A DNA stretch of 64,000 nucleotides from Streptomyces sp. BA2 (GTDB lineage Bacteria; Actinomycetota; Actinomycetes; Streptomycetales; Streptomycetaceae), in contig NZ_WSRO01000001.1 in assembly GCF_009769735.1 (NCBI RefSeq), forward strand, positions 124,001 through 188,000, in the 5' to 3' direction. Under the pieces are notes generated by a model that was given only the letters and a program-made list of their open reading frames with translations, was not told the origin of the DNA and made no database searches. Both the position numbers and the translations under genes were made by a program. This document shows, piece by piece, positions 1-64,000 of this stretch. The stretch's first letter is position 1. Each line of letters begins with the position of its first letter.

Positions 1-517
1 CGTCGAGGAGGAGGCCCTTGCGTCGCAGTGCACTCAGCCGGGCGGCGTGTGCGCTGCAGTAGGTCGAGTTGATGCCCTGTCGCTGGCGTCCGCAGGCGAT
101 CACTTCGCAAGGGCCGTAGGCCGGGAGCGGCCGGATGCCGGGCTGGCGGATGAACTCCTCGAGCGAGAGCCGTCGGCGCTGCTGTTGCCCTTCGTGCGTG
201 GTGCACAGTTGCGGGACCGAGCTCCGCCAGATCCGCCGGCATCCAGGGACGTGACAGAGAACGGTGCCGACCTGGAGTCGGTCGGCCCGCGGGTCCTTCG
301 TGGCCGAGCTCGCGTACTCCTCCAAGGGACGGCCGTCGCGCTTCCAGCGCAAGCCGCAGGGCGAGCACAGCCTGGTACTGGCCGTGATGGCTTCGCCGCA
401 TCCCTGAATCCGGCAGGGCCGCCAGCCGAGTTGGGGATGCTGCTGGGGAAAGACGATGGTCCTGGCCGCGGGATCCCAGCAGATGCTCGTCAGGAAGTCC
501 TCGGCAACAGCCGCCAT
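1..517 (-). CDS. Tn554-type recombinase partner protein (TnpB-like), partial
   Basis: A minus-strand frame is open from an ATG at 517 to the left edge of the window, about 172 codons, so the C-terminus is missing. It encodes a Cys-rich protein with paired cysteines (CRIQGC, then LCSPCG about 12 residues later, then CHVPGC and CEVIAC), which suggests several zinc ribbons. This arrangement, directly downstream of a tyrosine recombinase gene and in the same reading frame after its stop, is typical of the second large integrase of actinobacterial Tn554-like transposons, in which Zn-binding N-termini precede the recombinase domain. The catalytic domain would lie outside the window, so the recombinase role is inferred from context. 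GTG at 520 is an alternative start. Confidence 0.6.
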   Translation of the reverse strand, partial: MAAVAEDFLTSICWDPAARTIVFPQQHPQLGWRPCRIQGCGEAITASTRLCSPCGLRWKRDGRPLEEYASSATKDPRADRLQVGTVLCHVPGCRRIWRSSVPQLCTTHEGQQQRRRLSLEEFIRQPGIRPLPAYGPCEVIACGRQRQGINSTYCSAHAARLSALRRKGLLLD

Positions 518-577
518 CACCGGATCGGCACGAGATGTCGATGCGTCGGCGCGCCCGGTAAGGCGCTGCCGCCAGGC

Positions 578-1731
578 TCATCGGTCCTCCTGGCCGTTCT
601 CGCGCGGGCTGGGAACCCGGCCGACCGCGGCCCGCAGCCGCCGGACGTCAGGGCTGAGGTAGGGGCGGGGTGAGCGCGGGTCCTTCTGACCGAGGAGCCG
701 CTGTACTTCGTCGAGCGAGCCCCCGGCGTCGGCGACGTTGCTGCCGAACGCCCACCGGAGCATGTGCGGGGTGAGGTGCCGCTCCAAGCTCGCTCTCCGG
801 GCAAGCCGTTCGACCAGCTAACCCACCGCATCCGGGGTGACCGGCGAGCCCAGCGGCGGGCGGAAGAGGTTCACCAGCAGAAAGTCGCTGCCGTCGTTGC
901 CCAGGAACTCATGACGCTCGTAGACGTACTGGTCGAATGCCTGGACCACGAGGAAGTCGACCGGGAACCAGATCGAAGAACGCCGCTTGGACCACGCGGT
1001 GTTGGTGTTCTGGCGCCGCACGACGTGCAGGTGCGGCCCCTCGACATCGCAGCCCAGAACGCGGGAGTCCACCATCAGATGGGCATCGCAGCGACGCAGG
1101 CCCGCCAGCTGCCCGACGCGCAGCCCCACCCGGGCCAGCAGGAGAACGATCAGCCGGTCGCGTGCCGAACGGCAGGCATGCAGCAGCGCGACAATCTCCT
1201 CGTCACTGGCCCGGTTCACCTCGATCTCGGGCTCCTGCAGCCGGTGCCGGGCGCCGAGCCGATAGCCGACCCCAGCGTCCTCGCCCTGGGCCTCCAGCGG
1301 TAGATCCTGCGTGCTGGCGATCTCGAAGAGCGGCCCGAGGACCCATCCAGGCGCCTCCTTCGCCGCCACCGCATGCGCCAGAAACCGCGTACTCCGGTCA
1401 GCACCCCGTTGATCCGGCGCTCCCGGCGGACCTGGTCCACCCCGGGCCCTGCCACTACGACCTGCGAGGCCCCGCCGGAGCTGTACTTGAGCCAGACGAT
1501 GAACAGCCCCAAGTCGCCCGCCGCTGTCGACCAGTCGCGACCCATGCGCAGGCACCACCGCATGTACAACGCGATGGCCCCGGCGTACGACTTCGTGGTC
1601 AGCTCGGCGCGGCTTCGGCCGAACCTGAGATCCCGCAGGTACCGGTCCGCGACCGGCATCACTTGCAACTGGTCGTCAATGACTGTCCAGTACCGGCTTC
1701 CCGACGGCATGCGGACCAAGAACGCGTCCAT
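578..1731 (-). pseudogene. Tyrosine recombinase/integrase (TnpA-like), broken
   Basis: This reads as a site-specific tyrosine recombinase in two frames. The N-terminal SAM-like core-binding domain starts at 1731 and runs to about 1385, where the frame changes within the segment reading GVLTGVRGF. The catalytic domain continues in the other frame with the Arg-I motif (ARVGLRVGQLAGLRR). It then hits an in-frame TAG at 818-820 and continues unchanged to the HxxR box (LTPHMLRWAF) and the LGQ...Y terminal motif, ending at 578. One frameshift plus one amber codon make it non-functional unless they are sequencing errors. It lies immediately upstream of the zinc-ribbon partner gene, the usual order of a Tn554-like element. 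Confidence 0.75.
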
Positions 1732-2118
1732 CCACTTCCCCTGTCGTGCACCTCACGCGACGGCCCACCACAAGCACCACACCCCCAGAAAACCGTCGTC
1801 CCAGAGACCAACGAAGAGGATCAGACAACGTCACACCACACGAGATCGGACCCCAGAGAATGGCCGAGGAGGCGGTTGAACGGCGCATGCCGTGTCCGTG
1901 GCGTGCCCTCAACTCCGGAGCGGATCGCGTAGCGGGCGTTCCAGTCTGTTGCTCGGTGCGGACGTGCGGGTCGCGGAGTTCTCGCAGGGGATAAAGCCCG
2001 CTGCACGAACCCGGGAGACTTCACCTCGATATGGACAGCAGGCTCGACATCACCAGGAGGCCCGTCGCCGTGATGCGGCGGCGGGCGCTCCTTTTTCGGT
2101 AGTCCGTCGAGCGTTTGC
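1732..2118. other. No gene recognised; contains a terminator-like hairpin
   Basis: No reading frame here looks like a real protein on either strand. The only structure I see is the hairpin and T-tract listed separately near 2055-2096. Confidence 0.5.
2055..2096 (+). terminator. Intrinsic terminator-like hairpin
   Basis: A GC-rich imperfect inverted repeat (GGAG...CGCCG against CGGCG...CTCC, loop TGAT) is followed directly by five T residues at 2092-2096. It is oriented for plus-strand transcription. No intact plus-strand gene lies just upstream, so it may be the surviving 3' end of a deleted gene. Confidence 0.55.
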
Positions 2119-2332
2119 TCAGGCGGGAAGCTCGGTGACGCTGAGGGCGAAGTCCAAGTTTCCCACCCCGTGGTTGGCGAGGCCCACAGTGACCACGCCC
2201 GCTCCTTCCAGCCAGTGCGCCATTTTCAGGCCGCCGACGTCCAGTGGGCGCATCCCGAGGCTCTCGATGAACGCTTCCACGCTTGCCTTGGCCTGCGCAT
2301 CGTCACCAGCGATGAGGAGTGCACGCTGCCCT
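2119..2332 (-). pseudogene. C-terminal fragment of an NADPH/F420-type oxidoreductase
   Basis: The last ~70 residues of this minus-strand frame (IAGDDAQAKASVEAFIESLG, then RPLDVGGLK, then GNLDFAL) match the C-terminal half of the NADP oxidoreductase/coenzyme F420-dependent reductase family. The Rossmann N-terminus with its GxGxxG motif is absent: upstream of about 2332 the frame becomes the complement of a different gene fragment. It is therefore a truncated remnant joined to foreign sequence. Confidence 0.6.
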
Positions 2333-2679
2333 TCGCGGTCGGCCTGGACCTCAACACCGCGTTCCTGGCCGCCGCGGCCCGCCTGGTCGTTGGCCTGTCC
2401 GCCCCGGACCACTTCCACACCCCGACGTTCAACCCGAAGATCCCCGGCTCCTGGCTGGTCGACCTGTCCCACATCGAGCTGGATCCGTGCCGGCCCTCAC
2501 CGTTCACCCCGGACGGCACCCGGCCGACCGGCCCGGCCCGGTACCAGACGCACACCGTCGCCTACGCCCAGGAGCTCGGCTACGACGTGCACCCGATCGA
2601 GGCGTACCTGCGCCGCGAGACCGGCGCGTACCTGGACCCGTGGCACGACCGCCTCAAGACAGCATACATCGACACATAA
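2326..2679 (+). pseudogene. C-terminal fragment of a large Streptomyces linear-replicon-type protein
   Basis: From the CTG at 2326 the plus frame reads as a conserved, well-folded C-terminus (FAVGLDLNTAFLAAAARL, KIPGSWLVDLSH, TVAYAQELGYDVHPIEAYL, YLDPWHDRLK) ending at a TAA. I associate this stretch with large proteins found on Streptomyces chromosome ends and linear plasmids (telomere-associated/replication type), but that family name is from memory and uncertain. The upstream part of the same frame is just the complement of the oxidoreductase fragment, so only the tail survives. Confidence 0.45.
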
Positions 2680-3018
2680 GTTGAAAGAAAACCCCTCCGA
2701 CACCAGCCCCTTTAACGCGCCCGGTTTCAGCGCAGCCGGTGTCACAGGCGACTACGAACGACGGAGCAGCTGTCATGGAGGCGAGGGAAACCGGCGGGTG
2801 ACGCACCTATACCAGCAATAGGAATTTACGACGAAGCGCGTAGGAGTTTGCGACGGGCGAGACGAGAACGCGGTCGCAGTGATCGGGGTCTCAAGCCAAC
2901 CGCATTACCTCTCCCGCTGTTCACGCAGGTTTGGACCGATAGCCGGCCCTGCAACCCGAAGCGCCCTGGAGGCACACCCCACCCGATGCCCCACCCCGGC
3001 CCGGAAGGAAGCACCACC
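2680..3018. other. Leader region of the hemopexin-like gene; no gene recognised
   Basis: The reading frame of the next gene is open upstream of its start, but its Arg-rich translation does not look like protein. A Shine-Dalgarno-like GGAAGGAAG at 3003-3011 precedes the ATG at 3019. Nothing else is recognised. Confidence 0.5.
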
Positions 3019-4623
3019 ATGATGACTACTTACAATGCGGCGTTCTCAGCGCCGGCAGTGCAAACCCCCTTTGACGGCAACGGCCACCGCGCACCGAGCC
3101 TGTACTGCCTCAACACCGCAGCCAACACCTACGACCGCTACGAATGGTCCGGCACCAAACGGCCCTGGTTCGGCGACACACCCGACCCCCAACACCAGGG
3201 AAAACTCGTAGGGACCTCGTCAGCAGACCCCGGCCTGTTCGGCCACTGGGCCATCCCCTGGAACACCGTCGACGGCACCCTCTGCGTAGACACCAAACAC
3301 ATCTACCTGTTCAACGGCACCACCTGCATCTACTACACCCTCGAAGCAACAGGCTCCTACACCGACCACACACCCAAAACCGACGCCGTCACCGACCCCA
3401 TACCCATCTCCTCAGTATTCGGGTCCACCTACAACAAATCCATGGTCTTCCCCCTCCCCAAAGTCGACGCCGCCTTCCTCACCGCCAACAAGAAGATCTG
3501 GTTCTTCGGCAACAACCAGTGCTACCTCATCGACTTCACTACCCACACCCCCGAGCCCGACTTCCAAGACAGCAACGGAAAACCCACAGCCCTCAACATC
3601 AACGCCACAACCAACGCACAAGGAAACCGCTGGACCGGCTGGGCCGGCCTCCCCGCCGACTTCACCAACGGCCTCACCTGGGCCGCCCCCACCCTCGACG
3701 GAACATCCGGCAACGTCCAAGACAAAGCAACCCTGGGCACCCGTGACAGAACCGACACCGGAACCATCTGGTGCACCGCTACCCCCAGCACCGGCAGTGG
3801 CACGGGCAGCGGCGGGGCCCTCTGCACCGACCCCGGCGCCCCCAGATTCACCATCCCCGACAACGCCACGCAGATCATGCTCGAACTCTGGGGACCCGGC
3901 GGAGGAGGTGCCAACGGCGGCGGCAATGGCGGCAATGCTGGCAAGGGTGGCAACGGCGGCAACGGCGGAGCCGGCGCCTACATCAAGGCGACCATCCCCG
4001 CGTCACCAGGCCCCAGCGGCGTCCACATCGGCGCCCCAGGCGACTGCACCTACTACTACCCCTCCCACGGCAGCGCCTCCAACCTCATCGCTGGGGGCGG
4101 GGGCGGCGGCGGCGGGGGCGGCGCAGGCTTGGCCGCCGGCGCCGGCGGGGGCGGCGGGGGCGGCGCCGGAACCGACGGCACTATAGGGCGTGGTTACGGT
4201 CCCGGATCCAGCGGCTGGGGCGGCGACACCACCACCCACAGCAGCGGCGCCGGGGGAGATGGCCGCCATGGCGGCCAGGGGGGCGCCGGCGGTGCCGCCG
4301 GGCAAGCTGGCGGCGCCGGCGGCGGCTGGTCCGGTGGCGGTGGCGGTGGCGGTGGCGGCTCCGGCTTCGGCGGCTTCGGGGGTGGTGGTGGCGGCGGCTA
4401 CAGTGGCACCAGCTGCGGCGGCGGCGGTGGCGGCGGCGCCCAAGGACCGAGCCAGTATCCCGACGGAGCCGTCTTCAAACCCTGCGCCGACGGAGACCCC
4501 CGCACCCCTTACGCAGAACTTGACGGCAGCGCAGGATTCGGCGGTGTCGGTGGCGCTGGCGGCGTCGTCGGCGGCGCCGGTACACCGGGAGGCAACGGCG
4601 CTGCTCGCATCAGCTGGTCGTAG
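3019..4623 (+). CDS. Hemopexin-like repeat protein with glycine-rich C-terminal domain
   Basis: 534 residues. Start chosen at the first of two ATGs behind GGAAGGAAG. The N-terminal ~230 residues contain hemopexin-like blades: SLYCLNTAANTYDRY (about 30-45), GTLCVDTKHIYLFNG (84-100), VDAAFLTANKKIWFFGNNQC (149-168) and a weaker one near 205-228. A short beta segment (FTIPDNATQIMLELWGPG, about 277-294) then leads into an extreme poly-Gly domain (about 295-500) closing with GDPRTPY and PGGNGAARISW. The Gly domain resembles the beta-sandwich plus Gly-rich modules of phage and bacterial surface proteins. There is no signal peptide at this start, so export is unclear. It probably acts by binding a ligand or surface; no catalytic site is seen. 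A decayed copy of the C-terminus follows at once. Confidence 0.75.
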   Translation: MMTTYNAAFSAPAVQTPFDGNGHRAPSLYCLNTAANTYDRYEWSGTKRPWFGDTPDPQHQGKLVGTSSADPGLFGHWAIPWNTVDGTLCVDTKHIYLFNGTTCIYYTLEATGSYTDHTPKTDAVTDPIPISSVFGSTYNKSMVFPLPKVDAAFLTANKKIWFFGNNQCYLIDFTTHTPEPDFQDSNGKPTALNINATTNAQGNRWTGWAGLPADFTNGLTWAAPTLDGTSGNVQDKATLGTRDRTDTGTIWCTATPSTGSGTGSGGALCTDPGAPRFTIPDNATQIMLELWGPGGGGANGGGNGGNAGKGGNGGNGGAGAYIKATIPASPGPSGVHIGAPGDCTYYYPSHGSASNLIAGGGGGGGGGGAGLAAGAGGGGGGGAGTDGTIGRGYGPGSSGWGGDTTTHSSGAGGDGRHGGQGGAGGAAGQAGGAGGGWSGGGGGGGGGSGFGGFGGGGGGGYSGTSCGGGGGGGAQGPSQYPDGAVFKPCADGDPRTPYAELDGSAGFGGVGGAGGVVGGAGTPGGNGAARISWS

Positions 4624-4789
4624 CACCCACAGACGAGCCCGCCGCAGCAAGGATCTTCAGAGGGGCCGCTGATCGGGTGATGTCTGGTGGCCCGTATGTA
4701 GGGTCGGGACTGGAAACGGAGCGTGAGCCACCGCACCAGTCCCCGTCCCTACTCACCACTCTTGGCCGGGACGGGTGTTGGGCTGACGC

Positions 4790-5174
4790 TGACGGTACCA
4801 GCGTGGGTACCGGCGGCGACACGACCACCCACAACAGCGGCGCCAGCAACAGTGGGGGCGGCGCCGGCGGCTCCGGCGACAACCCTGGGCAAGCCGGCGG
4901 CATGGGCTCCGCTGGCGACGCCGGAGGCGGTGGAGGCGGTGGAGGCGGCAAAGACTTCGGAGGCGGCGGCTCCGGCGGCTGCAGCGGCGACTCCAGTGGC
5001 AGTGGCGGAGGAGGCGGCGCCCAGGGACCAACTTCATCCTGCTGGCGCCCTCTTCAAACCCCGCGTCGACGGCGACCCCCGCACCCCTTACACGAGCTTT
5101 ACGACAGCACCATCGGATTCGGCGGCACCCCGAACAACCCCGGAGGCAACGGCGCCGCCCGCATCACCTGGTAA
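4790..5174 (+). pseudogene. Decayed second copy of the glycine-rich C-terminal domain
   Basis: This stretch repeats the end of the preceding gene. GGDTTTHNSG and the poly-Gly block are in one frame, ALFKPRVDGDPRTPY is in another, and the closing IGFGGTPNNPGGNGAARITW returns to the first. Two compensating frameshifts (near 5035 and 5097) therefore separate the blocks. No start codon or ribosome site is convincing and the hemopexin part is missing. It looks like a partial tandem duplication that has lost function, or the remains of recombination between glycine-rich paralogues. Confidence 0.65.
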
Positions 5175-5953
5175 CCCCGCTAAGGACCAGTGGTGTCCCG
5201 GCCTACCAACCCACAGGCCGGCCCGGGAGACCACCTCCTCCCCGAACCAATCGGCAGGCAGGCACGGCCAGGCTGAGCAGCCCCTTCCGGCAGCACGGCA
5301 GGCTGCCGACACCAGGCCATGCATGGGGTCTTGAGGCGTCGTCGCTGGCCGCAAGCCAGGGCAGCGGGGACGCGCAGGAAGCGGTACCGCAGGACCCTGA
5401 CGGCGGCCTGGCCCATGCCGCCGTCAACTCCAAGGAGTTGAAGCAATTGCGCAGTTCACAGGCGACCCGGAAGTGGCAAGCCAGGCCCGGTTGACGGATG
5501 CAGCCACACCTCCACCCGCCGACGGCACGAGTCCGCCAGCTCCCGGCGTCCCACCTCGCCGCAAACCCCCGAGCCTGGGCCTGCCATCTGGTCCCACACG
5601 TCCCCGCACAAGCTAAAGCCACATCGTGCGTTCCCACAGCACCCCGGCGACCCTGCCCCTTCATCCCAGGAATCAACAGAGGGCCGCGTTCGCTCGCCCT
5701 CCCGCCAGCAATTTCCCCATGCGGCTCCGAGGGGTCGCCCTCCAGGCCCAGGCGTTCGCTGCCCTGCGCTCACCCGCCCGTTGCTACTCCGACAAACAAC
5801 GCCCGCGACATCGGCTCCACCCCCGCCCCGCGCCAGCCCGGCAACCGGCTCGTCGGAATCCTCCCTGGCGGGCCGCTTGCGTGGACCTTGCGCTGGGCGT
5901 GACCGCGGACAGCGGGAACCTCCCTGGTACGCGTGCCCCTGACGGCCGGCGCG
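5175..5953. other. No gene recognised
   Basis: Several open frames exist on both strands but all have the Arg/Pro/Ala-rich composition of high-GC shadows, and none shows a motif or a ribosome site. Probably remnant or intergenic DNA. Confidence 0.5.
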
Positions 5954-6184
5954 TCACCGAAGTGCACATGGGCCCTTCGAACGCAGCGCGTCCGGACCGC
6001 ACTCCCACCAAAGCGCGTACCAGGCATAAGCCGACTTCCGCGATACCCGAAGCCACCGGGCCACCACCGGCGGCTCCATCCCGCTCTCGAACATCTCCGC
6101 GGCCTCGAATCGAACCCGTTCCCGGTACGCCCGCTGCTCCGCAGTCAGACCGCCGCCATCGGGATACCTCTTAACTACCGGCAT
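5954..6184 (-). pseudogene. IS630-type transposase, N-terminal HTH fragment
   Basis: 76 codons starting at the ATG at 6184 give the characteristic winged-helix N-terminus of IS630-family transposases: MPVVKRYPDGG, LTAEQRAYRERVRFEAAEMF, VVARWLRVSRKSAYAWYALW and a closing LRSKGP. Directly after LRSKGP the frame ends, and none of the DDE catalytic core is found downstream. It is a truncated insertion-sequence remnant. Confidence 0.7.
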
Positions 6185-6544
6185 ATGCTGGCCAGCTGAT
6201 CCACCGTCACTCGAAACGAAGGTCTCAGCCCCCATCTCAGCACTCACAGGAGTCATCGGTCACACAGACGGTGCGACGCATTGGCCCTTGTGAGATCTTA
6301 CGCGATTTCTCACGCAACCACGCGTACCTGACACTTCTGCAGTTGACAACTCGCCTTCGCGGAAATAGTCGGCGCCCTAATACCTTGGCAAGAACTAACG
6401 GATCATTCACGTCAACGCCATTCCCCAATCGCTCGCATCATCGCCGATAGATCGACAACTTCACTCGTTAGGCTGACCTTGGTCCGCGCCCGGTGAACTG
6501 GGGTCGCTAATCGAGCCGTTGCTGCCTGAGTCGGAGGGCTGAAG
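6185..6544. other. No gene recognised
   Basis: This AT-richer stretch (especially 6280-6420) has no convincing frame. It lies between two transposase remnants and probably holds old IS ends. Confidence 0.45.
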
Positions 6545-7015
6545 TTGGTGGAGAGACGACGCATTGATACCGGTGACGACGCTACCGGATTCGACGAGCT
6601 CACCAGGCTGCTGACCGAGCACGGGGGCACGCCGGACACCCCCTTCCAGTGGCGATCGAAACGGCCCGCGGGCTATTGGTGGCCTGCCTGCTGGCCTCAG
6701 GGCGCCAGGTGTTCGCGATCAACCCGCTGGCGGTGGCTGGCTATCACGACAGGCACTCGGTCGCACGCAAGAAATCCAACGTCATCGACGCGACGGCCCT
6801 GGCGAACATTCTGGCCGCCTATCGGGCGCTGTCCGCCGACACCAAGTCAGCCCAGGCAATAGCCGTGCTGGCCAGCAGGATGCGGTCCGAGACCGGACAC
6901 CAGGCCCACAACAAGCTCCGCTCTCAGCTCGCGAGTCCTACCCGTCGGTCCTCGTCCCCTGCGCAGACAACCTTGATAATCTCACCGCCCTAATGGGAGG
7001 GGATTCCCGTCTGAC
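6545..7015 (+). pseudogene. IS110-family transposase, broken
   Basis: The order of motifs matches IS110 transposases (DEDD/RuvC-like). RRIDTGDDATGFDELTRLL is in one frame. After a shift near 6645, AIETARGLLVACLLASGRQV, FAINPLAVAGYHDRHSVARK and ALANILAAYRALSADT follow in the next, ending with QAHNKLRSQL. A further shift near 6935 leads to a few residues reading SYPSVLVPCADNLDNLTA. The N-terminal catalytic strand and the C-terminal transposase_20 domain are missing. Confidence 0.75.
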
Positions 7016-7039
7016 TGCCGGTGGTAACCGGTTCCCACC

Positions 7040-7440
7040 GCCAAGGGAAAGATCGAATGCTTTCACTGCACCCTGCGCGAGGAGTTCCTCCATCACGTGG
7101 CGCCGTTCGAGACGCTGGCCTCGCCCGAGTAAGCGTCGAGGGCTGGGTACACTCCTACAACCATCAACGTCGCACCAGGCCCTGCGCACGGCCACTCCGT
7201 CCGTCTCTTCCCACCCGTGCCGCCGTCGGCCGCGGTGACGAGCATCCTGAACAGGTAGTTGCCGAACCGGAGTTGGTTATCGACGTCGTCGAGCCTGCGG
7301 CCCTGCCGTCGCAGGGGGCCGCGGTCGAGTTCGAAGTGCGGGTGCCTCCCATCGGCGCGATCATCCTGGTGACCAGCCAGACAGCGAGTCGGCATCCACC
7401 AGGCCTTGGCCGGCAGGACGCTGGACCGCCTCGAACATCC
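7040..7440 (+). pseudogene. IS481/IS3-type integrase-core fragment, broken
   Basis: The end of a DDE integrase core is readable with several frame changes. KGKIECFHCTLREEFLHHV and APFETLA carry the conserved glutamate helix, then WVHSYNHQR, then HQALRTATPSV in a third frame. About 100 bases later VEFEVRVPPIGAIILVTSQT matches the C-terminal beta domain seen in IS481-like transposases. The whole is at least three-times frameshifted and lacks the N-terminus. Confidence 0.65.
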
Positions 7441-7504
7441 TGCGAAACCCCCGGAACAGAGGCCCGTGCGGTGTCTCCATGACCTTGTACGTCGCTGTCG
7501 TGAC

Positions 7505-8245
7505 TCATGACCCTCCCATCCCGCGTCGAAGGCACCAACGAACAGGAGGGGAATCAATGCGGATGAGCCGCCAGGTGGGCAACATGCGGTACCGGTACAT
7601 CTGCACGTCGCTGACGTCGGCGAGCTCCCGCAGCCTGGCTTCCGTCAGACGGACTCCGCCGGACAGCGACTCGGACTCCCCGATCTCGGCCGCCCGCCGC
7701 GTGACAGCGTCGCTGTCCGGATCGAGCAGAGCGACCCGAATTCGAAGGCCCTTGCCGCCTTGCTCACGCACGAGGCAACTACGGAGAAGGCGTCGTTCAG
7801 CCCGATCAAGCCGAGCCCGCGCGCAGCCAGCACATCTACCTCTTGTGCCTCACGGGCCTGTTGCTGGATCTCTTCGCCTGCCGAGTTCTGCGTTGCGTAC
7901 ACGCGTACCACCTCGGGGAACGCTGCGAGGTCGAAAGCAGCGCCGCCAGCCCGCTGCTCCCGCTGCGAGGCCGAGTAGATGGCGGGCGTCGTCAGGCATA
8001 TGAAGACCATCGACGATGCGCTCGTACACATCGAGGCGGGTTACCTCACGACGCCGGTTGATGATCTCGTTTACGCGGGCCTGAGTCATGCCTGCCGCAG
8101 CGGCGATCCTGGACTGGCTCGCGCCCGTGTACTGCTGCACGTGCCGAAACACAGCGCCCATGTCCCGGGCCCGCAGGGCCTGCCTGACCTCGGCTCGCGC
8201 CCATGCCCAATCGGGCAGCTCGATTGGTTCCAGTGTGGTCGACAC
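7505..8245 (-). pseudogene. XRE-family transcriptional regulator, broken
   Basis: A GTG at 8245 starts a clear regulator: LPDWAWARAEVRQALRARDM, then an HTH (SQSRIAAAAGMTQARVNEII) and RREVTRLDVYERIVDGLHMP. The frame shifts near 7965, after which GAAFDLAAFPEVVRVYATQ and QAREAQEVDVLAARGLGLIG continue in a second frame. It shifts again near 7770, where GLRIRVALLDPDSDAVTRRA and ARLRELADVSDVQMYRYRML appear in a third. This is the Streptomyces type with an N-terminal HTH and a C-terminal effector-like domain. The two frameshifts should inactivate it, and the last ~20 codons also look diverged. Confidence 0.75.
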
Positions 8246-8468
8246 GGTGGCCCCCGGTATCGCTGACGGGATGGGAAAACCATCCCACCGTGAGATTACC
8301 GGCAGGGGGTCGAAGCGACGCCGGTCCCACAAGATCATGGCGAGATCAAGAAGCCCCGGTGACCACACGAACGGCCCGAGGCACGGCCACCTGATCCAGG
8401 CAGGCGTCATGGCTGAAAGTACGGCCCCGGACGATGCCACTGCAGTGGGCACCAGAAGCTCCGGCGGC

Positions 8469-8630
8469 ATGACGCTGCGGGTCTACACGGTCGACCGGGA
8501 GGGCACGATCGCACGATCACGTCCGACTCGGGGACGCGTCGCGTGGATTCCATGGGCGTGGTGCTACCAACACGGAACGCGTTCCCTCCGTGCATGTGCC
8601 AGCACTGCGTCCGGAAGCGGGCCCAACTAT
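8469..8630 (+). pseudogene. Small Streptomyces Cys-motif protein, frameshifted
   Basis: The ATG at 8469 begins MTLRVYTVDREGTI. The natural continuation (TSDSGTRRVDSMGVVLP, then NAFPPCMCQHC) lies in another frame. An 8-base duplication around 8505-8520 (the hexamer ACGATC occurs twice, separated by GC) accounts for the shift: removing one unit restores a single ~51-codon frame ending at the TGA at 8628-8630. The protein ends with two CxC/HC-type cysteines, suggesting metal binding. Its stop overlaps the next start (ATGA), so the pair was co-translated. Function unknown. Confidence 0.55.
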
Positions 8631-8849
8631 GACCGCCGCGAACGAGATATTGCCGGACCCTGCAACGCTGGACGGCTACCAGGTGAACGGCTGGGCGTGC
8701 GCTCTGTGCGGCGCCCGCCTGTACGAAGACCGCTCCCTCGGCACATTCACGTTCGTGCGCGGTGGACATCTGTACTCCTCAAACTGTGGGCCTGCGCTCC
8801 GTCGTGCCCGTCCAGGGCGTACCGCTCCGGCATGCAGTCCTCCTGCTGA
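8629..8849 (+). pseudogene. Small zinc-ribbon-like protein, frameshifted
   Basis: Starting at the ATG at 8629, overlapping the previous stop, the frame reads ILPDPATLDGYQVNGWACAL, then CGARLYEDRSLGTFTFVRG. The expected closing segment LWACAPSCPSRAY is found in another frame after a shift near 8785. The two Cys pairs (ACALCG and WACAPSC) would form a zinc ribbon. Small proteins of this type occur as tandem pairs in Streptomyces, often near XRE regulators like the broken one next door. No function is known to me. Confidence 0.55.
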
Positions 8850-9719
8850 GATCGGGCAGCGGTGGGGGCGGCCCCGTGCCTCTGCCGTCGCCCTTGTACG
8901 ACAGCGCCCCGGCCCCTCTTCTCCCACGAGAGGCGGGAGCGCAGTTGCGCCACGCTACTCGAGGGCACACCCAGGGCACATGACAGCCAGAACTCCTACG
9001 AAGCGTCGATGAACGCTGAGAGGCTTCCACCCAGGTCATCGACGCCACCCCAGCGTCGCCGCAGGTCAGCGAATCAGCACACCAAATATTCGGCTTCTGG
9101 CCGCTGGAGAAGACCGGGACTGGTACACGCAGGACACGATCTTCTTCTCCATCACCGGCTGACCGACCACTGCGGGCTGCCGATGTGGAGTGCGGCCGGG
9201 CGGCAGGCCTATGGCAATCATCTCGGTGATTCGCGGGCGTTGATCGCCGTCACGGCGAAGTCCGACCGGGGCAAGTCCGACTAGGACCCCTCGACTTGGA
9301 TGCCACCGGCGTTTGTATGCGGCGATTGGACAGCGGGCCGCAGTGGCCGGTCGGCACGCTGGACGCCTGCCGACCTGCTTGCGGGGGCGGATCGCGGTGT
9401 CCGCGGCGACGATCCGCAACATCGCAGGGGAGGTGACATCCGGCGCGGGACTCAGAGCATTCCAACGGCGACCACACCCCCACCGCGATCCCACCGCAGC
9501 CCCTCTTTGGAGCACGCGCACACCGCGCGACCATGTGAGACCCGCCCGGGACGCTCTGCGCACCTTGACGCGGTTCCGCAGGCAGTGTCGGCGCGTAGGA
9601 CGGTGCCGCCACCCAGAGGCCTTCCTTCACTACAAGTGGCCAAGTGTACTCATTCCGCCACTTGGTTCACTCCTCCATATATCGGGCATAAAGGATGACT
9701 AAGCCTTTAGGAGGACAGG
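8850..9719. other. No gene recognised
   Basis: No frame carries a recognisable motif. A short plus-strand stretch (about 9090-9160) has protein-like composition but is cut by stops. The final 20 bases hold the ribosome site of the next gene. Confidence 0.45.
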
Positions 9720-10328
9720 ATGATACGTCTCGGAAGGGCGTGGGCCACGACGCTGGCACTCGCAAGCCTCGCCACAGGTACGGCGGCGGCCCTGCCCGCC
9801 CATGCAAGGCCCGCCCATGCAGCACTGGCCGGCACCAGCGCAGCCTGCCCCGTCGGATGGGGTAGTTACACCAAAACCCATTCGCCGGACACTACGAAGC
9901 CGCTGACGAACGTGAGAATTGCTCGGCACAAGTGTTTTGACCGGATGGTCATTGACGTTCCCGGCGTCGACCGCGGCAGTCTCGGCTACTTAGTCAGGTA
10001 CGTTGACCGCCTATACCAAGAAGGATCGGGACGCCCCATACCCGTCTCAGGTGGAGCCATCCTAAAAATCGTGACCCACGCTCCCGCCTACGACATCAAC
10101 ACCGGCGAACCCACCTATTCCGCCAATCCGGATGACTCACTGCCAGGTGTGAACCCCGATAACTACCGCACCTTCCGTGATGCCAAATTCGGGGGCACTT
10201 TCGAGGGGCAGACGCAGTTCGGGCTCGGCGTCCGGGCGCGGTTGCCGTTCCGGGTGCAGACGCTGGATGGCCACCTCGTGGTGGACGTCGCCCACAACTG
10301 GACCGGCGACTCGCTCAGCACACGCTGA
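9720..10328 (+). CDS. Secreted AMIN-like domain protein
   Basis: 202 residues starting at an ATG behind a strong AGGAGG (9708-9713). Residues 1-30 are a classic Sec signal peptide (positive N-end, hydrophobic core, cleavage after ALPAHA or AHA). The mature part has CFDRMVIDVPGVDRGSLGY and YVDRLYQEGSGRPIPVSGGA and ends with LPFRVQTLDGHLVVDVAHNW, the pattern of the actinobacterial AMIN-like beta-sandwich proteins. These are secreted or lipid-anchored proteins of unknown role, perhaps wall-associated. Two mature-region cysteines could pair. A TTA codon at 9990-9992 makes translation dependent on the bldA tRNA if this is Streptomyces. Confidence 0.8.
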   Translation: MIRLGRAWATTLALASLATGTAAALPAHARPAHAALAGTSAACPVGWGSYTKTHSPDTTKPLTNVRIARHKCFDRMVIDVPGVDRGSLGYLVRYVDRLYQEGSGRPIPVSGGAILKIVTHAPAYDINTGEPTYSANPDDSLPGVNPDNYRTFRDAKFGGTFEGQTQFGLGVRARLPFRVQTLDGHLVVDVAHNWTGDSLSTR

Positions 10329-10707
10329 TCACGCAGAACAGGAACGCTCCGTCTCCTCCAGCACTTCAATGGCAGAGGGGTGGTCCAGTCATGCTGCCGC
10401 ATACCGAGGGCCTTCCAGCTAGCTCACGGGATGGACCAGCACACATCTGTTGGTGCCAGCCAACAACGTCGTGTGCCCAAGCCCTCCTACCGGGTGATGC
10501 CGTTGGATCACACGACCCGTACGGATACTTCCGGTACCCGTTCGGCGTAGCCGGCGATTTCCGCTGTGCCGCCGTCCATACCCTTCTCACCGGCGAAAAC
10601 TGCGGTGGAAAGAATTTCGCTCACCGCAAGCGGAGTGCCAACGCGCCCTGAGCGACATAGGACCTGGAGACCGAATTCCGCGTGGAACTCCCCGAGGAGA
10701 CTGGGCC
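10329..10707. other. No gene recognised
   Basis: A minus-strand frame across this stretch has passable amino-acid composition but no motif or ribosome site. Otherwise only the GAGGAG ribosome site of the next gene (about 10692) is seen. Confidence 0.45.
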
Positions 10708-11475
10708 ATGACCGGTTCTGATCCGGACGATCCGACACGCTTCTACGTTACGAACCTCGGTGCGGGCAGTAGTGTGGCGGTGGTCGGCGGGACCGCCTAC
10801 GCCACCAGCGCTTTGGGCAATGCCCTGGCCAAGGTGGACCTGGACACAGGTGACACCGCACCATTCGCCACCATGATCCCCACGCCCTGCGCACCCTGTG
10901 GTCTGGAACCTGGCACGGGCGGCTCCCTCTACGTCCTGAGCAAAGAGGGCAGCCTCTACCACGTAAACCCGAACGGGACGGTGCCGGAATTCCCGCTCGT
11001 CATCCCCGCCCACGTCAACGGCGTGGCGTGGGACGGAGGCGCCCATGCCTACGTCACCAGCGACGGTGGCGTGCTGTGGCGGGTACCGCTGAATGGCATG
11101 CGTCCGAAGCCGGTGGCTACCGGCCTCAGCGGCGACGCCTGGGGTGTGGCCCTGGACAAGGACCAGGCCTATGTCACCACCACCATCGGCAATCTGTACC
11201 GGGTGGATCTGACGACTGGCCACTACGAGGCCCCACTGGCCACCGGCCTCGGCTTCGCCACAGGCGTGGCGTTGGACGCAGAAGGCGCCTTCTACGTCTC
11301 CGCGGCCGACTTCGACGCTCTTCTGTATCGGGTGAATGCAGATGGCACCAAGGAAACGATTGGCGCCAACTCGACTGCCTACGGCGTGGCGCTGAGTGAA
11401 GACGGCCACGCCTATGTCATCACCGGTGATGGTCAACTGTGGCAGTATGCGGTGGCCATGGCACCCGCGCAGTGA
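10708..11475 (+). CDS. Beta-propeller (SMP-30/NHL-like) protein
   Basis: 255 residues, ATG preceded by GAGGAG. The protein is built of about six ~40-residue repeats, each with a YVT/AYVTS-type strand followed by a GxLYRV-type strand: GGTAYATS, GGSLYVLSKEGSLYHVN, AHAYVTSDGGVLWRV, DQAYVTTTIGNLYRVDLTTG, GAFYVSAADFDALLYRVN and GHAYVITGDGQLW. This is a WD40/SMP-30-like propeller that probably binds a ligand or protein. There is no signal peptide at this start, and the N-terminal strand looks slightly truncated, so it may have lost an upstream secretion signal. Upstream frames give no better start. Confidence 0.7.
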   Translation: MTGSDPDDPTRFYVTNLGAGSSVAVVGGTAYATSALGNALAKVDLDTGDTAPFATMIPTPCAPCGLEPGTGGSLYVLSKEGSLYHVNPNGTVPEFPLVIPAHVNGVAWDGGAHAYVTSDGGVLWRVPLNGMRPKPVATGLSGDAWGVALDKDQAYVTTTIGNLYRVDLTTGHYEAPLATGLGFATGVALDAEGAFYVSAADFDALLYRVNADGTKETIGANSTAYGVALSEDGHAYVITGDGQLWQYAVAMAPAQ

Positions 11476-11689
11476 GCTGTCAGCAGCAAAGGTGCCCGCG
11501 GGCTTACGAGTTGACGTGATAGCGGGTGAGGCGTGTGCGCCCTGCCGACGGCCGCTTTCAGGCTTGGCGGTGCGGTCGCAGACGAGACTGGCGAGGGCTC
11601 AGTAGGTGTCGGTAAGGCGATCGCGGCGGTGGGTCCAGCGGTCAGTTGCTTCCAACGTTGGTGATCTGCCAGGCGTGCTCGACGGTGAT

Positions 11690-11998
11690 CCGACCGATCG
11701 AGCGGTTATCGCCGCCCTCGTGAAGGGCGTGCCTTCCGGTTTCACGGCACAGCTGAAGCCGCAGCGTGTCGGCCTGGGCGCCCGCGCCTGCGTCCTGCTC
11801 ACGGTCGACCAGAACGCGTGGCGCTCGGTCTCCGAGCTACGGGCAGAGGTCCCTTACGCCGAGCACTTCTCGCTGGTCGGTGGCGACTTCGACGTGCTGG
11901 TGCTGACCCGGACCTGGCTGGTCTTCGACGAATCTCCAGACCGGGAACCGGCGGAGCGGGTTTGCGGGATCCGAAGGAGCCGGGCGGCCTCACCGTAG
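11690..11998 (+). pseudogene. Lrp/AsnC regulator, C-terminal fragment
   Basis: Residues reading LKPQRVGLGARACVLLTVDQ, then NAWRSVSELRAEVPYAEHFS, then LVGGDFDVLVLTRT are the effector-binding (RAM) domain of an Lrp/AsnC-family regulator. The HTH half upstream is absent: the frame before about 11730 does not look like protein. The fragment loses similarity after about 11930. Probably a relic. Confidence 0.55.
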
Positions 11999-12062
11999 CC
12001 AGGGGGCCACTCTGGCCCAACCGGGGCGGGCGCGGGCACTGTTACGTGCTTGGCTGTCGAGG

Positions 12063-12545
12063 TCAGGCCTCCCGAGTACGGGTGTACTCCGCCAGCAGTG
12101 ACTCGAGGTTGCCCACCATGAAGACGTAGTACTCACGCATGTCGCGCAGCCGCTCGCGTTGCACCTGCGGCATTTGGGCGGCGCGCTCCTGCACGTGTTC
12201 GGCGAAGTCTCGCAGTTGGGTCGTGGAAGCGACGATGTGCTGGAGGCAGCCGACCCAGGCGTCGTCGCGCCAGCGGTAGACGAAGTGCCGCTGCCCCGGC
12301 TCCTTGTATCGCTCGACGGCGCCATTGGCGATGAGGAGGCGCGTCATCTCCGAGACGGACCCCTTGCTCGCATCGAGGTCGTGCTGGAGTTGGGTCAAGG
12401 TCAGCGGCTCGTCGCTCAGCATCAGCAGGCCCGCGGCTCGTCCGGCCATGGGAGGCCAGCCCATGGCGCGGCCGACGTGAATGCCGAATTCCTCGACGAG
12501 CGCGTCCTGCGCGCCGAAGTCGCTGTCCTCGGCCGCTTGGGACAC
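12063..12545 (-). CDS. GbsR/MarR-family transcriptional regulator
   Basis: 160 residues. The N-terminal third (VEEFGIHVGRAMGWPPMAGR, then AAGLLMLSDEPLTLTQLQHD) and the winged HTH (LDASKGSVSEMTRLLIANGAVERYKEPGQR region, residues ~55-90) match the GbsR/MarR subfamily, which in Bacillus controls choline/betaine genes. The C-terminal half is helical and would form the dimer. It is divergent from the GMC oxidoreductase gene, and the 140-bp gap contains a perfect 8-bp palindrome. It very probably represses itself and the catabolic operon, with the operon substrate as inducer. Confidence 0.85.
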   Translation of the reverse strand: MSQAAEDSDFGAQDALVEEFGIHVGRAMGWPPMAGRAAGLLMLSDEPLTLTQLQHDLDASKGSVSEMTRLLIANGAVERYKEPGQRHFVYRWRDDAWVGCLQHIVASTTQLRDFAEHVQERAAQMPQVQRERLRDMREYYVFMVGNLESLLAEYTRTREA

Positions 12546-12576
12546 GACGCCTCCCGAAACTCAGTATGGTTTGAAC

Positions 12577-12594
12577 GTTCAGTCTTGACTGAAC
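12577..12594. promoter_or_regulatory. Perfect palindrome, probable GbsR/MarR operator
   Basis: GTTCAGTC-TT-GACTGAAC is an 8-bp perfect inverted repeat with a 2-bp centre in the divergent gap between the regulator (start 12545) and the GMC gene (start 12687). Size and position fit a MarR-type operator that could control both directions. Confidence 0.65.
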
Positions 12595-12686
12595 TTACGG
12601 TGGGGCTCATAGTACCAGGAGTGCCAGCTCAGGGCCTTGCGGTCGGTAGCGAGGTCACGGCTGATCCCTACGGCGGGAGACGTGAC

Positions 12687-14249
12687 ATGACGAGCAGCGG
12701 CTGGGATCTCATCGTAGTAGGGGCAGGATCCGCGGGGGCCACGCTTGCTGTGCGCTCCGCGGCGAAAGGCAAGCGGGTACTGCTGCTGGAGGCCGGCCCC
12801 GACTACCGTTCGGCGCAGACGCACGAAGCGTGGCGCTCACCCAACCCCGTGGTCGCACTGATGGACCCCACCGCGGCCGAAGGCCTCGTGTGGACGGGGC
12901 TGAACTCTTCACGCACGGACAAACAGCAGCAGGCGCCGTACTGGCGCGGCCGGGGGGTCGGCGGCAGCTCATCGATCAACGGACAGATCGCGATCCGCCC
13001 TCCGATGGCGGACTTCGAGGACTGGGCGGCCCTCGGGTGCCTGGGCTGGTCGCCACAGGACGTTCTGCCCTACTTCGCACAGCTGGAGGATGACGAACAG
13101 TTCGGTGACGAGCCGTACCACGGTCGTGGCGGTCCTACGCCGATCTACCGGACGCCGCAGAGCGCATGGGGCGGCGTCGACTCCGCCCTGTGCCGGTCGG
13201 CCCTCGCCGCCGGGTTCGACTGGGCCGCAGATGTCAACGCCCCGGGTGCGACCGGAGTCTCGCCCTACCCGATCAACTCGCGCGAGGGCCGACGGGTGTC
13301 GGTCAACGACGCGTACCTGGAACACGCGCGTGGCCTCAACACCCTCACTGTTCAGGGCGATGCCCTGGTGGACCGCGTACTCTTCGCCGGGAACCGGGCG
13401 GTGGGGGCTCAGCTGATCGTGGCCGGGAGAACGGTGACTGAGCACGCCGACACGGTCATCCTCAGCGCCGGTGTCATCCACTCGCCGGCGATTCTCATGC
13501 GTTCGGGCATCGGCCCCGCACACCACCTGCGCCGGCTCGGCATCCATACGCGCCACGACCTTCCGGTAGGCCACGGGATGCAGGACCACCCGATGACACT
13601 GGTGTCGCTCCCGCTGACGGATGCGGCGGCCGTCAAGACGCCGCACGACCGGCATACGAATGTCTGCGTCCGGTGGACCAGCGCAGCCGGTGCCCCCAAG
13701 AACGACCTGATGTTCGTGTCGCTCAACCAGAACGTGCTGGCCATGGCGAGCGCGTCGACCGGCACCAGTGCCGGAGCCTTCGGGGTCTGGCTGAACCAGA
13801 ACTACTCCCGGGGCGAGCTGACGCTGGCCTCGACCGACCCGTCGGACCAGCCACTGGTGCTCCAGCGGATGCTCTCCGACGAACGTGACCTGGCCCGCAT
13901 GCGCGCCGGTCTGCGCGAACTGGTCGACCTTGCGAGTCGGCCCGAAACCGCCGAGATCACCGAAGGCTCACTCCAGGGGGAGAACGAAGCCCTGTTCTGC
14001 GTCCTTGACAGCGACAGCGAACTGGACGACTACCTGCTGGCCACGGTCGTGGACGCCCAGCACGGCACCAGCACCTGCCGCATGGGCGCGGCCGACGCCG
14101 CCGACACGGTCGTCGACAGCGAGTGCCGTGTCCTTGGCGTCGACGGCCTGCGCGTGGTCGACGCCTCGGTCTTTCCCTCGGTTCCCCGGGCGAACACCAA
14201 CCTGGCCACGATCATGGCCGGTGAGCTCATGGCCGACCGTCTCGGCTGA
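12687..14249 (+). CDS. GMC-family alcohol oxidoreductase (choline-dehydrogenase-like)
   Basis: 520 residues; ATG behind GGCGGGAGA. FAD-binding GAGSAG at residues 12-17, then LLLEAGPD, the second GMC signature (RGRGVGGSSSINGQIAIR), an ILSAGVIHSPAILMRSGIGP block near 262, and the catalytic-His segment DAQHGTSTCRMG near residue 456. It closes with PRANTNLATIMAGE. It would oxidise a primary alcohol to an aldehyde in the cytoplasm using FAD. The substrate is not evident. Choline is possible given the GbsR-type regulator, but the downstream amidohydrolase argues for an amide-containing amino alcohol. First gene of a three-gene unit under the palindrome. Confidence 0.85.
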   Translation: MTSSGWDLIVVGAGSAGATLAVRSAAKGKRVLLLEAGPDYRSAQTHEAWRSPNPVVALMDPTAAEGLVWTGLNSSRTDKQQQAPYWRGRGVGGSSSINGQIAIRPPMADFEDWAALGCLGWSPQDVLPYFAQLEDDEQFGDEPYHGRGGPTPIYRTPQSAWGGVDSALCRSALAAGFDWAADVNAPGATGVSPYPINSREGRRVSVNDAYLEHARGLNTLTVQGDALVDRVLFAGNRAVGAQLIVAGRTVTEHADTVILSAGVIHSPAILMRSGIGPAHHLRRLGIHTRHDLPVGHGMQDHPMTLVSLPLTDAAAVKTPHDRHTNVCVRWTSAAGAPKNDLMFVSLNQNVLAMASASTGTSAGAFGVWLNQNYSRGELTLASTDPSDQPLVLQRMLSDERDLARMRAGLRELVDLASRPETAEITEGSLQGENEALFCVLDSDSELDDYLLATVVDAQHGTSTCRMGAADAADTVVDSECRVLGVDGLRVVDASVFPSVPRANTNLATIMAGELMADRLG

Positions 14250-14331
14250 CCCACCCACGCTTGCCGACTGACTCCAACGGGCCGCGGCTGCAACCCGTGT
14301 CCGGTGCCCGTGCACGAAGGAGATCCTCCCG

Positions 14332-15756
14332 ATGAAGACCTTGCAGAACCTGATCGGCGGCGTCTGGGATGACTCCCTGGGTGACGCACTGCTCGATGTC
14401 GTCAATCCCGCCACCGAGGACGTCATCGCCCGCGCTCCCGGCGGCTCCAAGGCCGACGTCGACCGCGCCGTGGCAGCCGCCGTACGGGCGCAGCCCGCCT
14501 GGGCGGCGCTGCCCGTGGCCCAGAGAGTGGCGCGGATCTCGGCCTGGGCCGACGTCATCGCCGAGCATGCCGATGAACTGGCAGCACTCGAATGCCGGGA
14601 GATGGGCAAGCCGATCGGTATCGGCCGCGCGTTCATCGACGGTGCGGTGGCCGGGCTCAAGGCATCGGCCGCCCAGGCACTGTCGTACGGCTTCGAGGAG
14701 GACCTCGCGCAGCACGACGGCGGGGCGACCACAATCCTGCGCCACCCGTTGGGCGCGACGGCGGTGATCACGCCCTGGAACTTCCCGGTCCCCCTGGTGC
14801 TCGGCGCGCTCGGCCCGCTGCTCGCGGCCGGCAACACCGTGGTCGTCAAGCCCTCGGAACGCTCCCCGCTATCGACCGTGCGGCTCTTCGAGTTGCTGAA
14901 CCTGCCGCCAGGCGTGGTGAACCTGATACTCGGCGACGCGCGTGCCGGAGCGCCGCTGGCCGAGCACGAGCAGATCCAGCTCGTGCACTTCACCGGATCT
15001 GTCGACGCCGGCCGGAAGGTCGCAGCCGCCACCGGCAGGCTGCTGCACCGGGCGGTGCTCGAACTCGGCGGCAAGGACCCCGTCGTCGTCGACGCGGGGG
15101 TCGACCCGAAGGCGACAGCGGCAGCCGTCGCCTTCGGTGCCTTCATCAACACCGGGCAGATCTGCACCTCCATGGAACGCGTCTACGTCCACCAGGACAT
15201 CGCCGGCGAGTTCGTCGAGGCCCTGGTCGAGGCGGCCGGAACCTTCACCATGGGCGATGGCCGCGACGAGGGCGTCATGATGGGCCCCCTCGTCGACGAG
15301 GGGCAGCGCGAGATCGTCCGGCGGCACGTCGCGGATGCGGTCGAGCGGGGTGCGACGATCCGGGCGGGCGGAGTCGAGCCGGACGGCAAGGGCTTCTTCT
15401 ACCCGGCCACGGTGCTGACCGGCGTCGATGAGTCGATGCTCGTCATGACCGAGGAGACGTTCGGGCCGCTGGCCCCTGTCGTTGTCGTCTCGTCCTTCGA
15501 AGAAGGGCTGGAGCGTGCCTCCGGATCCCGCTTCGGTCTCGCCGCGACGGTCTACACCGACGATCCCGCCCACGTTGCCGCTGCCGCCCAGATCCCCGCC
15601 GGTGTCGTCTGGGTCAACCAGTGGCAGGGCGGTGGCCCCGAACGCCTTTACGAACCAGCCGGTGACAGCGGAATGGGCGCCACGGGCGCGGCCGCAGCCT
15701 ACGACGCCGCCACCCGTCCCGCCTCGCTCCACATCGCTGCCCGCCCCGCCTCGTGA
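14332..15756 (+). CDS. NAD(P)-dependent aldehyde dehydrogenase
   Basis: 474 residues; ATG behind AAGGAG. All ALDH signatures are present: ITPWNFPVPL, KPSERSP, FTGSVDAGRKV, the catalytic-Glu motif LELGGKDP (E244), the nucleophile in GQICTSMER (C278) and the EETFGPLAPVV motif near 390. It should oxidise the aldehyde made by the preceding GMC enzyme to a carboxylate. It lies 82 bp downstream in the same direction and overlaps or abuts the amidohydrolase gene, so the three form one pathway. The lengths and spacing of the signatures are normal, slightly short at the N-terminus compared with betaine aldehyde dehydrogenases. Confidence 0.9.
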   Translation: MKTLQNLIGGVWDDSLGDALLDVVNPATEDVIARAPGGSKADVDRAVAAAVRAQPAWAALPVAQRVARISAWADVIAEHADELAALECREMGKPIGIGRAFIDGAVAGLKASAAQALSYGFEEDLAQHDGGATTILRHPLGATAVITPWNFPVPLVLGALGPLLAAGNTVVVKPSERSPLSTVRLFELLNLPPGVVNLILGDARAGAPLAEHEQIQLVHFTGSVDAGRKVAAATGRLLHRAVLELGGKDPVVVDAGVDPKATAAAVAFGAFINTGQICTSMERVYVHQDIAGEFVEALVEAAGTFTMGDGRDEGVMMGPLVDEGQREIVRRHVADAVERGATIRAGGVEPDGKGFFYPATVLTGVDESMLVMTEETFGPLAPVVVVSSFEEGLERASGSRFGLAATVYTDDPAHVAAAAQIPAGVVWVNQWQGGGPERLYEPAGDSGMGATGAAAAYDAATRPASLHIAARPAS

Positions 15757-15767
15757 AGGCCACACCG

Positions 15768-16907
15768 ATGTCACCCAAGAAGGAGATCGAGCGCCGGATC
15801 AGGAAGGCCGAACGCGGCCTGGTAGGGCTGTCCCACCGGATCCACGCCCATCCCGAGCTGGCCTTCGAGGAGGTGCGTGCCAGCGCCTGGGTCGCTGAAC
15901 AACTGAGCGCAGCCGGGTTCGCCGTCGAGCACGGCTGCTACGGCCTGCCCACCGCCATCCGCGCCACCATCGGCTCCGGGCGACAACACATCGCGATCTG
16001 CGCGGAGTACGACGCCCTGCCAACCATGGGCCACGCCTGCGGGCACAACATCATCGCGGCCGCCGCAGTGGGCGCCGGACTCGGTCTCGCCGGCCTGGCC
16101 GACGACCTCGGCCTCACGGTCACCGTGCTCGGGACGCCGGCAGAGGAGGGAGGCGGCGGCAAGGTGCTGATGCTCGAACGCGGAGCCTTCGACGGCCTCG
16201 ACGCCGCCATGATGGTGCATCCCGCCGCCGCCGAGATGGACGCGATGCCGGGATCAGCCATCTCCATGTTCGACGTCTCCTACCAGGGGGCACCCGCCCA
16301 CGCCGGCGCCTACCCCGAGCGCGGCGTCAACGCCGCCGACGCCATGACCGTCGCTCAGGTGGCCATCGGACTGCTGCGCCAACAGACCGCGAGCGCGGAC
16401 CGCATCCAGGGCATCGTCACCGAGGCCGGCAGCGCGGCGAACGTCATCCCGGACACCAGCCGCGGCCGATGGATCGTCCGCTCGGACACCGTGGAGGCGC
16501 TCGCGCCGCTCAAAGCGCGGGTGCAGCGCTGCTTCGAGGCCGGGGCACACGCCACCGGATGCGAACTGACCACCGTCCCGGCGGGACCCGACTACGCCGA
16601 CCTGCGCCCCGACCCCGGGCTGCTGGCCATGTACCGGGCCAACGCCGAAGCCCTCGGCCGGACCTTCCCGGACGTGTCCGGCGGCCCGGCGGTCGGAGCC
16701 GCCACCGACATGGGCGACGTCTCCCATGTCGTGCCCGCCATCCACCCCATGCTCGGCCTGGACTGCGCACCGGCGGTCAACCACCAGCCCGAGTTCGCCG
16801 CGGCGTGCCTCACTCCGAGCGCGGACCGGGCCATCCTTGACGGGGCCATCGCGATGGCCTGGACGGCGGTAGATCTCGCCACGACCTCCACGAAGGTCAG
16901 CCCTTAG
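15768..16907 (+). CDS. M20-family amidohydrolase (aminoacylase / AbgB-like)
   Basis: 379 residues from the ATG at 15768, which has GAAGG eight bases upstream; a GTG at 15753 overlapping the aldehyde dehydrogenase stop (GTGA) is an alternative giving 384. The M20D features are clear: SHRIHAHPELAFEE near the start, metal-site GHACGHN (about residue 87), TPAEEGGGGK (about 125), the dimerisation-domain segment QGAPAHAGAYPERGVNAADA and MGDVSHVVPAIHP. Such enzymes cleave amide bonds of N-acyl amino acids, p-aminobenzoyl-glutamate or similar compounds. As last gene of the operon it may release the acid product of the two upstream oxidations from an N-acyl group; the substrate is inferred only. Confidence 0.85.
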   Translation: MSPKKEIERRIRKAERGLVGLSHRIHAHPELAFEEVRASAWVAEQLSAAGFAVEHGCYGLPTAIRATIGSGRQHIAICAEYDALPTMGHACGHNIIAAAAVGAGLGLAGLADDLGLTVTVLGTPAEEGGGGKVLMLERGAFDGLDAAMMVHPAAAEMDAMPGSAISMFDVSYQGAPAHAGAYPERGVNAADAMTVAQVAIGLLRQQTASADRIQGIVTEAGSAANVIPDTSRGRWIVRSDTVEALAPLKARVQRCFEAGAHATGCELTTVPAGPDYADLRPDPGLLAMYRANAEALGRTFPDVSGGPAVGAATDMGDVSHVVPAIHPMLGLDCAPAVNHQPEFAAACLTPSADRAILDGAIAMAWTAVDLATTSTKVSP

Positions 16908-17224
16908 CGAGCGGCCGGGCCTGCACGGCGCGCGAGTCCGGCCAGCATCCGAGCCTCCTGGGGTAGGTGACGGACCCGCACCATGCCCACGACCAACACC
17001 CTGCAGGCCCTTGGCCGCCTGACGCCACGGCGCCCGAGGTGGGGCCGTGACCCCGTCTCGCCAAGGGCCACGAGCTGTGTGCCCCGTCCGGCACGGGCGA
17101 CCCCGGGTGCCAACCCGTAGGCGGCACCCCCGAGTTCGGCCACCGTGGTGTGCAACGCATCGGCCAGCCGCACGACGAAGACGGTTTCCGGATCGGACGG
17201 GACCGCCTCGACGCAGTGGATGTA
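16904..17224 (-). pseudogene. Fragment of an XRE-type HTH regulator
   Basis: The minus frame open from 17224 reads YIHCVEAVPSDPETVFVVRL then ADALHTTVAELGGAAYGLAP, the second half of an XRE helix-turn-helix (recognition helix through the LADAL helix). The first half of the HTH is absent upstream (TAG at 17225-17227) and the rest has no recognisable domain. It is convergent with the amidohydrolase and probably a remnant. Confidence 0.4.
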
Positions 17225-17579
17225 CTACGACGTCCGTGGCCAGACCCGCAGTGGCATACAGCACGCGGCTGTATGCCCCGAGCGCCGTGTGGTGGCTCCA
17301 GGGTGTTGGGCTGATCGGGGGTTGTGTGGTGCGGGGCGGGCGGAAACCCCGGGAGAAACACCGAGGATCACATTAGATGGTCTCGTTTGTTCCATTTGTT
17401 GCGGTGTCTATTGGAGAGCACCGGTCGGTCATGCATGCGGGACGCGATGCGGCATGGACCAGTTCGTGCGGCGGCGGCCCAGCGTGTGTGCCCGGTGTGC
17501 CCGGGCGCGCCATGCCTGTGTGCGCATCGGTCATCCAGCGTTCGGGCACCGCCCGTACGAAGAATGAGGTGTACCGAAG
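17225..17579. other. Upstream region of the glycine-rich secreted protein
   Basis: No gene recognised. An AT-rich patch around 17375-17415 may carry promoter elements for the gene at 17580, whose ribosome site GAGGTG lies at about 17564. Confidence 0.4.
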
Positions 17580-19664
17580 ATGTCCGTCGGCATTCCCACC
17601 GATCGCGCCCGCCTGGAAAATCAACCGAAACGTCCCCAAGCCAGCGCTCGATACCGAACAGTGGCTGGATGGCGTGTGTTAGCAGGCCTATCAAGAGCCG
17701 GTCGAAAGCGTACGGCGATGACTGTGGCGGTGTGCGGAGCGGTCACCGTGCCGTTTGCTGCGACGCCGGCTCTGGCACTGCACACAGCAGCGGTCAAGCC
17801 CAGCGTGCGCGCCGTTCAGATGGTCTCCGCGCCCGCAGGGAGCGCAGGCAGGATCCAGGCGACGCCGGATACCTCAGCGGCCCGATTAGGCACAGGCCAG
17901 GCAGTACCACACGCACCGATGGGCAAACCTCGTCGGGCCCCGTACACACAGACGTTCTTATACACCGGCAGCGACCAAACGTTCACCGTCCCTGACAACG
18001 TGTACTCCCTGACCGTGGACGCCACCGGTGCCCCCGGCGCAGCCGGCGGCACTCCCCCCAATGGCAAGAGTGCGGGAGGACTCGGCGCTGCCATCAGTGG
18101 TGCCATCGTGCCCGTGACACCGCGTCAGACCCTCCACGTCGAAGTCGGCGGCGCGGGAAGTGCCAACATCGGCGGCTTCAACGGAGGCGGCGACGCCGGC
18201 ACCAGATTCCCCAGCCTCTATGGCGGCGGTGGCGGCGGCGCCACCACTCTGCAGACCTGCGATGCCACCGACACCGCCAACTGCACCCCCCTATACGGCA
18301 CCGGTGACGAACCCCGCCTCATCGCCGCCGCCGGTGGCGGTGGCGGCAGCGGCTACCTCGCCGGCCAGGGAGACGGCGGCCACGGTGCCGGTGCCGGCGG
18401 CGACGCCGGAGACGGCGGCGGCTGGGGCAGCGGGGGTGGCTCAGGCGGCGCCGGTGGAGGCTTCGGCATCGGAGGCGGCGGCGGCGGCGAAGGCGGCACT
18501 GGTACCGCCGGAGGCGACGGCACGGCATCGGACGGAGGCCTCGGCGGCAGCGGTGGCGGCAACGGCAGGGGCGGCAACGGCGGTGACGATGGCTTCGACA
18601 TCGCCGGCGGAGCCGGCGGCGGAGGCGGCGGAGGCGGCGGCAACGGCGGCGGAGGCGGCGGCGCTGCCGGCGGCGGAGGCGGCACCGGTGGTGACACCGC
18701 CGGCGACGGAGGCGACGGCACTGCAACCGGTGGCGGCGCCTCCTCCGCAGGTGCTGGCGCCGGTGGCGGTGGCTTCTTCGGTGGTGGCGGTGGCTCCAAC
18801 ACCCCGTCCCTGTACGGCAGGGGCGGAGGAGGCGCCGGATCATCCTTTGCACCGGTCGATTCGGGTGCAACTGTGAAGACCGATACCACCGGCGTCCCCG
18901 CCCTCATCATCACCTACACCCCCTCCGCTCCAGCGGAGGTCGCGGCATCCAGCGGTACGCCACAGGCCGCCCCGGTGACCGAGCCCTTCCCCACTGCCCT
19001 GAACGCAGCCGTTACTGATTCCGAGGAGCGAGCGGTCTCTGGTGTGCCAGTCACCTTCACCGCGCCGGACTCGGGTCCCTCAGGGACGTTCCCGGATGAT
19101 GCGACGACCGTAACCGCGACCACCGATGCCCAGGGGCTGGCAGCGGCGCCAATGTTCACCGCGAACGGCACCGCTGGTTCATACACGGTCACCGCCAGCG
19201 TCCCCGGCGTCACTGATCCCGCTTCCTTTTCGTTGACAAACATTTCGGATGCGGCGGAGCCGACCGCGTTGACAGCCGGCCGGGCCTCTCTCCGTCTCGC
19301 GGGTGACACCTTGCGGGTGACGGGGCTGTCCGCAACGCTCACGAGCAAGGGCAGTCCCGTTTCGGGACAGACCATCACCTTCACCAACGCACGGCGCACC
19401 ACGACCTTGTGCAGTGCTGCCACCGACGCCAACGGTGTGGCCTCCTGCGCGGCCACCATCACCGGCACCCCGTTCAGCAACGCCAGGCTCGCCCTGAACC
19501 TGCTCGGGCATGGCTACACAGCGACCTTCGCCGACACCCCCAGCTACACCGGATCGACAGCAACGGCCCGAGTCACCCTCAACCCGTTCAGCCGTTGTAA
19601 GCCGGCACAGGAAAAGGGACACCAGCTCCCCGTCCGGCCATCCAAGGACCACACAGCCTGTTAA
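17580..19664 (+). CDS. Secreted glycine-rich protein with Ig-like (Big) domains
   Basis: 694 residues. A long basic N-end followed by AMTVAVCGAVTVPFAATPALA (residues ~46-66) forms a signal peptide; ATG 17718 is an alternative start giving only the core. A beta segment (TFTVPDNVYSLTVDATG, ~133-149) opens a glycine-rich domain to about residue 430 with SLYGGGGGGATTL, PRLIAAAGGGGGSGY and SLYGRGGGGAGSSF, the hallmark of Gly-rich surface domains. Two invasin/Big_1-type Ig folds follow (~456-560 and ~563-680). There is no sortase motif or anchor, so it is released or wall-bound. Three TTA codons (17679, 17886, 17958) suggest bldA-dependent, developmentally late synthesis. It is a relative of the glycine-rich protein at 3 kb. 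Confidence 0.8.
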   Translation: MSVGIPTDRARLENQPKRPQASARYRTVAGWRVLAGLSRAGRKRTAMTVAVCGAVTVPFAATPALALHTAAVKPSVRAVQMVSAPAGSAGRIQATPDTSAARLGTGQAVPHAPMGKPRRAPYTQTFLYTGSDQTFTVPDNVYSLTVDATGAPGAAGGTPPNGKSAGGLGAAISGAIVPVTPRQTLHVEVGGAGSANIGGFNGGGDAGTRFPSLYGGGGGGATTLQTCDATDTANCTPLYGTGDEPRLIAAAGGGGGSGYLAGQGDGGHGAGAGGDAGDGGGWGSGGGSGGAGGGFGIGGGGGGEGGTGTAGGDGTASDGGLGGSGGGNGRGGNGGDDGFDIAGGAGGGGGGGGGNGGGGGGAAGGGGGTGGDTAGDGGDGTATGGGASSAGAGAGGGGFFGGGGGSNTPSLYGRGGGGAGSSFAPVDSGATVKTDTTGVPALIITYTPSAPAEVAASSGTPQAAPVTEPFPTALNAAVTDSEERAVSGVPVTFTAPDSGPSGTFPDDATTVTATTDAQGLAAAPMFTANGTAGSYTVTASVPGVTDPASFSLTNISDAAEPTALTAGRASLRLAGDTLRVTGLSATLTSKGSPVSGQTITFTNARRTTTLCSAATDANGVASCAATITGTPFSNARLALNLLGHGYTATFADTPSYTGSTATARVTLNPFSRCKPAQEKGHQLPVRPSKDHTAC

Positions 19665-20006
19665 TCACCGCCGCGTGCGCCGTGCCTATCAGGCACGGCA
19701 CACCGGCCACAGCGTTGAGGGGCTTCGCGTCTTCCGGTCAGTGTTGTGGCCGTTTGACTCGCGCGGCCCTGCGCAACTGCGTGGCATGAAGGCGATCCGC
19801 CCCGCCGTGGAGAACGCTGCCGCTGCAGGCGCAGAGTTCGCCCGCGCCATCCATGCCGCGGGCGCGTCCGTCGAGAAAGGCCAATTCGGCCGTCGAGCCT
19901 CAGGGCGGCGACGCTGCCCCGCCGTCCGTGGAATGGGTGTACAGAAGTTGTGCCGGGCACGGGGACGGCGGATTCTGTAGGGGATGAACGGGGCTGATGT
20001 GGCGTC
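19665..20006. other. No gene recognised
   Basis: A plus frame near 19786-19980 has no motif and no clear ribosome site. Probably intergenic, holding the promoter of the phosphatase gene. Confidence 0.45.
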
Positions 20007-22484
20007 ATGACGGCATGGAACGCGGAGCAGAATGCGGACTTTCGTGGCCCGCTCGACGTCACCAGGGCGGCCACGGCGGTCCTCGACGCCCAGGGCACGG
20101 TCATCGGATGGAGCCCCGCGGCGGAGCGGCTCCTCGGTTACCGGCCGCCGGAGATCATCGGCCGGTCCTTAGCCACCTTCCTGTTACCCGACCCGGTGCC
20201 CTCTCCCCTCTCTCTGCCAGCCGAGTTACGGGGAAATGAGATCCGCGCCGCACGGCACCGGGACGGGCATGAGCTGATCGTCGCCACCGCGGTGTGTCCG
20301 CTGCCCGGCGACGGCACGGCCGCGCACGTCCTCGTCGCGACGGAGCTGAAGGACCTGCGGCAGTGGGAATCCGGGCTGGCCCTGTTACAGGGCCTGGCCA
20401 CCCAGTCGCCCGTCGGCCTGGGCATCTACGACACCGATCTGCGCCTGACCTGGTGCAACACGGCGTACGAACGGCAGATCGGACGCCCGTTCGCCGAGTT
20501 CCGGGGCCGTCGGGCCGATGAGCTGTACTCCGACGGAAAATTCGTGACCACGGGGCACCCGCCCACGCTCGACGCGGTCATGCGTCACGTCCTGGACACC
20601 GGGCAGCCCTTTCTGGACCTGCACTTCCAAGGCAAGCCCCCCAGCGACCCGGAAACGGACCACCTCTGGTCCTGCGCCTACTACCGGCTCCAGGACGCCG
20701 ACGGACACGTCTTCGGAGTCTGCGAGGACGCGTTCGACATCTCCGAACGCTACAAGGCCAAACGACGTCTTGCCCTGCTCGTCGAAGCAGGCCGCGGAAT
20801 CGGCACCGCCCTCGACGTACGGGTCACCGCCGAGAGGATCACCGAGGTGGCGGTACCGGAGTTCGCCGCCACGGTGACGGTCGACCTTGCGCAAGGGGTG
20901 CTGAAAGGCGAGGTTCCGGCCACGAGCCGCGCGGCGGCGACGTCTCTGGTGCGGGTCGCCCGCTGCCCCGCCGAGGAAGCCGAGCGGGTAAAGCCGGGAG
21001 AGCGGCCTCCTCGCTGCGGGCCCGACGCGTCCGACAGCCCAGCCGACCCCGAGCGCGCTGCTCCCTCTACCCCCGCGGAGTACCCGTCCCCCGCGGAGTA
21101 CCCGTCCCCCGTGGAGTACCCGCCTGGTTCGCCGCAGTATCGCAGCCTCTCCTCGGGCGGGCTCGTGCTCGACGACACGGTCCTGGTCGTGCCGCTGCGG
21201 GCCGAAAACAGCACCCTGGGACTCGTCACCTTCCACCGCGACGGCGCCGGTCCGGCCACCTTCGACGGCGGCGAAGTGGCACTTGCCGACGAGTTGGTCG
21301 CCCGTACGGCTGTATCCATCGACAACGCCCGCCGCTTCACCCGTGAGCGCACCGCCTCGCTCGCCCTCCAGCGCCAGTTGCTGCCGCAGCACGTGCCCGA
21401 GCAGTCAGCGGTCGAGCTGGCCCACCGCTACCTGCCCACGGACGACGAGACAGGGGTCGGCGGTGACTGGTTCGACGTCATCCCCCTGTCCGGCACCCGG
21501 GTCGGGCTCGTGGTCGGCGACGTGGTCGGCCACGGTCTGCAGGCGGCCGCCACCATGGGGCGACTGCGCACGACCGTACGCGCGTTCGCCCAGATGGACA
21601 TGGATCCCGTCGAGCTCCTTTCGCGGCTCGACGACCTGGTGGCGCAGCCGGCCGAGGAGCAGCGCAGCGAGCTGGGAACACCGGATGGGACCTACGCCGA
21701 TGTGACCACCGGGGCGACCTGTCTCTACGCGGTCTACGACCCGGTCTCCCGGCGCTGCGTCATGGCCAGGGCCGGTCACCTGCCGCCGGCGGTCGTCGCC
21801 GCGGACGGCCGGCCCACCTTTCCCGACCTGCCGGCCGGGCCGCCCCTGGGCCTGGGCGGCCTGCCGTTCGAGTCGATGGAGATCGAGCTGCCGGTGGGCA
21901 GCCTCCTTGCTCTCTTCACCGACGGCCTGGTCGAGGCGCGCGACCGCGACATCGACCACGGACTCGACACCTTGGCACGGGTACTCAGCGACCGGCACGC
22001 GTCGCTCGAAGAACTCTGCGACCGGGCCGTGGCCGAACTCCTGCCGAGCGGCTCGACGGCCGACGACACCGCCCTGCTGCTCGTCCGTACCCGCGAACTC
22101 GACGCCTCGCAGGTCACCGAATGGGAACTGCCCGCGGAACCCGTCGCCGTGCGCCGCGCCCGGGACCTGGCCACCCAGCAGCTTCACCAATGGGAACTGC
22201 AGGAGCTGACGTTCGCGACCGAACTCGTCGTCAGCGAGCTGGTGACCAACGCGGTCCGCTACGCCGAAGGACCGATCCAAGTACGCCTCATCCGTGACCG
22301 CACCCTGCTGTGCGAGGTCGCGGACAGGGGCCACACCTCACCGCACCTGCGCCACAGCGGCGAGGACGACGAAGGCGGGCGCGGCCTGTTCATCGTCGCG
22401 CAGCTCGTCCAGAGGTGGGGAACGCGCTACACCCCATCCGGCAAGACCATCTGGACCGAACAGGCCTTCCCCACGACCGGATGA
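20007..22484 (+). CDS. PAS-PAS-GAF-PP2C (SpoIIE)-HATPase regulator
   Basis: 825 residues. Domains in order: PAS (about 10-75, LDAQGTVIGWSPAAERLLGY), PAS (about 130-250, GIYDTDLRLTWCNTAYERQI ... DAFDISERY), GAF-like (about 255-455, interrupted by a Pro-rich insert with three AEYPSP/VEYPP repeats at about 354-371), PP2C/SpoIIE phosphatase (about 470-690; GGDWFDVIPL, GDVVGHG, FTDGLVEARD) and an anti-sigma-factor-type HATPase (about 705-825; ELVTNAVRYAEG, EGGRGLFIVAQL). Such proteins control sigma factors by dephosphorylating anti-anti-sigma factors while the HATPase acts as a switch kinase. Four TTA codons (20169, 20184, 20226, 20385) in the first 130 codons predict strong bldA dependence. No partner gene is adjacent. 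Confidence 0.88.
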   Translation: MTAWNAEQNADFRGPLDVTRAATAVLDAQGTVIGWSPAAERLLGYRPPEIIGRSLATFLLPDPVPSPLSLPAELRGNEIRAARHRDGHELIVATAVCPLPGDGTAAHVLVATELKDLRQWESGLALLQGLATQSPVGLGIYDTDLRLTWCNTAYERQIGRPFAEFRGRRADELYSDGKFVTTGHPPTLDAVMRHVLDTGQPFLDLHFQGKPPSDPETDHLWSCAYYRLQDADGHVFGVCEDAFDISERYKAKRRLALLVEAGRGIGTALDVRVTAERITEVAVPEFAATVTVDLAQGVLKGEVPATSRAAATSLVRVARCPAEEAERVKPGERPPRCGPDASDSPADPERAAPSTPAEYPSPAEYPSPVEYPPGSPQYRSLSSGGLVLDDTVLVVPLRAENSTLGLVTFHRDGAGPATFDGGEVALADELVARTAVSIDNARRFTRERTASLALQRQLLPQHVPEQSAVELAHRYLPTDDETGVGGDWFDVIPLSGTRVGLVVGDVVGHGLQAAATMGRLRTTVRAFAQMDMDPVELLSRLDDLVAQPAEEQRSELGTPDGTYADVTTGATCLYAVYDPVSRRCVMARAGHLPPAVVAADGRPTFPDLPAGPPLGLGGLPFESMEIELPVGSLLALFTDGLVEARDRDIDHGLDTLARVLSDRHASLEELCDRAVAELLPSGSTADDTALLLVRTRELDASQVTEWELPAEPVAVRRARDLATQQLHQWELQELTFATELVVSELVTNAVRYAEGPIQVRLIRDRTLLCEVADRGHTSPHLRHSGEDDEGGRGLFIVAQLVQRWGTRYTPSGKTIWTEQAFPTTG

Positions 22485-23239
22485 GACAGCTCGCCCCAGC
22501 CGCCGCCCACAGCGGTCATATAGGCGGCCTTCGGCACCCCGGACCGATGAGCAAGGGCCCCACCGGGCCGTCCTTTCCGCAGGGCCTGTCCGAGAAGGGC
22601 CAAGACACGGTAGGGAACCGCCGTTTCGGCGGGTAGGCCGCTGCCCCTCGAGCCAGCCGTTTCGGGGACGCGGACGCGCCGCTGCGCCTGCTGGTTGCGC
22701 TGGAACTGGCCGCCTCGGCAGGCGAGTTGCGTACCCATGCGATCGTACGGAGCTTCAGGGTCCGCGGCCTGCTGCCGTGGGATACGGCGGCAGGCACACC
22801 GTTCAGGCACGAGGCGCAGCTCCTGGCCAAGCTCGCGAAGCTGGGCTGCCCGAACGCCGGTGGGGCTGAGGCAGGCGTCAGCCTCGCCGGCCTGAGCCCG
22901 GTCCCCCTCACCGGCAGGCCGCCGCTTCCTGCCAGCGAAGACAGGTGACACTCGGGCACCCGACTGATGGGCCGGGCTGATGTAGGGCGAGGGAAAACAA
23001 CGCGGGACACACCTATAAGCCGCCCTCTGCGACGGCAGCGAAAAGGTCACCAAGACCATCCTCAGCGCGATCCGCCTCGACCAGCGAGGCCGACGCTGGC
23101 GATCATGGCAGCGAGGAGCGCGAAGAGGGGGCGTGTTCGCGAGTACGAGCCGTCCTGTTCAGCCTCCAACTCCTACAATCGGGTAAGCCCGGAGAGCAGC
23201 TGCTCTGCGGCACGCCGCGGAGTCCAAACGGGGTGCGAT
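22485..23239. other. No gene recognised
   Basis: The plus frame around 22655-22948 (PLRLLVALELAASAGEL, THAIVRSFRVRG) has protein-like composition but no start, ribosome site or family I recognise; it could be a remnant. The rest shows nothing. Confidence 0.4.
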
Positions 23240-23540
23240 CGCGCGCTTGTGCCTGGGACGGCGCGTGAACCGCAAACGCGTCGCCCGCCTCATGCGCGAA
23301 CGCGTCCTCCGGACCGTCTACCGTCGTCGTCGGCACTCGTTGACGAGGCCGGACAAGGGCCGCTCTCGTGTCCGGACGCATTGCACACACTCGGATCGCG
23401 GCAGCGAATACACATCCGCCAAAGTCCGGTGCGATGTAGGCGAGTTGGGACTGCAGCAGAGCTGCGGACGCACCGGACCTGCTGCAATGGCGCCGCCGCG
23501 GAGAGTTCTCAGCTCTGCTCAATCAGGCGGCGCTGACGCC
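23240..23540 (+). pseudogene. IS3-family transposase (OrfB) fragment with internal deletion
   Basis: GRRVNRKRVARLMRERVLR, then RRRRHSLTRPDKGRSRVR, the HTH_21 region of IS3 OrfB, is joined directly to HSDRGSEYTSAKVRCDVG and ELGLQQSCGRTG, the second catalytic Asp region. About 60-80 residues of the integrase core that should lie between are missing. The terminal glutamate segment is also gone. A non-functional remnant. Confidence 0.7.
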
Positions 23541-23674
23541 TGGCCGCGGATGCTGAGTGAGCGGTTGGGCGGGCAGCGGGACCAGCAGGTTGCACGGGTG
23601 ATCGAAGCTGGGTTGATACGCAGGTGATCGCCTATGTGCATACGGCGGATGCAAACGGTGCGCAGGCTGACCTC

Positions 23675-24427
23675 ATGTTGATCAAGCGCGGGACTCTGTT
23701 CGCTCTTCTGGCATCAGCGGCAATAGCCTTCCCTGCGGCCCCGGCGGCGCATGCCATCGTCAACGGCGACAAGGCCTCGGAGGCGTACCCCTTCATGGGG
23801 TCATTGCAGCGGCCCGATTCCCCACGCCCGGACGGGCATGTATGCGGTGCCGCTCTCATCGCCAAGCAGTGGATGGTCACGGCCGGACACTGCGTGCGCG
23901 GTGGCAAGGTCAGTGCGTGGAAGGTGAGGATCGGTTCTCCCCAGGTGGACAAGGGCGGTGAACTGATCGGGGTGAAACGCGCCGTGGCGCACCCCGACGG
24001 GGCCTACGGCGGCGACATCGCTCTGTTGCAGCTGAAGAAACCCGCTCGCGCCACGCCCGTCCAGATCGCCTCCCATGCCCCCAAGCCGGGAACCGGCATG
24101 CGCATCCTTGGGTGGGGGCTGACCTGCAGCAAGAATGCGGCCTCTTGCTGGCCGAAGGATCTGAGGGAACTCGACACCAAGCGACTGGCGGACAGGACCT
24201 GTGCGGATTCCGGGCTCGTGCCGGGCAAGGAGCTTTGCATCGCCTCTGTCAACGGCCGCGGGCCGGCCAACATGGACTCCGGCGGCCCTGCTCTGGTGAA
24301 GACCAAGGGCGGGTGGACGCTGGTCGGTGCTACCTCCGGCAGCGGAGGCACAACGGGCGTGGACCCCACCGTGTACACCAACGTGTCTGCCAAGGATTCC
24401 TGGATCAAATCCGTCGTAAACCCCTGA
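23675..24427 (+). CDS. Secreted trypsin-like serine protease (S1 family)
   Basis: 250 residues from the ATG at 23675 (an upstream GTG would add 17 residues with no purpose). The signal peptide MLIKRGTLFALLASAAIAF ending PAAPAAHA runs straight into IVNG, the canonical mature N-terminus of chymotrypsin-fold proteases, so no propeptide is present. The catalytic triad is seen as TAGHC (His), GGDIALLQL (Asp) and NMDSGGPALV (Ser). The usual GDSGGP has Met in place of the first Gly, which forms part of the oxyanion region. Six mature cysteines could make disulfides. Probably an exported trypsin-like enzyme; the primary specificity residue cannot be assigned with confidence by eye. Confidence 0.85.
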   Translation: MLIKRGTLFALLASAAIAFPAAPAAHAIVNGDKASEAYPFMGSLQRPDSPRPDGHVCGAALIAKQWMVTAGHCVRGGKVSAWKVRIGSPQVDKGGELIGVKRAVAHPDGAYGGDIALLQLKKPARATPVQIASHAPKPGTGMRILGWGLTCSKNAASCWPKDLRELDTKRLADRTCADSGLVPGKELCIASVNGRGPANMDSGGPALVKTKGGWTLVGATSGSGGTTGVDPTVYTNVSAKDSWIKSVVNP

Positions 24428-24868
24428 CCGTTGGGTCATGCGGTACGGGGTAGGCGGGGCCGAGCACCCCAGCACGCCACCCAACACGGACCGCAGTAGA
24501 ACTGTGCGGGGAGTGCGCGGGGCGAAGATCTGCACCGGGCGCGCACCGGAAAGCAGAGCCGCTCTCGGCAGTGTCGCGATCGGCACCCTGGCTCTGCCAG
24601 ACGTCCCAGCATCGCCACCGGTCTTCGTAAGGCCCCTGCCCGCCCCTCCGCCGACCCGCTGAAATCAGATCGGTCCCTGACCTGACCAGTGACACCGCAT
24701 GAGTACCAAGACATTGAATCGTCCCCCTGCCGCGAGGGCAGATCGCCGGGCAAGAACATATAGAGAGGCATCAGTACTTGCGGACGATGAGTCGCTCTTT
24801 ACCGCAGTGCAGCCTACCGACACCCCACAGGTAACCAGTGGGGCGCCGCCTCAGCCTCAGGAGGGGCC
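24428..24868. other. No gene recognised; leader of the cold-shock gene
   Basis: No convincing frame. Cold-shock genes often have long 5' leaders, and the final part (about 24780-24868) may be one; its ribosome site GGAGGGG is at about 24859. Confidence 0.45.
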
Positions 24869-25072
24869 ATGGCCAAAGGGACCGTCAAATGGTTCAACGC
24901 CCAGAAAGGGTTCGGGTTCATCCGGCCGGACGCCGGAGAACCCGATGTGTTCGTTCACTACTCGGCCATCCAGGGAGACGGTTATCGCTCCCTGGAGGAT
25001 GGAGAGAGGGTTGAGTTCGAGACCGTCTCCAGCCCGAGGGGTCCACAGGCCACCACCGTCGCAAGGCTCTGA
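24869..25072 (+). CDS. Cold-shock domain protein (CspA family)
   Basis: 67 residues, the normal length, behind a strong GGAGGGG. RNP1 (KGFGFI) and RNP2 (VFVHYSAI) RNA-binding motifs are intact, with [18 protein letters not shown] at the N-terminus. It acts as an RNA chaperone in the cytoplasm. It is monocistronic, followed after about 90 bases by a small unknown gene. Confidence 0.93.
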
Positions 25073-25164
25073 AACTCTCTGGCGGGTCGAATGCGCGCGG
25101 ACCTGCGTTCCGCGTCATTGATGTCGGGTCCGGCGACAGAGCCAGTGCGAAGAAGAGGAGAGAC

Positions 25165-25389
25165 ATGATGACCGATCGGCGCCACACGCTGAGTGTGCTG
25201 GACTGGCATGATGACGGTTCCTCAACGTCGTCGGTCTGGGTCGTCAGCGCGGACGAGCGCAAACAGATACACGACCTCCTGGGGCGTCTCCCGGACGTGG
25301 AAGGTCTTGTCACGCCGGAACAGGCGGACGAAGCGAGGGCAACCACCCGCAGGTGGCTGACCTGTGCCAACGAGTGCCCTCCCGCCTGA
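25165..25389 (+). CDS. Small acidic protein of unknown function
   Basis: 74 residues starting at the first of two ATGs, with an AGGAG-type ribosome site about 8 bases upstream (GAAGAGGAGAGAC). Soluble and acidic, with SADERKQIHDLLGRLPDVEG and ATTRRWLTCANECPPA; two Cys near the end. No family is recognised. It follows the cold-shock gene in the same direction and may share its transcript. Confidence 0.6.
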   Translation: MMTDRRHTLSVLDWHDDGSSTSSVWVVSADERKQIHDLLGRLPDVEGLVTPEQADEARATTRRWLTCANECPPA

Positions 25390-25732
25390 CCACTGCGACT
25401 GAGAGCGCCCGCAGATCGACAAACTCCGCCGCTACGGCGCTGCCCGCCAGGAGGTGCCCCCGGGGCGGCACCACACAGTCGTCAACTGGACCCCGCCCTG
25501 AAGGAACGGGCGAGGAGGCAGACGCCCGGCCAACTGACTGCTGAGTGGTCCCCTCCCTCCAGGCACGACCTTGTGAGGGCATGGCATGGCCGCCGACCCA
25601 CTGCCCGAAGGCCACCAGGCCTCGCTGCGGCTGGTGTACGCCAAATCGGCATGACCACCGGGCCCCTCACCCGGCACATCTTCGCCCTTTGGCCTGCTCT
25701 CAGGGCTGCTGTCCAGAGGAAGGCCTGACGCC
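25390..25732. other. No gene recognised
   Basis: Only shadow frames. The ribosome site of the next gene (AGAGGAAGG at about 25716) is the sole signal seen. Confidence 0.45.
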
Positions 25733-26191
25733 ATGGACACCGTCAAGATCACCAGTCTGGTCAGCGGCTTCGGAGACATAGCCATGGCGGGCTGGACCGC
25801 GATGGTGCCAGGACAGGGGGTGCGCTCGTACGCCCTGCTGGCTCACTGCGGCCCGCGGGAGAGCGGCAGCATCATGCCTCGCGTGGCAACCGCGCTCGGA
25901 CTGGACCCCACCCCCGGCTCCCTGACCCGTCGGCTCCGGGGCAAGACCCACTTCCGCCTGTCCGAAGACGGCTGGGTCACTCTCTCCATGCCGGGGGGCG
26001 AGTGTATGGAGTATCTGGCCTCCGAACAGTGGCGAGCCGCCTGCCGACGTGAGAGGTACGCGTGCCTGTACATCTCCTACTTGGGCTTTCGCTCCGACGC
26101 CAGCGTGGAGGGACACCTACAGGACATGGTCCAGTCCGGCCGGTTCACGTTGGGATTGGTGCGTCTGAGAAGCCCCGTTCAAGGCAGGTGA
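25733..26191 (+). CDS. Hypothetical protein, possibly DUF5949-like
   Basis: 152 residues with a good AGAGGAAGG ribosome site. The layout (MAGWTAMVPGQGVRSYALLA early, VTLSMPGGECMEYLA central, ACLYISYLGF late) is reminiscent of small Streptomyces cytoplasmic proteins of the DUF5949 type, a comparison from memory that a profile search should test. No signal peptide, membrane segment or catalytic motif is visible. Confidence 0.6.
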   Translation: MDTVKITSLVSGFGDIAMAGWTAMVPGQGVRSYALLAHCGPRESGSIMPRVATALGLDPTPGSLTRRLRGKTHFRLSEDGWVTLSMPGGECMEYLASEQWRAACRRERYACLYISYLGFRSDASVEGHLQDMVQSGRFTLGLVRLRSPVQGR

Positions 26192-26222
26192 GTTGGTAGT
26201 CCTCGCGTGGGTGAAGGCCGAG

Positions 26223-26345
26223 ATGGCCGTGCCGTGGCTCGGGTATCCGACGGATCTGCCCGACACTGAATGGGCCGTGTTGGCGGCGCTCGTGCCGCCG
26301 CCGAAGCCTGGTCGGCGGCCGCCGAAACATCCACCCGTTGGTGAG
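26223..26345 (+). pseudogene. IS5-family transposase, N-terminal fragment
   Basis: MAVPWLGYPTDLPDTEWAVL followed by AALVPPPKPGRRPPKHP is the standard N-terminus of IS5-group transposases (YPSDLTDxEW...PPxxxGRPxKHP). At about 26340 the similarity stops and a different, oppositely oriented IS remnant begins. Confidence 0.65.
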
Positions 26346-26600
26346 TGGTCTTGTGGATGTGCCGGGGCCTTGGGCTCGTCGGTGGGCAGGGCGCCGTCCG
26401 GGGCGGTGCTCCAGGGTCCGTCGCTGCCGTCGGTTCGTCGGCGGGCTCGACGTCTTGGCCTGCGACCAGGGCCAGGGTGCCGACCGCGTTCGCGGCTCGT
26501 TCCCCGGATTCTGTTCCGGCGGTCTCGTGGCCGCCCGGGACTTCGCTGGCCCCGCCGGCGGCGGCCACACAGGATCCATACAGCCGGCGGCGGAAGTGGG
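26340..26600 (-). pseudogene. IS1182-like transposase fragment
   Basis: On the minus strand AANAVGTLALVAGQDVEPAD and, after small frame changes, DGPWSTAPD and RHIHKTTHQ match the middle of IS1182-type DDE transposases. Flanking parts are missing. It abuts the IS5 fragment head to head, pointing to insertion followed by deletion. Confidence 0.5.
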
Positions 26601-26827
26601 ATCTGTGGTATCACCACCGTGGACAGCACCTGTAGCGGATGGCTCAGGCGCCCGTGGGATGAGGGATACATGTCCGTAGACCTCCCCGCCGGGAACAGAG
26701 CCTCCCTGTGCTCGGCCAGGATCGCGAACACACTCCGCTCAGATCAACTCCCTGCAGGTGTCCCCTACATCAGGCCCGCCCGGCACCCGGACGACTCACC
26801 CCGCATACCCACCAGACCCACCCCGTC

Positions 26828-27199
26828 TCAACCGGTGAGTACCGGGCGCAGGGTGTGTGTGTAGGCGCCGCTGACCCAGCCTCGTTGCCCCTCCAACCCG
26901 TACCAGGTACGGGTGTTGCCGACTCTCTGGCCCGCTTGGCTGCGGTCGACGGCGATGACGGTACAGGGCGGCAGGGAGCCCAGTACGCGGCTGCGGGTCG
27001 TGGGGTGCTCCCGAATACGCAGAGACACGTGCGCGGTCTGTACCCATCCAGTATTGGCATCGGCATCCACCTCGACTCGTGGACAACCGGCCGGCGGGTG
27101 GCCTGGTGCAGCTGCGGCGGCGGCCGGTGCGGCAGGGGTCCCGCCCAGGGTCAGCAGTGGGACAACCAGCAGAGAGAAGAACAGGCTTGATCTCGGCAC
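26828..27199 (-). CDS. Small secreted SH3-domain protein
   Basis: 123 residues from the GTG at 27199, chosen because GAAGGA lies 8 bases upstream; an ATG at 27259 would add 20 unlikely residues. A signal peptide (SLFFSLLVVPLLTLGG, cleavage after an Ala run) precedes a bacterial SH3 fold: AHVSLRIREHPTTRSRVLGS, then PCTVIAVDR, WYGLEGQRGWVSGAY. Such domains bind cell-wall glycans or peptides. Likely extracellular or wall-associated. A 7-bp inverted repeat lies about 75 bases upstream. Confidence 0.72.
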   Translation of the reverse strand: MPRSSLFFSLLVVPLLTLGGTPAAPAAAAAAPGHPPAGCPRVEVDADANTGWVQTAHVSLRIREHPTTRSRVLGSLPPCTVIAVDRSQAGQRVGNTRTWYGLEGQRGWVSGAYTHTLRPVLTG

Positions 27200-27271
27200 G
27201 TCGTGGTTCCTTCGCAAGAGGCAGCGCAGCGCCTCACCCTCGCTGAACCGGTTCTGCAAGATCCAGCTGCG

Positions 27272-27287
27272 TCACTCTCCAGAGTGA
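27272..27287. promoter_or_regulatory. Inverted repeat upstream of the SH3 gene
   Basis: TCACTCT-CC-AGAGTGA is a perfect 7-bp inverted repeat with a 2-bp centre, 73-88 bases upstream of the GTG at 27199. It may be an operator; no T-tract follows, so a terminator is less likely. Confidence 0.35.
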
Positions 27288-27365
27288 GCTCCCTCCCTCG
27301 ATCCGCCGAACAGTGCACCCTCCGGCTGACAGCACAGCTGGGGACTGGGCCGCGGGCCAGCGCTC

Positions 27366-28697
27366 CTAGTGGGGCAGTTCGAGGGTCGCGATGGCTCCGT
27401 TGGGGGCGGCGTTCGTCAGGGTGAGGCGGGCGCCGATGACCCGAGCCTGGCCGAGGGCGATGGTGAGGCCCAGGCCGTGTCCGTGGCCGCGTTCGGCGGC
27501 GCCGGTGCGAAAGCGCTGTGGGCCGTGGGCGAGGAGACCCGGGGGAAATCCGGGGCCGTGGTCGCGTACGACGATGGTCGTCGTGTCCACGGTGATCTCC
27601 ACCGGGGGGCCGCCGTGGCGGTGAGCGTTGAGGACCAGGTTGGTGACGATGCGGTCGAGTCGGCGCGGGTCGGTCTCAGCGAGGGGGTGCCCGATGACGG
27701 TGATCCGTGTGTCGAGGCCGGTGCGCCGTACGCACTCCGTCACCAGCTCGCCCAGGGGCACCTGTTGGGCGTTGGCCTGTTCGGCTCCCGCATCGAGGCG
27801 GGAGATCTCCAGGAGGTCCTCGACCAGCGCGCGCAGCACCTGCACGCGGTCGCGGACGAGGTCGGTGGCCTCGCTCTCGGGCAGCAGGGAGGCCGAAGTG
27901 ACGAGGCCGGCCAGGGGGGTGCGCAGTTCATGGGCGACGTCGGCGGTGAAGCGCTGCTCATCGTGCAGGCGTTCCTGGAGAGCGTCGGCCATGAGGTCGA
28001 CGGCCGAGGAGATCTCGCCGATCTCGTCGTGGCGGCGGCTCGCGGTGCGCGCGTCGAGCTCGCCGTGGCGAATGCGACGGGCGGTGCCCGCCACGCGGCG
28101 CAGGCGGCGCAGCACCAGCTCGGCGGACAGGACAGTCAGAGGGACGACCAGGGTGAGCATGGCGACGGCGGCGTATGTCATGTGCCGGTCCAGTGCCTTG
28201 AGGCTGAGCACATCCATGATCATTGGGACCGAGACGGCCAGCTCGGTCCCCTCGACACGGGTCGCCGCCCACATGTCGGGGTCTCTTTCCGGTTCGCGGT
28301 TGTCGTACCAGGTCACGGGGCCGGGCCGAGAGGCAAGCAATTCCCTCAGTGGGTCCGGCAGCTCTTCGCCGACATAGATACCTAACTCCGACAGGTCGTC
28401 GCGCACGGACGGGTCGTCGCGCGTGTGGACTTCGGCCGATTCCAGTGCAGTCAGTGCCTTGTCGCGGCCGATGCTCATCATGCGGGTTTCGCTACTCCGG
28501 TGCACCAGGATGCCGATGCCCAGCGCCATCGCGCAGGCCACGGCGGCGACCGTAGCGGTGATCCTCCAGTGCAGGGATCTCGGGTCGGCCAGGCGCCGCA
28601 GCCCGCGTCCGATCCGGATGCCGCCGGCTGCGCCGGTCTGAGCGGGCAGATCGGGCGGGGAGCTGGTCGTGGGGGCGGGGCCACTCGGGTCTGTCAT
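27366..28697 (-). CDS. Sensor histidine kinase
   Basis: 443 residues from the ATG at 28697, one base after the response-regulator stop. Two membrane segments (ATVAAVACAMALGIGILV near 52-70 and YAAVAMLTLVVPLTVLSAEL near 180) enclose a ~100-residue extracytoplasmic sensor. HAMP (RRVAGTARRIRHGELDAR), H-box FTADVAHELRTPLAG, N-box LVLNAHRHGG and G-boxes (VRDHGPGFP, GHGHGLGLTIA) follow in order. The kinase pairs with the response regulator immediately upstream and sits in an operon with a D-Ala-D-Ala carboxypeptidase, so cell-envelope sensing is likely. A ~210-bp diverged copy of its 3' end, with an internal deletion, lies at 37249-37461. Confidence 0.9.
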   Translation of the reverse strand: MTDPSGPAPTTSSPPDLPAQTGAAGGIRIGRGLRRLADPRSLHWRITATVAAVACAMALGIGILVHRSSETRMMSIGRDKALTALESAEVHTRDDPSVRDDLSELGIYVGEELPDPLRELLASRPGPVTWYDNREPERDPDMWAATRVEGTELAVSVPMIMDVLSLKALDRHMTYAAVAMLTLVVPLTVLSAELVLRRLRRVAGTARRIRHGELDARTASRRHDEIGEISSAVDLMADALQERLHDEQRFTADVAHELRTPLAGLVTSASLLPESEATDLVRDRVQVLRALVEDLLEISRLDAGAEQANAQQVPLGELVTECVRRTGLDTRITVIGHPLAETDPRRLDRIVTNLVLNAHRHGGPPVEITVDTTTIVVRDHGPGFPPGLLAHGPQRFRTGAAERGHGHGLGLTIALGQARVIGARLTLTNAAPNGAIATLELPH

Positions 28698-28698
28698 C

Positions 28699-29445
28699 TC
28701 AGCGCCGGAACTTGTAGCCGAAACCGCGAACGGTCTCGATGTGATCGGCGCCGATCTTCCTGCGCAGCCGCTGCACCGCCAAGTCGACGACCCGGCTGTC
28801 ACCCTCCCAGCCGTAGTCCCATACCTTGCGCAGCAGCGTCTGCCGTTCCAGGACGATGCCGGGCGCGGACACGAACTCAAGGAGCAGCCGCAGTTCGGTG
28901 GGGGTGAGCGCGAGGGGCTGTCCGTCCGCGCGCACTTCCAGCCCACGGGTGTCGATCCGGAGATCTCGGAAGGTCAGCACGTTGTCGTCGGCGGCCGGTT
29001 GCTGAGTGGCTGGGTCGGTGGGCGCGGTATAGGCGGCTCTGCGCATCAGGGTACGGATGCGCGCCACCAGAACGGGGGTGTCGACGGGTTTGACGACGTA
29101 GTCGTCGGCGCCCGCCTCGAGACCGGCCACCACGTCCAGTGCGTCCCCACGCGCGGACATCATCAAGATGGGGGCCTGGCTCGTTTCACGGACCTTGTAG
29201 CACACTCCGATGCCGTCGAGCTGCGGCAGCATGACATCGAGCAGCAGCAGGTCGGGCTTGCCCTCACGGAACATCTCCAGGCCGGTCAGTCCGTCGGGCG
29301 CCGCCGACACCCGGTATCCGTAGCGTTCCAGGGCCATGCCGACGGATCTGCGGATCGCTTCGTCGTCCTCGACCAGCAGTAAGTGTAGGGGGGCGTCGTG
29401 GCCCCCGCTGTGACTTCCTGTCGGGTTGCTGTCGTGCTGTGGCAT
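28699..29445 (-). CDS. OmpR-family response regulator
   Basis: 248 residues from the ATG at 29445 (CAGGTGA upstream); a further upstream ATG would add 22 residues. The receiver domain has the acidic pair VEDDEA, phospho-Asp LLLLDVMLPQLDG, MSARGD and VKPVD. The C-terminal winged helix (LALTPTELRLLLEFV, LLRKVWDYGWEGDSRVVDLA, VRGFGYKFRR) is OmpR/PhoB type. It is transcribed just before its kinase. Targets are unknown; the carboxypeptidase operon promoter with a 9-bp inverted repeat is a candidate. Confidence 0.92.
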   Translation of the reverse strand: MPQHDSNPTGSHSGGHDAPLHLLLVEDDEAIRRSVGMALERYGYRVSAAPDGLTGLEMFREGKPDLLLLDVMLPQLDGIGVCYKVRETSQAPILMMSARGDALDVVAGLEAGADDYVVKPVDTPVLVARIRTLMRRAAYTAPTDPATQQPAADDNVLTFRDLRIDTRGLEVRADGQPLALTPTELRLLLEFVSAPGIVLERQTLLRKVWDYGWEGDSRVVDLAVQRLRRKIGADHIETVRGFGYKFRR

Positions 29446-29504
29446 GGTGTCGTCACCTGAGGGTTGTCGTCGGGTTATGCAAGACGGTATCGGGTTGCCC
29501 GCGC

Positions 29505-30560
29505 TCACCATCGCAAGGAGGCGGCGACGGGCAGGTGGTCGCTTCCGGTGCGCGGCAGGGTCCAGGACGCCGTCGGGGTGACGCCCCGGCTGAGGATCTG
29601 GTCGATCCGGGCCACCGGGAACGCGGCGGGCCAGCTGAACCCGAACCCGTCGCCTGCCGTCGCCTGGGCGGACTTCAGCTGTGCGGTGAGGGGGCGCAGT
29701 GCCCTGTCGTCGGTCGTGCCGTTGAAGTCGCCCACCACCAGGACGCGGGGCAGTGGCTCGGCCCGTACGGCAGCGGCGAGCTTGCCGGCGGTCTTGTCAC
29801 GCCAGGTGGTGGCGAAGCCTGTGCTCGGATGTGCCCGTACCGAGGCGAGGTGGGCGGCGTACACGGCGAGGGGCCCCTTGGGGGTGTCGACGGTGGCCCG
29901 CAGGGCGCGGGTCCACGGCATGATCGCGAGCGGTTTCACATCATGCAGCGGGTACTTGCTCCACAGTCCGATCGAGCCCTGCGCCACGTGATGGGGGTAG
30001 GCGGCGGCCAGTACGCGCTCATAGACCGAGGTGGAGCTCGGGGTCAGTTCCTCAAGGGCGATCAGGTCGGCGCCCGAGGAGCTGAGGGCGCGGGCGGTGC
30101 CTTGCGGGTCGGGGTTCTCGTCGTGGACGTTGTGGCTGACCACGGTCACATCGCCGCCGCCGGAGCGTTTGTCGGTGAGTGTGCCGGCGAACAGGGAGCA
30201 CCATGCGAGGGCCGGGAGCAGTACCGCAACCGTGGCGATCGCGGACCGCCGCGCCAGCGCCAGGACCAGCAGCGCGGGCACGCTCACCCACAGCCAGGGC
30301 AGGAAGGTCTCGACCAGGCTCCCCACGTTGCCGAAGGCGTTGGGGATCCGAGAATGCGCGAGCATGAGCAGTGCCGACAGTACGGCCGCCACGGCGATCA
30401 GCCGCCCGCGCCGCCACCGGCCCGTGCCGCCGTTCAGGATCCTGCTGTGCCACCGGCTCCTCCGCCGGCCGCTGTTCCGGTCCGTTCCGGTTTCCTCGTC
30501 GTCCGAAGGCGCGGGGCCAGGCGCGGCGTCGGTACCCCGGTGGGCGCGCAGCGTGGTCAT
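29505..30560 (-). CDS. Membrane-anchored endonuclease/exonuclease/phosphatase-fold protein
   Basis: 351 residues. The ATG overlaps the stop of the carboxypeptidase gene by 4 bp. After a polar N-end there are about three membrane helices (LIAVAAVLSALLMLAHS; LPWLWVSVPALLVLALA; ATVAVLLPALAWCSLFAG), then an EEP domain with VTVVSHNVHDENPD, the metal Glu in LIALEELTPSS, YAAHLASVRAH, VVGDFNGTTDD and GSDHLPVAASL. The fold hydrolyses phosphodiesters or phosphomonoesters. With its domain facing outside and a wall enzyme as neighbour, a lipid- or wall-linked phosphate is a reasonable substrate guess. Confidence 0.85.
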   Translation of the reverse strand: MTTLRAHRGTDAAPGPAPSDDEETGTDRNSGRRRSRWHSRILNGGTGRWRRGRLIAVAAVLSALLMLAHSRIPNAFGNVGSLVETFLPWLWVSVPALLVLALARRSAIATVAVLLPALAWCSLFAGTLTDKRSGGGDVTVVSHNVHDENPDPQGTARALSSSGADLIALEELTPSSTSVYERVLAAAYPHHVAQGSIGLWSKYPLHDVKPLAIMPWTRALRATVDTPKGPLAVYAAHLASVRAHPSTGFATTWRDKTAGKLAAAVRAEPLPRVLVVGDFNGTTDDRALRPLTAQLKSAQATAGDGFGFSWPAAFPVARIDQILSRGVTPTASWTLPRTGSDHLPVAASLRW

Positions 30561-31558
30561 GATTGCCCTGCGGTGGAGCCAAGGGCGGCGGGAAGGCTCT
30601 TCTGTATCGCGTCGATCAGCTCACCGCTGTTGTCCAGGGCCGCCGCCAGGCCCTCAGCGGGCGTGGTGTTGGCGCGCTGGCCCAGGACGACACCGAGCAC
30701 GAGATGACGCTTGGCACCATGAACTGCTTCGGCGGCCCACATGAGGTTGCCGCCGGCGGGAGTACTCGAACCGGTCTTGAGCCCGATCACTCCGGGCTTG
30801 TCCAGCAGCCGGTTGGTGTTGGTGACCGGACCGCTCACACCGGGCACCTTGGCACTGCGCTTGGCCACCACCGTGCGCAGCACCGGCTGCTTCATGGCCT
30901 GGCGGGCGAGCTTGAGCTGGTCGTCGGCCGTGCTCCGGGTGGTGGATTCGATGCCGCTGGCCCCGGTGTACGTCGTGTCGGTCATCGACAGTTCCGCCGC
31001 GGCTCGGTTCATCTTCCCGACGAACGCCTCCTCGCTTCCCGCGTCCCAGCGCGCCAGCAGCCGGGCGACGTTGTTGGCGGACGGAAGCAGCAGCAACTCC
31101 AGGAGCTCGTGCTGGCTCAGGCGCTGCCCCTCGGTGAGCCGGACGGTCGACTCGCTGAGCGAGCCGGACTCCTGCGCGGCGGTCTCGTCCACGGTGATCC
31201 CCGGCCCGCTCTCCCCGTCCTTGAGCGGATGGTCCTTGAGGATCACGTACGCCGTCATCACCTTGGTGACGCTGGCGATCGGCACCGGCTTATGCCCGCC
31301 TCGGCTGCCCAGGCTGCCGACGCCCGCCACCGCGATGCTCGTCTGCCCCTCCTGCGGCCACGGCAGGTTGAGGCGATCCGCGACGGCCGCCGCCCTGGAC
31401 GCCCGGCCGGTTTCGTTGTCGCCGTCGGGCAGTCCCAGCCAGCCGCCCAGCCCGACCACGGCCAGCACCGCAGCCGAAACGCACACCGACCTGCCCCGGA
31501 CCCAGCCGCCCCGCGGCCGCTTCCCCGCTACGGCAGCGCGTGCCCGATCAGCATTCAC
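30557..31558 (-). CDS. D-alanyl-D-alanine carboxypeptidase (S11, PBP-like)
   Basis: 333 residues with an N-terminal signal-anchor (SVCVSAAVLAVVGLGGWLG). The active-site motifs are SVTK (SxxK, nucleophile Ser), SAN (SxN, in LLPSANNVARLLAR) and KTGSS. It trims the terminal D-Ala from peptidoglycan stem peptides outside the membrane. It lacks the extra C-terminal domain of DacA-type enzymes and ends soon after VVLGQR. It is the first gene of a four-gene minus-strand operon with the EEP protein and a two-component system, suggesting wall-stress control. Confidence 0.9.
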   Translation of the reverse strand: MNADRARAAVAGKRPRGGWVRGRSVCVSAAVLAVVGLGGWLGLPDGDNETGRASRAAAVADRLNLPWPQEGQTSIAVAGVGSLGSRGGHKPVPIASVTKVMTAYVILKDHPLKDGESGPGITVDETAAQESGSLSESTVRLTEGQRLSQHELLELLLLPSANNVARLLARWDAGSEEAFVGKMNRAAAELSMTDTTYTGASGIESTTRSTADDQLKLARQAMKQPVLRTVVAKRSAKVPGVSGPVTNTNRLLDKPGVIGLKTGSSTPAGGNLMWAAEAVHGAKRHLVLGVVLGQRANTTPAEGLAAALDNSGELIDAIQKSLPAALGSTAGQS

Positions 31559-31581
31559 TAAGAACCACCTCTGCCCAGCCC

Positions 31582-31604
31582 GTGTACGCGAGAGCCGCGT
31601 ACAC
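31582..31604. promoter_or_regulatory. Inverted repeat in the leader of the carboxypeptidase operon
   Basis: GTGTACGCG-AGAGC-CGCGTACAC is a perfect 9-bp inverted repeat with a 5-bp spacer, 24-46 bases upstream of the carboxypeptidase start. It could be an operator (for example for the operon's own response regulator, although tandem sites are more usual for that family) or an mRNA hairpin affecting translation. Confidence 0.5.
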
Positions 31605-32319
31605 CCCCAGCCTTGGAGGGGACCTCATCCAGCCGATCTTGACCGCGCATCCAGCAGCGCGCGGATTTGTGTCACCCAGGTAAAGGGCAGTCCGGCACTG
31701 TCGACGGGACGCCACCGGCAGCGCTGCGAGGCGCAGGAGACGTCGGCCCCGCAACAACACCGGCCGAACGACGGCGCTGCACGCCTGCTACCGCCAAAGG
31801 GCCTTACCCACATCCGCACCGTCGGCGACGAGCAGGCGTTCGGAGATCGTGCTCCTGCGTCCACGGCCGGCCAGGACGAAGCCTTCGCCTACGGCGTGGC
31901 TGTGGCCTATCCAGAAGCCTCCGGCGAACGCGTCGACACGAAGTCCGAGCGGTGGTGTGAGCTGATCTACGACGTCCGCGGACTGCGGCTGGACTGCAAG
32001 AGCTGCACCCTGACGCGTAAGAAACCGAGGTGAATACGGGTGGGCCCGCCAGCCATGTGGCGGGCTGCGGCGGCAGGGAGGGCCGGAGTCGGTTCGTGGG
32101 ACAGCGGGGCGGGAGCCGCAGCCTTGGAGAACCTTCAAAGCCGCAGTCCGGGAAAACGCTGCGCCCGGCCCACACCGGCTGCGCAGTTCTGTCCGCCGCC
32201 CTCACGTAGCGCCCAGCCAGTGCGCCGCGCCGCTGCGCAAGAGCTCCTGCCCTGCCGCCGCCCGTCCGCAGCATCCCTGACCAGGCGTTCAACAGTGCCT
32301 GCGAGGTGGCCTGGCGCAC
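31605..32319. other. No gene recognised
   Basis: A plus frame ending at 32033 has a protein-like tail (AYGVAVAYPEASGERVDTK) but no plausible start or family. Otherwise nothing is seen; promoters of the carboxypeptidase operon should lie near 31605-31700. Confidence 0.4.
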
Positions 32320-32340
32320 ATGGCACCTAACAGGTACCAT
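32320..32340. promoter_or_regulatory. Inverted repeat at the toxin-antitoxin promoter/start
   Basis: ATGGCACCT-AAC-AGGTACCAT is a 9-bp inverted repeat with one mismatch, ending at the first possible start codon of the antitoxin gene. Its position is typical of the autoregulatory operator bound by an antitoxin. Confidence 0.55.
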
Positions 32341-32347
32341 GCAGGGC

Positions 32348-32587
32348 ATGCCATCACTGAATGTGTCTTTCTCCGAGGACGAGATGGAAGGCGTCCGGGC
32401 GTCCGCCGCCGCCGAGGGCAAGAGCCTCAAGCAGTATCTTCACGATCTGGGCGTTCGCGAGATGCAACGCAAGCTCTTCGTCGCCGGCGCCATCGCCTGG
32501 GCGGACAAGCTCCGCGGTGAGTTCGACGAAGCGTTCCCCGAGGAGGTCCCGCCAACCCGGCGTGGCGATGGGGCCGCAGCCGCCTGA
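32348..32587 (+). CDS. Antitoxin of a Doc-type toxin-antitoxin pair
   Basis: 79 residues from the ATG at 32348 (MPSLNVSFSEDEMEGVRA); an ATG at 32339 adding three residues is possible and is closer to an AGG. The N-terminus is a short beta strand followed by two helices (SEDEMEGVRASAAAEGKSLK), a ribbon-helix-helix-like DNA-binding fold. The acidic C-terminus (GEFDEAFPEEVPP) would neutralise the toxin. Its TGA overlaps the toxin ATG (TGATG), so the two are translationally coupled. Confidence 0.75.
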   Translation: MPSLNVSFSEDEMEGVRASAAAEGKSLKQYLHDLGVREMQRKLFVAGAIAWADKLRGEFDEAFPEEVPPTRRGDGAAAA

Positions 32588-32964
32588 TGGAACTGAACAT
32601 CGACGTCTCCTGGCTTCTCGACGTTCAGGAGGCCGCCCTCGGGGGCGAAGACGTGACGGTGACCGACTACTCCGCACTGGTGGCCGCTGTCGCGCGGCAC
32701 AAGACCCGCATGCCGACGCTTGAGGCATCGGACCCCGACGCCGCCTGGCGTGCGGCCGCGCTCCTGCACACGATCGTGCGACTGGAGCCGCTCCCCCGCC
32801 GTAACGCTCTTTACGCGGCGTTCGTCACCGCCCAGTACATGGACCAGTCCGGTGCAGGCATCGACCCGCCCTATGGTGCCCTGTCAGATCTCATCCGGAA
32901 GGTCCGGGACACCGGTGTGAACGTCTACGCAGTCGCCGAGGCGCTGCGCTCCTGGAGGATCTAA
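32587..32964 (+). CDS. Doc/Fic-like toxin
   Basis: 125 residues overlapping the antitoxin stop by one base. The sequence has the layout of actinobacterial Doc-family toxins: IDVSWLLDVQEAAL, DYSALVAAVARHKTRMP, DAAWRAAALLHTIVRLEPLP, RRNALYAAFVTAQYM and DVYAV-like NVYAVAEALRSWRI. Classical Doc kinases carry HxFx(D/N)xNKR; here the equivalent loop reads RLEPLPRRNALYA, so the catalytic His is not evident. It may be a divergent toxin with altered chemistry or a degenerate one. The gene pair with its operator makes toxin-antitoxin function likely. Confidence 0.72.
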   Translation: MELNIDVSWLLDVQEAALGGEDVTVTDYSALVAAVARHKTRMPTLEASDPDAAWRAAALLHTIVRLEPLPRRNALYAAFVTAQYMDQSGAGIDPPYGALSDLIRKVRDTGVNVYAVAEALRSWRI

Positions 32965-33031
32965 GGGCGGGGAAGCGGCGGCCTCACAGCCCACCCTTGC
33001 CCGGCGCCAGGCCGACCGGTGGGGACGGGCT

Positions 33032-34219
33032 TCAGTGGTGCAAGTTTTGGGAGAGGTCCCGCATGGCGTCGATGGTTTCCTGCTCGTCTTGCTGTGTGCC
33101 GTGGTCGCTGAGTTTCACGATCACGGTGCGCTTGGCCGGATTGACGTAGATGTACTGGCCGTGGATGCCCACCGCGCTGAAGTCGCCCGTTGCGCCGCTG
33201 GGATGCCACCACTGGGCGGAGTAGCCCCACCCGTCGGCCATGGTCGCCGCGGGGGCGCTCAGGCGGTCGATCCAGGCCTTGGAGACGACCTGGCGGTCGC
33301 CGGCCCGGCCGTTGTCGAGGACGAGCTGTCCTATCTTGGCGAAGTCACGAGCGGTGGCGTTCAGGCAGCAGAAGGACTTCTCCACGCCGCCCTCGCTGTC
33401 CAGGTTCCAGGTGGCATCGGCTTCGGCGCCCATCGGCTGCCAGAGGCGCTCCTGGAGCAGCGCCGCCACAGATTTGCCCTCCACCCGGTGCAGGATCTGG
33501 CCCAGGAGCTGGGTGTCCACGCTGCGGTAGTCGCTGGCGCTGCCCGGGGTGAAGCGCAGGGTGCGGTTGTCCTTGATGAAGTTCGGCAGGTCGGTAGTGA
33601 GGTACATCCTGGGGGTGCCGGACAGGGGTATGCGGCTGTATTCCTCGCTCACGTCGATGCCGCTGCTCATGTCCAGCAGGTGCCGCACGCTGATGCGGTC
33701 GTAGGCGTCGCCCTTCTTGAGTTCGGGCAGCAAGTCCACCAGGAGGTCGTCCTCGTGCAGGCGTCCTTCAGCGATGGACTGTCCGATCAGCAGGGAGATC
33801 ACAGACTTGGCGGTGGACCAGGAGGCGTGGCGGGTCTGGGCGTCGACACCGTCGCGGTACCACTCGTGGGTCAGCTGGCCGTCGCGAAGGACTAAGAAGG
33901 CGTTGGTGTGGGTGTCCGTCAGGAATTGCCGGGTGTCCTTGCGCCCGTCCTTCCACGCCACGGTGGCAGGCAGGGCTTGCAGTGCCTTCTGCGCGGGTGC
34001 CGGTTTGGTGGACGCGTCTACGTTGCGGGCCGGGAAGAGAGCGCCTTGTTGCGAGGGCGGGGTGTCCGCCAGGCGGATGAGGGAGAAGGGGGAGGGGAGG
34101 CTGAGGACTGTCGTCGCTGCCCAGCAGCCGGCGATGAGAACCGTCAGAGCTGTCGGTACGGCGATGACGGCCCGCCGGTGTCGGCCGAGGAATACGCGCA
34201 GGGACGAAGAAGGTGTCAT
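33032..34219 (-). CDS. Membrane-anchored class C serine hydrolase (beta-lactamase family)
   Basis: 395 residues from the ATG at 34219 (GGGAGA upstream). A signal-anchor (AVIAVPTALTVLIAGCWAA) is followed by a beta-lactamase/PBP4*-type domain: HASWSTAKSVISLLIG holds the SxxK (S-T-A-K), the second motif is in SASDYRSVDTQLLGQIL (YRS), and a late HGQYIYVNPAKRTVIVKLSD segment replaces the KTG strand. The Cys in GCWAA is not preceded by a full lipobox. Substrate unknown (peptidoglycan, D-amino peptides or esters). It diverges from a TetR gene across a perfect palindrome and is probably repressed by it. Confidence 0.85.
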   Translation of the reverse strand: MTPSSSLRVFLGRHRRAVIAVPTALTVLIAGCWAATTVLSLPSPFSLIRLADTPPSQQGALFPARNVDASTKPAPAQKALQALPATVAWKDGRKDTRQFLTDTHTNAFLVLRDGQLTHEWYRDGVDAQTRHASWSTAKSVISLLIGQSIAEGRLHEDDLLVDLLPELKKGDAYDRISVRHLLDMSSGIDVSEEYSRIPLSGTPRMYLTTDLPNFIKDNRTLRFTPGSASDYRSVDTQLLGQILHRVEGKSVAALLQERLWQPMGAEADATWNLDSEGGVEKSFCCLNATARDFAKIGQLVLDNGRAGDRQVVSKAWIDRLSAPAATMADGWGYSAQWWHPSGATGDFSAVGIHGQYIYVNPAKRTVIVKLSDHGTQQDEQETIDAMRDLSQNLHH

Positions 34220-34241
34220 GGAATCTCCCGGGACATGGATG

Positions 34242-34265
34242 ACGGTCGTTATGAATAACGACCGT
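34242..34265. promoter_or_regulatory. Perfect 11-bp palindrome, probable TetR operator
   Basis: ACGGTCGTTAT-GA-ATAACGACCGT is a perfect inverted repeat of 11-bp arms with a 2-bp centre between the divergent serine hydrolase (start 34219) and TetR (start 34310) genes. A TATACT (-10-like) at 34270-34275 lies just downstream on the TetR side. The site is ideally placed for repression of both genes. Confidence 0.75.
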
Positions 34266-34309
34266 AATCTATACTGGTGTCCCGAGCAAACGAAGAGAGA
34301 AGGCCCCCG

Positions 34310-34885
34310 ATGCCCCAGGCCCCCGACCACCGCCGTACGGAACTCCTGGATGCCGCCGTCGCCCACCTGACCGAGCACGGCATCGCCAGCCTCTCCCTGC
34401 GCCCGCTGGCCAAGGCACTGGGACAGAGCACCTACGTGCTCACCTACCACTTCAAAGACAAGAGCGGCCTGCTCGCCGCCGTCCTCGACCACCTTGACCA
34501 ACAGGAACGGAGGGCGTTGCAGACATGGACGTCCCAGGCGCCGCCGAGCTCGCCGGGCGCGGCCATGCTCGCCTTCTGGCACTGGCAGACCAGGCCGGAA
34601 GCACTGCCGCTCCTCCGCCTCAACTACGAGATCTTCGGGCTGCTATCGAGCCGACGTATCAGCGGCCATCACCCGCGCATGATCGAAGACTGGATCGGCT
34701 TCATCACTGACCAGCTCACGGCATACGGCCAGGAAGCCCAGGCAGCACGCATCGATGCCACCCTCATCTCCGCGGCCCTCTCCGGGCTCACTCAGGACTA
34801 CCTCATCACGGGCGACAGCCCCAGAATCGAGGAAGCCCTGGCCCGCCTCGCCCAATTCACCGATGCGTCGGGGTCCGGCGCCTGA
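34310..34885 (+). CDS. TetR-family transcriptional regulator
   Basis: 191 residues from the ATG at 34310, with AGAGAAGG about 9 bases upstream; a GTG at 34277 would add 11 residues but sits on the -10-like element. The N-terminal HTH is clear (RRTELLDAAVAHLTEHGIAS, SLRPLAKALGQSTYVLTYHF, KDKSGLLAAVLDHL). The C-terminal helices form a ligand pocket of TetR_C type. Likely a repressor of the divergent serine hydrolase and of itself. Confidence 0.88.
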   Translation: MPQAPDHRRTELLDAAVAHLTEHGIASLSLRPLAKALGQSTYVLTYHFKDKSGLLAAVLDHLDQQERRALQTWTSQAPPSSPGAAMLAFWHWQTRPEALPLLRLNYEIFGLLSSRRISGHHPRMIEDWIGFITDQLTAYGQEAQAARIDATLISAALSGLTQDYLITGDSPRIEEALARLAQFTDASGSGA

Positions 34886-34984
34886 AGCTGGCCCAAGGCA
34901 ACAGCTCACCGGCTGCCGCCGACCCCACCGACGCCACGAGCGGCAAGCCACTCACTGCCTGGCCTTCACCAACATCGCCTGCAC

Positions 34985-35252
34985 CCTTGTCGATGGCGGT
35001 GGTGCGGTAGCCGGCGTCCACCCATGCCTTGGCCACCCGCGGGTGGGCGGAGGCGATGCGGGACAGCAGCGTCACCGCCCGCCGCGGTGCCGGACACGCT
35101 GGCCGCGGTGACCCGCACGGTCAGCAGCAGCCCCACGGTGTCGCAGCCGAGGCGACGCTTGCGGCTGATGATCCGTTTCCCGGCGTCGGTGCCCTGGTCG
35201 GCGAGGTGCACGTTGGCGGAGGTTTTGATGGTCTGGGAGTCCAGCACGCAGC
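34985..35252 (-). pseudogene. IS5-family transposase, middle fragment
   Basis: VLDSQTIKTSANVHLADQG, KRIISRKRRLGCDTVGLLL and TVRVTAASVSGTAAG carry the first catalytic Asp region. After a frame change, TLLSRIASAHPRVAKAWVDA and GYRTTAIDKGA carry the second. Both ends are missing. An inactive remnant. Confidence 0.7.
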
Positions 35253-35423
35253 TAGCCAAATAGCTGGCTAACCGCCGGTCGGGGATTAGGTTGCGGGGCA
35301 TCGTCATGGGGCGGGCGCGATCTAGGCGGCCCTGTCGCCGGCCGGACCCGCAAGGGCGAACGCGTGCGCCATCCGGACCGCCGACGAGGTTCCTCTGAAT
35401 GAGGTCCTTTTCCGACGGCATAT

Positions 35424-35731
35424 TCAGCCTGAGTAGTGGTCGTCGGGAGCCCATCCGGTGATACGTCCCGTGGGCAGGGTTCCCTCAACCTTGACCCGTC
35501 CTGTCGCATCCGCATTCGAAGTTCCAATGATTTCGGAAGCCGCTCCGACCACACCCCACTTAATGCTACCGAGGACGCTATTTATGTCCGGGAATGGCTG
35601 TGCGGCCGCCTCCAGCCAGCTATTGAATTCGGAGAGTTTCGATTCGGTTTCCTTTTGGAGTTCCAGGACCGCCGCCCGACTGAGGTGGATGTTGAAGTTG
35701 TCACCCCATCGAATACGATGTCACGTGCCAT
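35424..35731 (-). pseudogene. Small lower-GC gene of unknown function, single frameshift
   Basis: The ATG at 35731 follows a good AGGAAGGAA and begins MARDIVFDG. Two extra bases (GT within GGGGTGAC) near 35707 break the frame, after which a convincing protein continues: DNFNIHLSRAAVLELQKETE, SKLSEFNSWLEAAAQPFPDI, SVLGSIKWGVVGAASEIIG, RITGWAPDDHYSG, ending at 35424. Without the two bases it would be a ~100-residue acidic helical protein. Codon use is less G/C-biased than neighbours, as in the island at 52.5-55.9 kb. No family recognised. It may be an intact gene with a sequencing error. Confidence 0.55.
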
Positions 35732-36001
35732 TGAAAGATTCCTTCCTGTTCAGTGCCTCGCGGTCCCTTCGGTGTCATGCACCTTCAAGAAGCGGGCGCC
35801 TTCTTCCCATCAGAAGGGGACGCGTGGCCTCGCTGAGGAGCCGTCGTCCTACTTAGATATCGCGCGGATGCGTCTTCCCCTCGGGCTGTTTCAGGGGGGG
35901 CTGCGGGAGTGGTGAGCACGGATACCCGATCCCCGCGGGTCACGCCCCATGCGTCATGTCGTGGTGATGCTGGCGATCACGGCGAGCGCGGTCCTGGTTG
36001 G

Positions 36002-36230
36002 CTACCGGTCCCCGGCCGCGATCGGCGAGCGAGCTCGGCGGAGGATCCGCCATTGCTTGAGGCAGGCAAAAGCAGGCTCGACGGGGAACCGGAGCCGGGC
36101 ATGCGCACGGTTGATGCCCTCCCGCTTGATGGTGAGGTTACGTCCGCGTGCCGTTTGAATGGCGTCGCGACAGTTCCCGGTGCGGGGCACATCGTCAGCT
36201 TGAGCGGGGGCCCTCACCAACTTGTTGTTG
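36002..36230 (-). pseudogene. IS5-type DDE transposase, C-terminal fragment
   Basis: NRAHARLRFPVEPAFACLKQ followed by WRILRRAR is the conserved terminal segment (HARVRxPVERxxARLKxWRIL) of DDE_Tnp_4-like IS5 transposases. The upstream part (GNCRDAIQTARGRNLTIKRE) is weakly similar and the catalytic core is absent. Confidence 0.6.
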
Positions 36231-36235
36231 ATCGT

Positions 36236-36685
36236 CAGGGGAGGGTCTGTTCGTGGAGCCCACGTCGCCGTCATACCGGGCGTTCCGCTTCCCCGCGGAA
36301 ACACCGAGGCACTCTCAACGAGCACGACACACCCCCAGACCAGCAGGCCTGCACCCACACGAACCTGTCCTCACACCATCCCGACCCACCCCGGATAGCC
36401 CCTACCACTCCCCCGCCTCAACCACACCCCCACAAAACGACACCCGCGAAACGACAGAGGGGAATGTGTTCCGATGAGATCTAGAACGAGCACAGCGGTG
36501 CAGGCTCGGCCTGGCGACGCTTCCGCTTCCTTGTGACGTTCGGGCTGCAGTACTTGCCCGTTTGGAATTCCGGCTTCCAACTTCCAGGAGGCGTCATGCT
36601 GGCGAGTGCTTGAAACGCCAGGGAATCAGGCAGCTTGTTAGCAGGCGGCAGATCTAACGTATTGCACGCATGAAGGGAAAACACT
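36236..36685. other. No gene recognised
   Basis: C/A-rich sequence around 36300-36440 gives no credible protein. 36500-36680 is AT-richer and probably holds the promoter of the secreted-protein gene. Confidence 0.4.
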
Positions 36686-37210
36686 ATGCGACCCACTCGG
36701 TTCACTAAAGCGCCACTCGCCGCCGCGATGTGTGCACTGGTCCTGCTGTCAGCAGGAGCCGCCTCCGCCGACAGTGCGAACGGTGCCACGCAGGCCAGGG
36801 CGGGGCGGACGGACACCCCCTCGCCCGACGGTAATCCGGCCAGCAAGGCAGCGCAGGCTGCCGGAGTCTGTAACGACGCGGTCCAGGTCGGTGCGACAGG
36901 ACACATCAAGCGCGGCGGGACGACCATCGCGTCCGTCAAACAGTTCTACTCCACAAAGTGCCAGGAGAACTACGGCTACCAGTGGGTGTGGAACAGCTTC
37001 CGCGGAGACGACCCCTATTCCGTGAGTGTCCGCGTCTACAGCTACAACGAGGACAGGTTCCACGCGGAACGCCGATGGAATGACACCAACCAGCAGGAGT
37101 TCTGGTCACGATCGGCCCACACGGTCGCAGACTGCACGTCCGCCGTGGGCACGCTGCGCCCCGCAGGTGACCCACACACGTACGAAGCGGTCTCAGAGCG
37201 CCAATGCTGA
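36686..37210 (+). CDS. Small secreted protein, DUF2690-like
   Basis: 174 residues; ATG with AAGGGAAAA upstream. A signal peptide (PLAAAMCALVLLSAGAASA) is followed by a Ser/Pro/Ala-rich linker and a domain with GHIKRGGTTIASVKQFYSTK, CQENYGYQWVWNSF, VRVYSYNEDRF and TVADCTSAVG. The C..Y/W pattern resembles the extracellular DUF2690-type module of Streptomyces, a tentative assignment. Four mature cysteines could form disulfides. No enzymatic motif. Confidence 0.72.
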   Translation: MRPTRFTKAPLAAAMCALVLLSAGAASADSANGATQARAGRTDTPSPDGNPASKAAQAAGVCNDAVQVGATGHIKRGGTTIASVKQFYSTKCQENYGYQWVWNSFRGDDPYSVSVRVYSYNEDRFHAERRWNDTNQQEFWSRSAHTVADCTSAVGTLRPAGDPHTYEAVSERQC

Positions 37211-37248
37211 CACGGCATCGCATCGGCCACAGGCCACGGCCAAGAAGC

Positions 37249-37461
37249 CCAGCGCTCCTGGCGGGGCAGTTCGAGGGTCGCGATGGCTCCGTTGGGGGCG
37301 GCGTCCGTCAGGGTGAGGCGGGCGCCGATGACCCGAGCCTTGCCGAGGGCGATGGTGAGGCCCAGGCCGTGTCCGTGGCCGCGCAGCACCTGCACGCGGT
37401 CGCGGACGAGGTCGGTGGCCTCGCGTCTCGGGCAGGAGGGAGGCCGAAGTGACGAGGCCGG
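37249..37461 (-). repeat. Partial duplicate of the sensor-kinase gene 3' end with internal deletion
   Basis: Positions 37249-37380 are nearly identical to 27357-27490 (end of the kinase gene and its 3' flank, including codons for GHGHGLGLTIAL), and 37381-37461 match 27831-27910 (region after the H-box). About 340 bp between these blocks are missing in this copy, with a GCGC microhomology at the join. A few substitutions are present. It is a non-functional dispersed duplication of the local kinase gene. Confidence 0.85.
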
Positions 37462-37619
37462 GCTTGAGGCACTGGTAGTGCACCCGTGCTGGTTGCCGCC
37501 GACCTCGATCTGCGCAACCTGGATCAGAAGTCCGCCTCAGTTTCGGCAGGGCCGGCGGCCGGGGCAGCACGGCCGTGGAACCGCTCTGTCTCGCATCCCT
37601 CTTAACAGGTCAGTTCATT

Positions 37620-37730
37620 TGGGGAGTCAGCGACAGCTGATAAGTGTGGCCGCGATCGCGGTGAGGCCGGGAAGCCATCAGCCTTGTGTTCGTAGCGGCG
37701 GTGCAGGCGTCGGCGCCCGCCGAGCCAGGC
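37620..37730 (-). pseudogene. IS5-type transposase, terminal fragment
   Basis: GGRRRLHRRYEHKAD followed, in a second frame, by LTAIAATLISCR is the C-terminal end (GCRRLxRRYERKADHFLAF...AALICYRRL) of IS5-family transposases. Only the last ~30 residues remain. Confidence 0.55.
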
Positions 37731-37949
37731 GGTTGGGTCGGCCGCAAGGCGAGGTGTCCGCGGAAGCAGGTTCCTATCCTCGCGGCCTCCCGCCGAACCG
37801 GACTTGATGGTTTCCCGATCATCCGGCTCTCCAGTGGTCACGGCGTGAAAGTTCTGGCCGCTTGTGCTTCATGGGTGCGCTCGTGGCAGGCATCGCGGGC
37901 AGGTTGGGCAGGCGGTGCAGCCTAGGTCCTTTCGCTTCGCGGGCTTTCC

Positions 37950-38135
37950 GCGAAGCGAGGTAGGGCGCGCGTTTGGCTTTGACCGTTGCCCCGTCGGTAA
38001 CGGCCGGTCTTCTTCGTGTCGTTGTGCTGGACCGTGCCCTCGTAGCCACGGAACCTCGCTGCCCGGGTACGGGCGTGAGTGATCAGCGTCTTCTCCTGAG
38101 AGAGTTCCAGCTTGAGTTCGCCTCGCAGGAAACTC
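37950..38135 (-). pseudogene. Group II intron reverse transcriptase/maturase fragment
   Basis: The minus strand reads LRGELKLELSQEKTLITHAR, TRAARFRGYEGTVQHNDTKK and GRYRRGNGQ. The ELS..KT.ITHA...A.FLGY pattern is diagnostic for the end of the reverse-transcriptase palm/thumb of group II intron proteins (LtrA type). No YADD active site, domain X or intron RNA structure was found nearby, so it is a small relic. Confidence 0.65.
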
Positions 38136-38203
38136 CGCCGACCGGAGAGCCGCAGTGGCCGCTCGTGGGCCTGGCGCCGACAGCTGCGAGCCTCTCCGAA
38201 TGC

Positions 38204-39412
38204 CTACCATCCATCGGCCGGCCGCTGTCCCACCTCAAGTCGGCGCAGCCGGGCGAGAACGGCCGGGTCCTGGACATCGAGCCAGTCGACGAACTGCCGG
38301 AAGGAGACGAGGCGTACGTCCTTCTGCCCGGCCATTCCTTTGAGGGCTTCCTCGACAGCGTCCATGTAGATACCGCCGTTCCACTCCTCGAAGTGGTTGC
38401 CGATGAAGAAGGGGGCACGGTTCGTCTCGTACGCGCGCCGGAAACCGGCGAGATACGACTGGGTCGCCTGAGTGCGCCAGCCGGGGTAGTTGTACGAGGG
38501 TGCCCGCGTCGAGTACTTCGACTGGTTGACCATGACGTTGTAGTCCATCGACAGAATCTCGAAGCGGTGCCCGGGGAACGGGATCTGCTGGAGCGGTAGA
38601 TCCCACACTCCGAGGTGTTTCTCCGGCCAGCGCTGACGGCCGCCGGGGGACGAGGCGTCGTAGCGCCAGCCCCGCTCGCGGGCGACGGGCAGCAGATTGT
38701 TCCGGCCGAGGAGGCAGGGGGTGCGGCCGCCGACGAGTTCCTTGTCGTAATCGAAAGGCAGCGACGGCAGATCGGTCCAGCCGGTGTTCGTGCGCCATTC
38801 CTTGACGAAGGAGGTAGCCTGATCGATTTCGCTCCGCCATTGTGCGGGCGTCCATTTGGCGACGCTTCCGGTTCCGGTGCAGAAGTGACCGTTGAAGTGC
38901 GTGCCGATCTCGTGGCCTTCGAGCCAGGCCTGCCGGACATACTTCAGCGTCTCCTTGATGTGACCGTCGGTGAGATATCCGATGTCGGAGGCGCCGACCG
39001 CGTTGTTCGGCGGCTTGTAGAGCGGCTTCTTGTACTCGGGAAGGAGATAGAGCCCCGAGAGGAAGAACGTCATCTTCGCGTCGTGTTCCTCGGCCAGCTT
39101 CAGGAAACGCGGGAAGAGACCGTTGCCGACCTCGCCCGCACCGTCCCAGGAAAAGATCACGAACTGCGGGGGCGTCTCACCCGGCTGTAAGGGGACGGGT
39201 TCGACCGGCTGATGCGGCTGCCTCCCCGTGTACGCGGTCGAACCGTCACCGATCGGCTTCACCGAGTGTTTGTCGCCGACCTGTCCGTCCTCCTCCCGCC
39301 CTGCGGGACGGGATAATTCACTGCCACCGCCTGTACCGCAGCCAGCGAGTCCCAAAGCGGCGGCAGTGCCGACTCCGAGGCCGAGCATTCCCCTGCGACT
39401 GATGTCGCGCAT
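38204..39412 (-). CDS. Polysaccharide-deacetylase-like lipoprotein
   Basis: 402 residues from the ATG at 39412 (GGAGATGGAAA upstream). The N-terminus MRDISRRGMLGLGVGTAAA with LAGC is a twin-arginine-type signal with a lipobox, so the protein is exported and lipid-anchored. The domain has FVIFSWDGAGEVG (first Asp motif, replacing TFDDG), KMTFFLSGLYLL, GHEIGTHFNGHFC (HxxxH-like metal site) and a long C-terminal part ending RLVSFRQFVDWLD. It is related to NodB/polysaccharide deacetylases, probably acting on a cell-surface glycan, although the first motif is atypical (SWDG). Confidence 0.8.
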   Translation of the reverse strand: MRDISRRGMLGLGVGTAAALGLAGCGTGGGSELSRPAGREEDGQVGDKHSVKPIGDGSTAYTGRQPHQPVEPVPLQPGETPPQFVIFSWDGAGEVGNGLFPRFLKLAEEHDAKMTFFLSGLYLLPEYKKPLYKPPNNAVGASDIGYLTDGHIKETLKYVRQAWLEGHEIGTHFNGHFCTGTGSVAKWTPAQWRSEIDQATSFVKEWRTNTGWTDLPSLPFDYDKELVGGRTPCLLGRNNLLPVARERGWRYDASSPGGRQRWPEKHLGVWDLPLQQIPFPGHRFEILSMDYNVMVNQSKYSTRAPSYNYPGWRTQATQSYLAGFRRAYETNRAPFFIGNHFEEWNGGIYMDAVEEALKGMAGQKDVRLVSFRQFVDWLDVQDPAVLARLRRLEVGQRPADGW

Positions 39413-39764
39413 TTTCCATCTCCATTCGTCGCGCCCATGGGCCCTTCCTGCTGTTTCTGCCATGCAAGACGGACAGCCCGTGGGGGCGGGCGACGGACAC
39501 GCGGTTTCCAACAGGTCGTACATATTTATGATGTTTGTCGAAGAGGAACCCTCACGACGTGATCAGCTGACCTCAGCATCAAGGTTCCGAACGCCTTACC
39601 CGGCTTTTCGCTCGGTGGATTCGCCGTCCAGGGCGCCTACCGGGCTCTCTGCTGCGGCTGCAAGACTTCATCGACGGCGTGACGCGGTGCGGCGCGATCG
39701 GGCTGGACGCCAGCCGGCGCCTCAGGGCGGCAGACGCTGAGTTCTCGGAGGATCAGTCACACAT
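39413..39764. other. No gene recognised
   Basis: Intergenic region between two minus-strand genes. It contains the leader of the deacetylase-like gene and nothing else I can identify. Confidence 0.45.
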
Positions 39765-40598
39765 TCAGTGGCGACGATCACCTGACAGGAATTCGCGAGC
39801 CCCGCGCACCCTGGTGCGGAGACTGTGCTGGGTTTCGCTGCTGTCCAGACGCACGTCCAGTGGCCCAGGGACGCCTGTGTCTGCCCGTCGCCCCGCAGGC
39901 AGAGTGGCCGGGTCTAGGCCATCACGGTGAGCGATCAGGAGGCCGAGTTCGTGACGACTGACCGCGTCTGGACCTGCGACGTGACGGATTCCGGCGTGAT
40001 CGGAGGACGCGAGTTCCAAGATCGCCGCGGCGAGGTCCGCCACATGCACAGGGCAACGGACATCGTCGGTGAACAGGGCCCCGTCACGGCGCCCTTCGGA
40101 CAACTCATGCACCAACGTCTCGTGCTCGGAATTCCCATCGCCGATGATCAGCGACGTGCGGGCGATGACGGCTGCGGGGGCCAGCAGGCGGATCGCGGTC
40201 TCGGCAGCCGCCTTTGCGGCGCCATATGGACTGATCGGATCCGGTGTAGCGGCTTCGCCGTAGTAGATCTGGGCCCCGGAGAAGACCACGTCGCTGGATA
40301 CGTGAACCAGCCGTGCTCCCCGGTCGGCCGCGGCCATCGCTACTCGGATGGCGCCCTCAGCGGTTGTCGCCCAGTCGGCCTTCCGGTAAGCCGCGTTGAT
40401 CACAACTCCTGGATCCACTTCGTCGAGCACCGAGACGATCTCTTCGCGGTTACGGAGGTCAAGCGGCAGCCACTTGGCCCCGGAGAGGCGACCGGGGTTC
40501 CTCACGAAGGTCGCGGCAACGGCGTGCCCGGAAGCTGTCGCCTGGCGTACCAGTTCTTTGCCGAGGAATCCGCTGGCGCCAATGATGAGCATGGTCAT
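39765..40598 (-). CDS. RmlD-like NAD(P)-dependent sugar reductase/epimerase
   Basis: 277 residues from the ATG at 40598. Extended short-chain dehydrogenase: nucleotide motif IIGASGFLGKEL (residues 4-15), DPGVVINAAYRKADW, VHVSSDVVFSG (catalytic Ser region) and YGAAKAAAE (YxxxK). The SSDVVF and INAAYRKAD segments are typical of dTDP-4-dehydrorhamnose reductases (RmlD). No other sugar-nucleotide genes are nearby, so the substrate is uncertain. It stands alone. Confidence 0.85.
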   Translation of the reverse strand: MTMLIIGASGFLGKELVRQATASGHAVAATFVRNPGRLSGAKWLPLDLRNREEIVSVLDEVDPGVVINAAYRKADWATTAEGAIRVAMAAADRGARLVHVSSDVVFSGAQIYYGEAATPDPISPYGAAKAAAETAIRLLAPAAVIARTSLIIGDGNSEHETLVHELSEGRRDGALFTDDVRCPVHVADLAAAILELASSDHAGIRHVAGPDAVSRHELGLLIAHRDGLDPATLPAGRRADTGVPGPLDVRLDSSETQHSLRTRVRGAREFLSGDRRH

Positions 40599-41497
40599 GG
40601 CCCGACACACTATGCCGAGAAGGGCCGCTCAGCAGGGCGGCGAGGAGGCCTTGGGCTCAGCGCCGGCCCACCGCGGCGCCGCGGTTCACTAAAGATCCTC
40701 AGGAGATCGAAGCAGCCAACCCCGCGCCCGCGAGGGGCATCTGCGTCGTCACGGACAGCCTGTCCACCCCGCACCTGGCGGGAGCGCAATCCCAGATCAA
40801 CGCCCGCGCCCGGCCCTGCATATGGGGCCGGCACCGCCGACGCGCTTACTACGGCGCCGGTATACGTACGCCGTTCGAGGAATCCAGAACCAGCCGTTCT
40901 GGAGAATGTCACGCATCCTGTCTTAACCTGTTGCGTGCTCACCAAAACGCAGGTCAGCGACGGTTATTACCCAAACCTTGGCCAGAATTCAATCTGTCGT
41001 TTACAGGTAATGCGATGGCAAAGTAGGCGCCATCGAGACGTGTCGCACCGCGTCCCGGATTTTCCCTTGCCCCAAGTTTCGCAGTGCTGTGCTTCACCGA
41101 CCCGTCCCGGCCACACCGCGCCGACGCCCGAGGCCCGACGCCCGACGCCGCTCCGGAGCAGGAGGCCATCATGAAGTCACCGCTCGTCTCCACACGACGG
41201 CAGACACGGCCAGGGCCGTACATGGCCTTGCCCTCGCGCACGACGGAAGACCGCGGGGTCTCCATCGCGCTCGCGATCACCCCGGCATCAGCCAACCGGC
41301 CCCATTCACGCGGCACTCCGGGCGGCGTACGGCCCTCACTGTGTGCCGGCCCGTGCCGCACAGTCCTGCACCCCGGGCCACGCACACCGTCCGGGCGTAC
41401 CGGACCTGACTGAGCGCCCCATTGACGGCTCCCTGGGCATCAGTGGACCTGCCCGTACTGGCCCCGTTCCTTCACGCCGACAAAGGAACCTTCACTC
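40599..41497. other. No gene recognised
   Basis: Nearly 900 bases without a credible gene. Open frames here are Arg/Pro-rich shadows. An AT-richer part at 40900-41060 may contain promoters. The end carries the leader of the SulP gene (AAAGGAA at about 41481). Confidence 0.45.
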
Positions 41498-43183
41498 ATG
41501 CCTTCGACTCACTCCTACCTGCGCGCCACCTTCGGCGAGTTACGCAGACCGGGCATCCTGCGCCAGGATGCGCTCGCCTCGCTCGTCGTCTTCCTCGTGG
41601 CCCTGCCCCTGTGCATCGGGGTGGCCGTGGCGTCCGGCGTCCCGGCCGAACTCGGTCTGGTCACCGGCATCGTCGGCGGGCTGGTCGTGGGCTTCTTGCC
41701 CGGCAGCACCCTGCAGGTCAGTGGCCCTGCGGCCGGACTGACCGTGCTCGTCTTCGAGGCGGTGCAGACATTCGGCCTCGGGATGCTCGGCGCGATCGTG
41801 CTGCTCACGGGCGTGCTCCAGATCGTGCTCGGTCTGTTGCGCTGCGGACGCTGGTTCCGCGCGATCTCCGTCTCCGTCGTCCAGGGCATGCTGGCCGGCA
41901 TCGGGCTCGTTCTGATCTTCGGCCAGCTGTACACCATGGCCGGGATGCAGCAGCCACGCTCCGGCCTCGACAAGGTCCTCAACGCGCCCGGCCTACTCGT
42001 CCACGTGTTGCGGGACGGCGGTGCGCTGACCTCCGCCGCCGTGGGCCTGGGCACCGTCGCCGTGCTCGTTCTGTGGCCCAGGCTGCCCGCGCGGGCGCGG
42101 CTGGTGCCCGCGCCGCTGGCCGCCGTCGCGCTCGCCACCGGCACGGTCGCCGCGTTCCGGCTGGACGTGGTGAACGTGACGGTACGCGGGCTGTTGGACA
42201 CCATTCAGGTTCCGGGCCTGGATGATGTGGCCGCGCTGGGCGGGCTGACCGTCATCGGGACCGTCGTCGCCCTCACGCTCATCGCCTCCGCCGAGTCCCT
42301 CTTCAGCGCGGCGGCCGTGGACCGGATGCACAGCGGCCCCCGGACCCACTACGACAAGGAGTTGGTGGCCCAGGGGGTCGGCAACAGCGTGTGCGGGATG
42401 CTCGGCGCACTGCCCATGACGGCCGTGATCGTACGCAGCTCCGCCAACGTACAGGCGGGCGCGCGCACGGCGCTCTCACGCATCCTGCACGGCGCCTGGC
42501 TGCTGCTGTTCGCGGCGCTGCTGCCCGTGGCGCTCGGCTTCATCCCCCTCGCGGCCCTGGCGGGCGTCCTCGTGCACGCGGGCTGCAAGCTCATTCCGGT
42601 CAAAGAGATCCGCCAGCTCGTGCGCCTGGACCGAGGCGAAGCGGTGATCCTGGGTGCCACCGCCGTCGCGATCGTGGTGGCCAACCTCTTCGAAGGTGTC
42701 CTGCTGGGCCTGGTGATGGCGATGGCCAAGTTGGCCTGGGACACCTCGCGCATCCAGGTCGACGTACGCGAACTGACCGGCGGCCGACTGGCGGTGGCCC
42801 TGACGGGGTGCGCCACCTTCCTGCGGCTGCCGCGCATCCTGGAGACGCTGGAGGCTCTGCCGAAGGACCGTCCGATCGAGCTGGACCTCACCGGCCTGCA
42901 CCACCTCGACCACGCCTGCCGGTCCACGCTGGGGAGTTGGGCGGCCCGGCACAACGACGCCGGGATCGAGCCCGTCCGCCTGACCTCCGGTCCGGGCGGG
43001 AGCGTGAGTGCCGCGGCTTCGGCCCGGGACGCCGCCGCGCAGGCCAGCGCGCGGCTGCCCGGCGCCGTGGGTGTTGCCCAAGGGCCGTCCACCCGGCCGG
43101 CGCGGTCGGCGCGGGCGGGCGACGCGGGCGGGGGGTCAGGCCACGTCGATCCGGCAGAACGATCCGACGGGGGACGTGACTGA
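41498..43183 (+). CDS. SulP-family anion transporter with STAS domain
   Basis: 561 residues. About 10-12 membrane segments begin with ALASLVVFLVALPLCIGVAV and include the SulP signatures LVTGIVGGLVVGFLPGS, VSGPAAGLTVLVFEAV and ASAESLFSAAAVDRM. A cytoplasmic STAS-like domain (about 435-515, RLAVALTGCATFLRLPRILE, LDLTGLHHLDHA) and a disordered Ala/Ser tail close the protein. It imports sulfate or bicarbonate. It lies 240 bp upstream of the peptide gene in the same direction; if sulfate is the substrate it could serve Cys supply for that pathway, but its inclusion in the cluster is unproven. Confidence 0.88.
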   Translation: MPSTHSYLRATFGELRRPGILRQDALASLVVFLVALPLCIGVAVASGVPAELGLVTGIVGGLVVGFLPGSTLQVSGPAAGLTVLVFEAVQTFGLGMLGAIVLLTGVLQIVLGLLRCGRWFRAISVSVVQGMLAGIGLVLIFGQLYTMAGMQQPRSGLDKVLNAPGLLVHVLRDGGALTSAAVGLGTVAVLVLWPRLPARARLVPAPLAAVALATGTVAAFRLDVVNVTVRGLLDTIQVPGLDDVAALGGLTVIGTVVALTLIASAESLFSAAAVDRMHSGPRTHYDKELVAQGVGNSVCGMLGALPMTAVIVRSSANVQAGARTALSRILHGAWLLLFAALLPVALGFIPLAALAGVLVHAGCKLIPVKEIRQLVRLDRGEAVILGATAVAIVVANLFEGVLLGLVMAMAKLAWDTSRIQVDVRELTGGRLAVALTGCATFLRLPRILETLEALPKDRPIELDLTGLHHLDHACRSTLGSWAARHNDAGIEPVRLTSGPGGSVSAAASARDAAAQASARLPGAVGVAQGPSTRPARSARAGDAGGGSGHVDPAERSDGGRD

Positions 43184-43312
43184 TCGCAGGAGTACCGCAC
43201 TGCTGAACTCGAAGTTGCAGGAGAGGGGCCGTGTGGGAGGCACTCGCGATGGCTGCTTCGCCGTGTCCCGATTCGGTCGCGTGGTACGAGCATCCATTTC
43301 GAGCCACCCGCC

Positions 43313-43352
43313 TTGACTATCCATTGACATGCGCTTGACCTTGTATTTACCT
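43313..43352 (+). promoter_or_regulatory. Four direct repeats with 11-bp phase upstream of the peptide gene
   Basis: TTGAC occurs at 43313, 43324 and 43335, and TTTAC at 43346, each exactly 11 bp apart; the heptamers are TTGACTA, TTGACAT, TTGACCT and TTTACCT. One-helical-turn direct repeats are the layout of SARP activator sites and of the 11-bp units of Streptomyces PhoP boxes. They lie 73-112 bases before the ATG at 43425, in the right place for a promoter-proximal activator site. TTGACA at 43324 could also serve as a -35. Confidence 0.7.
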
Positions 43353-43424
43353 TCGGTCGGTGGTCCGACGAAGATCCATTTCGTTGCCCGTACCGCATAT
43401 CCCAGGCACTCGAGGAGGTCCGTC

Positions 43425-43577
43425 ATGGACAAGCTCATCAAGCAGATGACCCAGGACACCAACTGGTCGAAGTGGGTGGCCGCCAACTCGGCGCAGGGCG
43501 CCAAGGACGGCTGCATCAGCGCCACCCCGAAGGCCGGATGCATCAGCGTCGCCGGCAAGAGCGGCTGTATCTCCTGA
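43425..43577 (+). CDS. Candidate precursor peptide with three xxxKxGCIS repeats
   Basis: 50 residues; ATG behind a strong GAGGAGG. Residues 1-23 form a leader-like amphipathic stretch (MDKLIKQMTQDTNWSKWVAA). Residues 24-50 are three exact-length nonamers: QGAKDGCIS, ATPKAGCIS and VAGKSGCIS. Lys is fixed at position 4 and GCIS at positions 6-9; the last Ser is the C-terminus. This is the design of a multi-core ribosomal peptide precursor. It is followed 78 bases later by an ANL adenylating enzyme and further pathway genes. No lanthionine, YcaO, radical-SAM or MNIO enzyme is nearby, so the modification is unknown. A start at 43329 is possible but has no ribosome site. Confidence 0.8.
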   Translation: MDKLIKQMTQDTNWSKWVAANSAQGAKDGCISATPKAGCISVAGKSGCIS

Positions 43578-43655
43578 CCCACGCCCAGCCACGCCGGGGC
43601 CGCCGCCGTCCCCTCTCGGCGGCGGCCCCCACCCGCCACCCTCCACGGAGAACTC

Positions 43656-44882
43656 ATGAGCCCGCTGCCCAGCCCACACGTCATCGACCGGGTCCGGGAC
43701 ATCCCCCTCTACCGCGCGTCCATCGCCCAGGGAGACTTCCCCATCCTGGAGAAAACCGAGATCGCCCGTGGCTTCCCGGACAACTGGATGACGCCCGGCC
43801 TCGCCGCGGCGCTGGAATCGGGCGACGCGGAGTACGTCCTGTCGACCGGCACCAACCACGCCAGGATGCAGCTGATCCGGCCGCCCTACTTCCTGCTCCG
43901 CTCCTACTACCGGCTGTGGAGCGAACACCCCGACCTGCGCGCCACCTGGGAGGCGGGCGCCAAGCGCATCTCCCTGACCACCGTGCTCGCCACCGAGCAC
44001 GTCGCCCGCGTCAACGCCAAGAAGCCGGGCGCCACCCCGGGAGAGCGCTGGCTCGACGACCGTACGCTCTACCTCAACCGCACCCTCGACCCGGCCGACT
44101 GGGACGGAGCAGAGGTCCGCCGCATGCTCGCCGAGATCCATGGAATCAGCGAGGCCCACCCCACCGGCACCTACCATCTGGACTGCTCGGGGTACCACCT
44201 CGCCCACCTCGTCCAGAAGGTCGACGCCTGGGGGCTGTGGGACGAGTTCCCGCAGCCGGCCAGCATCGTCCACGCCTACGAGTACACCCCGCTGAACGTA
44301 CGCGCCCTGCTGCACCGGCACTTCGACTGCCCCATCGTCGACCTCTTCGGCAGCACCGAACTGGGCTACCTCTACTCCAGCGACCCCCACACCGGCCGCT
44401 ACCGGCCGCACCTGGACGACATGAGCGTCGAGCTCATCCCCGTCACCCCCGGCAGCGGCATCCACTGCCTCATCGTCACCAGCCTGCGCAACCCCTTCAT
44501 GCCGCTCGTGCGCTATCGCTCCGGCGACTGCGTGCGCACCGACGACGGCTCCGCCGACCCCGAGCGCATCGCGGCCTTCTGCGGCCGGGAGAAGGAACTG
44601 CTCGACGCGCCGGGCGGACCCGTCGCCCAGGCCGACCTCGACGCCCGCGTCCACGACGCGTCCGACCGCGTCTTCCTCGCCCAACTGCGCCTGTCCGAGA
44701 CGTCCGGCGACACCACCCTGCGCTACTCGACCTTCGACGGCACCCCGCTCGACGCGGCGCGGACCGCGCGCCTCGAAGGCCTCGTCAGTGAACTCACCGG
44801 CCGCCCCTGCACCCTGGAGCACCGGACCAACCTGCCGATCGGCCGCTCCGGCAAGTACGTCTGGCTGACGCGTGCCTCCTGA
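43656..44882 (+). CDS. ANL-superfamily adenylating enzyme (PaaK / F390-synthetase-like)
   Basis: 408 residues; GGAG upstream of the ATG. Adenylation motifs can be followed: a degenerate P-loop LSTGTNHARMQLI (about 67-79), YEYTP, A5 DLFGSTELGYLY (about 229-240), A7 LVRYRSGDCV (about 287-296), A8 FCGREKELLDAPGG and an A10-like NLPIGRSGKYVWL with the C-terminal Lys. Enzymes of this group (phenylacetate-CoA ligase, coenzyme F390 synthetase) activate carboxylates as acyl-AMP. In this context it could activate the peptide C-terminus or an acid to be attached to its Lys, Ser or Cys side chains. Shorter than standard ANL enzymes (~430-550). Confidence 0.8.
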   Translation: MSPLPSPHVIDRVRDIPLYRASIAQGDFPILEKTEIARGFPDNWMTPGLAAALESGDAEYVLSTGTNHARMQLIRPPYFLLRSYYRLWSEHPDLRATWEAGAKRISLTTVLATEHVARVNAKKPGATPGERWLDDRTLYLNRTLDPADWDGAEVRRMLAEIHGISEAHPTGTYHLDCSGYHLAHLVQKVDAWGLWDEFPQPASIVHAYEYTPLNVRALLHRHFDCPIVDLFGSTELGYLYSSDPHTGRYRPHLDDMSVELIPVTPGSGIHCLIVTSLRNPFMPLVRYRSGDCVRTDDGSADPERIAAFCGREKELLDAPGGPVAQADLDARVHDASDRVFLAQLRLSETSGDTTLRYSTFDGTPLDAARTARLEGLVSELTGRPCTLEHRTNLPIGRSGKYVWLTRAS

Positions 44883-44989
44883 CCGGTGCCGTACAGGCCA
44901 CATCCCCGCCGCCCCCACCGGACCGGCCGGCCCCCTCCTGTCCGCCTCCGCCTCCGCCGTCCCCTCACGCCCGAACAGGACCCCACCCC

Positions 44990-45517
44990 TTGACCACGCC
45001 AGCAGATCCCGCCCCCACCGCCGAAGACCTCCTGGGCAGCGCGCTGCACGGGGAGGTCGTCGGGTATTTCACCGCGAAGACGCAACACCACCGCACGCAT
45101 GTCGAGCACCAGGTGCGCGAGTGTCTGCGCTATCTGTACCTGGTCTCCCGCCACCCCGACCGCCTCGGCGGACTGTTCCTGCCGGTGGAGCAGGACATCG
45201 ACGAGATCTGGCACTTCCTCATCCTGCAGACCCGCGAATACCAGGAGCTGTGCGAACAGCGCCTGCCCGGCGGGCACTTCATCCACCACCGCAGCATCGC
45301 CTACACCGACTACCAGGGCGGCGGCAGGGCCGACGAGGGACGCCGGACCGCGGCGGAGGAGGCCCTGCGCTGGATTCCGCTCTACACCGCCGCGTTCGGC
45401 CCGTTCGACGAGGACGCCCTCCCGCACTGGACCATCGTCCGCTTCCTCCACCAGGAGATGGACATGAGCCTGGCTGAGATCTCCTCCCTGGAACCCTCCG
45501 ACGGGCCCACCGCGTGA
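44990..45517 (+). CDS. GRDP-like (glycine-rich domain-containing-type) small protein
   Basis: 175 residues. The N-terminal helices hold a repeated His cluster (TQHHRTHVEHQVREC), then DIDEIWHFLILQTREYQELC and GGHFIHHRSIAY, the conserved (V/I)DE(L/I)WHxxIL...Y...C.....F.HH signature of the GRDP-like family. The fixed His and Asp suggest a metal site, though no reaction is established for the family. Its stop overlaps the MFS start by 4 bp (GTGA), tying it to the transporter. It could be a tailoring enzyme or a chaperone for the GCIS peptide. Confidence 0.65.
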   Translation: MTTPADPAPTAEDLLGSALHGEVVGYFTAKTQHHRTHVEHQVRECLRYLYLVSRHPDRLGGLFLPVEQDIDEIWHFLILQTREYQELCEQRLPGGHFIHHRSIAYTDYQGGGRADEGRRTAAEEALRWIPLYTAAFGPFDEDALPHWTIVRFLHQEMDMSLAEISSLEPSDGPTA

Positions 45518-46785
45518 CCTCGGCGGCCCGCACCCCGCAGTTCACCGGGCCCCAGGTGCAACGCCGCATCCTGACCGTGCTCGTCGCCTCGCAGGCCCTG
45601 GGCGGCGCCGGAATGGCGGCGGGCATCACCGTCGGCGCGCTGCTCGCACAGGACCTCCTCGGCTCCACCGGCCTCGCCGGACTGCCCGTGGCCCTGTTCA
45701 CCGCGGGAGGAGCTCTCGGCGCGCTGCTCATCGGCCGGATCTCCGAGCGGTGGGGACGCCGCCCCGGGCTCGCCCTCGGGCACACGGCCGCCGCCCTGGG
45801 CAGCATCAGCGTGATCGCCGCCGCCTGGTCCCGCACCGTACCCCTGCTCCTGTTCGCCCTCTTCGTGTACGGCGCCGGCACGGTCACCGGCCTGCTCGCC
45901 CGGTACGCCGGAACCGACCTCGCGCCGCCCGAGAAGCGCGGTCGCGCCACCGGCACCGTGCTCCTGGCCACCACGCTCGGCGCGGTGGCCGGGCCCGCCC
46001 TGGTCGGCCCCACCGGAACCCTGGCCGATTCCCTCGGACTGCCCCGCCTCACCGGCCCCTTCCTGCTGGCCGCCGTCGCCTACACGGCCGCCGCCCTCGT
46101 CGTCGCCCTCGGGCTGCGCCCCGACCCGCTGCTGCTCGCCCGCAGGCAACACCAGGACGCCGCCGGGCCACAGGCGGGCGAGCCGCGCGTCCGCCGCATC
46201 GCAATGGGGGTCGTCACCGGAGCGGCCGTGATGATCAGCGGGCAGCTCGTGATGATCGCCATCATGACGATGACCCCGGTGCACCTGGTCCACCACGGAC
46301 ACAGCACACAGATGGCCGGGGTCGTGATCGGCCTGCACGTGGGCGCCATGTTCCTGCCCTCTCCCCTGACCGGTCTTGCGGTGGACCGGGTCGGAAGCCT
46401 GCCGGTGGCCGTGTCCTCGGGAGGCGTATTGCTCGCCGCCGGTCTCCTGGCCGCCCTCGCACCGCCCGCCGGAGCGGCAGGAACCGCCCTGCTCGGCGCC
46501 GCGCTTGTGCTGCTCGGCATCGGCTGGAACATGGCACTCGTCAGCGGCACCGCGATGGTCACGGAGGCGGCGCCCGCCGAGGCACGTGCATCCACGCAAG
46601 GTCTTGTCGACGTGGGGATGTCCCTCGCCGGAGCCACGGGCGGCATGGTGTCCGGCCTTGTCGTGGCGGGCGGCGGCTACCGCCTGTTGGCCGTCTGCGG
46701 CGGAGTGCTCGCGCTCGCCGTGATCCCCCTCGCGGCCCGCGCCGCCCGCCCCGGGCACACCGTCCCACGCCCGACTGCGAGTTGA
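45514..46785 (+). CDS. MFS transporter (drug/peptide exporter type)
   Basis: 423 residues from a GTG overlapping the preceding stop. Twelve membrane segments are visible, with the MFS loop 2-3 motif GRISERWGRRPGLALGHTAA (about 71-90). The length and evenly divided halves fit the DHA1-type exporters. As part of the four-base-overlap series it probably exports the product of the peptide pathway and provides self-resistance. Confidence 0.85.
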   Translation: MTSAARTPQFTGPQVQRRILTVLVASQALGGAGMAAGITVGALLAQDLLGSTGLAGLPVALFTAGGALGALLIGRISERWGRRPGLALGHTAAALGSISVIAAAWSRTVPLLLFALFVYGAGTVTGLLARYAGTDLAPPEKRGRATGTVLLATTLGAVAGPALVGPTGTLADSLGLPRLTGPFLLAAVAYTAAALVVALGLRPDPLLLARRQHQDAAGPQAGEPRVRRIAMGVVTGAAVMISGQLVMIAIMTMTPVHLVHHGHSTQMAGVVIGLHVGAMFLPSPLTGLAVDRVGSLPVAVSSGGVLLAAGLLAALAPPAGAAGTALLGAALVLLGIGWNMALVSGTAMVTEAAPAEARASTQGLVDVGMSLAGATGGMVSGLVVAGGGYRLLAVCGGVLALAVIPLAARAARPGHTVPRPTAS

Positions 46786-46867
46786 CGCCCCCGCCCGGCG
46801 GCGTGCCATGCACCCGCGGGGCCCAGGCTCCCCAGCCCAGCACCCCAGCACCCGTCAGGAGAACGGC

Positions 46868-48604
46868 ATGCCCAGCATCCCCCCGTCGCCGTCCCCGTCC
46901 CCGGCCCCGGCCACCGGTCCGCAGCTCGACGCCGTCGTGGTCGGGGCGGGCTTCTCCGGCCTGTACCAGCTGTACCGCCTGCGCGAACTGGGCCTGTCGG
47001 TCCGCGTCTTCGAGGCGTGCGACGACATCGGCGGGACGTGGCACCGCAACCGCTATCCCGGCGCGCGCTGCGACATCGAGAGCACGTCGTACTCCTACTC
47101 CTTCTCGCCTGAATTGGACCAGGAGTGGCAGTGGAGTGAGCGGTACGCGACGCAGCCGGAGCTGCTGCGCTACCTCCACCACGTCGCAGACCGCTTCGGG
47201 CTGCGCGCGGACATCACGCTGCGCACCCGCGTGACCCGCACGGTGTACGACGAGGACGACCACCTCTGGCAGGTCACCACCGATACCGGGGAGATGCTCA
47301 CCGCCCGGTTCGTCATCCTGGCCACCGGCTGCATGTCGGCCGTCAAGGAGCCTGACATCCCCGGCGCCGCCGCCTTCGAGGGCCAGGCCCTGCACACCGC
47401 CGACTGGCCTCGCGAGGGCGTCGACCTCACCGGCAGGCGGGTCGCGGTGATCGGCACCGGCTGCTCCGGCGTGCAGGCCATTCCGCTCCTCGCCGAGCAG
47501 GCCGCCACCGTCACCGTCTTCCAGCGCACCCCGGTGTACGCGCTTCCCGCCCACAACCGTCCGCTGTCCGCCGAGGAGAACGCCGAACTGAAGGCACACT
47601 ACCCCCAGTTCCGAATCGCCCAGCGGCAGTCCAGGGGCGGCACCGTCTTCGAACCGCCCACCCGGTCCGCCCTGGAGGCCGACGACGCCGAGCGCACCGC
47701 CACCTACGCGGCGGCCTGGGAGTCCGGCCTGCTCAGCGGCCTGCTGCGAACGTACAACGACATCCTCCTCGACCCGGCCGCCAACGAGACCGTCGCCGAG
47801 TTCGTCCGCTCCAAGATCCGCACCATCGTCACCGACCCCGCGACGGCCGAGACCCTGTCACCGCGCGGCCTGCCCTACGGCACCAAACGTCCCTGCCTGG
47901 ACAGCGGCTACTACGCCACGTACAACAAACCGCACGTCACCCTCGTGGACCTCACCAAGACCCCGATCGTGGAAATCACGCGAAGCGGCATCAGAACCTC
48001 GGAGCGGAACCACGCCGTCGACGTGATCGTCTTCGCCACCGGTTTCGACGCCATGACCGGATCGCAGATCGCCATCGACATCGTCGGCAAGAACGGCACA
48101 ACACTCCAAGAGAAGTGGGCCGATGGCCCTCGCAACCATCTGGGCCTCCTGTCGTCCGGCTTCCCCAACCTCTTCACCGTGATCGGCCCGCTGAGTCCGT
48201 CCGTGCTCAGCAACGCGGTGGTGGCCATCGAGCAGCACGTGGAGTGGATCACCGACTGCATCGCGCACCTGCGAGAGGGCGGCCTGACCGAGATCGACGC
48301 CACCGCGGCCGCCGAGGAGCGGTGGTGCGCCCACGTCGCCGACCTGGCCGGTCTGACGCTCTACCCGGCCGTCGCCTCCTGGTACACAGGGGCGAACGTG
48401 CCGGGCAAGCCCCGGGTGTTCCTGGCCTACGCCGGAGGCCTGGACCGCTACCGGGCGCAGTGCGACGCCGCCGCCCTGGACGGATACCGCGGTTTCACCC
48501 TCACCTCACTGGCGGACGTGGGATGGGGTCGTCCCAGGACGGGCCTTCTGCGAAATAGCGGCGGCGCCTCCGGTGGACCCCCGTACCCCCTACGGGATTT
48601 TTGA
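46868..48604 (+). CDS. Baeyer-Villiger-type flavin monooxygenase with foreign C-terminal tail
   Basis: 578 residues from the ATG at 46868 (AGGAG upstream). FAD motif VVVGAGFSGLYQLYRL, GGTWHRNRYPGARCDIES, the BVMO fingerprint FEGQALHTADWP, NADPH motif VIGTGCSGVQ and ATGFD are intact. It would insert oxygen into a ketone or oxidise a heteroatom (S, N) using NADPH, possibly acting on the Cys-containing peptide. The natural protein seems to end near GYRGFTLTSLADVG. The final ~25 residues come from a joined fragment of a glycine-rich gene read out of frame, so the C-terminus is chimeric, but all catalytic parts remain. Confidence 0.85.
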   Translation: MPSIPPSPSPSPAPATGPQLDAVVVGAGFSGLYQLYRLRELGLSVRVFEACDDIGGTWHRNRYPGARCDIESTSYSYSFSPELDQEWQWSERYATQPELLRYLHHVADRFGLRADITLRTRVTRTVYDEDDHLWQVTTDTGEMLTARFVILATGCMSAVKEPDIPGAAAFEGQALHTADWPREGVDLTGRRVAVIGTGCSGVQAIPLLAEQAATVTVFQRTPVYALPAHNRPLSAEENAELKAHYPQFRIAQRQSRGGTVFEPPTRSALEADDAERTATYAAAWESGLLSGLLRTYNDILLDPAANETVAEFVRSKIRTIVTDPATAETLSPRGLPYGTKRPCLDSGYYATYNKPHVTLVDLTKTPIVEITRSGIRTSERNHAVDVIVFATGFDAMTGSQIAIDIVGKNGTTLQEKWADGPRNHLGLLSSGFPNLFTVIGPLSPSVLSNAVVAIEQHVEWITDCIAHLREGGLTEIDATAAAEERWCAHVADLAGLTLYPAVASWYTGANVPGKPRVFLAYAGGLDRYRAQCDAAALDGYRGFTLTSLADVGWGRPRTGLLRNSGGASGGPPYPLRDF

Positions 48605-48690
48605 CAACACCGCAGGATTCGGCAGCAGCCAGGGAAGTTCCGGCGGCAACGGCGGAGCCCGCGTCATGTGGTACCCCAGCAGAACCAACG
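48565..48690 (+). pseudogene. Third copy of the glycine-rich C-terminal cassette (fragment)
   Basis: In the frame +2 to the monooxygenase tail the DNA encodes VDPRTPYGIFDNTAGFGSSQ and then SSGGNGGARVMW, homologous to GDPRTPY...AGFGG...PGGNGAARISW at the end of the 3-kb protein and its decayed neighbour. It starts within the last codons of the monooxygenase gene, showing a recombination joint near 48545. No start codon of its own. Confidence 0.65.
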
Positions 48691-48921
48691 GTCTCCCGTC
48701 CTGCAAACCCGCAGGCCGGGAGCCTTCGCCCCAGCAGGCACCGCCCTCCACCAGCTCAGCCTCGAGCCGCCAACCTGCCGGCCGACTGGGCTGTGCCGTT
48801 CCCCCAGCCCGGTGATGGGTGGCCCCCCGGACGGCTCTGCCGACGAGTGTCGCTGTGAGGCTCGTGCCCGCGGTCGGGTAATCAGGTGATCACGACCTGC
48901 AACCCTGACCAGGAGAAATTA

Positions 48922-49465
48922 GTGCCCCCCTTACGCATCTTCCTCGCCGAAGCCCTCGGCACCGCGATCCTGATCACCGGTGGCGTGGGAACCGCAGTCC
49001 TCGACGCCGACCGCGCCGGCGTACTCGGCGTCGCGCTCGCATTCGGCCTCAGCCTGCTGGCGGCGGCGTACCTGAGCGGCCCGGTCCCCGGCTGCCACAT
49101 CAACCCCGCCATCACCGCAGCCATGGTCGCCATCCGCAAGACCGATGTCGGGCTGTTGCCTGCCTACCTGGGCAGCCAGGGCGTGGGAGGCCTGTTCGGG
49201 GCGGGCGCCGCTGATCTGGTTGACCGGTCACGGCAGAGCCGGCTTCACCGCCGTGGACCAGAACGGCACATCCACCATCGTCTCCGTCAGCGAGGCCGGC
49301 TTCGCGTCCAACGGCTACGGCGCCCACTCCCCCGACCACTACAACCTCGCCACCGTCATCCTTGCGGGAGTCGTGGCCAGCGCCGGGTTCGTGCTCGCCG
49401 TGTTCGCCACCACCACCCACGACTTCCCGGTGGCAATGGGCGGCCTGGAAGTCTGCCGAGGATGT
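48922..49465 (+). pseudogene. MIP/aquaporin-family channel, frameshifted and truncated
   Basis: GTG at 48922 behind AGGAG. RIFLAEALGTAILITGGVG (first membrane helix), ALAFGLSLLAAAYLSGPV and the first pore loop GCHINPAITAAM (HINPA in place of HxNPA) are in one frame. At about 49205 the frame changes, and LIWLTGHGRAGFTAVDQNG, AGFASNGYGAHSPDHYN and VILAGVVASAGFVLAVFATT continue in another. Similarity ends near 49465, before the second NPA pore motif. A TTA is the fourth codon. Non-functional. Confidence 0.7.
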
Positions 49466-49506
49466 TGTCTGATCGGCGCGGGCTCAGGGCGGGAGAGCCC
49501 CTGTCG

Positions 49507-49731
49507 TCACGGGGGCACAGGGGAGATCGTCCAGTTGGTGGCCGTGAATCCGGGGTTGATCAGTCGGCCGAGGTTGGGGGCGGCGGCCCGGATGTGCAGC
49601 GGGGTGACGGCCTCTGGGGAAGCCACCGCGTCCACGAACACCATAAAATCCGGGGCCCGCCAGCCTTGGCCGCCGATGTCGAGTGGGGTCAACACTCCAA
49701 CGACGAGGGGCTCTACAGCGCGGGTGCTCAT
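49507..49731 (-). CDS. Small ORF starting inside a terminal-repeat-like sequence
   Basis: 74 codons beginning MSTRAVEPLVVGVLTPLD and ending TATNWTISPVPP; the middle has WRAPDFMVFVDAVASPEAV. The codons for EPLVVGVL fall within a sequence that recurs as the arms of the palindrome at 52.4 kb, so the start of this frame may belong to an insertion-element end. I do not recognise the family. It may be a real small gene whose upstream part was brought in by a mobile element. Confidence 0.35.
   Translation of the reverse strand: MSTRAVEPLVVGVLTPLDIGGQGWRAPDFMVFVDAVASPEAVTPLHIRAAAPNLGRLINPGFTATNWTISPVPP
49685..49714 (-). repeat. Terminal-inverted-repeat-like sequence, copy 1
   Basis: Read on the minus strand this begins AGAGCCCCTCGTCGTTGGA and continues GTG, matching the arms of the hairpin at 52426-52487 (AGAGCCCCTTGTC(G/A)TTGGGGTG) with two to three differences. 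Such sharing suggests the end of one insertion-sequence family. Confidence 0.45.
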
Positions 49732-49993
49732 CTTCGGTCGGCCTCTTGCTCGCCCCTGCCGACGGGCTGGGGCACGGGGGCCCGCCCTACTGCTGGCGCC
49801 AGCTCACCGTGGCCGCCTTGGCCTGCCTCGGTGTGAGGCCATCCACTACCGCCGCGCCGGAACGGACGCACTCGGCGCGCGCAGCACCAACGGCACAAGG
49901 CCACCGGCTGCCCGCCTCCACGAGCGCGTAGGGCCAAGACCCGCAATTCCCCACCACACGGGCCCCGTCGGGCCTGAAGGAAGGGCGCCAGCC

Positions 49994-50489
49994 ATGACCG
50001 ACCGGCAGGAGCGAGCGTTCAACATCTCCAGTTCCTCCGCCGACTGGCGGGGCCTGGCCCTGTCAAACTTCGGGCTCTCACCGTTCGTGCTGAACCAGAC
50101 GGTGTACGCCTCCCTCGAGGGATTCATCCAGGGCATCAAGTTCGAGCCGGGCGGTGCCCGCCGCGAGCGTGCGTTCAACAGCAGCGGCTGAGACGCCAAA
50201 CGCCTGGGTGACCAGGCCGGCCGCGGCGGCGTGTACTGGAACGGCCAGACCCTCGAGTACGGCTCGCAGCCGCACCACCAGCTGATCGCATAACGCCATC
50301 CGGGCCAGGATCATGCAGTCCCCGGGCCTTCAGCACGCCCTGAGGTCCACCGCCGGGCTCACCCTGGCCCACCACGTCGACGGCACCGTCGAATCACCCA
50401 CGACATCCCTGCCTGCCGCCGTGTTCCGTCGCATTCTCACCGACCTGCGCCGCGAACTCCTCGCCGAGCCGATGGAGACAGCGGCTTAG
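49994..50489 (+). pseudogene. NADAR-domain (YbiA-like) protein, broken
   Basis: ATG 49994 begins MTDRQERAFNISSSSADWRG, followed by LALSNFGLSPFVLNQTVYAS and LEGFIQGIKFEPGGARRERA, the NADAR pattern (LSNF...PF...Y.S.E.....K). An in-frame TGA at 50189-50191 interrupts NSSG*DAKRLGDQAG. A frameshift near 50293 then leads to AIRARIMQSPGLQHALRSTA, GLTLAHHVDG and LTDLRRELLAEPM. NADAR proteins process ADP-ribose-linked metabolites and often occur in phage and anti-phage loci. This copy needs two corrections to be intact. Confidence 0.65.
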
Positions 50490-50812
50490 CCGGCGTCGTC
50501 CCTGGCCGCTATGTGCGGCCAGGGGCAGACGAGGAAGCCGGACCCAACAGGGTTGCGGCATCGACGCGTCTCCAGGACGGCCGCCCCCTGTGCGGGGCTG
50601 TGAATCGCACGTTGTCCGGTAGCGGGGTTAGCGAAGGCCCTACGCCCCCCTTCCCTGATGTTCCTGATGCTCAGTTGAAATCCGTTGGATGGGCGCCCAT
50701 GGGACGTTGCACGGGCGGGGGCCGGGAACGGCCGCTGGCGCCACCTACATCTTCGCCGCGCCCATCTCCGGCAGTGGCGGGCAACGTGCAGAACGGAAAA
50801 GGAAGAGCGTAT

Positions 50813-52282
50813 ATGAGGATGCTTACGGGGCTTCGGACGGGAGCAGGAGAGGCCAGCCGTTACTCTCTTGTCGCCATGGCGACAGTGCTGGCTGTCGCAG
50901 CTTCTGGAGCGGGAGCGGCCGCGGAAAGCGGCGGGGCAAAGCCAGGTGCCCAGAGCATAGGAGACCGGCTGTTCCCTTACGTTGGCAACGGGGGCTACGA
51001 CGTCCAGTCCTACGACGTGGGATATGACTACCGGCCGGGCACGCCCAAGATGACGGCTTCCGCACGCGTGGACGCCGTGGCCGAACAAGCTCTGTCCGAG
51101 TTCAGCCTCGACGCGGCCGGCATGAAAATCAAGACGGTCACGGTCAACGGCAGATCCGCTGCCTTCCGAACTCAGGGTGAGAAGCTCATCGTCAAACCCG
51201 AGCGCACCCTGTCCAGTGGCAAAGCGTTCCGCGTCAATATCGCCTACGTCGCCGACCGCTCGGCCGCGCCCCCCTCCCCGGCCATCCCGGGGCAGGAACG
51301 TTCCATCTCCGGCTGGTATGACTTCAAGAAGAAGGGAAAGGAAGGCTTCGCCCTGCTCGGCCAGCCCGACCGGGCTCACCTGTTCTTCCCCATGAACGAT
51401 CACCCAAGCGACAAGGCGCGCGTGACCTTCCGCATCACCGTCCCGAAGCACCTGACAGCCGTGGCCAACGGCACCCTGCGCCAGACCACGTCCAAGGGCG
51501 ACCGCACCACGTACGTCTACGGCACGCGCGACCCAATCCCCACCCATGTCGTTCAAGCGGCCGTCGGTCCGTACACGGAGATCACCGGGACCGGACCCGG
51601 CGGGCTTCCGCTGCGCAGTTACGTACCCAAGGACGAAGCCAAAGAGATCACACCGCAAGTGGCCCAGATTGGCAGTCAGCTTGCGTGGCTCCAAAAGAGG
51701 ATCGGAAGCGCCTACCCGTACGAGACCTACGGGGCGCTCGTTCCGCAAGGGCCGTACGGGGCAGCCCTGGAGACGGCGACCCTGTCGACCTACGGGCAAC
51801 TGCACGAGCCAGGCGATACCCCGGTCATGGTCCACGAAATGGTCCACCAATACTTCGGCAACGCTGTCTCGCCCAAGAGCTGGGACGACATGTGGATCAG
51901 CGAAGGGCATGCCTCCTACTACGGGTTCCGCTACCAGGATGAGAAGAAGATCGAGCCCCTCAAGGAGAGCATGGAACGTGCCTACGAGTTCGACCAGGAA
52001 AAGCGTGCGGAGGCCGGGCCGCCCGGCCGGCTCAAAGATCCCGGCGAGGTCCTCGGTGCCACCAACTCTGCCGGTGTCGTGATGCTTTACGGTCTGAATC
52101 ACGCCATGGGTGAAGCGACATTCCAGAAGGTCGAGAAGGCATTCTTCGAAAAATTCCGGCACAAGAACGCGAGCACCCAGGACTACATCAATGTCGTGAA
52201 CAAGGTGAGCGGAAAAGACTTTACCGCTTACATCAATGAATGGATCTACGGCAAGAAGACGCCGCCCATGCCGAAGGGCTGA
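50813..52282 (+). CDS. Secreted M1-family metallopeptidase
   Basis: 489 residues from the ATG at 50813, with AAGGAAGAG upstream; a second ATG lies two codons later. The signal peptide is RYSLVAMATVLAVAASGAGA. An N-terminal beta domain (YDVQSYDVGYDY ...) is followed by the catalytic domain with HEMVHQYFGN (HExxH, about 341-345) and the third zinc ligand in WISEGHASYYG (E about 363). The usual exopeptidase GAMEN motif is replaced by GAALETATLS, so aminopeptidase specificity may differ. Compared with full M1 enzymes the C-terminal domains are short. Extracellular zinc peptidase, monocistronic. Confidence 0.87.
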   Translation: MRMLTGLRTGAGEASRYSLVAMATVLAVAASGAGAAAESGGAKPGAQSIGDRLFPYVGNGGYDVQSYDVGYDYRPGTPKMTASARVDAVAEQALSEFSLDAAGMKIKTVTVNGRSAAFRTQGEKLIVKPERTLSSGKAFRVNIAYVADRSAAPPSPAIPGQERSISGWYDFKKKGKEGFALLGQPDRAHLFFPMNDHPSDKARVTFRITVPKHLTAVANGTLRQTTSKGDRTTYVYGTRDPIPTHVVQAAVGPYTEITGTGPGGLPLRSYVPKDEAKEITPQVAQIGSQLAWLQKRIGSAYPYETYGALVPQGPYGAALETATLSTYGQLHEPGDTPVMVHEMVHQYFGNAVSPKSWDDMWISEGHASYYGFRYQDEKKIEPLKESMERAYEFDQEKRAEAGPPGRLKDPGEVLGATNSAGVVMLYGLNHAMGEATFQKVEKAFFEKFRHKNASTQDYINVVNKVSGKDFTAYINEWIYGKKTPPMPKG

Positions 52283-52425
52283 CGCATAACCATCGAGATC
52301 GCCCGCGTACCGGAACTGACCGGAATGACCGAGGCTCAGTGCTGGATGAAGTCGTCGACCATCTCACCCGGCGACGTGTTCGACGAACTCGCACGGGACA
52401 TCGAGCATGGAAGGATACGGAATCA

Positions 52426-52487
52426 GCAGAGCCCCTTGTCGTTGGGGTGCCGAGTGAGATCAACACCCCAATGACAAGGGGCTCTGC
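52426..52487. repeat. Palindromic element: 24-bp inverted repeats around a 14-bp loop
   Basis: The left arm (52426-52449, GCAGAGCCCCTTGTC then GTTGGGGTG) and right arm (52464-52487) are complementary with one mismatch in 24. The arms resemble the sequence at 49685-49714. It may be two insertion-sequence ends brought together by deletion, a MITE-like element, or a strong hairpin terminator of the peptidase gene 144 bases upstream; there is no T-tract. Confidence 0.6.
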
Positions 52488-52547
52488 CATGCCGGGTCCT
52501 TTCACGGATGCGGTGCAGGATGAAATAGGTTCAGCAGGGTTGCCATG

Positions 52548-54479
52548 TCAGAGGGGGAGCGCGAGTGTTCGTGGCTGCGGACCAGGCAACCTGAGGGCTG
52601 CGATGACGAGGGGAAGCGAGCCGCTGAATTCGGTCCCGTTGGGAGGGTCAGGGAACTGAGGTAGCGTCGGACTGATGCGGAATATTTCTCTGTTGACTTC
52701 AGTGATTTGATTCGCAGTAAGTCCGCTGCTGGCCCATGCGAGGCCGATTGTGTCTACTACTAGGTCTTCACTGTCGGACACTCCGCCGCCTACCAGCGGC
52801 AATTGCGACAAGGCGGCCTGGATCCGCACCCCGCCCATTGCCACCCAGCCTGCCACGTTGGCGGACGTGATTCTGGCAAGGACAGCCTCAAGCCATTTCG
52901 TTTGGGCGGTCACAGAAATTATCCCATCAGTACCGGAGCGGTAGAGGAAAGAAGCTTCGCTGATCTCCGGCACGAGGGAATCGAGGCCATCGGGTATGTC
53001 CCCGACAGGGATACCGAGGGACTTGGCCAGCTGGGTGAGGGACACCGGGGTGCCCGTGTTCATCGAGGCATCGATTTCCCACACCCCACCGCTCGTGGAA
53101 TAGTCTCCCCTGAAGTAGGTAGGTTCGTCGCCATTCCAAAAGATGAGGAACGCCTCGAAGCTGTAGCCATAATCAGCTTCGTGATCCACAGAGAAAACCA
53201 TCTCTACGGGAACACTGTTCAGTGTCGTTTCCACCGCTAAAGAAAACCGCCACCAATCAAGTATGCCAGGGGCGTTTACGGTTTGAACCGTAAGACGCTG
53301 CAGATTCAAGCTCCCCAGGAAGTCAGGGACAGCGAGACCCGACCATTGCTCGCCGATGTACGCGAGAAGCGCACCCATGTGAATATTGTCGGCACTGCCC
53401 TCCCGGTAGACTGCCGCACTCCCGTCATCTGCCGTGTAAGTGATATAGAGGCTTACCTCTTGCCCGTCAATGGTAATCGAATCAGCGTCGGCCTCTGCAG
53501 GATTCCGGTCTCGGGATGGCACAGATTGAGCTCCCAAAAAGGACGGCAGCTTCGGGTCCCATCTACTCCTCGTCCCCTCCACCCTGAAAAGAAGGCACGG
53601 GGTTTCGTTCTTGAACCATTTTTTATCCGAGGGTGGGTCACCACCCGACTTTATCTTCGCCGCCTCAGCGTCCGGTACGTAAAGCTCCCCCGGCTTCACA
53701 ACCATTATCCAATCGCTATTCTTCACGTCTTGAAATTTCGGGTTCTTTACCCCTTCCGCTAGCAGCACTTTTAGATCCCTATAATAATCCTCCACCTTAT
53801 CTAATCCTGTGCGCTCAAACGTACCTTGCAAAAGAGCTTTACCGGAATTATAAATTCCCCTGATTGCCCTCTTGGCTTCATCATTGTCCAGCTTATTGAC
53901 AAGACCCTCCTCGTTACCGTCCGACGGGTCGTCAGTGCGCCCCACTTTCGATGCATCCCCTTTGGCGTACGCTTTGGGGCCTACGATGATGTTGGCAGGG
54001 GGCCAGGTAACTATCTCCCACAGTGCTTCAATGAGGTCGGAATCGCGCGCAGCATTTCCATCGTGATAAACCTCTTTGTTCTTCATCTTCGTCAATACTT
54101 CGATTACTTTGGCTCCATCCGTTAATCCTTTGGCCCACCGGTCGGAATGTTTCTCGACGAAATCTATCATGGCCTGAAGGGACTCTTTAAGATTATCACC
54201 GGGCTGGATTTCATTATCCTGGTAGCACACCTCAATCGTCCTATTCCAACATGCGCGCAGATTACTGTCCGGGTACTGATGATGTCTCATCATGTTGACG
54301 TTCGGAGGAGTTACCTGCACTTCGTTCAAGTTCCCCGGATTCCGACTTTTACTTATGAGTGGATTGGAGTCGTCAATAAAGGGGCATTCCACCTTCTTTG
54401 AGTCAGGGAGCCTGAGAAACATGCCCGTGCGGGTTTTCTGAGCCCCTTCGGCGCCGTAGGCCTGAGAATCTCTCATCAT
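52548..54479 (-). CDS. Large orphan protein in a lower-GC island
   Basis: 643 residues; ATG behind a near-perfect GGAGGTGG. No signal peptide. N-terminal ~230 residues are mixed helical and polar (DNLKESLQAMIDFVEKHSDR, NEEGLVNKLDNDEAKRAIRG). The middle has KPGELYVPDAEAAKI and charged loops. The C-terminal ~300 residues are beta-rich with repeated strand-pair units (GILDWWRFSLAVETTLN, VEMVFSVDHEADYGYSFEAF, YFRGDYSTSGGVWEIDASM, LVPEISEASFLYRSGTDG), faintly like DUF6603-type modules of eukaryotes and actinobacteria. This is a weak, visual comparison. G+C is visibly lower than in neighbours and several rare codons are used, so recent transfer is likely. Function unknown. Confidence 0.75.
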   Translation of the reverse strand: MMRDSQAYGAEGAQKTRTGMFLRLPDSKKVECPFIDDSNPLISKSRNPGNLNEVQVTPPNVNMMRHHQYPDSNLRACWNRTIEVCYQDNEIQPGDNLKESLQAMIDFVEKHSDRWAKGLTDGAKVIEVLTKMKNKEVYHDGNAARDSDLIEALWEIVTWPPANIIVGPKAYAKGDASKVGRTDDPSDGNEEGLVNKLDNDEAKRAIRGIYNSGKALLQGTFERTGLDKVEDYYRDLKVLLAEGVKNPKFQDVKNSDWIMVVKPGELYVPDAEAAKIKSGGDPPSDKKWFKNETPCLLFRVEGTRSRWDPKLPSFLGAQSVPSRDRNPAEADADSITIDGQEVSLYITYTADDGSAAVYREGSADNIHMGALLAYIGEQWSGLAVPDFLGSLNLQRLTVQTVNAPGILDWWRFSLAVETTLNSVPVEMVFSVDHEADYGYSFEAFLIFWNGDEPTYFRGDYSTSGGVWEIDASMNTGTPVSLTQLAKSLGIPVGDIPDGLDSLVPEISEASFLYRSGTDGIISVTAQTKWLEAVLARITSANVAGWVAMGGVRIQAALSQLPLVGGGVSDSEDLVVDTIGLAWASSGLTANQITEVNREIFRISPTLPQFPDPPNGTEFSGSLPLVIAALRLPGPQPRTLALPL

Positions 54480-54609
54480 GGACGTCCACCTCCGTTACGT
54501 CGCCATATGGCAGCTCCCGACGCGGTTCAGCAGACCCAAAAACAATTTTCGAGAGCTCTTCTTCAGTGAGGGTCTTCTGTGAAGACCTTCTATGTCTGTC
54601 AGGGTGCAC
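54403..54609 (-). CDS. Short ORF overlapping the start of the orphan gene
   Basis: 68 codons from a GTG at 54609, with protein-like KTLTEEELSKIVFGSAEPRR and ELPYGDVTEVDVHDERF. It overlaps the first 77 bases of the 643-residue gene and contains that gene's ribosome site. It begins right at the edge of an IS5 remnant, so it is probably the 3' end of a gene that the element truncated and whose last codons overlapped the next gene. No family recognised. Confidence 0.35.
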   Translation of the reverse strand: MHPDRHRRSSQKTLTEEELSKIVFGSAEPRRELPYGDVTEVDVHDERFSGLRRRRGSENPHGHVSQAP

Positions 54610-54639
54610 TCCCCCCTCGTCTCTCCGAGCCAGCCCAAA

Positions 54640-55120
54640 ATTTGGTTTCGCCGGTGAGGAGGCGGGCCATGAGGTCGATCACCGCGAGGTTGATCATGGA
54701 TTCGGAGCGGTGCCGGTGGGTCCCGTAGTCACGGGCGAGTCCCCGACGGTGCATGAGTCAGCCGATGCTGCACTCGATAGTCCAGCGTCGCGGGATGATC
54801 GTGATCCCCGGGCGGCCGGCGGGCGTTGGGCGTGGTGGACGTCAGTGCCGGGACGGGCGCCGTGATCGAGGGCGACGACGGCAGCGGTAGCCGGCGTCAA
54901 CCACGCGCCGCGCACCCGCCCGTAGGCAGCGGCTATGCGAGACAGCGGGCTCACGCCGGCCTGGGTGTCGAAGACACCGGCGGCGGTGACCAGGACGGTC
55001 AGAAAGGGGCGAGCATCAAATACTCGACCGGCGCGCACCCCCTTGGTCGCCTCTCTGACCAGCTGAAACCATCTGACATCACTCGCCTGACGCCCCTGCG
55101 GATGCCACTCCCGCATCCGC
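54640..55120 (-). pseudogene. IS5-family transposase, C-terminal half, broken
   Basis: FDARPFLTVLVTAAGVFDTQ, AGVSPLSRIAAAYGRVRGAW, then in shifted frames IIPRRWTIECSIG, LMHRRGLARDYGTHRHRSES and MINLAVIDLMARLLTG give the second half of an IS5 DDE transposase. There is a stop codon in place of the Trp after CSIG and at least two frameshifts. It sits between two lower-GC orphan genes, so it inserted into that island. Confidence 0.7.
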
Positions 55121-55515
55121 GGACTGCGCGGGGGGCCGCGTCACCGACCGGGCCGGCGTCCCGGATTCCAGACGGGCAGACGGGTGTCCCGGTCCGGGTG
55201 GGCCGAATCGGCGCTGACCTTCTCCGGCGGCGGTTCCCTGCGGCTCGATGGCTACGGTGACGGTGATGTCGATGCCGAGGGTTGCAGTACCGCTGGGTGG
55301 TCCGGACCCACTTGCGGCCCATCGGTACGCACAGCACATCGAAGGGTCCGACAGCTGATTTCAGGTCCCGCCATCCTCCGGCCCGACCAAGGCGGGCCGA
55401 GCCGGGGCAAACTCCAAGGCCCCGGCCCCGCGGGATGTCACCCCGCCACGATTTTCCCCCGGCCTTGCCATAGAGACAGAAGTGCCGCCGGTTCAGCAAC
55501 AACTCGGAGATGGGT
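55121..55515. other. No gene recognised; probably the rest of the IS5 remnant
   Basis: High-GC sequence continuous with the transposase fragment. Minus-strand frames such as the one containing GPFDVLCVPMGRKW may be its degraded N-terminal half. The low-GC character returns at about 55500. Confidence 0.4.
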
Positions 55516-55902
55516 TCACGAGCTACTCAATGAGCCGTCGGTATTGAGTAGAGTGAATGTCTCCGCCCCCTTCCAGACGGAAGAGACGCTGGTCATTTGG
55601 AATAGAGCAGGATACTTTCCCTTGTAATTTAGATCTAAACTGCAAGGCGTACCCCCCTGATCAATATTCCGGGATGGTATTAAATACTTGTTTACTACAT
55701 CACCGACCGTTAGAACATCAAAGTACCCAGCATCAAAGCGTCGCCCCACGAACACGAGGGAACCTTGCCGAACGTCGATCTCCTTCAGCCATAGTTCATA
55801 CTCCAAATTTGTATCGGTGCTGGCAGGGTATGTCGTGGCGCATTGCTGGCTAGGGTCCACGTCCAAAAGTTCCGCCAGTAAATCGCTAATGGTCAGTTGC
55901 AT
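55516..55902 (-). CDS. Orphan protein in the lower-GC island
   Basis: 128 residues; ATG with GGAG about 9 bases upstream. It reads as a soluble mixed alpha/beta protein: MQLTISDLLAELLDVDPSQQ, YELWLKEIDVRQGSLVFVGR, FDAGYFDVLTVGDVVNKYLI, PALFQMTSVSSVWKGAE. No family recognised. It has the same low G+C and codon use as the 643-residue gene on the same strand, which it precedes, so both probably arrived together and were later separated by the IS5 element. The end (LLNTDGSLSSS) may be truncated by that insertion. Confidence 0.65.
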   Translation of the reverse strand: MQLTISDLLAELLDVDPSQQCATTYPASTDTNLEYELWLKEIDVRQGSLVFVGRRFDAGYFDVLTVGDVVNKYLIPSRNIDQGGTPCSLDLNYKGKYPALFQMTSVSSVWKGAETFTLLNTDGSLSSS

Positions 55903-56356
55903 TTCAGTGCTCCGTTCATTCTTGGAGTGTCACATCGACGTTGCGGTATCTCGCTGGCCGGCGCCTCTAAGAGGCTGCCCCTCTCGCAGCTCGACGACGT
56001 GATCAAGTAATTGCCCGTCGTGCACTGAAGAGAGCCGCACCAGAAGCTGCCCCGCCGGCACCAGCTGCATCGGGATCAACACTCATCTACGTCTGCTTCT
56101 ATGTGATCCCTTCTCCGACTCCCCTCGCCCCAGGATTCCACTGCATTATCCGGTTAGTCGTGTGAGACGTCAGAGGGCGTGCGGTCGCAGTGAGTGTGGG
56201 CCGGACATCCAGCGTCGGTGTTGACGTAGTCGGCGAGCTTGCAGCCGCCGCAGATCAGGTTGCTGGTGAGGGCTTCGTCGTGCCGACGCGCGGTGAGGGA
56301 GGGCGTGGGGCGCTCGCGCGTGGTCCGGGGCTGGGAGCATGCCGTACGAAGCCCCG
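55903..56356. other. No gene recognised
   Basis: Upstream region of the orphan gene and 3' flank of the urease/ammonium operon. No credible frame. An AT-richer patch at 56030-56160 may hold a promoter for the orphan gene. Confidence 0.45.
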
Positions 56357-57784
56357 TCACGTCCGCTGCGCTTGGCCCTTGCGCGAGGTCTCGTCTGCGG
56401 CAGATGCGTCACGAGAGGCAGCGCCAGCCCCCTGCGCAAGCAGCTCTCGGAGCTGGTCGAGCACCGCGCTCGCCTCGTCGTCCCGCTCCGGATCACCGAG
56501 ACCGTCACGCCCGGACGCCGCGACCGCGGAGAGCTGGGCCGCCACACCGGACGCGTAGACCCGCTCCTCCTCGACCGCTCCGCCCTCCTGCCTCAGTCCG
56601 ATCGTCAGGTCGATGACCTTGCCGATGAGGGCAGTCATGACGAAGGAGAAGAGCCCCAGGACCACCACGGCCACCAGCTGACGGCCGAGCAGGGTCCAGG
56701 AGCCGCCGTAGAAGAGGCCCTTCTGGCCGCTCAGCACGCCGGTGCCGGCCAGCCCGACCATCACCATGCCGAACAGGCCGCCCCAGCCGTGGATGCCGAC
56801 CACGTCCAGGGTGTCGTCAACGCCGAGCCGGTATTTCCAGCTGATCGCGAAGGCGCAGGTGAGCCCGGCCAAGAAGCCGATGACCGTGGCCCAGACGGCG
56901 GAGACGTCACCGGCCGCCGGGGTCATCGCGACCAGACCGGTGACCGCGCCCATGCACATGTCGAGCAGGCTGACCGAACGGTTGCGCCACCAGACCGTGA
57001 TGGCCCAGCCGAGCATCGCGGCTCCGGCGGCGAGCTGGGAGTTGAGGAAGCCGTTCGCCGCACCGCCCGGGACGGTCAGTGAGGAGGCGGTGTTGAAGCC
57101 GAACCAGCCGAACCACATCAGCGAGACGCCGATGACGGCGAGCGGCACGTTGTGCGGCCTGATCGTCTCCCGTTCGAAGTCCTTGCGCCGGCCCGCGGCG
57201 ACCGCAAGGCCGAGGCCGGCCGCGCCGGAGCTCAGTTCGACGACGGTGCCACCGGAGAAGTCGACCGCCTGGACCTGATTGGTGACCCAGCCGTCGGGTG
57301 AGAACACCCAGTGCGCCATGGGGATGTAGACGAGCAGGATCCAGGCGATGACGAAGGTGATCCAGCCCTTCATGCTGGCCCGGCCCGCCACCGATCCGCT
57401 GACCAGCGCGACGGTGACGATGGCGAAGGACATGTGGAAGACGGAGAAGATTACTGTCGGCACCGAGCCGGTGGCTGTCGTCACCCCGATGCCCCGCATA
57501 AAGGTGTGGTCCAGGTCGCCGATCATGCCGAGGCCATTGACGTCATCGCCGAAGGCGAGGGAGTGGCCGACGGTGAACCAGATGATGGTGACGACGGTGA
57601 CGCAGACGAAGCACATCTTGAGCATGGCGACCACCTGGCCGGTCTTGACCATGCCGCCGTAGAAGAAGGCGATGCCGGGGGCCATCAGGAGCACCATGGC
57701 GGCGCTCGTCATCGTCCAGGCGGTGTTGCCGGAGTCGAAGACGGCTGGCGCGGCTTCGTGGCTCACGACGTGGGTGCCGCTCAT
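56357..57784 (-). CDS. amtB: Ammonium transporter (Amt), second copy
   Basis: 475 residues; its ATG overlaps the stop of the first Amt gene by 4 bp. Eleven membrane segments with the Amt signatures FDSGNTAWTMTSAAMVLLMA, GIAFFYGGMVKTGQVV, pore His segments VFHMSFAIVT and VVGIHGWGGLFG, and LVAMTPAAGDVS. In the helix-5 signature DFSGGTVVELSSGAAGL the usual VHI is VEL. The C-terminal tail is ~70 residues longer and more acidic than usual, perhaps a regulatory extension. Last gene of the urease operon. Confidence 0.93.
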   Translation of the reverse strand: MSGTHVVSHEAAPAVFDSGNTAWTMTSAAMVLLMAPGIAFFYGGMVKTGQVVAMLKMCFVCVTVVTIIWFTVGHSLAFGDDVNGLGMIGDLDHTFMRGIGVTTATGSVPTVIFSVFHMSFAIVTVALVSGSVAGRASMKGWITFVIAWILLVYIPMAHWVFSPDGWVTNQVQAVDFSGGTVVELSSGAAGLGLAVAAGRRKDFERETIRPHNVPLAVIGVSLMWFGWFGFNTASSLTVPGGAANGFLNSQLAAGAAMLGWAITVWWRNRSVSLLDMCMGAVTGLVAMTPAAGDVSAVWATVIGFLAGLTCAFAISWKYRLGVDDTLDVVGIHGWGGLFGMVMVGLAGTGVLSGQKGLFYGGSWTLLGRQLVAVVVLGLFSFVMTALIGKVIDLTIGLRQEGGAVEEERVYASGVAAQLSAVAASGRDGLGDPERDDEASAVLDQLRELLAQGAGAASRDASAADETSRKGQAQRT

Positions 57785-59127
57785 TTCTCCCGCTCCCGTC
57801 GTTGCAGCAGGGTGGTGACTTCCGAGAGCAGTTCCGCGGCATGCGGGGTGTCGGTCGCGGTGGCCGAAGGACCGGCCGGGGTGAGCCGGGAGCGGATCTC
57901 CTCGATGGTGGCCTGGTCGTAGGCGATCTCCTCTTCCTTGCCGGGCACGGCCTCGTACTCCTCCGCCGTCCGGAAGCCGATGGTTTTGTTGATCACCGTG
58001 GCGATCAGCCAGGTCACGCAGAAAGAGAAGGCGATGGTGGCGACGACGGCGACGGCTTGGCGCCAGAGCTGGTCGGGGCCGCCGCCGTAGAAGAGGCCCT
58101 TCTTGCCGCTCATGGCAGCTGTGGCGAAGAAGCCGATGCCAAGGACGCCGACGATGCCGCCGAAGCCGTGCACTCCAACCACGTCGAGGGTGTCATCGAC
58201 GTGGATCTTGTACTTGAAGTTGATCGCGAGGGCGCAGACGAGGCCCGCGACGAAGCCGATGACCACGGCCCCGACCGGTGAGACCTCACCGCAGGACGGG
58301 GTGATGGCAACCATGCCGGCCACCGACGCCGAGGCGACGCCGAGCATCTCGACCTTGCCGTGCTGGAGGCGCTCGACGATCGGCCAGCTGATCATCGCGG
58401 CGCAGGCGGCGAGTTGAGTGTTGAGGAACGCCATCGGAGCCGCGCCTTCGTCCTGCAGCGCCGACCCGGCGTTGAATCCGAACCACCCGAACCAGAGCAG
58501 CGCGAGCCCGATGACGACGAGCGGCAGGTTGTGCGGGGTGATCGGCTGTCGTTCGAAGTCCTTGCGCTTGCGCAGCACCATGGCGCAGGCGAGCCCGGCC
58601 GCACCGGAGTTGATCTCGACGGGCAGTCCGCCGGCGAAGTCGAGCGCCCCAAGATGCTCGGCGATCCAGCCGTCGGGCGCGAACACCCAGTGGGCGAGCG
58701 GGATGTAGACGAACAGTGCCCATACGACGACGAAGACCAGCCAGCCGCGCATGGTGGCGCGGCCCGCGATCGAGCCGCTGATCAGCGCGACCGTGATGAT
58801 CGCGAACGACATCTGGAAGCAGGCGAAGATCGTGGTGGGGATCGACCCGTGCAACGAGGTCAGACTCACCCCGCGCATGAAGGCGTGGTCGAGGTTGCCG
58901 ATGAGGCCCGCGCCCGCGTCGGGCCCGAAGGCCAGGGAGTAGCCGACGGCCATCCACAGCACGGTGACCAGTGCCAGACAGGCGAAGCTCATCTTGAGCA
59001 TGACCAGGACGTGACTGGTCTTGACCATGCCGCCGTAGAAGAAGGCGAGGCCGGGGGTCATCAGCAGGACCATGGCCGTGCTGACCATCAGCCAGGCCGT
59101 GTTGCCCGTATCGAACGCGGACGACAT
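57781..59127 (-). CDS. amtB: Ammonium transporter (Amt), first copy
   Basis: 448 residues, 27 bases downstream of ureD. Same architecture as the following paralogue: FDTGNTAWLMVSTAMVLLMT, GLAFFYGGMVKTSHVLVM, CFQMSFAIITVAL (where the first pore His of the second copy is Gln), VVGVHGFGGIVGVLGIG and MVAITPSCGEVSPV. DFAGGLPVEINSG carries Glu where VHI is usual. The Gln at the first pore-His position could change conduction or make it a sensor-like Amt. The pair arose by tandem duplication. Likely moves ammonium released by urease. Confidence 0.92.
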   Translation of the reverse strand: MSSAFDTGNTAWLMVSTAMVLLMTPGLAFFYGGMVKTSHVLVMLKMSFACLALVTVLWMAVGYSLAFGPDAGAGLIGNLDHAFMRGVSLTSLHGSIPTTIFACFQMSFAIITVALISGSIAGRATMRGWLVFVVVWALFVYIPLAHWVFAPDGWIAEHLGALDFAGGLPVEINSGAAGLACAMVLRKRKDFERQPITPHNLPLVVIGLALLWFGWFGFNAGSALQDEGAAPMAFLNTQLAACAAMISWPIVERLQHGKVEMLGVASASVAGMVAITPSCGEVSPVGAVVIGFVAGLVCALAINFKYKIHVDDTLDVVGVHGFGGIVGVLGIGFFATAAMSGKKGLFYGGGPDQLWRQAVAVVATIAFSFCVTWLIATVINKTIGFRTAEEYEAVPGKEEEIAYDQATIEEIRSRLTPAGPSATATDTPHAAELLSEVTTLLQRREREK

Positions 59128-59154
59128 GACGGTGTTGACCTCCTCTGGTCGATC

Positions 59155-60150
59155 TCAGGCCTTGCGCAGCTTGGGTGCGGGGGTGTCGGTCAGCAGCCGT
59201 CGTACGGCGTCCCAGGCACGCGCGGTCGCCGCGGTGATGGCGATCGGGTCGTTGCCCAGGACGCGCAGCCAGGCCCCGCTGTCCTGTGGCAGCACGCTCA
59301 CGCCGTAGAGCAGTTGGCTGTCAGCGAGCGCAGCGTGCAGGGCGTCGGCGATCTCGGTGGCCGGGGCGAGCGGGCTGACGGTGAAGAAGCCGGCCATCAG
59401 GTCGTGGCCGGCGAGCACCGCGGGGCCGGTGACACCGGACGTCGTGGGATCGAGGCGTACAGCGTCCAGTGCCACCAACTGGCCGTCGGAGCGCCGGATT
59501 TCGAGGTCGCTGGCGAAGATGTCGTAGGCGTGGCGCTCGCCGCGGGCGAGGCGTCCGGCCATCAGGGTCTCCGAGGCGAGCACGGTCGCCGTGGGTTCGA
59601 CAGTCACAACGGTGCGCTGGTAGAAGCGTGAGTCTTTGTACGGGATGGTCATCTCGGGCAGGTACTCGACGTACGCGCCGGGGCCCGCCGTGAGGTTGAC
59701 CTGCTGGACGGCGTAGTCGTGCTCCATCCGGTAGACCTTGGTGGCCGCCTGAGTGGTGAGGTGGACCGCGGTGTCCGGGCCACAGTGCACGTCCATGCGC
59801 AGCCGGTCGGCCTGGATGATGCCGCCGCCGGTCGCCATCAGGAACGTGATGGCCAGGTCGGGCCGGTGCGGGTCGAAGTACAGCGGCCGCATGATCTGCA
59901 GCGGTGACTTCTGGTAGTGGGTGACCAGTTCGGTGCGGCCGGCGACCTTCTCGAAGCCCAGCTCGAGCAGGCCGATCTTGCCGGGTCGTCCAACCCCGAG
60001 GGTGTCGGGGCGGCCGGCGTGGCGCAGCACTTCGGGAGGGACACGGGCGGGCTCGTAGTGCTCCGGGGAGAGCCGCGGGGCCGTGCGGGCCCCGGCTTTT
60101 GGCCCTGCACCGGACTGCGGCTTGGCGCTCACGGCGCTCACGACGCTCAC
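59155..60150 (-). CDS. ureD: Urease accessory protein UreD
   Basis: 331 residues from a GTG overlapping the ureG stop by 4 bp. UreD/UreH features: TELVTHYQKSPLQIMRPLYF, TGGGIIQADRLRMDVHCGPD, LTTQAATKVYRM, EYLPEMTIPYKDSRFYQRT and GRLARGERHAYD. It scaffolds the UreDFG complex on apo-urease for nickel insertion. Slightly longer than usual at the N-terminus because of an Ala/Arg-rich extension. Confidence 0.92.
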   Translation of the reverse strand: MSVVSAVSAKPQSGAGPKAGARTAPRLSPEHYEPARVPPEVLRHAGRPDTLGVGRPGKIGLLELGFEKVAGRTELVTHYQKSPLQIMRPLYFDPHRPDLAITFLMATGGGIIQADRLRMDVHCGPDTAVHLTTQAATKVYRMEHDYAVQQVNLTAGPGAYVEYLPEMTIPYKDSRFYQRTVVTVEPTATVLASETLMAGRLARGERHAYDIFASDLEIRRSDGQLVALDAVRLDPTTSGVTGPAVLAGHDLMAGFFTVSPLAPATEIADALHAALADSQLLYGVSVLPQDSGAWLRVLGNDPIAITAATARAWDAVRRLLTDTPAPKLRKA

Positions 60151-60767
60151 GCGGGAAGCCTGCGGTAGGTGGTGAGCAGGTCAGCGATCGCGTCGAGGCC
60201 TTCGCCGGTGAGGCAGTTGGTGAGGGCGACCGGCCGGCCATCGCGCACCCGGTGGGCGTCGGACTCCATCACGGCGAGGTCGCAGCGCACGTACTGCGCG
60301 ATGTCGATCTTGTTGATGACGAGCAGGTCCGACTCGGTGATGCCGGGGCCGCGCTTGCGGGGCATCTTCTCGCCCTCGGCCGTGTCGAGGACGAAGAGGA
60401 AGAGGTCGACGAGGACCGGGCTGAAGGTCAGGGTGAGGTTGTCGCCGCCGGACTCGAAGAGGAGGGTGTCGATGTCGGGGAAGGCCTCCAGGAGTTCGGC
60501 CCCGGCGGCCAGGTTCATCGTCGGGTCGTCGCGCACCGCGGTGTGCGGGCACGCCCCCGTCTCCACCCCCACCACGCGCTCTGGCTGCAGGACCCCGGCC
60601 AGGGTGCGGCGCACATGGTGGGCGTCCTCCTGCGTATAGATGTCGTTGGTGATGACCGCGGGCCGGTGGCCGCGTTCGATCAGTACCGGGACCAGCGCCT
60701 CGATCAGTGCGGTCTTGCCGGAGCCGACCGGTCCGCCGATGCCTACGCGCAGCACGTTGTTCGTCAT
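60147..60767 (-). CDS. ureG: Urease accessory GTPase UreG
   Basis: 206 residues. P-loop GIGGPVGSGKTALIEAL (residues 8-24), VITNDIYTQEDAHHVRRTLA, VETGACPHTAVRDD with the CPH nickel motif, ESGGDNLTLTFSP and VINKIDIAQYV are all present. It hydrolyses GTP to drive nickel delivery. There is no N-terminal His-rich tail, so nickel storage may fall to the separate His-rich protein at the head of the operon. Confidence 0.95.
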   Translation of the reverse strand: MTNNVLRVGIGGPVGSGKTALIEALVPVLIERGHRPAVITNDIYTQEDAHHVRRTLAGVLQPERVVGVETGACPHTAVRDDPTMNLAAGAELLEAFPDIDTLLFESGGDNLTLTFSPVLVDLFLFVLDTAEGEKMPRKRGPGITESDLLVINKIDIAQYVRCDLAVMESDAHRVRDGRPVALTNCLTGEGLDAIADLLTTYRRLPA

Positions 60768-60816
60768 GGGCTAGTCCGTCTCTTCTCTCGTCGGTCCGGT
60801 GGGGAAAGGTGTCTGA

Positions 60817-61518
60817 TCAGGAGGCGAACAGCCGTGCCTCGGCGCGCTCGTGCCGGGCCGACATGATGTCCGTCGCCGGTACGCAGCCGCCGAGGTCGGC
60901 CAGGTCCCGGTGCACCGCGGCCGTGGTGACCTCGGCGATGACCGAGGCCGTTGTGCGCAGGATGACCTGTGCCCTGCGGTGGTCGGTCAGCCTCAGCCGG
61001 AGCGCCGCTCCCACGAAGCTCGCCGCGAACGCGAACAGGTCGCTGGCGACGGCCTGTTCGACCGGGACACCGGCTGCGGCGTAGGTGATGCCCGCGGCCA
61101 CCGCCTGGGTGCCGGGGGCCTTCTTGACGGCCACCAGTTCCGCGTAGCGTTCCAGTTCGCCGCCGCCCACCGATTCGCGTGCGATGTCGAGCAGTTGGCG
61201 GCCGGTGCGGGTGGAGGCGAGGCGCATCTCGCGGTTGAGCTTGGCGCAGTTCAGGCGCTGGTCGGTCTCCACGACCCGGCACCAGTCGTCCGCACGGGCG
61301 GCCCGGTGCGCCACCGCGAGGGCGGTGGCATCAGCCGGGCCGACCGAGTGGCGCAGCAGGTCGGCGAGGAGGGCCGGGACGGTGTCCGGGGTGACCGCCT
61401 TGGCCTGGGCGTAGCCTTCGAGTCCGTGCGAGAGGGTGTAGAACCCGCTGGGGAAGGCCGAGTCGGTCAGCTGGAGGCTGACCAGCAGGGCGTCGAGGTT
61501 CTGTGCCGTCGCGCTCAT
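60817..61518 (-). CDS. ureF: Urease accessory protein UreF
   Basis: 233 residues from the ATG at 61518, overlapping the ureC stop by 4 bp (the open frame extends further but inside ureC). Typical start [33 protein letters not shown], then [20 protein letters not shown], all helical. UreF bridges UreD and UreG and checks GTP hydrolysis during nickel loading. Confidence 0.92.
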
Positions 61519-63236
61519 GCCAGGTAGAAGAGCTGGGTCAGCGGCAGCGACTGGGCCGGTTCGATGGTGGCGACCTCGCCGTCGATCGTGACTTTGTACG
61601 TCTCCGGGTCGACCTCGATCTTCGGGACCCGGTCGTTGAGGACCATGTGCTGCTTGCCGACCGAGCGGCAGTTGCGCACCGGCAGGACTGTCGAGTCCAG
61701 GCCGAGCTTCTCGGGGACGCCCGCGTCGATGCCGGCCTGCGACATGAAGGTGACCCGGGTCGCCTGCGTGGCCTTGCCGTGGGCGCCGAACATCGGGCGG
61801 TAATACACCGGCTGAGGGGTGGGCAGTGAGGCGTTGGGGTCGCCCATCTGCGCCCAGTTGATCAGGCCGCCCTTGATTACGAGGCGGGGTTTGGCGGCGA
61901 AGGAGCCGATCGGCCACAGTACGACGTCGGCCAGCTTGCCGGTCTCGAGCGAGCCGATGTGGTCGGCCAGGCCGGCCGCGATCGCCGGGTTGATCGTGAT
62001 CTTGGCGAGGTAGCGAAGGACCCGGAAGTTGTCGTTGCGCATGATGTCACTGTCGAGTTTCCCGCGCTGGTCCTTGCAGTGGTGCGCGGTCTGGAATGCC
62101 CGGGTGAAGGACTCGCCGATGCGTCCCATGGCCTGCGAGTCGGAGGAGAAGATCGAGATGATTCCCTCGTCGTGCAGGACCGTCTCGGCGGCGATCGTCT
62201 CGGCGCGCACCCGGGAGTCGGCGAAGGAGACGTCCTCGGGGATCTCGCGGGACAGGTGGTGGCAGACCATCACCATGTCGAGCAGTTCGTCGACCGAGTT
62301 GATGGTGTAGGGCAGCGTCGGGTTGGTCGAGGAGGGCAGGACGTTGGGCTCGCCCGTGACCCGCAGGATGTCGGGTGCGTGACCGCCGCCCGCGCCCTCG
62401 CTGTGGAAGGTGTGGATGGTGCGGCCGTTGATCGCGGAGCGGGTGTCCTCGAAGTAGCCGCCCTCGTTGAGGCTGTCGGTGTGCACGGCGACCTGGATGT
62501 CGTACGCGTCGGCGACGGTCAGTGCGCAGTCGAGAGCGGCCGGGGTGGCTCCCCAGTCCTCGTGGACCTTCAGACCACAGGCACCGGCTTCTATCTGCTC
62601 GACGAGCGCGCCGGGCAGAGAGCCGTTGCCCTTGCCGAGCAGCCCGGTGTTGACCGGGAGTGCCTCCACGGCCTGGAGCATCCGGGCGAGGTTCCAGGCG
62701 CCGGGGGTGCTGGTGACACCATTGGTGCCGTCCGCGGGCCCGGTGCCGCCGCCGACCATGGTGGTGATGCCGTTGGACAGGGCGGACAGCGCCTGCTGCG
62801 GGGATATGAAGTGGATGTGGGTGTCGATGCCGCCCGCCGTGGCGATCTGATGCTCGCCCGCGATCACCTCGGTGCCCGGGCCGATGACCAGGCGCGGGTC
62901 GACCCCGGCCTGGGTGTGCGGGTTGCCGGACTTGCCGATGCCCGCGATCCGGCCGTTCTTGATGCCCAGGTCGCCCTTGACGACGCCGAGGAGTGGGTCG
63001 ATCACCACGACGTTGGTGATCACCGTGTCGAGGGCGATCGCACCGGTGGCCGAGGGGTCCTGGGCCATGCCGTCGCGGACGGTCTTGCCGCCGCCGTAGA
63101 GCGCCTCATCGCCGTAGTGGCCCTCGTTGTAGTCCTTTGACACCTCGACGACCAGGTTCGTGTCGGCGAGATGGAAACGGTCACCGACGGTGGGACCGAA
63201 CAGGTCGGCGTAGTGCTTGCGGGTGAGCGTGGCCAT
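61515..63236 (-). CDS. ureC: Urease subunit alpha (catalytic)
   Basis: 573 residues, the usual length. Nickel ligands and catalytic residues are visible: [11 protein letters not shown], the carbamylated Lys in [37 protein letters not shown], the mobile-flap [14 protein letters not shown] (Cys-His) and [11 protein letters not shown]. Hydrolyses urea to ammonia and carbamate in the cytoplasm. Overlaps ureB by one base. Confidence 0.97.
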
Positions 63237-63625
63237 CAGTTCTCGCCTTCCTTGCGGGCGCCCTTGAAGCCGCGCTCCACGGCCCGTGCCAGTGCCCTGG
63301 TGCGGGTGTCTTCGGCGGTGATGCCGCCGTCGGTGAGGTTGCTGAAGCCGACCAGGCGCTGGTGGCCCGCGTACGCGGTCAGCTCCACCTCGCGGGTCGC
63401 GCCCGGTTCGAACCGCACCGAGGTGCCCGCGGGAATGTCCAGGTGTTTCCCCAGGGTGGCGTTGCGGTCGAAGTCCAGGGCCCGGTTGGCCTCGAAGAAG
63501 TGATAGTGCGAGCCGACCTGGATCGCACGATCACCCGTGTTGCTGACGGTGACGGACGCCTTCGCGCGGCCCGCGTTGATCTCGATCGGCTCGTCGCCGT
63601 ACAGGTAGTAGGCGCCAACTGTCAT
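63236..63625 (-). CDS. ureB: Urease subunit beta
   Basis: 129 residues, slightly longer than most at the C-terminus. [45 protein letters not shown] and [20 protein letters not shown] match the UreB beta-barrel. A structural subunit of urease. The gene directly upstream is not ureA, which is unusual. Confidence 0.95.
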
Positions 63626-63639
63626 GGCAGGCGTTCCCT

Positions 63640-64000
63640 TCAGGGGTTGGGGCGGGGATGGGTGTGGCTGGGCTGACTGTGCTGGCTGTGCGCGTGGTGT
63701 GCTGACGCGTGGCTATGGCTGTGCTCGCCCGGCTCGTGGGTGTGCGCGTAGCCGTGGCCGTGCTCGGCGTCCAGACCGGCGCCGATGCCGTTGTCCCCGT
63801 GGGCGAGGCGGCGCAGCGCGGCGGCGATCCGGGCCTCGAGGACTCCCGCGATGGCGGAAGGGGCGAGGAGAGCCCCGTGGTCCATCAGGCCTCCTTGATC
63901 GGCCGGCGCCGCGGACTCGGCTTCCGGGGCTCCGAACGCGGCCGGAATCAGCACCACTTGGCTCGCTCCGAGCCGCCGGCAGCGGTCGATGCCCTCGGCC
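63640..64000 (-). CDS. His-rich protein, possibly chelatase-like, partial
   Basis: The minus frame is open from the window edge to a stop at 63640, leaving the N-terminus outside; an internal start at 63957 exists but similarity begins earlier. The visible part reads [20 protein letters not shown], reminiscent of the (A/S)L.RC..LGA..(V/I)VV.P strand of CbiX/sirohydrochlorin-type chelatases, then a helix ([16 protein letters not shown]) and a C-terminal tail of about 40 residues with some 15 His ([18 protein letters not shown]...). Such a tail binds nickel. Lying 14 bases before ureB, it is probably a nickel-handling factor for urease. The family call is tentative. Confidence 0.55.

What the first reader, a model, noticed from the sequence alone, without database searches (positions are those of the whole stretch)
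43313..48604. Candidate new ribosomal-peptide pathway built on a three-fold xxxKxGCIS precursor
Seen: a 50-residue ORF with a strong ribosome site ends in three 9-residue repeats, followed in the same direction by an ANL adenylating enzyme, a GRDP-like His-rich protein, an MFS exporter (4-bp overlap) and a Baeyer-Villiger-type monooxygenase. Known: multi-core RiPP precursors carry such repeats next to modifying enzymes and an exporter. Inference: the Cys/Ser-containing cores are released and modified by carboxylate activation and oxygenation. I know of no RiPP class defined by this enzyme set, and no lanthionine synthetase, YcaO, radical-SAM or MNIO gene is nearby.
Basis: partly seen in the sequence, partly recalled or inferred. 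Interest (0 to 1): 0.88.

Follow-up and report, generated by a model that had tools for sequence, protein, structure and literature searches.

The report
Repeat-peptide and ligase gene trio
A 50-residue peptide carrying three near-identical KxGCIS units sits, in nearly a hundred bacterial genomes looked at (almost all Streptomyces), directly in front of the same two genes, an acid-activating ligase and a helper protein of unknown fold, which looks like an undescribed kind of ribosomally made, enzyme-modified peptide whose chemistry is not yet known.

Summary
The small ORF is real and under strong selection: homologues in 30 of 246 genomes of its genus, own included. With the ANL enzyme alone as bait, 117 relatives were found in named genomes and the best 80 returned; 80 of 80 have a short ORF with at least two GC[IVL]S units within 1 kb upstream, and 79 of 80 have the GRDP-like gene downstream (the miss is a contig end). 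ANL and GRDP are fused in one strain. Across 140 distinct peptides, 414 of 418 GC[IV]S units carry Lys two residues before the Gly, and 418 of 421 Cys lie in the motif. A conserved promoter, a Shine-Dalgarno site and often a stem-loop before ANL frame the gene. The core is precursor-ANL-GRDP; the MFS gene is common (57 of 75), the Baeyer-Villiger gene an accessory (4 of 80 plus the window). No YcaO, LanC-like, radical-SAM or MNIO match lies in the window. Best reading: a new RiPP-type pathway in which a PaaK/NatL2-like ligase forms a bond on each KxGCIS unit. Conservation and architecture are shown; chemistry is inferred. No listed paper described it.

The parts
43313..43353 (+). promoter: TTGAC boxes at 43313, 43324 and 43335 (11-bp period); -35 TTGACA 43324-43329, 18 bp, -10 TACCTT 43348-43353
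   Evidence: TTGAC-N18-20-TANNNT within 160 bp upstream in 27 of 30 loci (0.4% of block shuffles); 75 of 80 within 200 bp. The likeness to SARP boxes is recalled.
43414..43418 (+). Shine-Dalgarno GGAGG
   Evidence: GGAGG within 16 nt upstream of the start in 76 of 80 loci
43425..43577 (+). precursor peptide gene, 50 aa (leader about residues 1-22, three KxGCIS units)
43503..43520 (+). unit 1, KDGCIS
43530..43547 (+). unit 2, KAGCIS
43557..43574 (+). unit 3, KSGCIS, at the C-terminus
   Evidence: the peptide ends exactly in GCIS in 134 of 140 distinct peptides
43596..43629 (+). G+C-rich stem-loop between precursor and ANL gene
   Evidence: stem stronger than the best of 20 shuffles in 47 of 81 intergenic stretches
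43656..44882 (+). ANL (PaaK-like) adenylating enzyme, 408 aa
44990..45517 (+). GRDP-like helical protein, 175 aa, constant neighbour
   Evidence: fused to ANL in one strain (L049 = L117)
45514..46785 (+). MFS transporter, 423 aa; common, not universal
   Evidence: PF07690; 57 of 75 loci with room
46868..48604 (+). Baeyer-Villiger-type flavin monooxygenase; accessory
   Evidence: relative present in 4 of 80 loci
41498..43183 (+). SulP anion transporter; frequent neighbour, role unproven
   Evidence: PF00916; 45 of 80 loci; a copy of >= 60% identity is also in 15 of 20 genomes without the peptide

Best explanation
This is a compact RiPP-type pathway, and its conserved core is three genes: precursor, ANL ligase and GRDP-like partner. 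The N-terminal 22 residues, with W14, W17, N21 and S22 invariant, act as the recognition leader. The 2-4 KxGC[I/V]S units are repeated copies of one small conserved product or modification site, joined by flexible Ala/Pro/Thr/Gly spacers. The ANL enzyme turns a carboxylate into an acyl-AMP and, like CoA-independent members of its family, passes it straight to a nucleophile of the unit. The likeliest routes are ring closure from the Ser carboxylate, freed at the unit's end, onto the Lys side-chain amine (which would explain the fixed K-x-G-C-I-S spacing with a free x), or acylation of Lys or Cys by an outside acid. The GRDP-like protein acts on the same substrate, as docking partner or for a second step. 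A host protease frees the units, and MFS exports the product in most strains. Shown: conservation, constant linkage, fusion, promoter, stem-loop, intact ANL motifs and fold. Inferred: leader role, bond type, cleavage, export and product.
Against: No peptide product, modification or enzyme activity has been seen. No peptidase was recognised by eye among the 18 families recurring in >= 3 of 30 loci (not profile-searched). The leader varies more than the units, the reverse of most RiPP precursors (recalled). Most peptides end exactly at Ser, but two distinct ones end CISR and one relative runs on past its last unit, so a C-terminal Ser carboxylate is not always ready-made. A few units are damaged (GYIS, GRIS, GRAS, GCIC, GCIF). 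The GRDP model matches nothing solved, so its role is a guess. Whether ANL uses CoA is untested. The 37 weaker ANL relatives were not seen.
Confidence: 0.6

Rival explanations
1. The peptide is a reusable carrier scaffold: ANL loads an acid onto the Cys (or Lys) of each unit, further steps happen on it, and the small product is released while the peptide is recycled, as in pearlin or carrier-protein chemistry.
For: PaaK-like relatives with solved structures bind or activate aryl acids (ClxA with 3-amino-4-hydroxybenzoic acid and its adenylate, NatL2 with salicylic acid; entry titles). The units are nearly invariant, so the peptide does not diversify. Several equal attachment sites suit a carrier.
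Against: No acid-making gene was recognised among the recurring neighbours (by eye). No PEARL-type ligase was recognised there either (no profile run). Lys conservation (414 of 418) is as strong as Cys, which a plain thioester carrier does not need.
Confidence: 0.2
2. The ORF is a small metal- or redox-binding protein (metallothionein-like) and ANL/GRDP serve another, metal-linked function.
For: Cys almost only in the motif (418 of 421); the GRDP-like family has invariant His and Cys; SulP and a carbonic-anhydrase-like gene are often near.
Against: Lys, Gly, Ile/Val and Ser are as fixed as Cys; single, widely spaced Cys do not resemble CxxC metal sites (recalled); constant linkage to an acid-activating ligase is unexplained.
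Confidence: 0.1
3. The ORF is a cysteine-sensing attenuator (upstream ORF) for the genes behind it.
For: It precedes ANL, a stem-loop often lies between them, and Cys codons recur.
Against: Selection is on the whole KxGCIS word and on the Trp leader, and the gap to ANL varies from 69 to 344 nt. Known Cys attenuators use runs of Cys codons (recalled).
Confidence: 0.03
4. One reading: cores activated by ANL and oxygenated by the Baeyer-Villiger enzyme.
For: In the window and in L115, L120 and L168 the Baeyer-Villiger gene follows MFS in the same direction, 74-88% identical to the window's; in L191 a 70% one lies upstream.
Against: No such gene beside 76 of 80 loci (threshold 40% identity over half the length); in L093 a 50% one lies on the other strand. 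It may tailor the product in some strains but is not part of the core.
Confidence: 0.05

Closest known systems
Multi-core RiPP precursors (e.g. microviridins/graspetides, cyanobactins, dikaritins; recalled)
   Same: leader followed by repeated units, dedicated enzymes next door, often an exporter
   Different: units are nearly invariant between species; no YcaO, LanC-like, radical-SAM or MNIO match in the window (ATP-grasp not tested); the enzyme is an ANL ligase
PQQ and mycofactocin type pathways (recalled)
   Same: one conserved small product expected from a conserved precursor
   Different: no radical-SAM match in the window; several units per precursor
Pearlins, e.g. 3-thiaglutamate on the 50-residue scaffold TglA (abstract starts seen)
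   Same: a roughly 50-residue peptide with Cys as a likely site of chemistry
   Different: no MNIO match in the window and no PEARL recognised (not profile-searched); several internal units rather than one added C-terminal residue
PaaK-like ligases: PaaK1, ClxA, NatL2, AjiA1
   Same: fold and adenylation motifs; CoA-independent ligation in some members (recalled)
   Different: 14-19% identity to these; here always beside a peptide gene and GRDP. BagE/FevW matches only at 15.7 bits against a cut-off of 800.
GRDP-like domain proteins (Pfam PF07173; PF27765 is precomputed for the listed homologues but its model is not held)
   Same: D71, W74, H75, L79, Y84, C88, G94 and H100 are shared by all 50 rows, 10 of them distant
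   Different: the window protein has no PF07173 match; no solved structure resembles it at a useful score

Membership tests
RiPP (general) | gene-encoded short precursor with conserved leader and separate core region | tested here: met
   that the N-terminal part works as a leader is inferred
RiPP (general) | dedicated modifying enzymes in constant linkage | tested here: met
   ANL with precursor in 80 of 80 and with GRDP in 79 of 80 loci; 6 of 6. That they modify the peptide is inferred.
RiPP (general) | core is post-translationally modified and released by proteolysis | not testable with these tools
   no experiment; no peptidase recognised by eye among recurring neighbours
Known RiPP classes by enzyme | YcaO, LanC-like, radical-SAM or MNIO in the locus | tested here: not met
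   all listed matches of the genome lie outside G000:C1:124001-188000; the only one on that contig is a radical-SAM at C1:55561
Pearlin | PEARL (lantibiotic dehydratase-like ligase) | not tested
   no profile was run for it
ANL superfamily, PaaK-like | adenylation motifs including the C-terminal catalytic Lys | tested here: met
   SGKYxWL in 74 of 79, STELGY in 78 of 79
ANL superfamily, PaaK-like | overall fold | tested here: met
CoA ligase | uses CoA as acceptor | not testable with these tools
   none
GRDP-like, Pfam PF07173 | match to the family profile | tested here: not met
   no match at E <= 0.1; a distant relative in L102 scores 22.5 against a cut-off of 22.7
Type I Baeyer-Villiger monooxygenase | fingerprint FxGxxxHxxxWP | tested here: met
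   FEGQALHTADWP in the translation; fingerprint recalled; best NCBIfam model is PtlE (287 bits, cut-off 1100)

The most novel reading that the evidence does not exclude
A new RiPP class whose defining bond is made by an ANL ligase acting directly on a ribosomal peptide: each KxGCIS unit is closed into a Lys side chain to Ser carboxylate ring, or acylated on Lys or Cys, with the help of a GRDP-fold partner not seen in any solved structure. It would yield one conserved small molecule, possibly a signal or cofactor, in roughly a hundred or more Streptomyces species.
Probability: 0.35. Interest if true: 0.9.

Novelty: new variant of a known kind. Interest (0 to 1): 0.72.

Why it matters
I know of no RiPP class built on an ANL ligase (recall), and no title or abstract start returned by the paper searches described one. 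A three-gene locus this conserved, with a core that barely changes between species, points to one shared molecule with a physiological role rather than a diversified antibiotic. It is small and easy to express and test, would add a bond-forming strategy to peptide engineering, and could give a function to a GRDP-like protein.

Tried and rejected
Chance ORF: rejected. Baeyer-Villiger enzyme as core: rejected. Exporter as universal: rejected (18 of 75 loci lack a relative of the window's MFS). SulP and a carbonic-anhydrase-like gene (named by eye) as dedicated partners: left open. Linkage is frequent (45 and 44 of 80) in several arrangements; of 10 loci with SulP just upstream in the same direction, 4 lack the promoter and 6 keep it, and these 4 are 4 of the 5 loci without a promoter, so they may be co-transcribed there; but SulP of >= 60% identity is also in 15 of 20 genomes without the peptide. 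One search was given 26 of the 30 peptide-bearing genomes (G081, G102, G017, fragmented, and G181, without good reason, were left out) and 20 without it.

Papers: (listings and abstract starts only). Searches found no paper; one search found 5 and one search found 32 (12 listed) that share the words, none of which was opened. Of PMC7794033 I saw passages: 'AMP-binding', 'CoA ligase' and 'adenylat' do not occur in its main text; its supplements were not readable here.

Weak points: dN/dS pools all pairs of 30 related loci; stem-loop shuffles keep base content only and are cut at 140 nt; promoter shuffles use 2-base blocks; gene calls come from a simple script that misses or extends some genes. 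One search counts the 30 loci, the 80 loci and the 60 proteins, not the set.
Full report
What is there. At 43425-43577 lies a 50-codon ORF with GGAGG six bases before its start. The peptide is MDKLIKQMTQDTNWSKWVAANSAQGAKDGCISATPKAGCISVAGKSGCIS.

Is it real. A search of 246 genomes of the genus with the peptide gave 30 (own included) at E <= 4e-10 and then nothing below 0.013. A search of 5.8 billion proteins gave 60 proteins, named at most 'hypothetical protein', from Streptomyces, Kitasatospora, Nocardia mexicana and unnamed or metagenome sources. Among 140 distinct peptides from the 30 loci, the 80 loci below and these 60 proteins there are 2 (8 peptides), 3 (126) or 4 (6) GC[IV]S units. Of 418 units, 414 have Lys at the same place and 404 read GCIS; 418 of 421 Cys are in the motif. 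The period is 9 in 234 of 278 neighbouring pairs but ranges from 6 to 17. The residue between Lys and Gly is free (S, D, A, T, N, E and others), and spacers are mostly Ala, Pro, Thr, Gly and Val. A crude pooled dN/dS is 0.02 for the last unit, 0.06 for the first, 0.14 for the first spacer (equal-length pairs) and 0.50 for the leader. So the units are the most constrained part. W14, W17, N21 and S22 are invariant in the 81 leaders counted. The peptide is as alike between loci (mean 72%) as ANL (71%) and GRDP (73%).

Which genes belong to it. In the first 30 loci, ANL follows the peptide in 29 and GRDP in 28; the misses, L032 and L036, stop at contig ends. A harder test used ANL only. Of 120 pattern matches in 84,980 named genomes, 117 encode a relative and the best 80 were returned. 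All 80 have a short ORF with at least two GC[IVL]S units within 1 kb upstream, and 79 have GRDP downstream; the exception (L118) ends there. In 394 genomes spread over the class, ANL at E <= 1e-15 and full-length GRDP mark the same 7 genomes, and the 6 besides our own carry the peptide. One of these is in another family and has two units. In one strain ANL and GRDP are a single 572-residue ORF, which suggests that they act together. A relative of the window's MFS is present in 57 of 75 loci with room. A Baeyer-Villiger gene is present in 4 of 80 (three after MFS, one upstream; 70-88% identity).

Expression features. Upstream of the peptide is TTGAC-N18-20-TANNNT in 27 of 30 loci and in 75 of 80. 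A second TTG box 10-12 bp on, with TTTACNTTC behind it, is in 15 of 30. In the window three TTGAC boxes stand 11 bp apart, which resembles SARP-regulated promoters (recalled). Of the 5 loci without the promoter, 4 have the SulP gene ending 63-264 bp upstream in the same direction, which suggests read-through; 6 others with SulP there keep the promoter. Between the peptide and ANL there is often a strong stem-loop: in 47 of 81 stretches it beats the best of 20 shuffles, mean score 11.2 against 6.3. In RiPP operons such a stem-loop lets the precursor be made in excess (recalled).

What the enzymes are. ANL matches no Pfam model at E <= 0.1 and NCBIfam models only far under their cut-offs, but its profile finds PaaK-like enzymes in the PDB, best 9s3l (ClxA) at E 1.4e-7. 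Its fold matches PaaK1, ClxA and NatL2. The adenylation motifs, catalytic Lys included, are intact in 74-78 of 79. Relatives such as NatL2 and BagE/FevW join acids to hydroxyl or amine groups in natural products (recalled), so a direct transfer to a peptide side chain is reasonable. GRDP is an all-helical protein, modelled well (pLDDT 87.6), with no solved relative found.

How it most likely works. The fixed Lys and Ser at the two ends of KxGCIS, the free x, and an enzyme that activates carboxylates fit a Lys-Ser ring made on each unit once Ser is freed; acylation by an outside acid fits almost as well. I cannot separate these here. Damaged units in some peptides (GYIS, GRIS, GRAS, GCIC, GCIF) suggest that units act independently. 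The low variation of the core points to one shared product. No protease was recognised in the locus, so a host protease or GRDP must cut.

Against known kinds. No YcaO, LanC-like, radical-SAM or MNIO match lies in the window, though each occurs elsewhere in the genome. Searches of the held papers for this peptide motif, for GRDP with gene clusters, and for ANL or PaaK-type enzymes with RiPP precursors returned nothing or only papers whose titles and abstract starts do not describe it (not opened); only open-licence papers are held. I therefore call it a new variant of a known kind: a candidate RiPP class, well supported by genomics and without any biochemistry.

Noticed in passing
L097:8040-8465, L104:8285-8731, L105:7614-8111: Distant GRDP-domain proteins in other genera of the class have Cys-rich C-terminal tails and sit beside a gene that by eye looks like an aminoglycoside-phosphotransferase-type kinase; possibly large-leader peptide precursors.
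   Followed up: partly
window 41498-43183 and loci L115-L194: SulP transporter and a carbonic-anhydrase-like gene lie near the peptide locus in 45 and 44 of 80 loci in several arrangements, sometimes directly upstream without a separate promoter.
   Followed up: partly
L102:5116-5934: A GRDP-like protein carries about four tandem copies of an ASADRCAVAFESE-like repeat before its GRDP part.
   Followed up: no
G000:C2:7053046-7053840 and G000:C2:9238555-9239484: The genome holds an MNIO-family match (264 bits) and a second, weaker YcaO match far from the window; both could mark other RiPP loci.
   Followed up: no
window 43313-43353: Three TTGAC boxes and TTTAC at exact 11-bp steps overlap the promoter, resembling SARP binding sites (recalled); no regulator was identified.
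   Followed up: partly
window 21070-21122: An 18-bp tandem repeat, 2.9 copies at 97% match.
   Followed up: no
G000:C1 (602,338 bases): The window lies on the smaller of two contigs; whether this is a plasmid or a chromosome arm was not tested.
   Followed up: no
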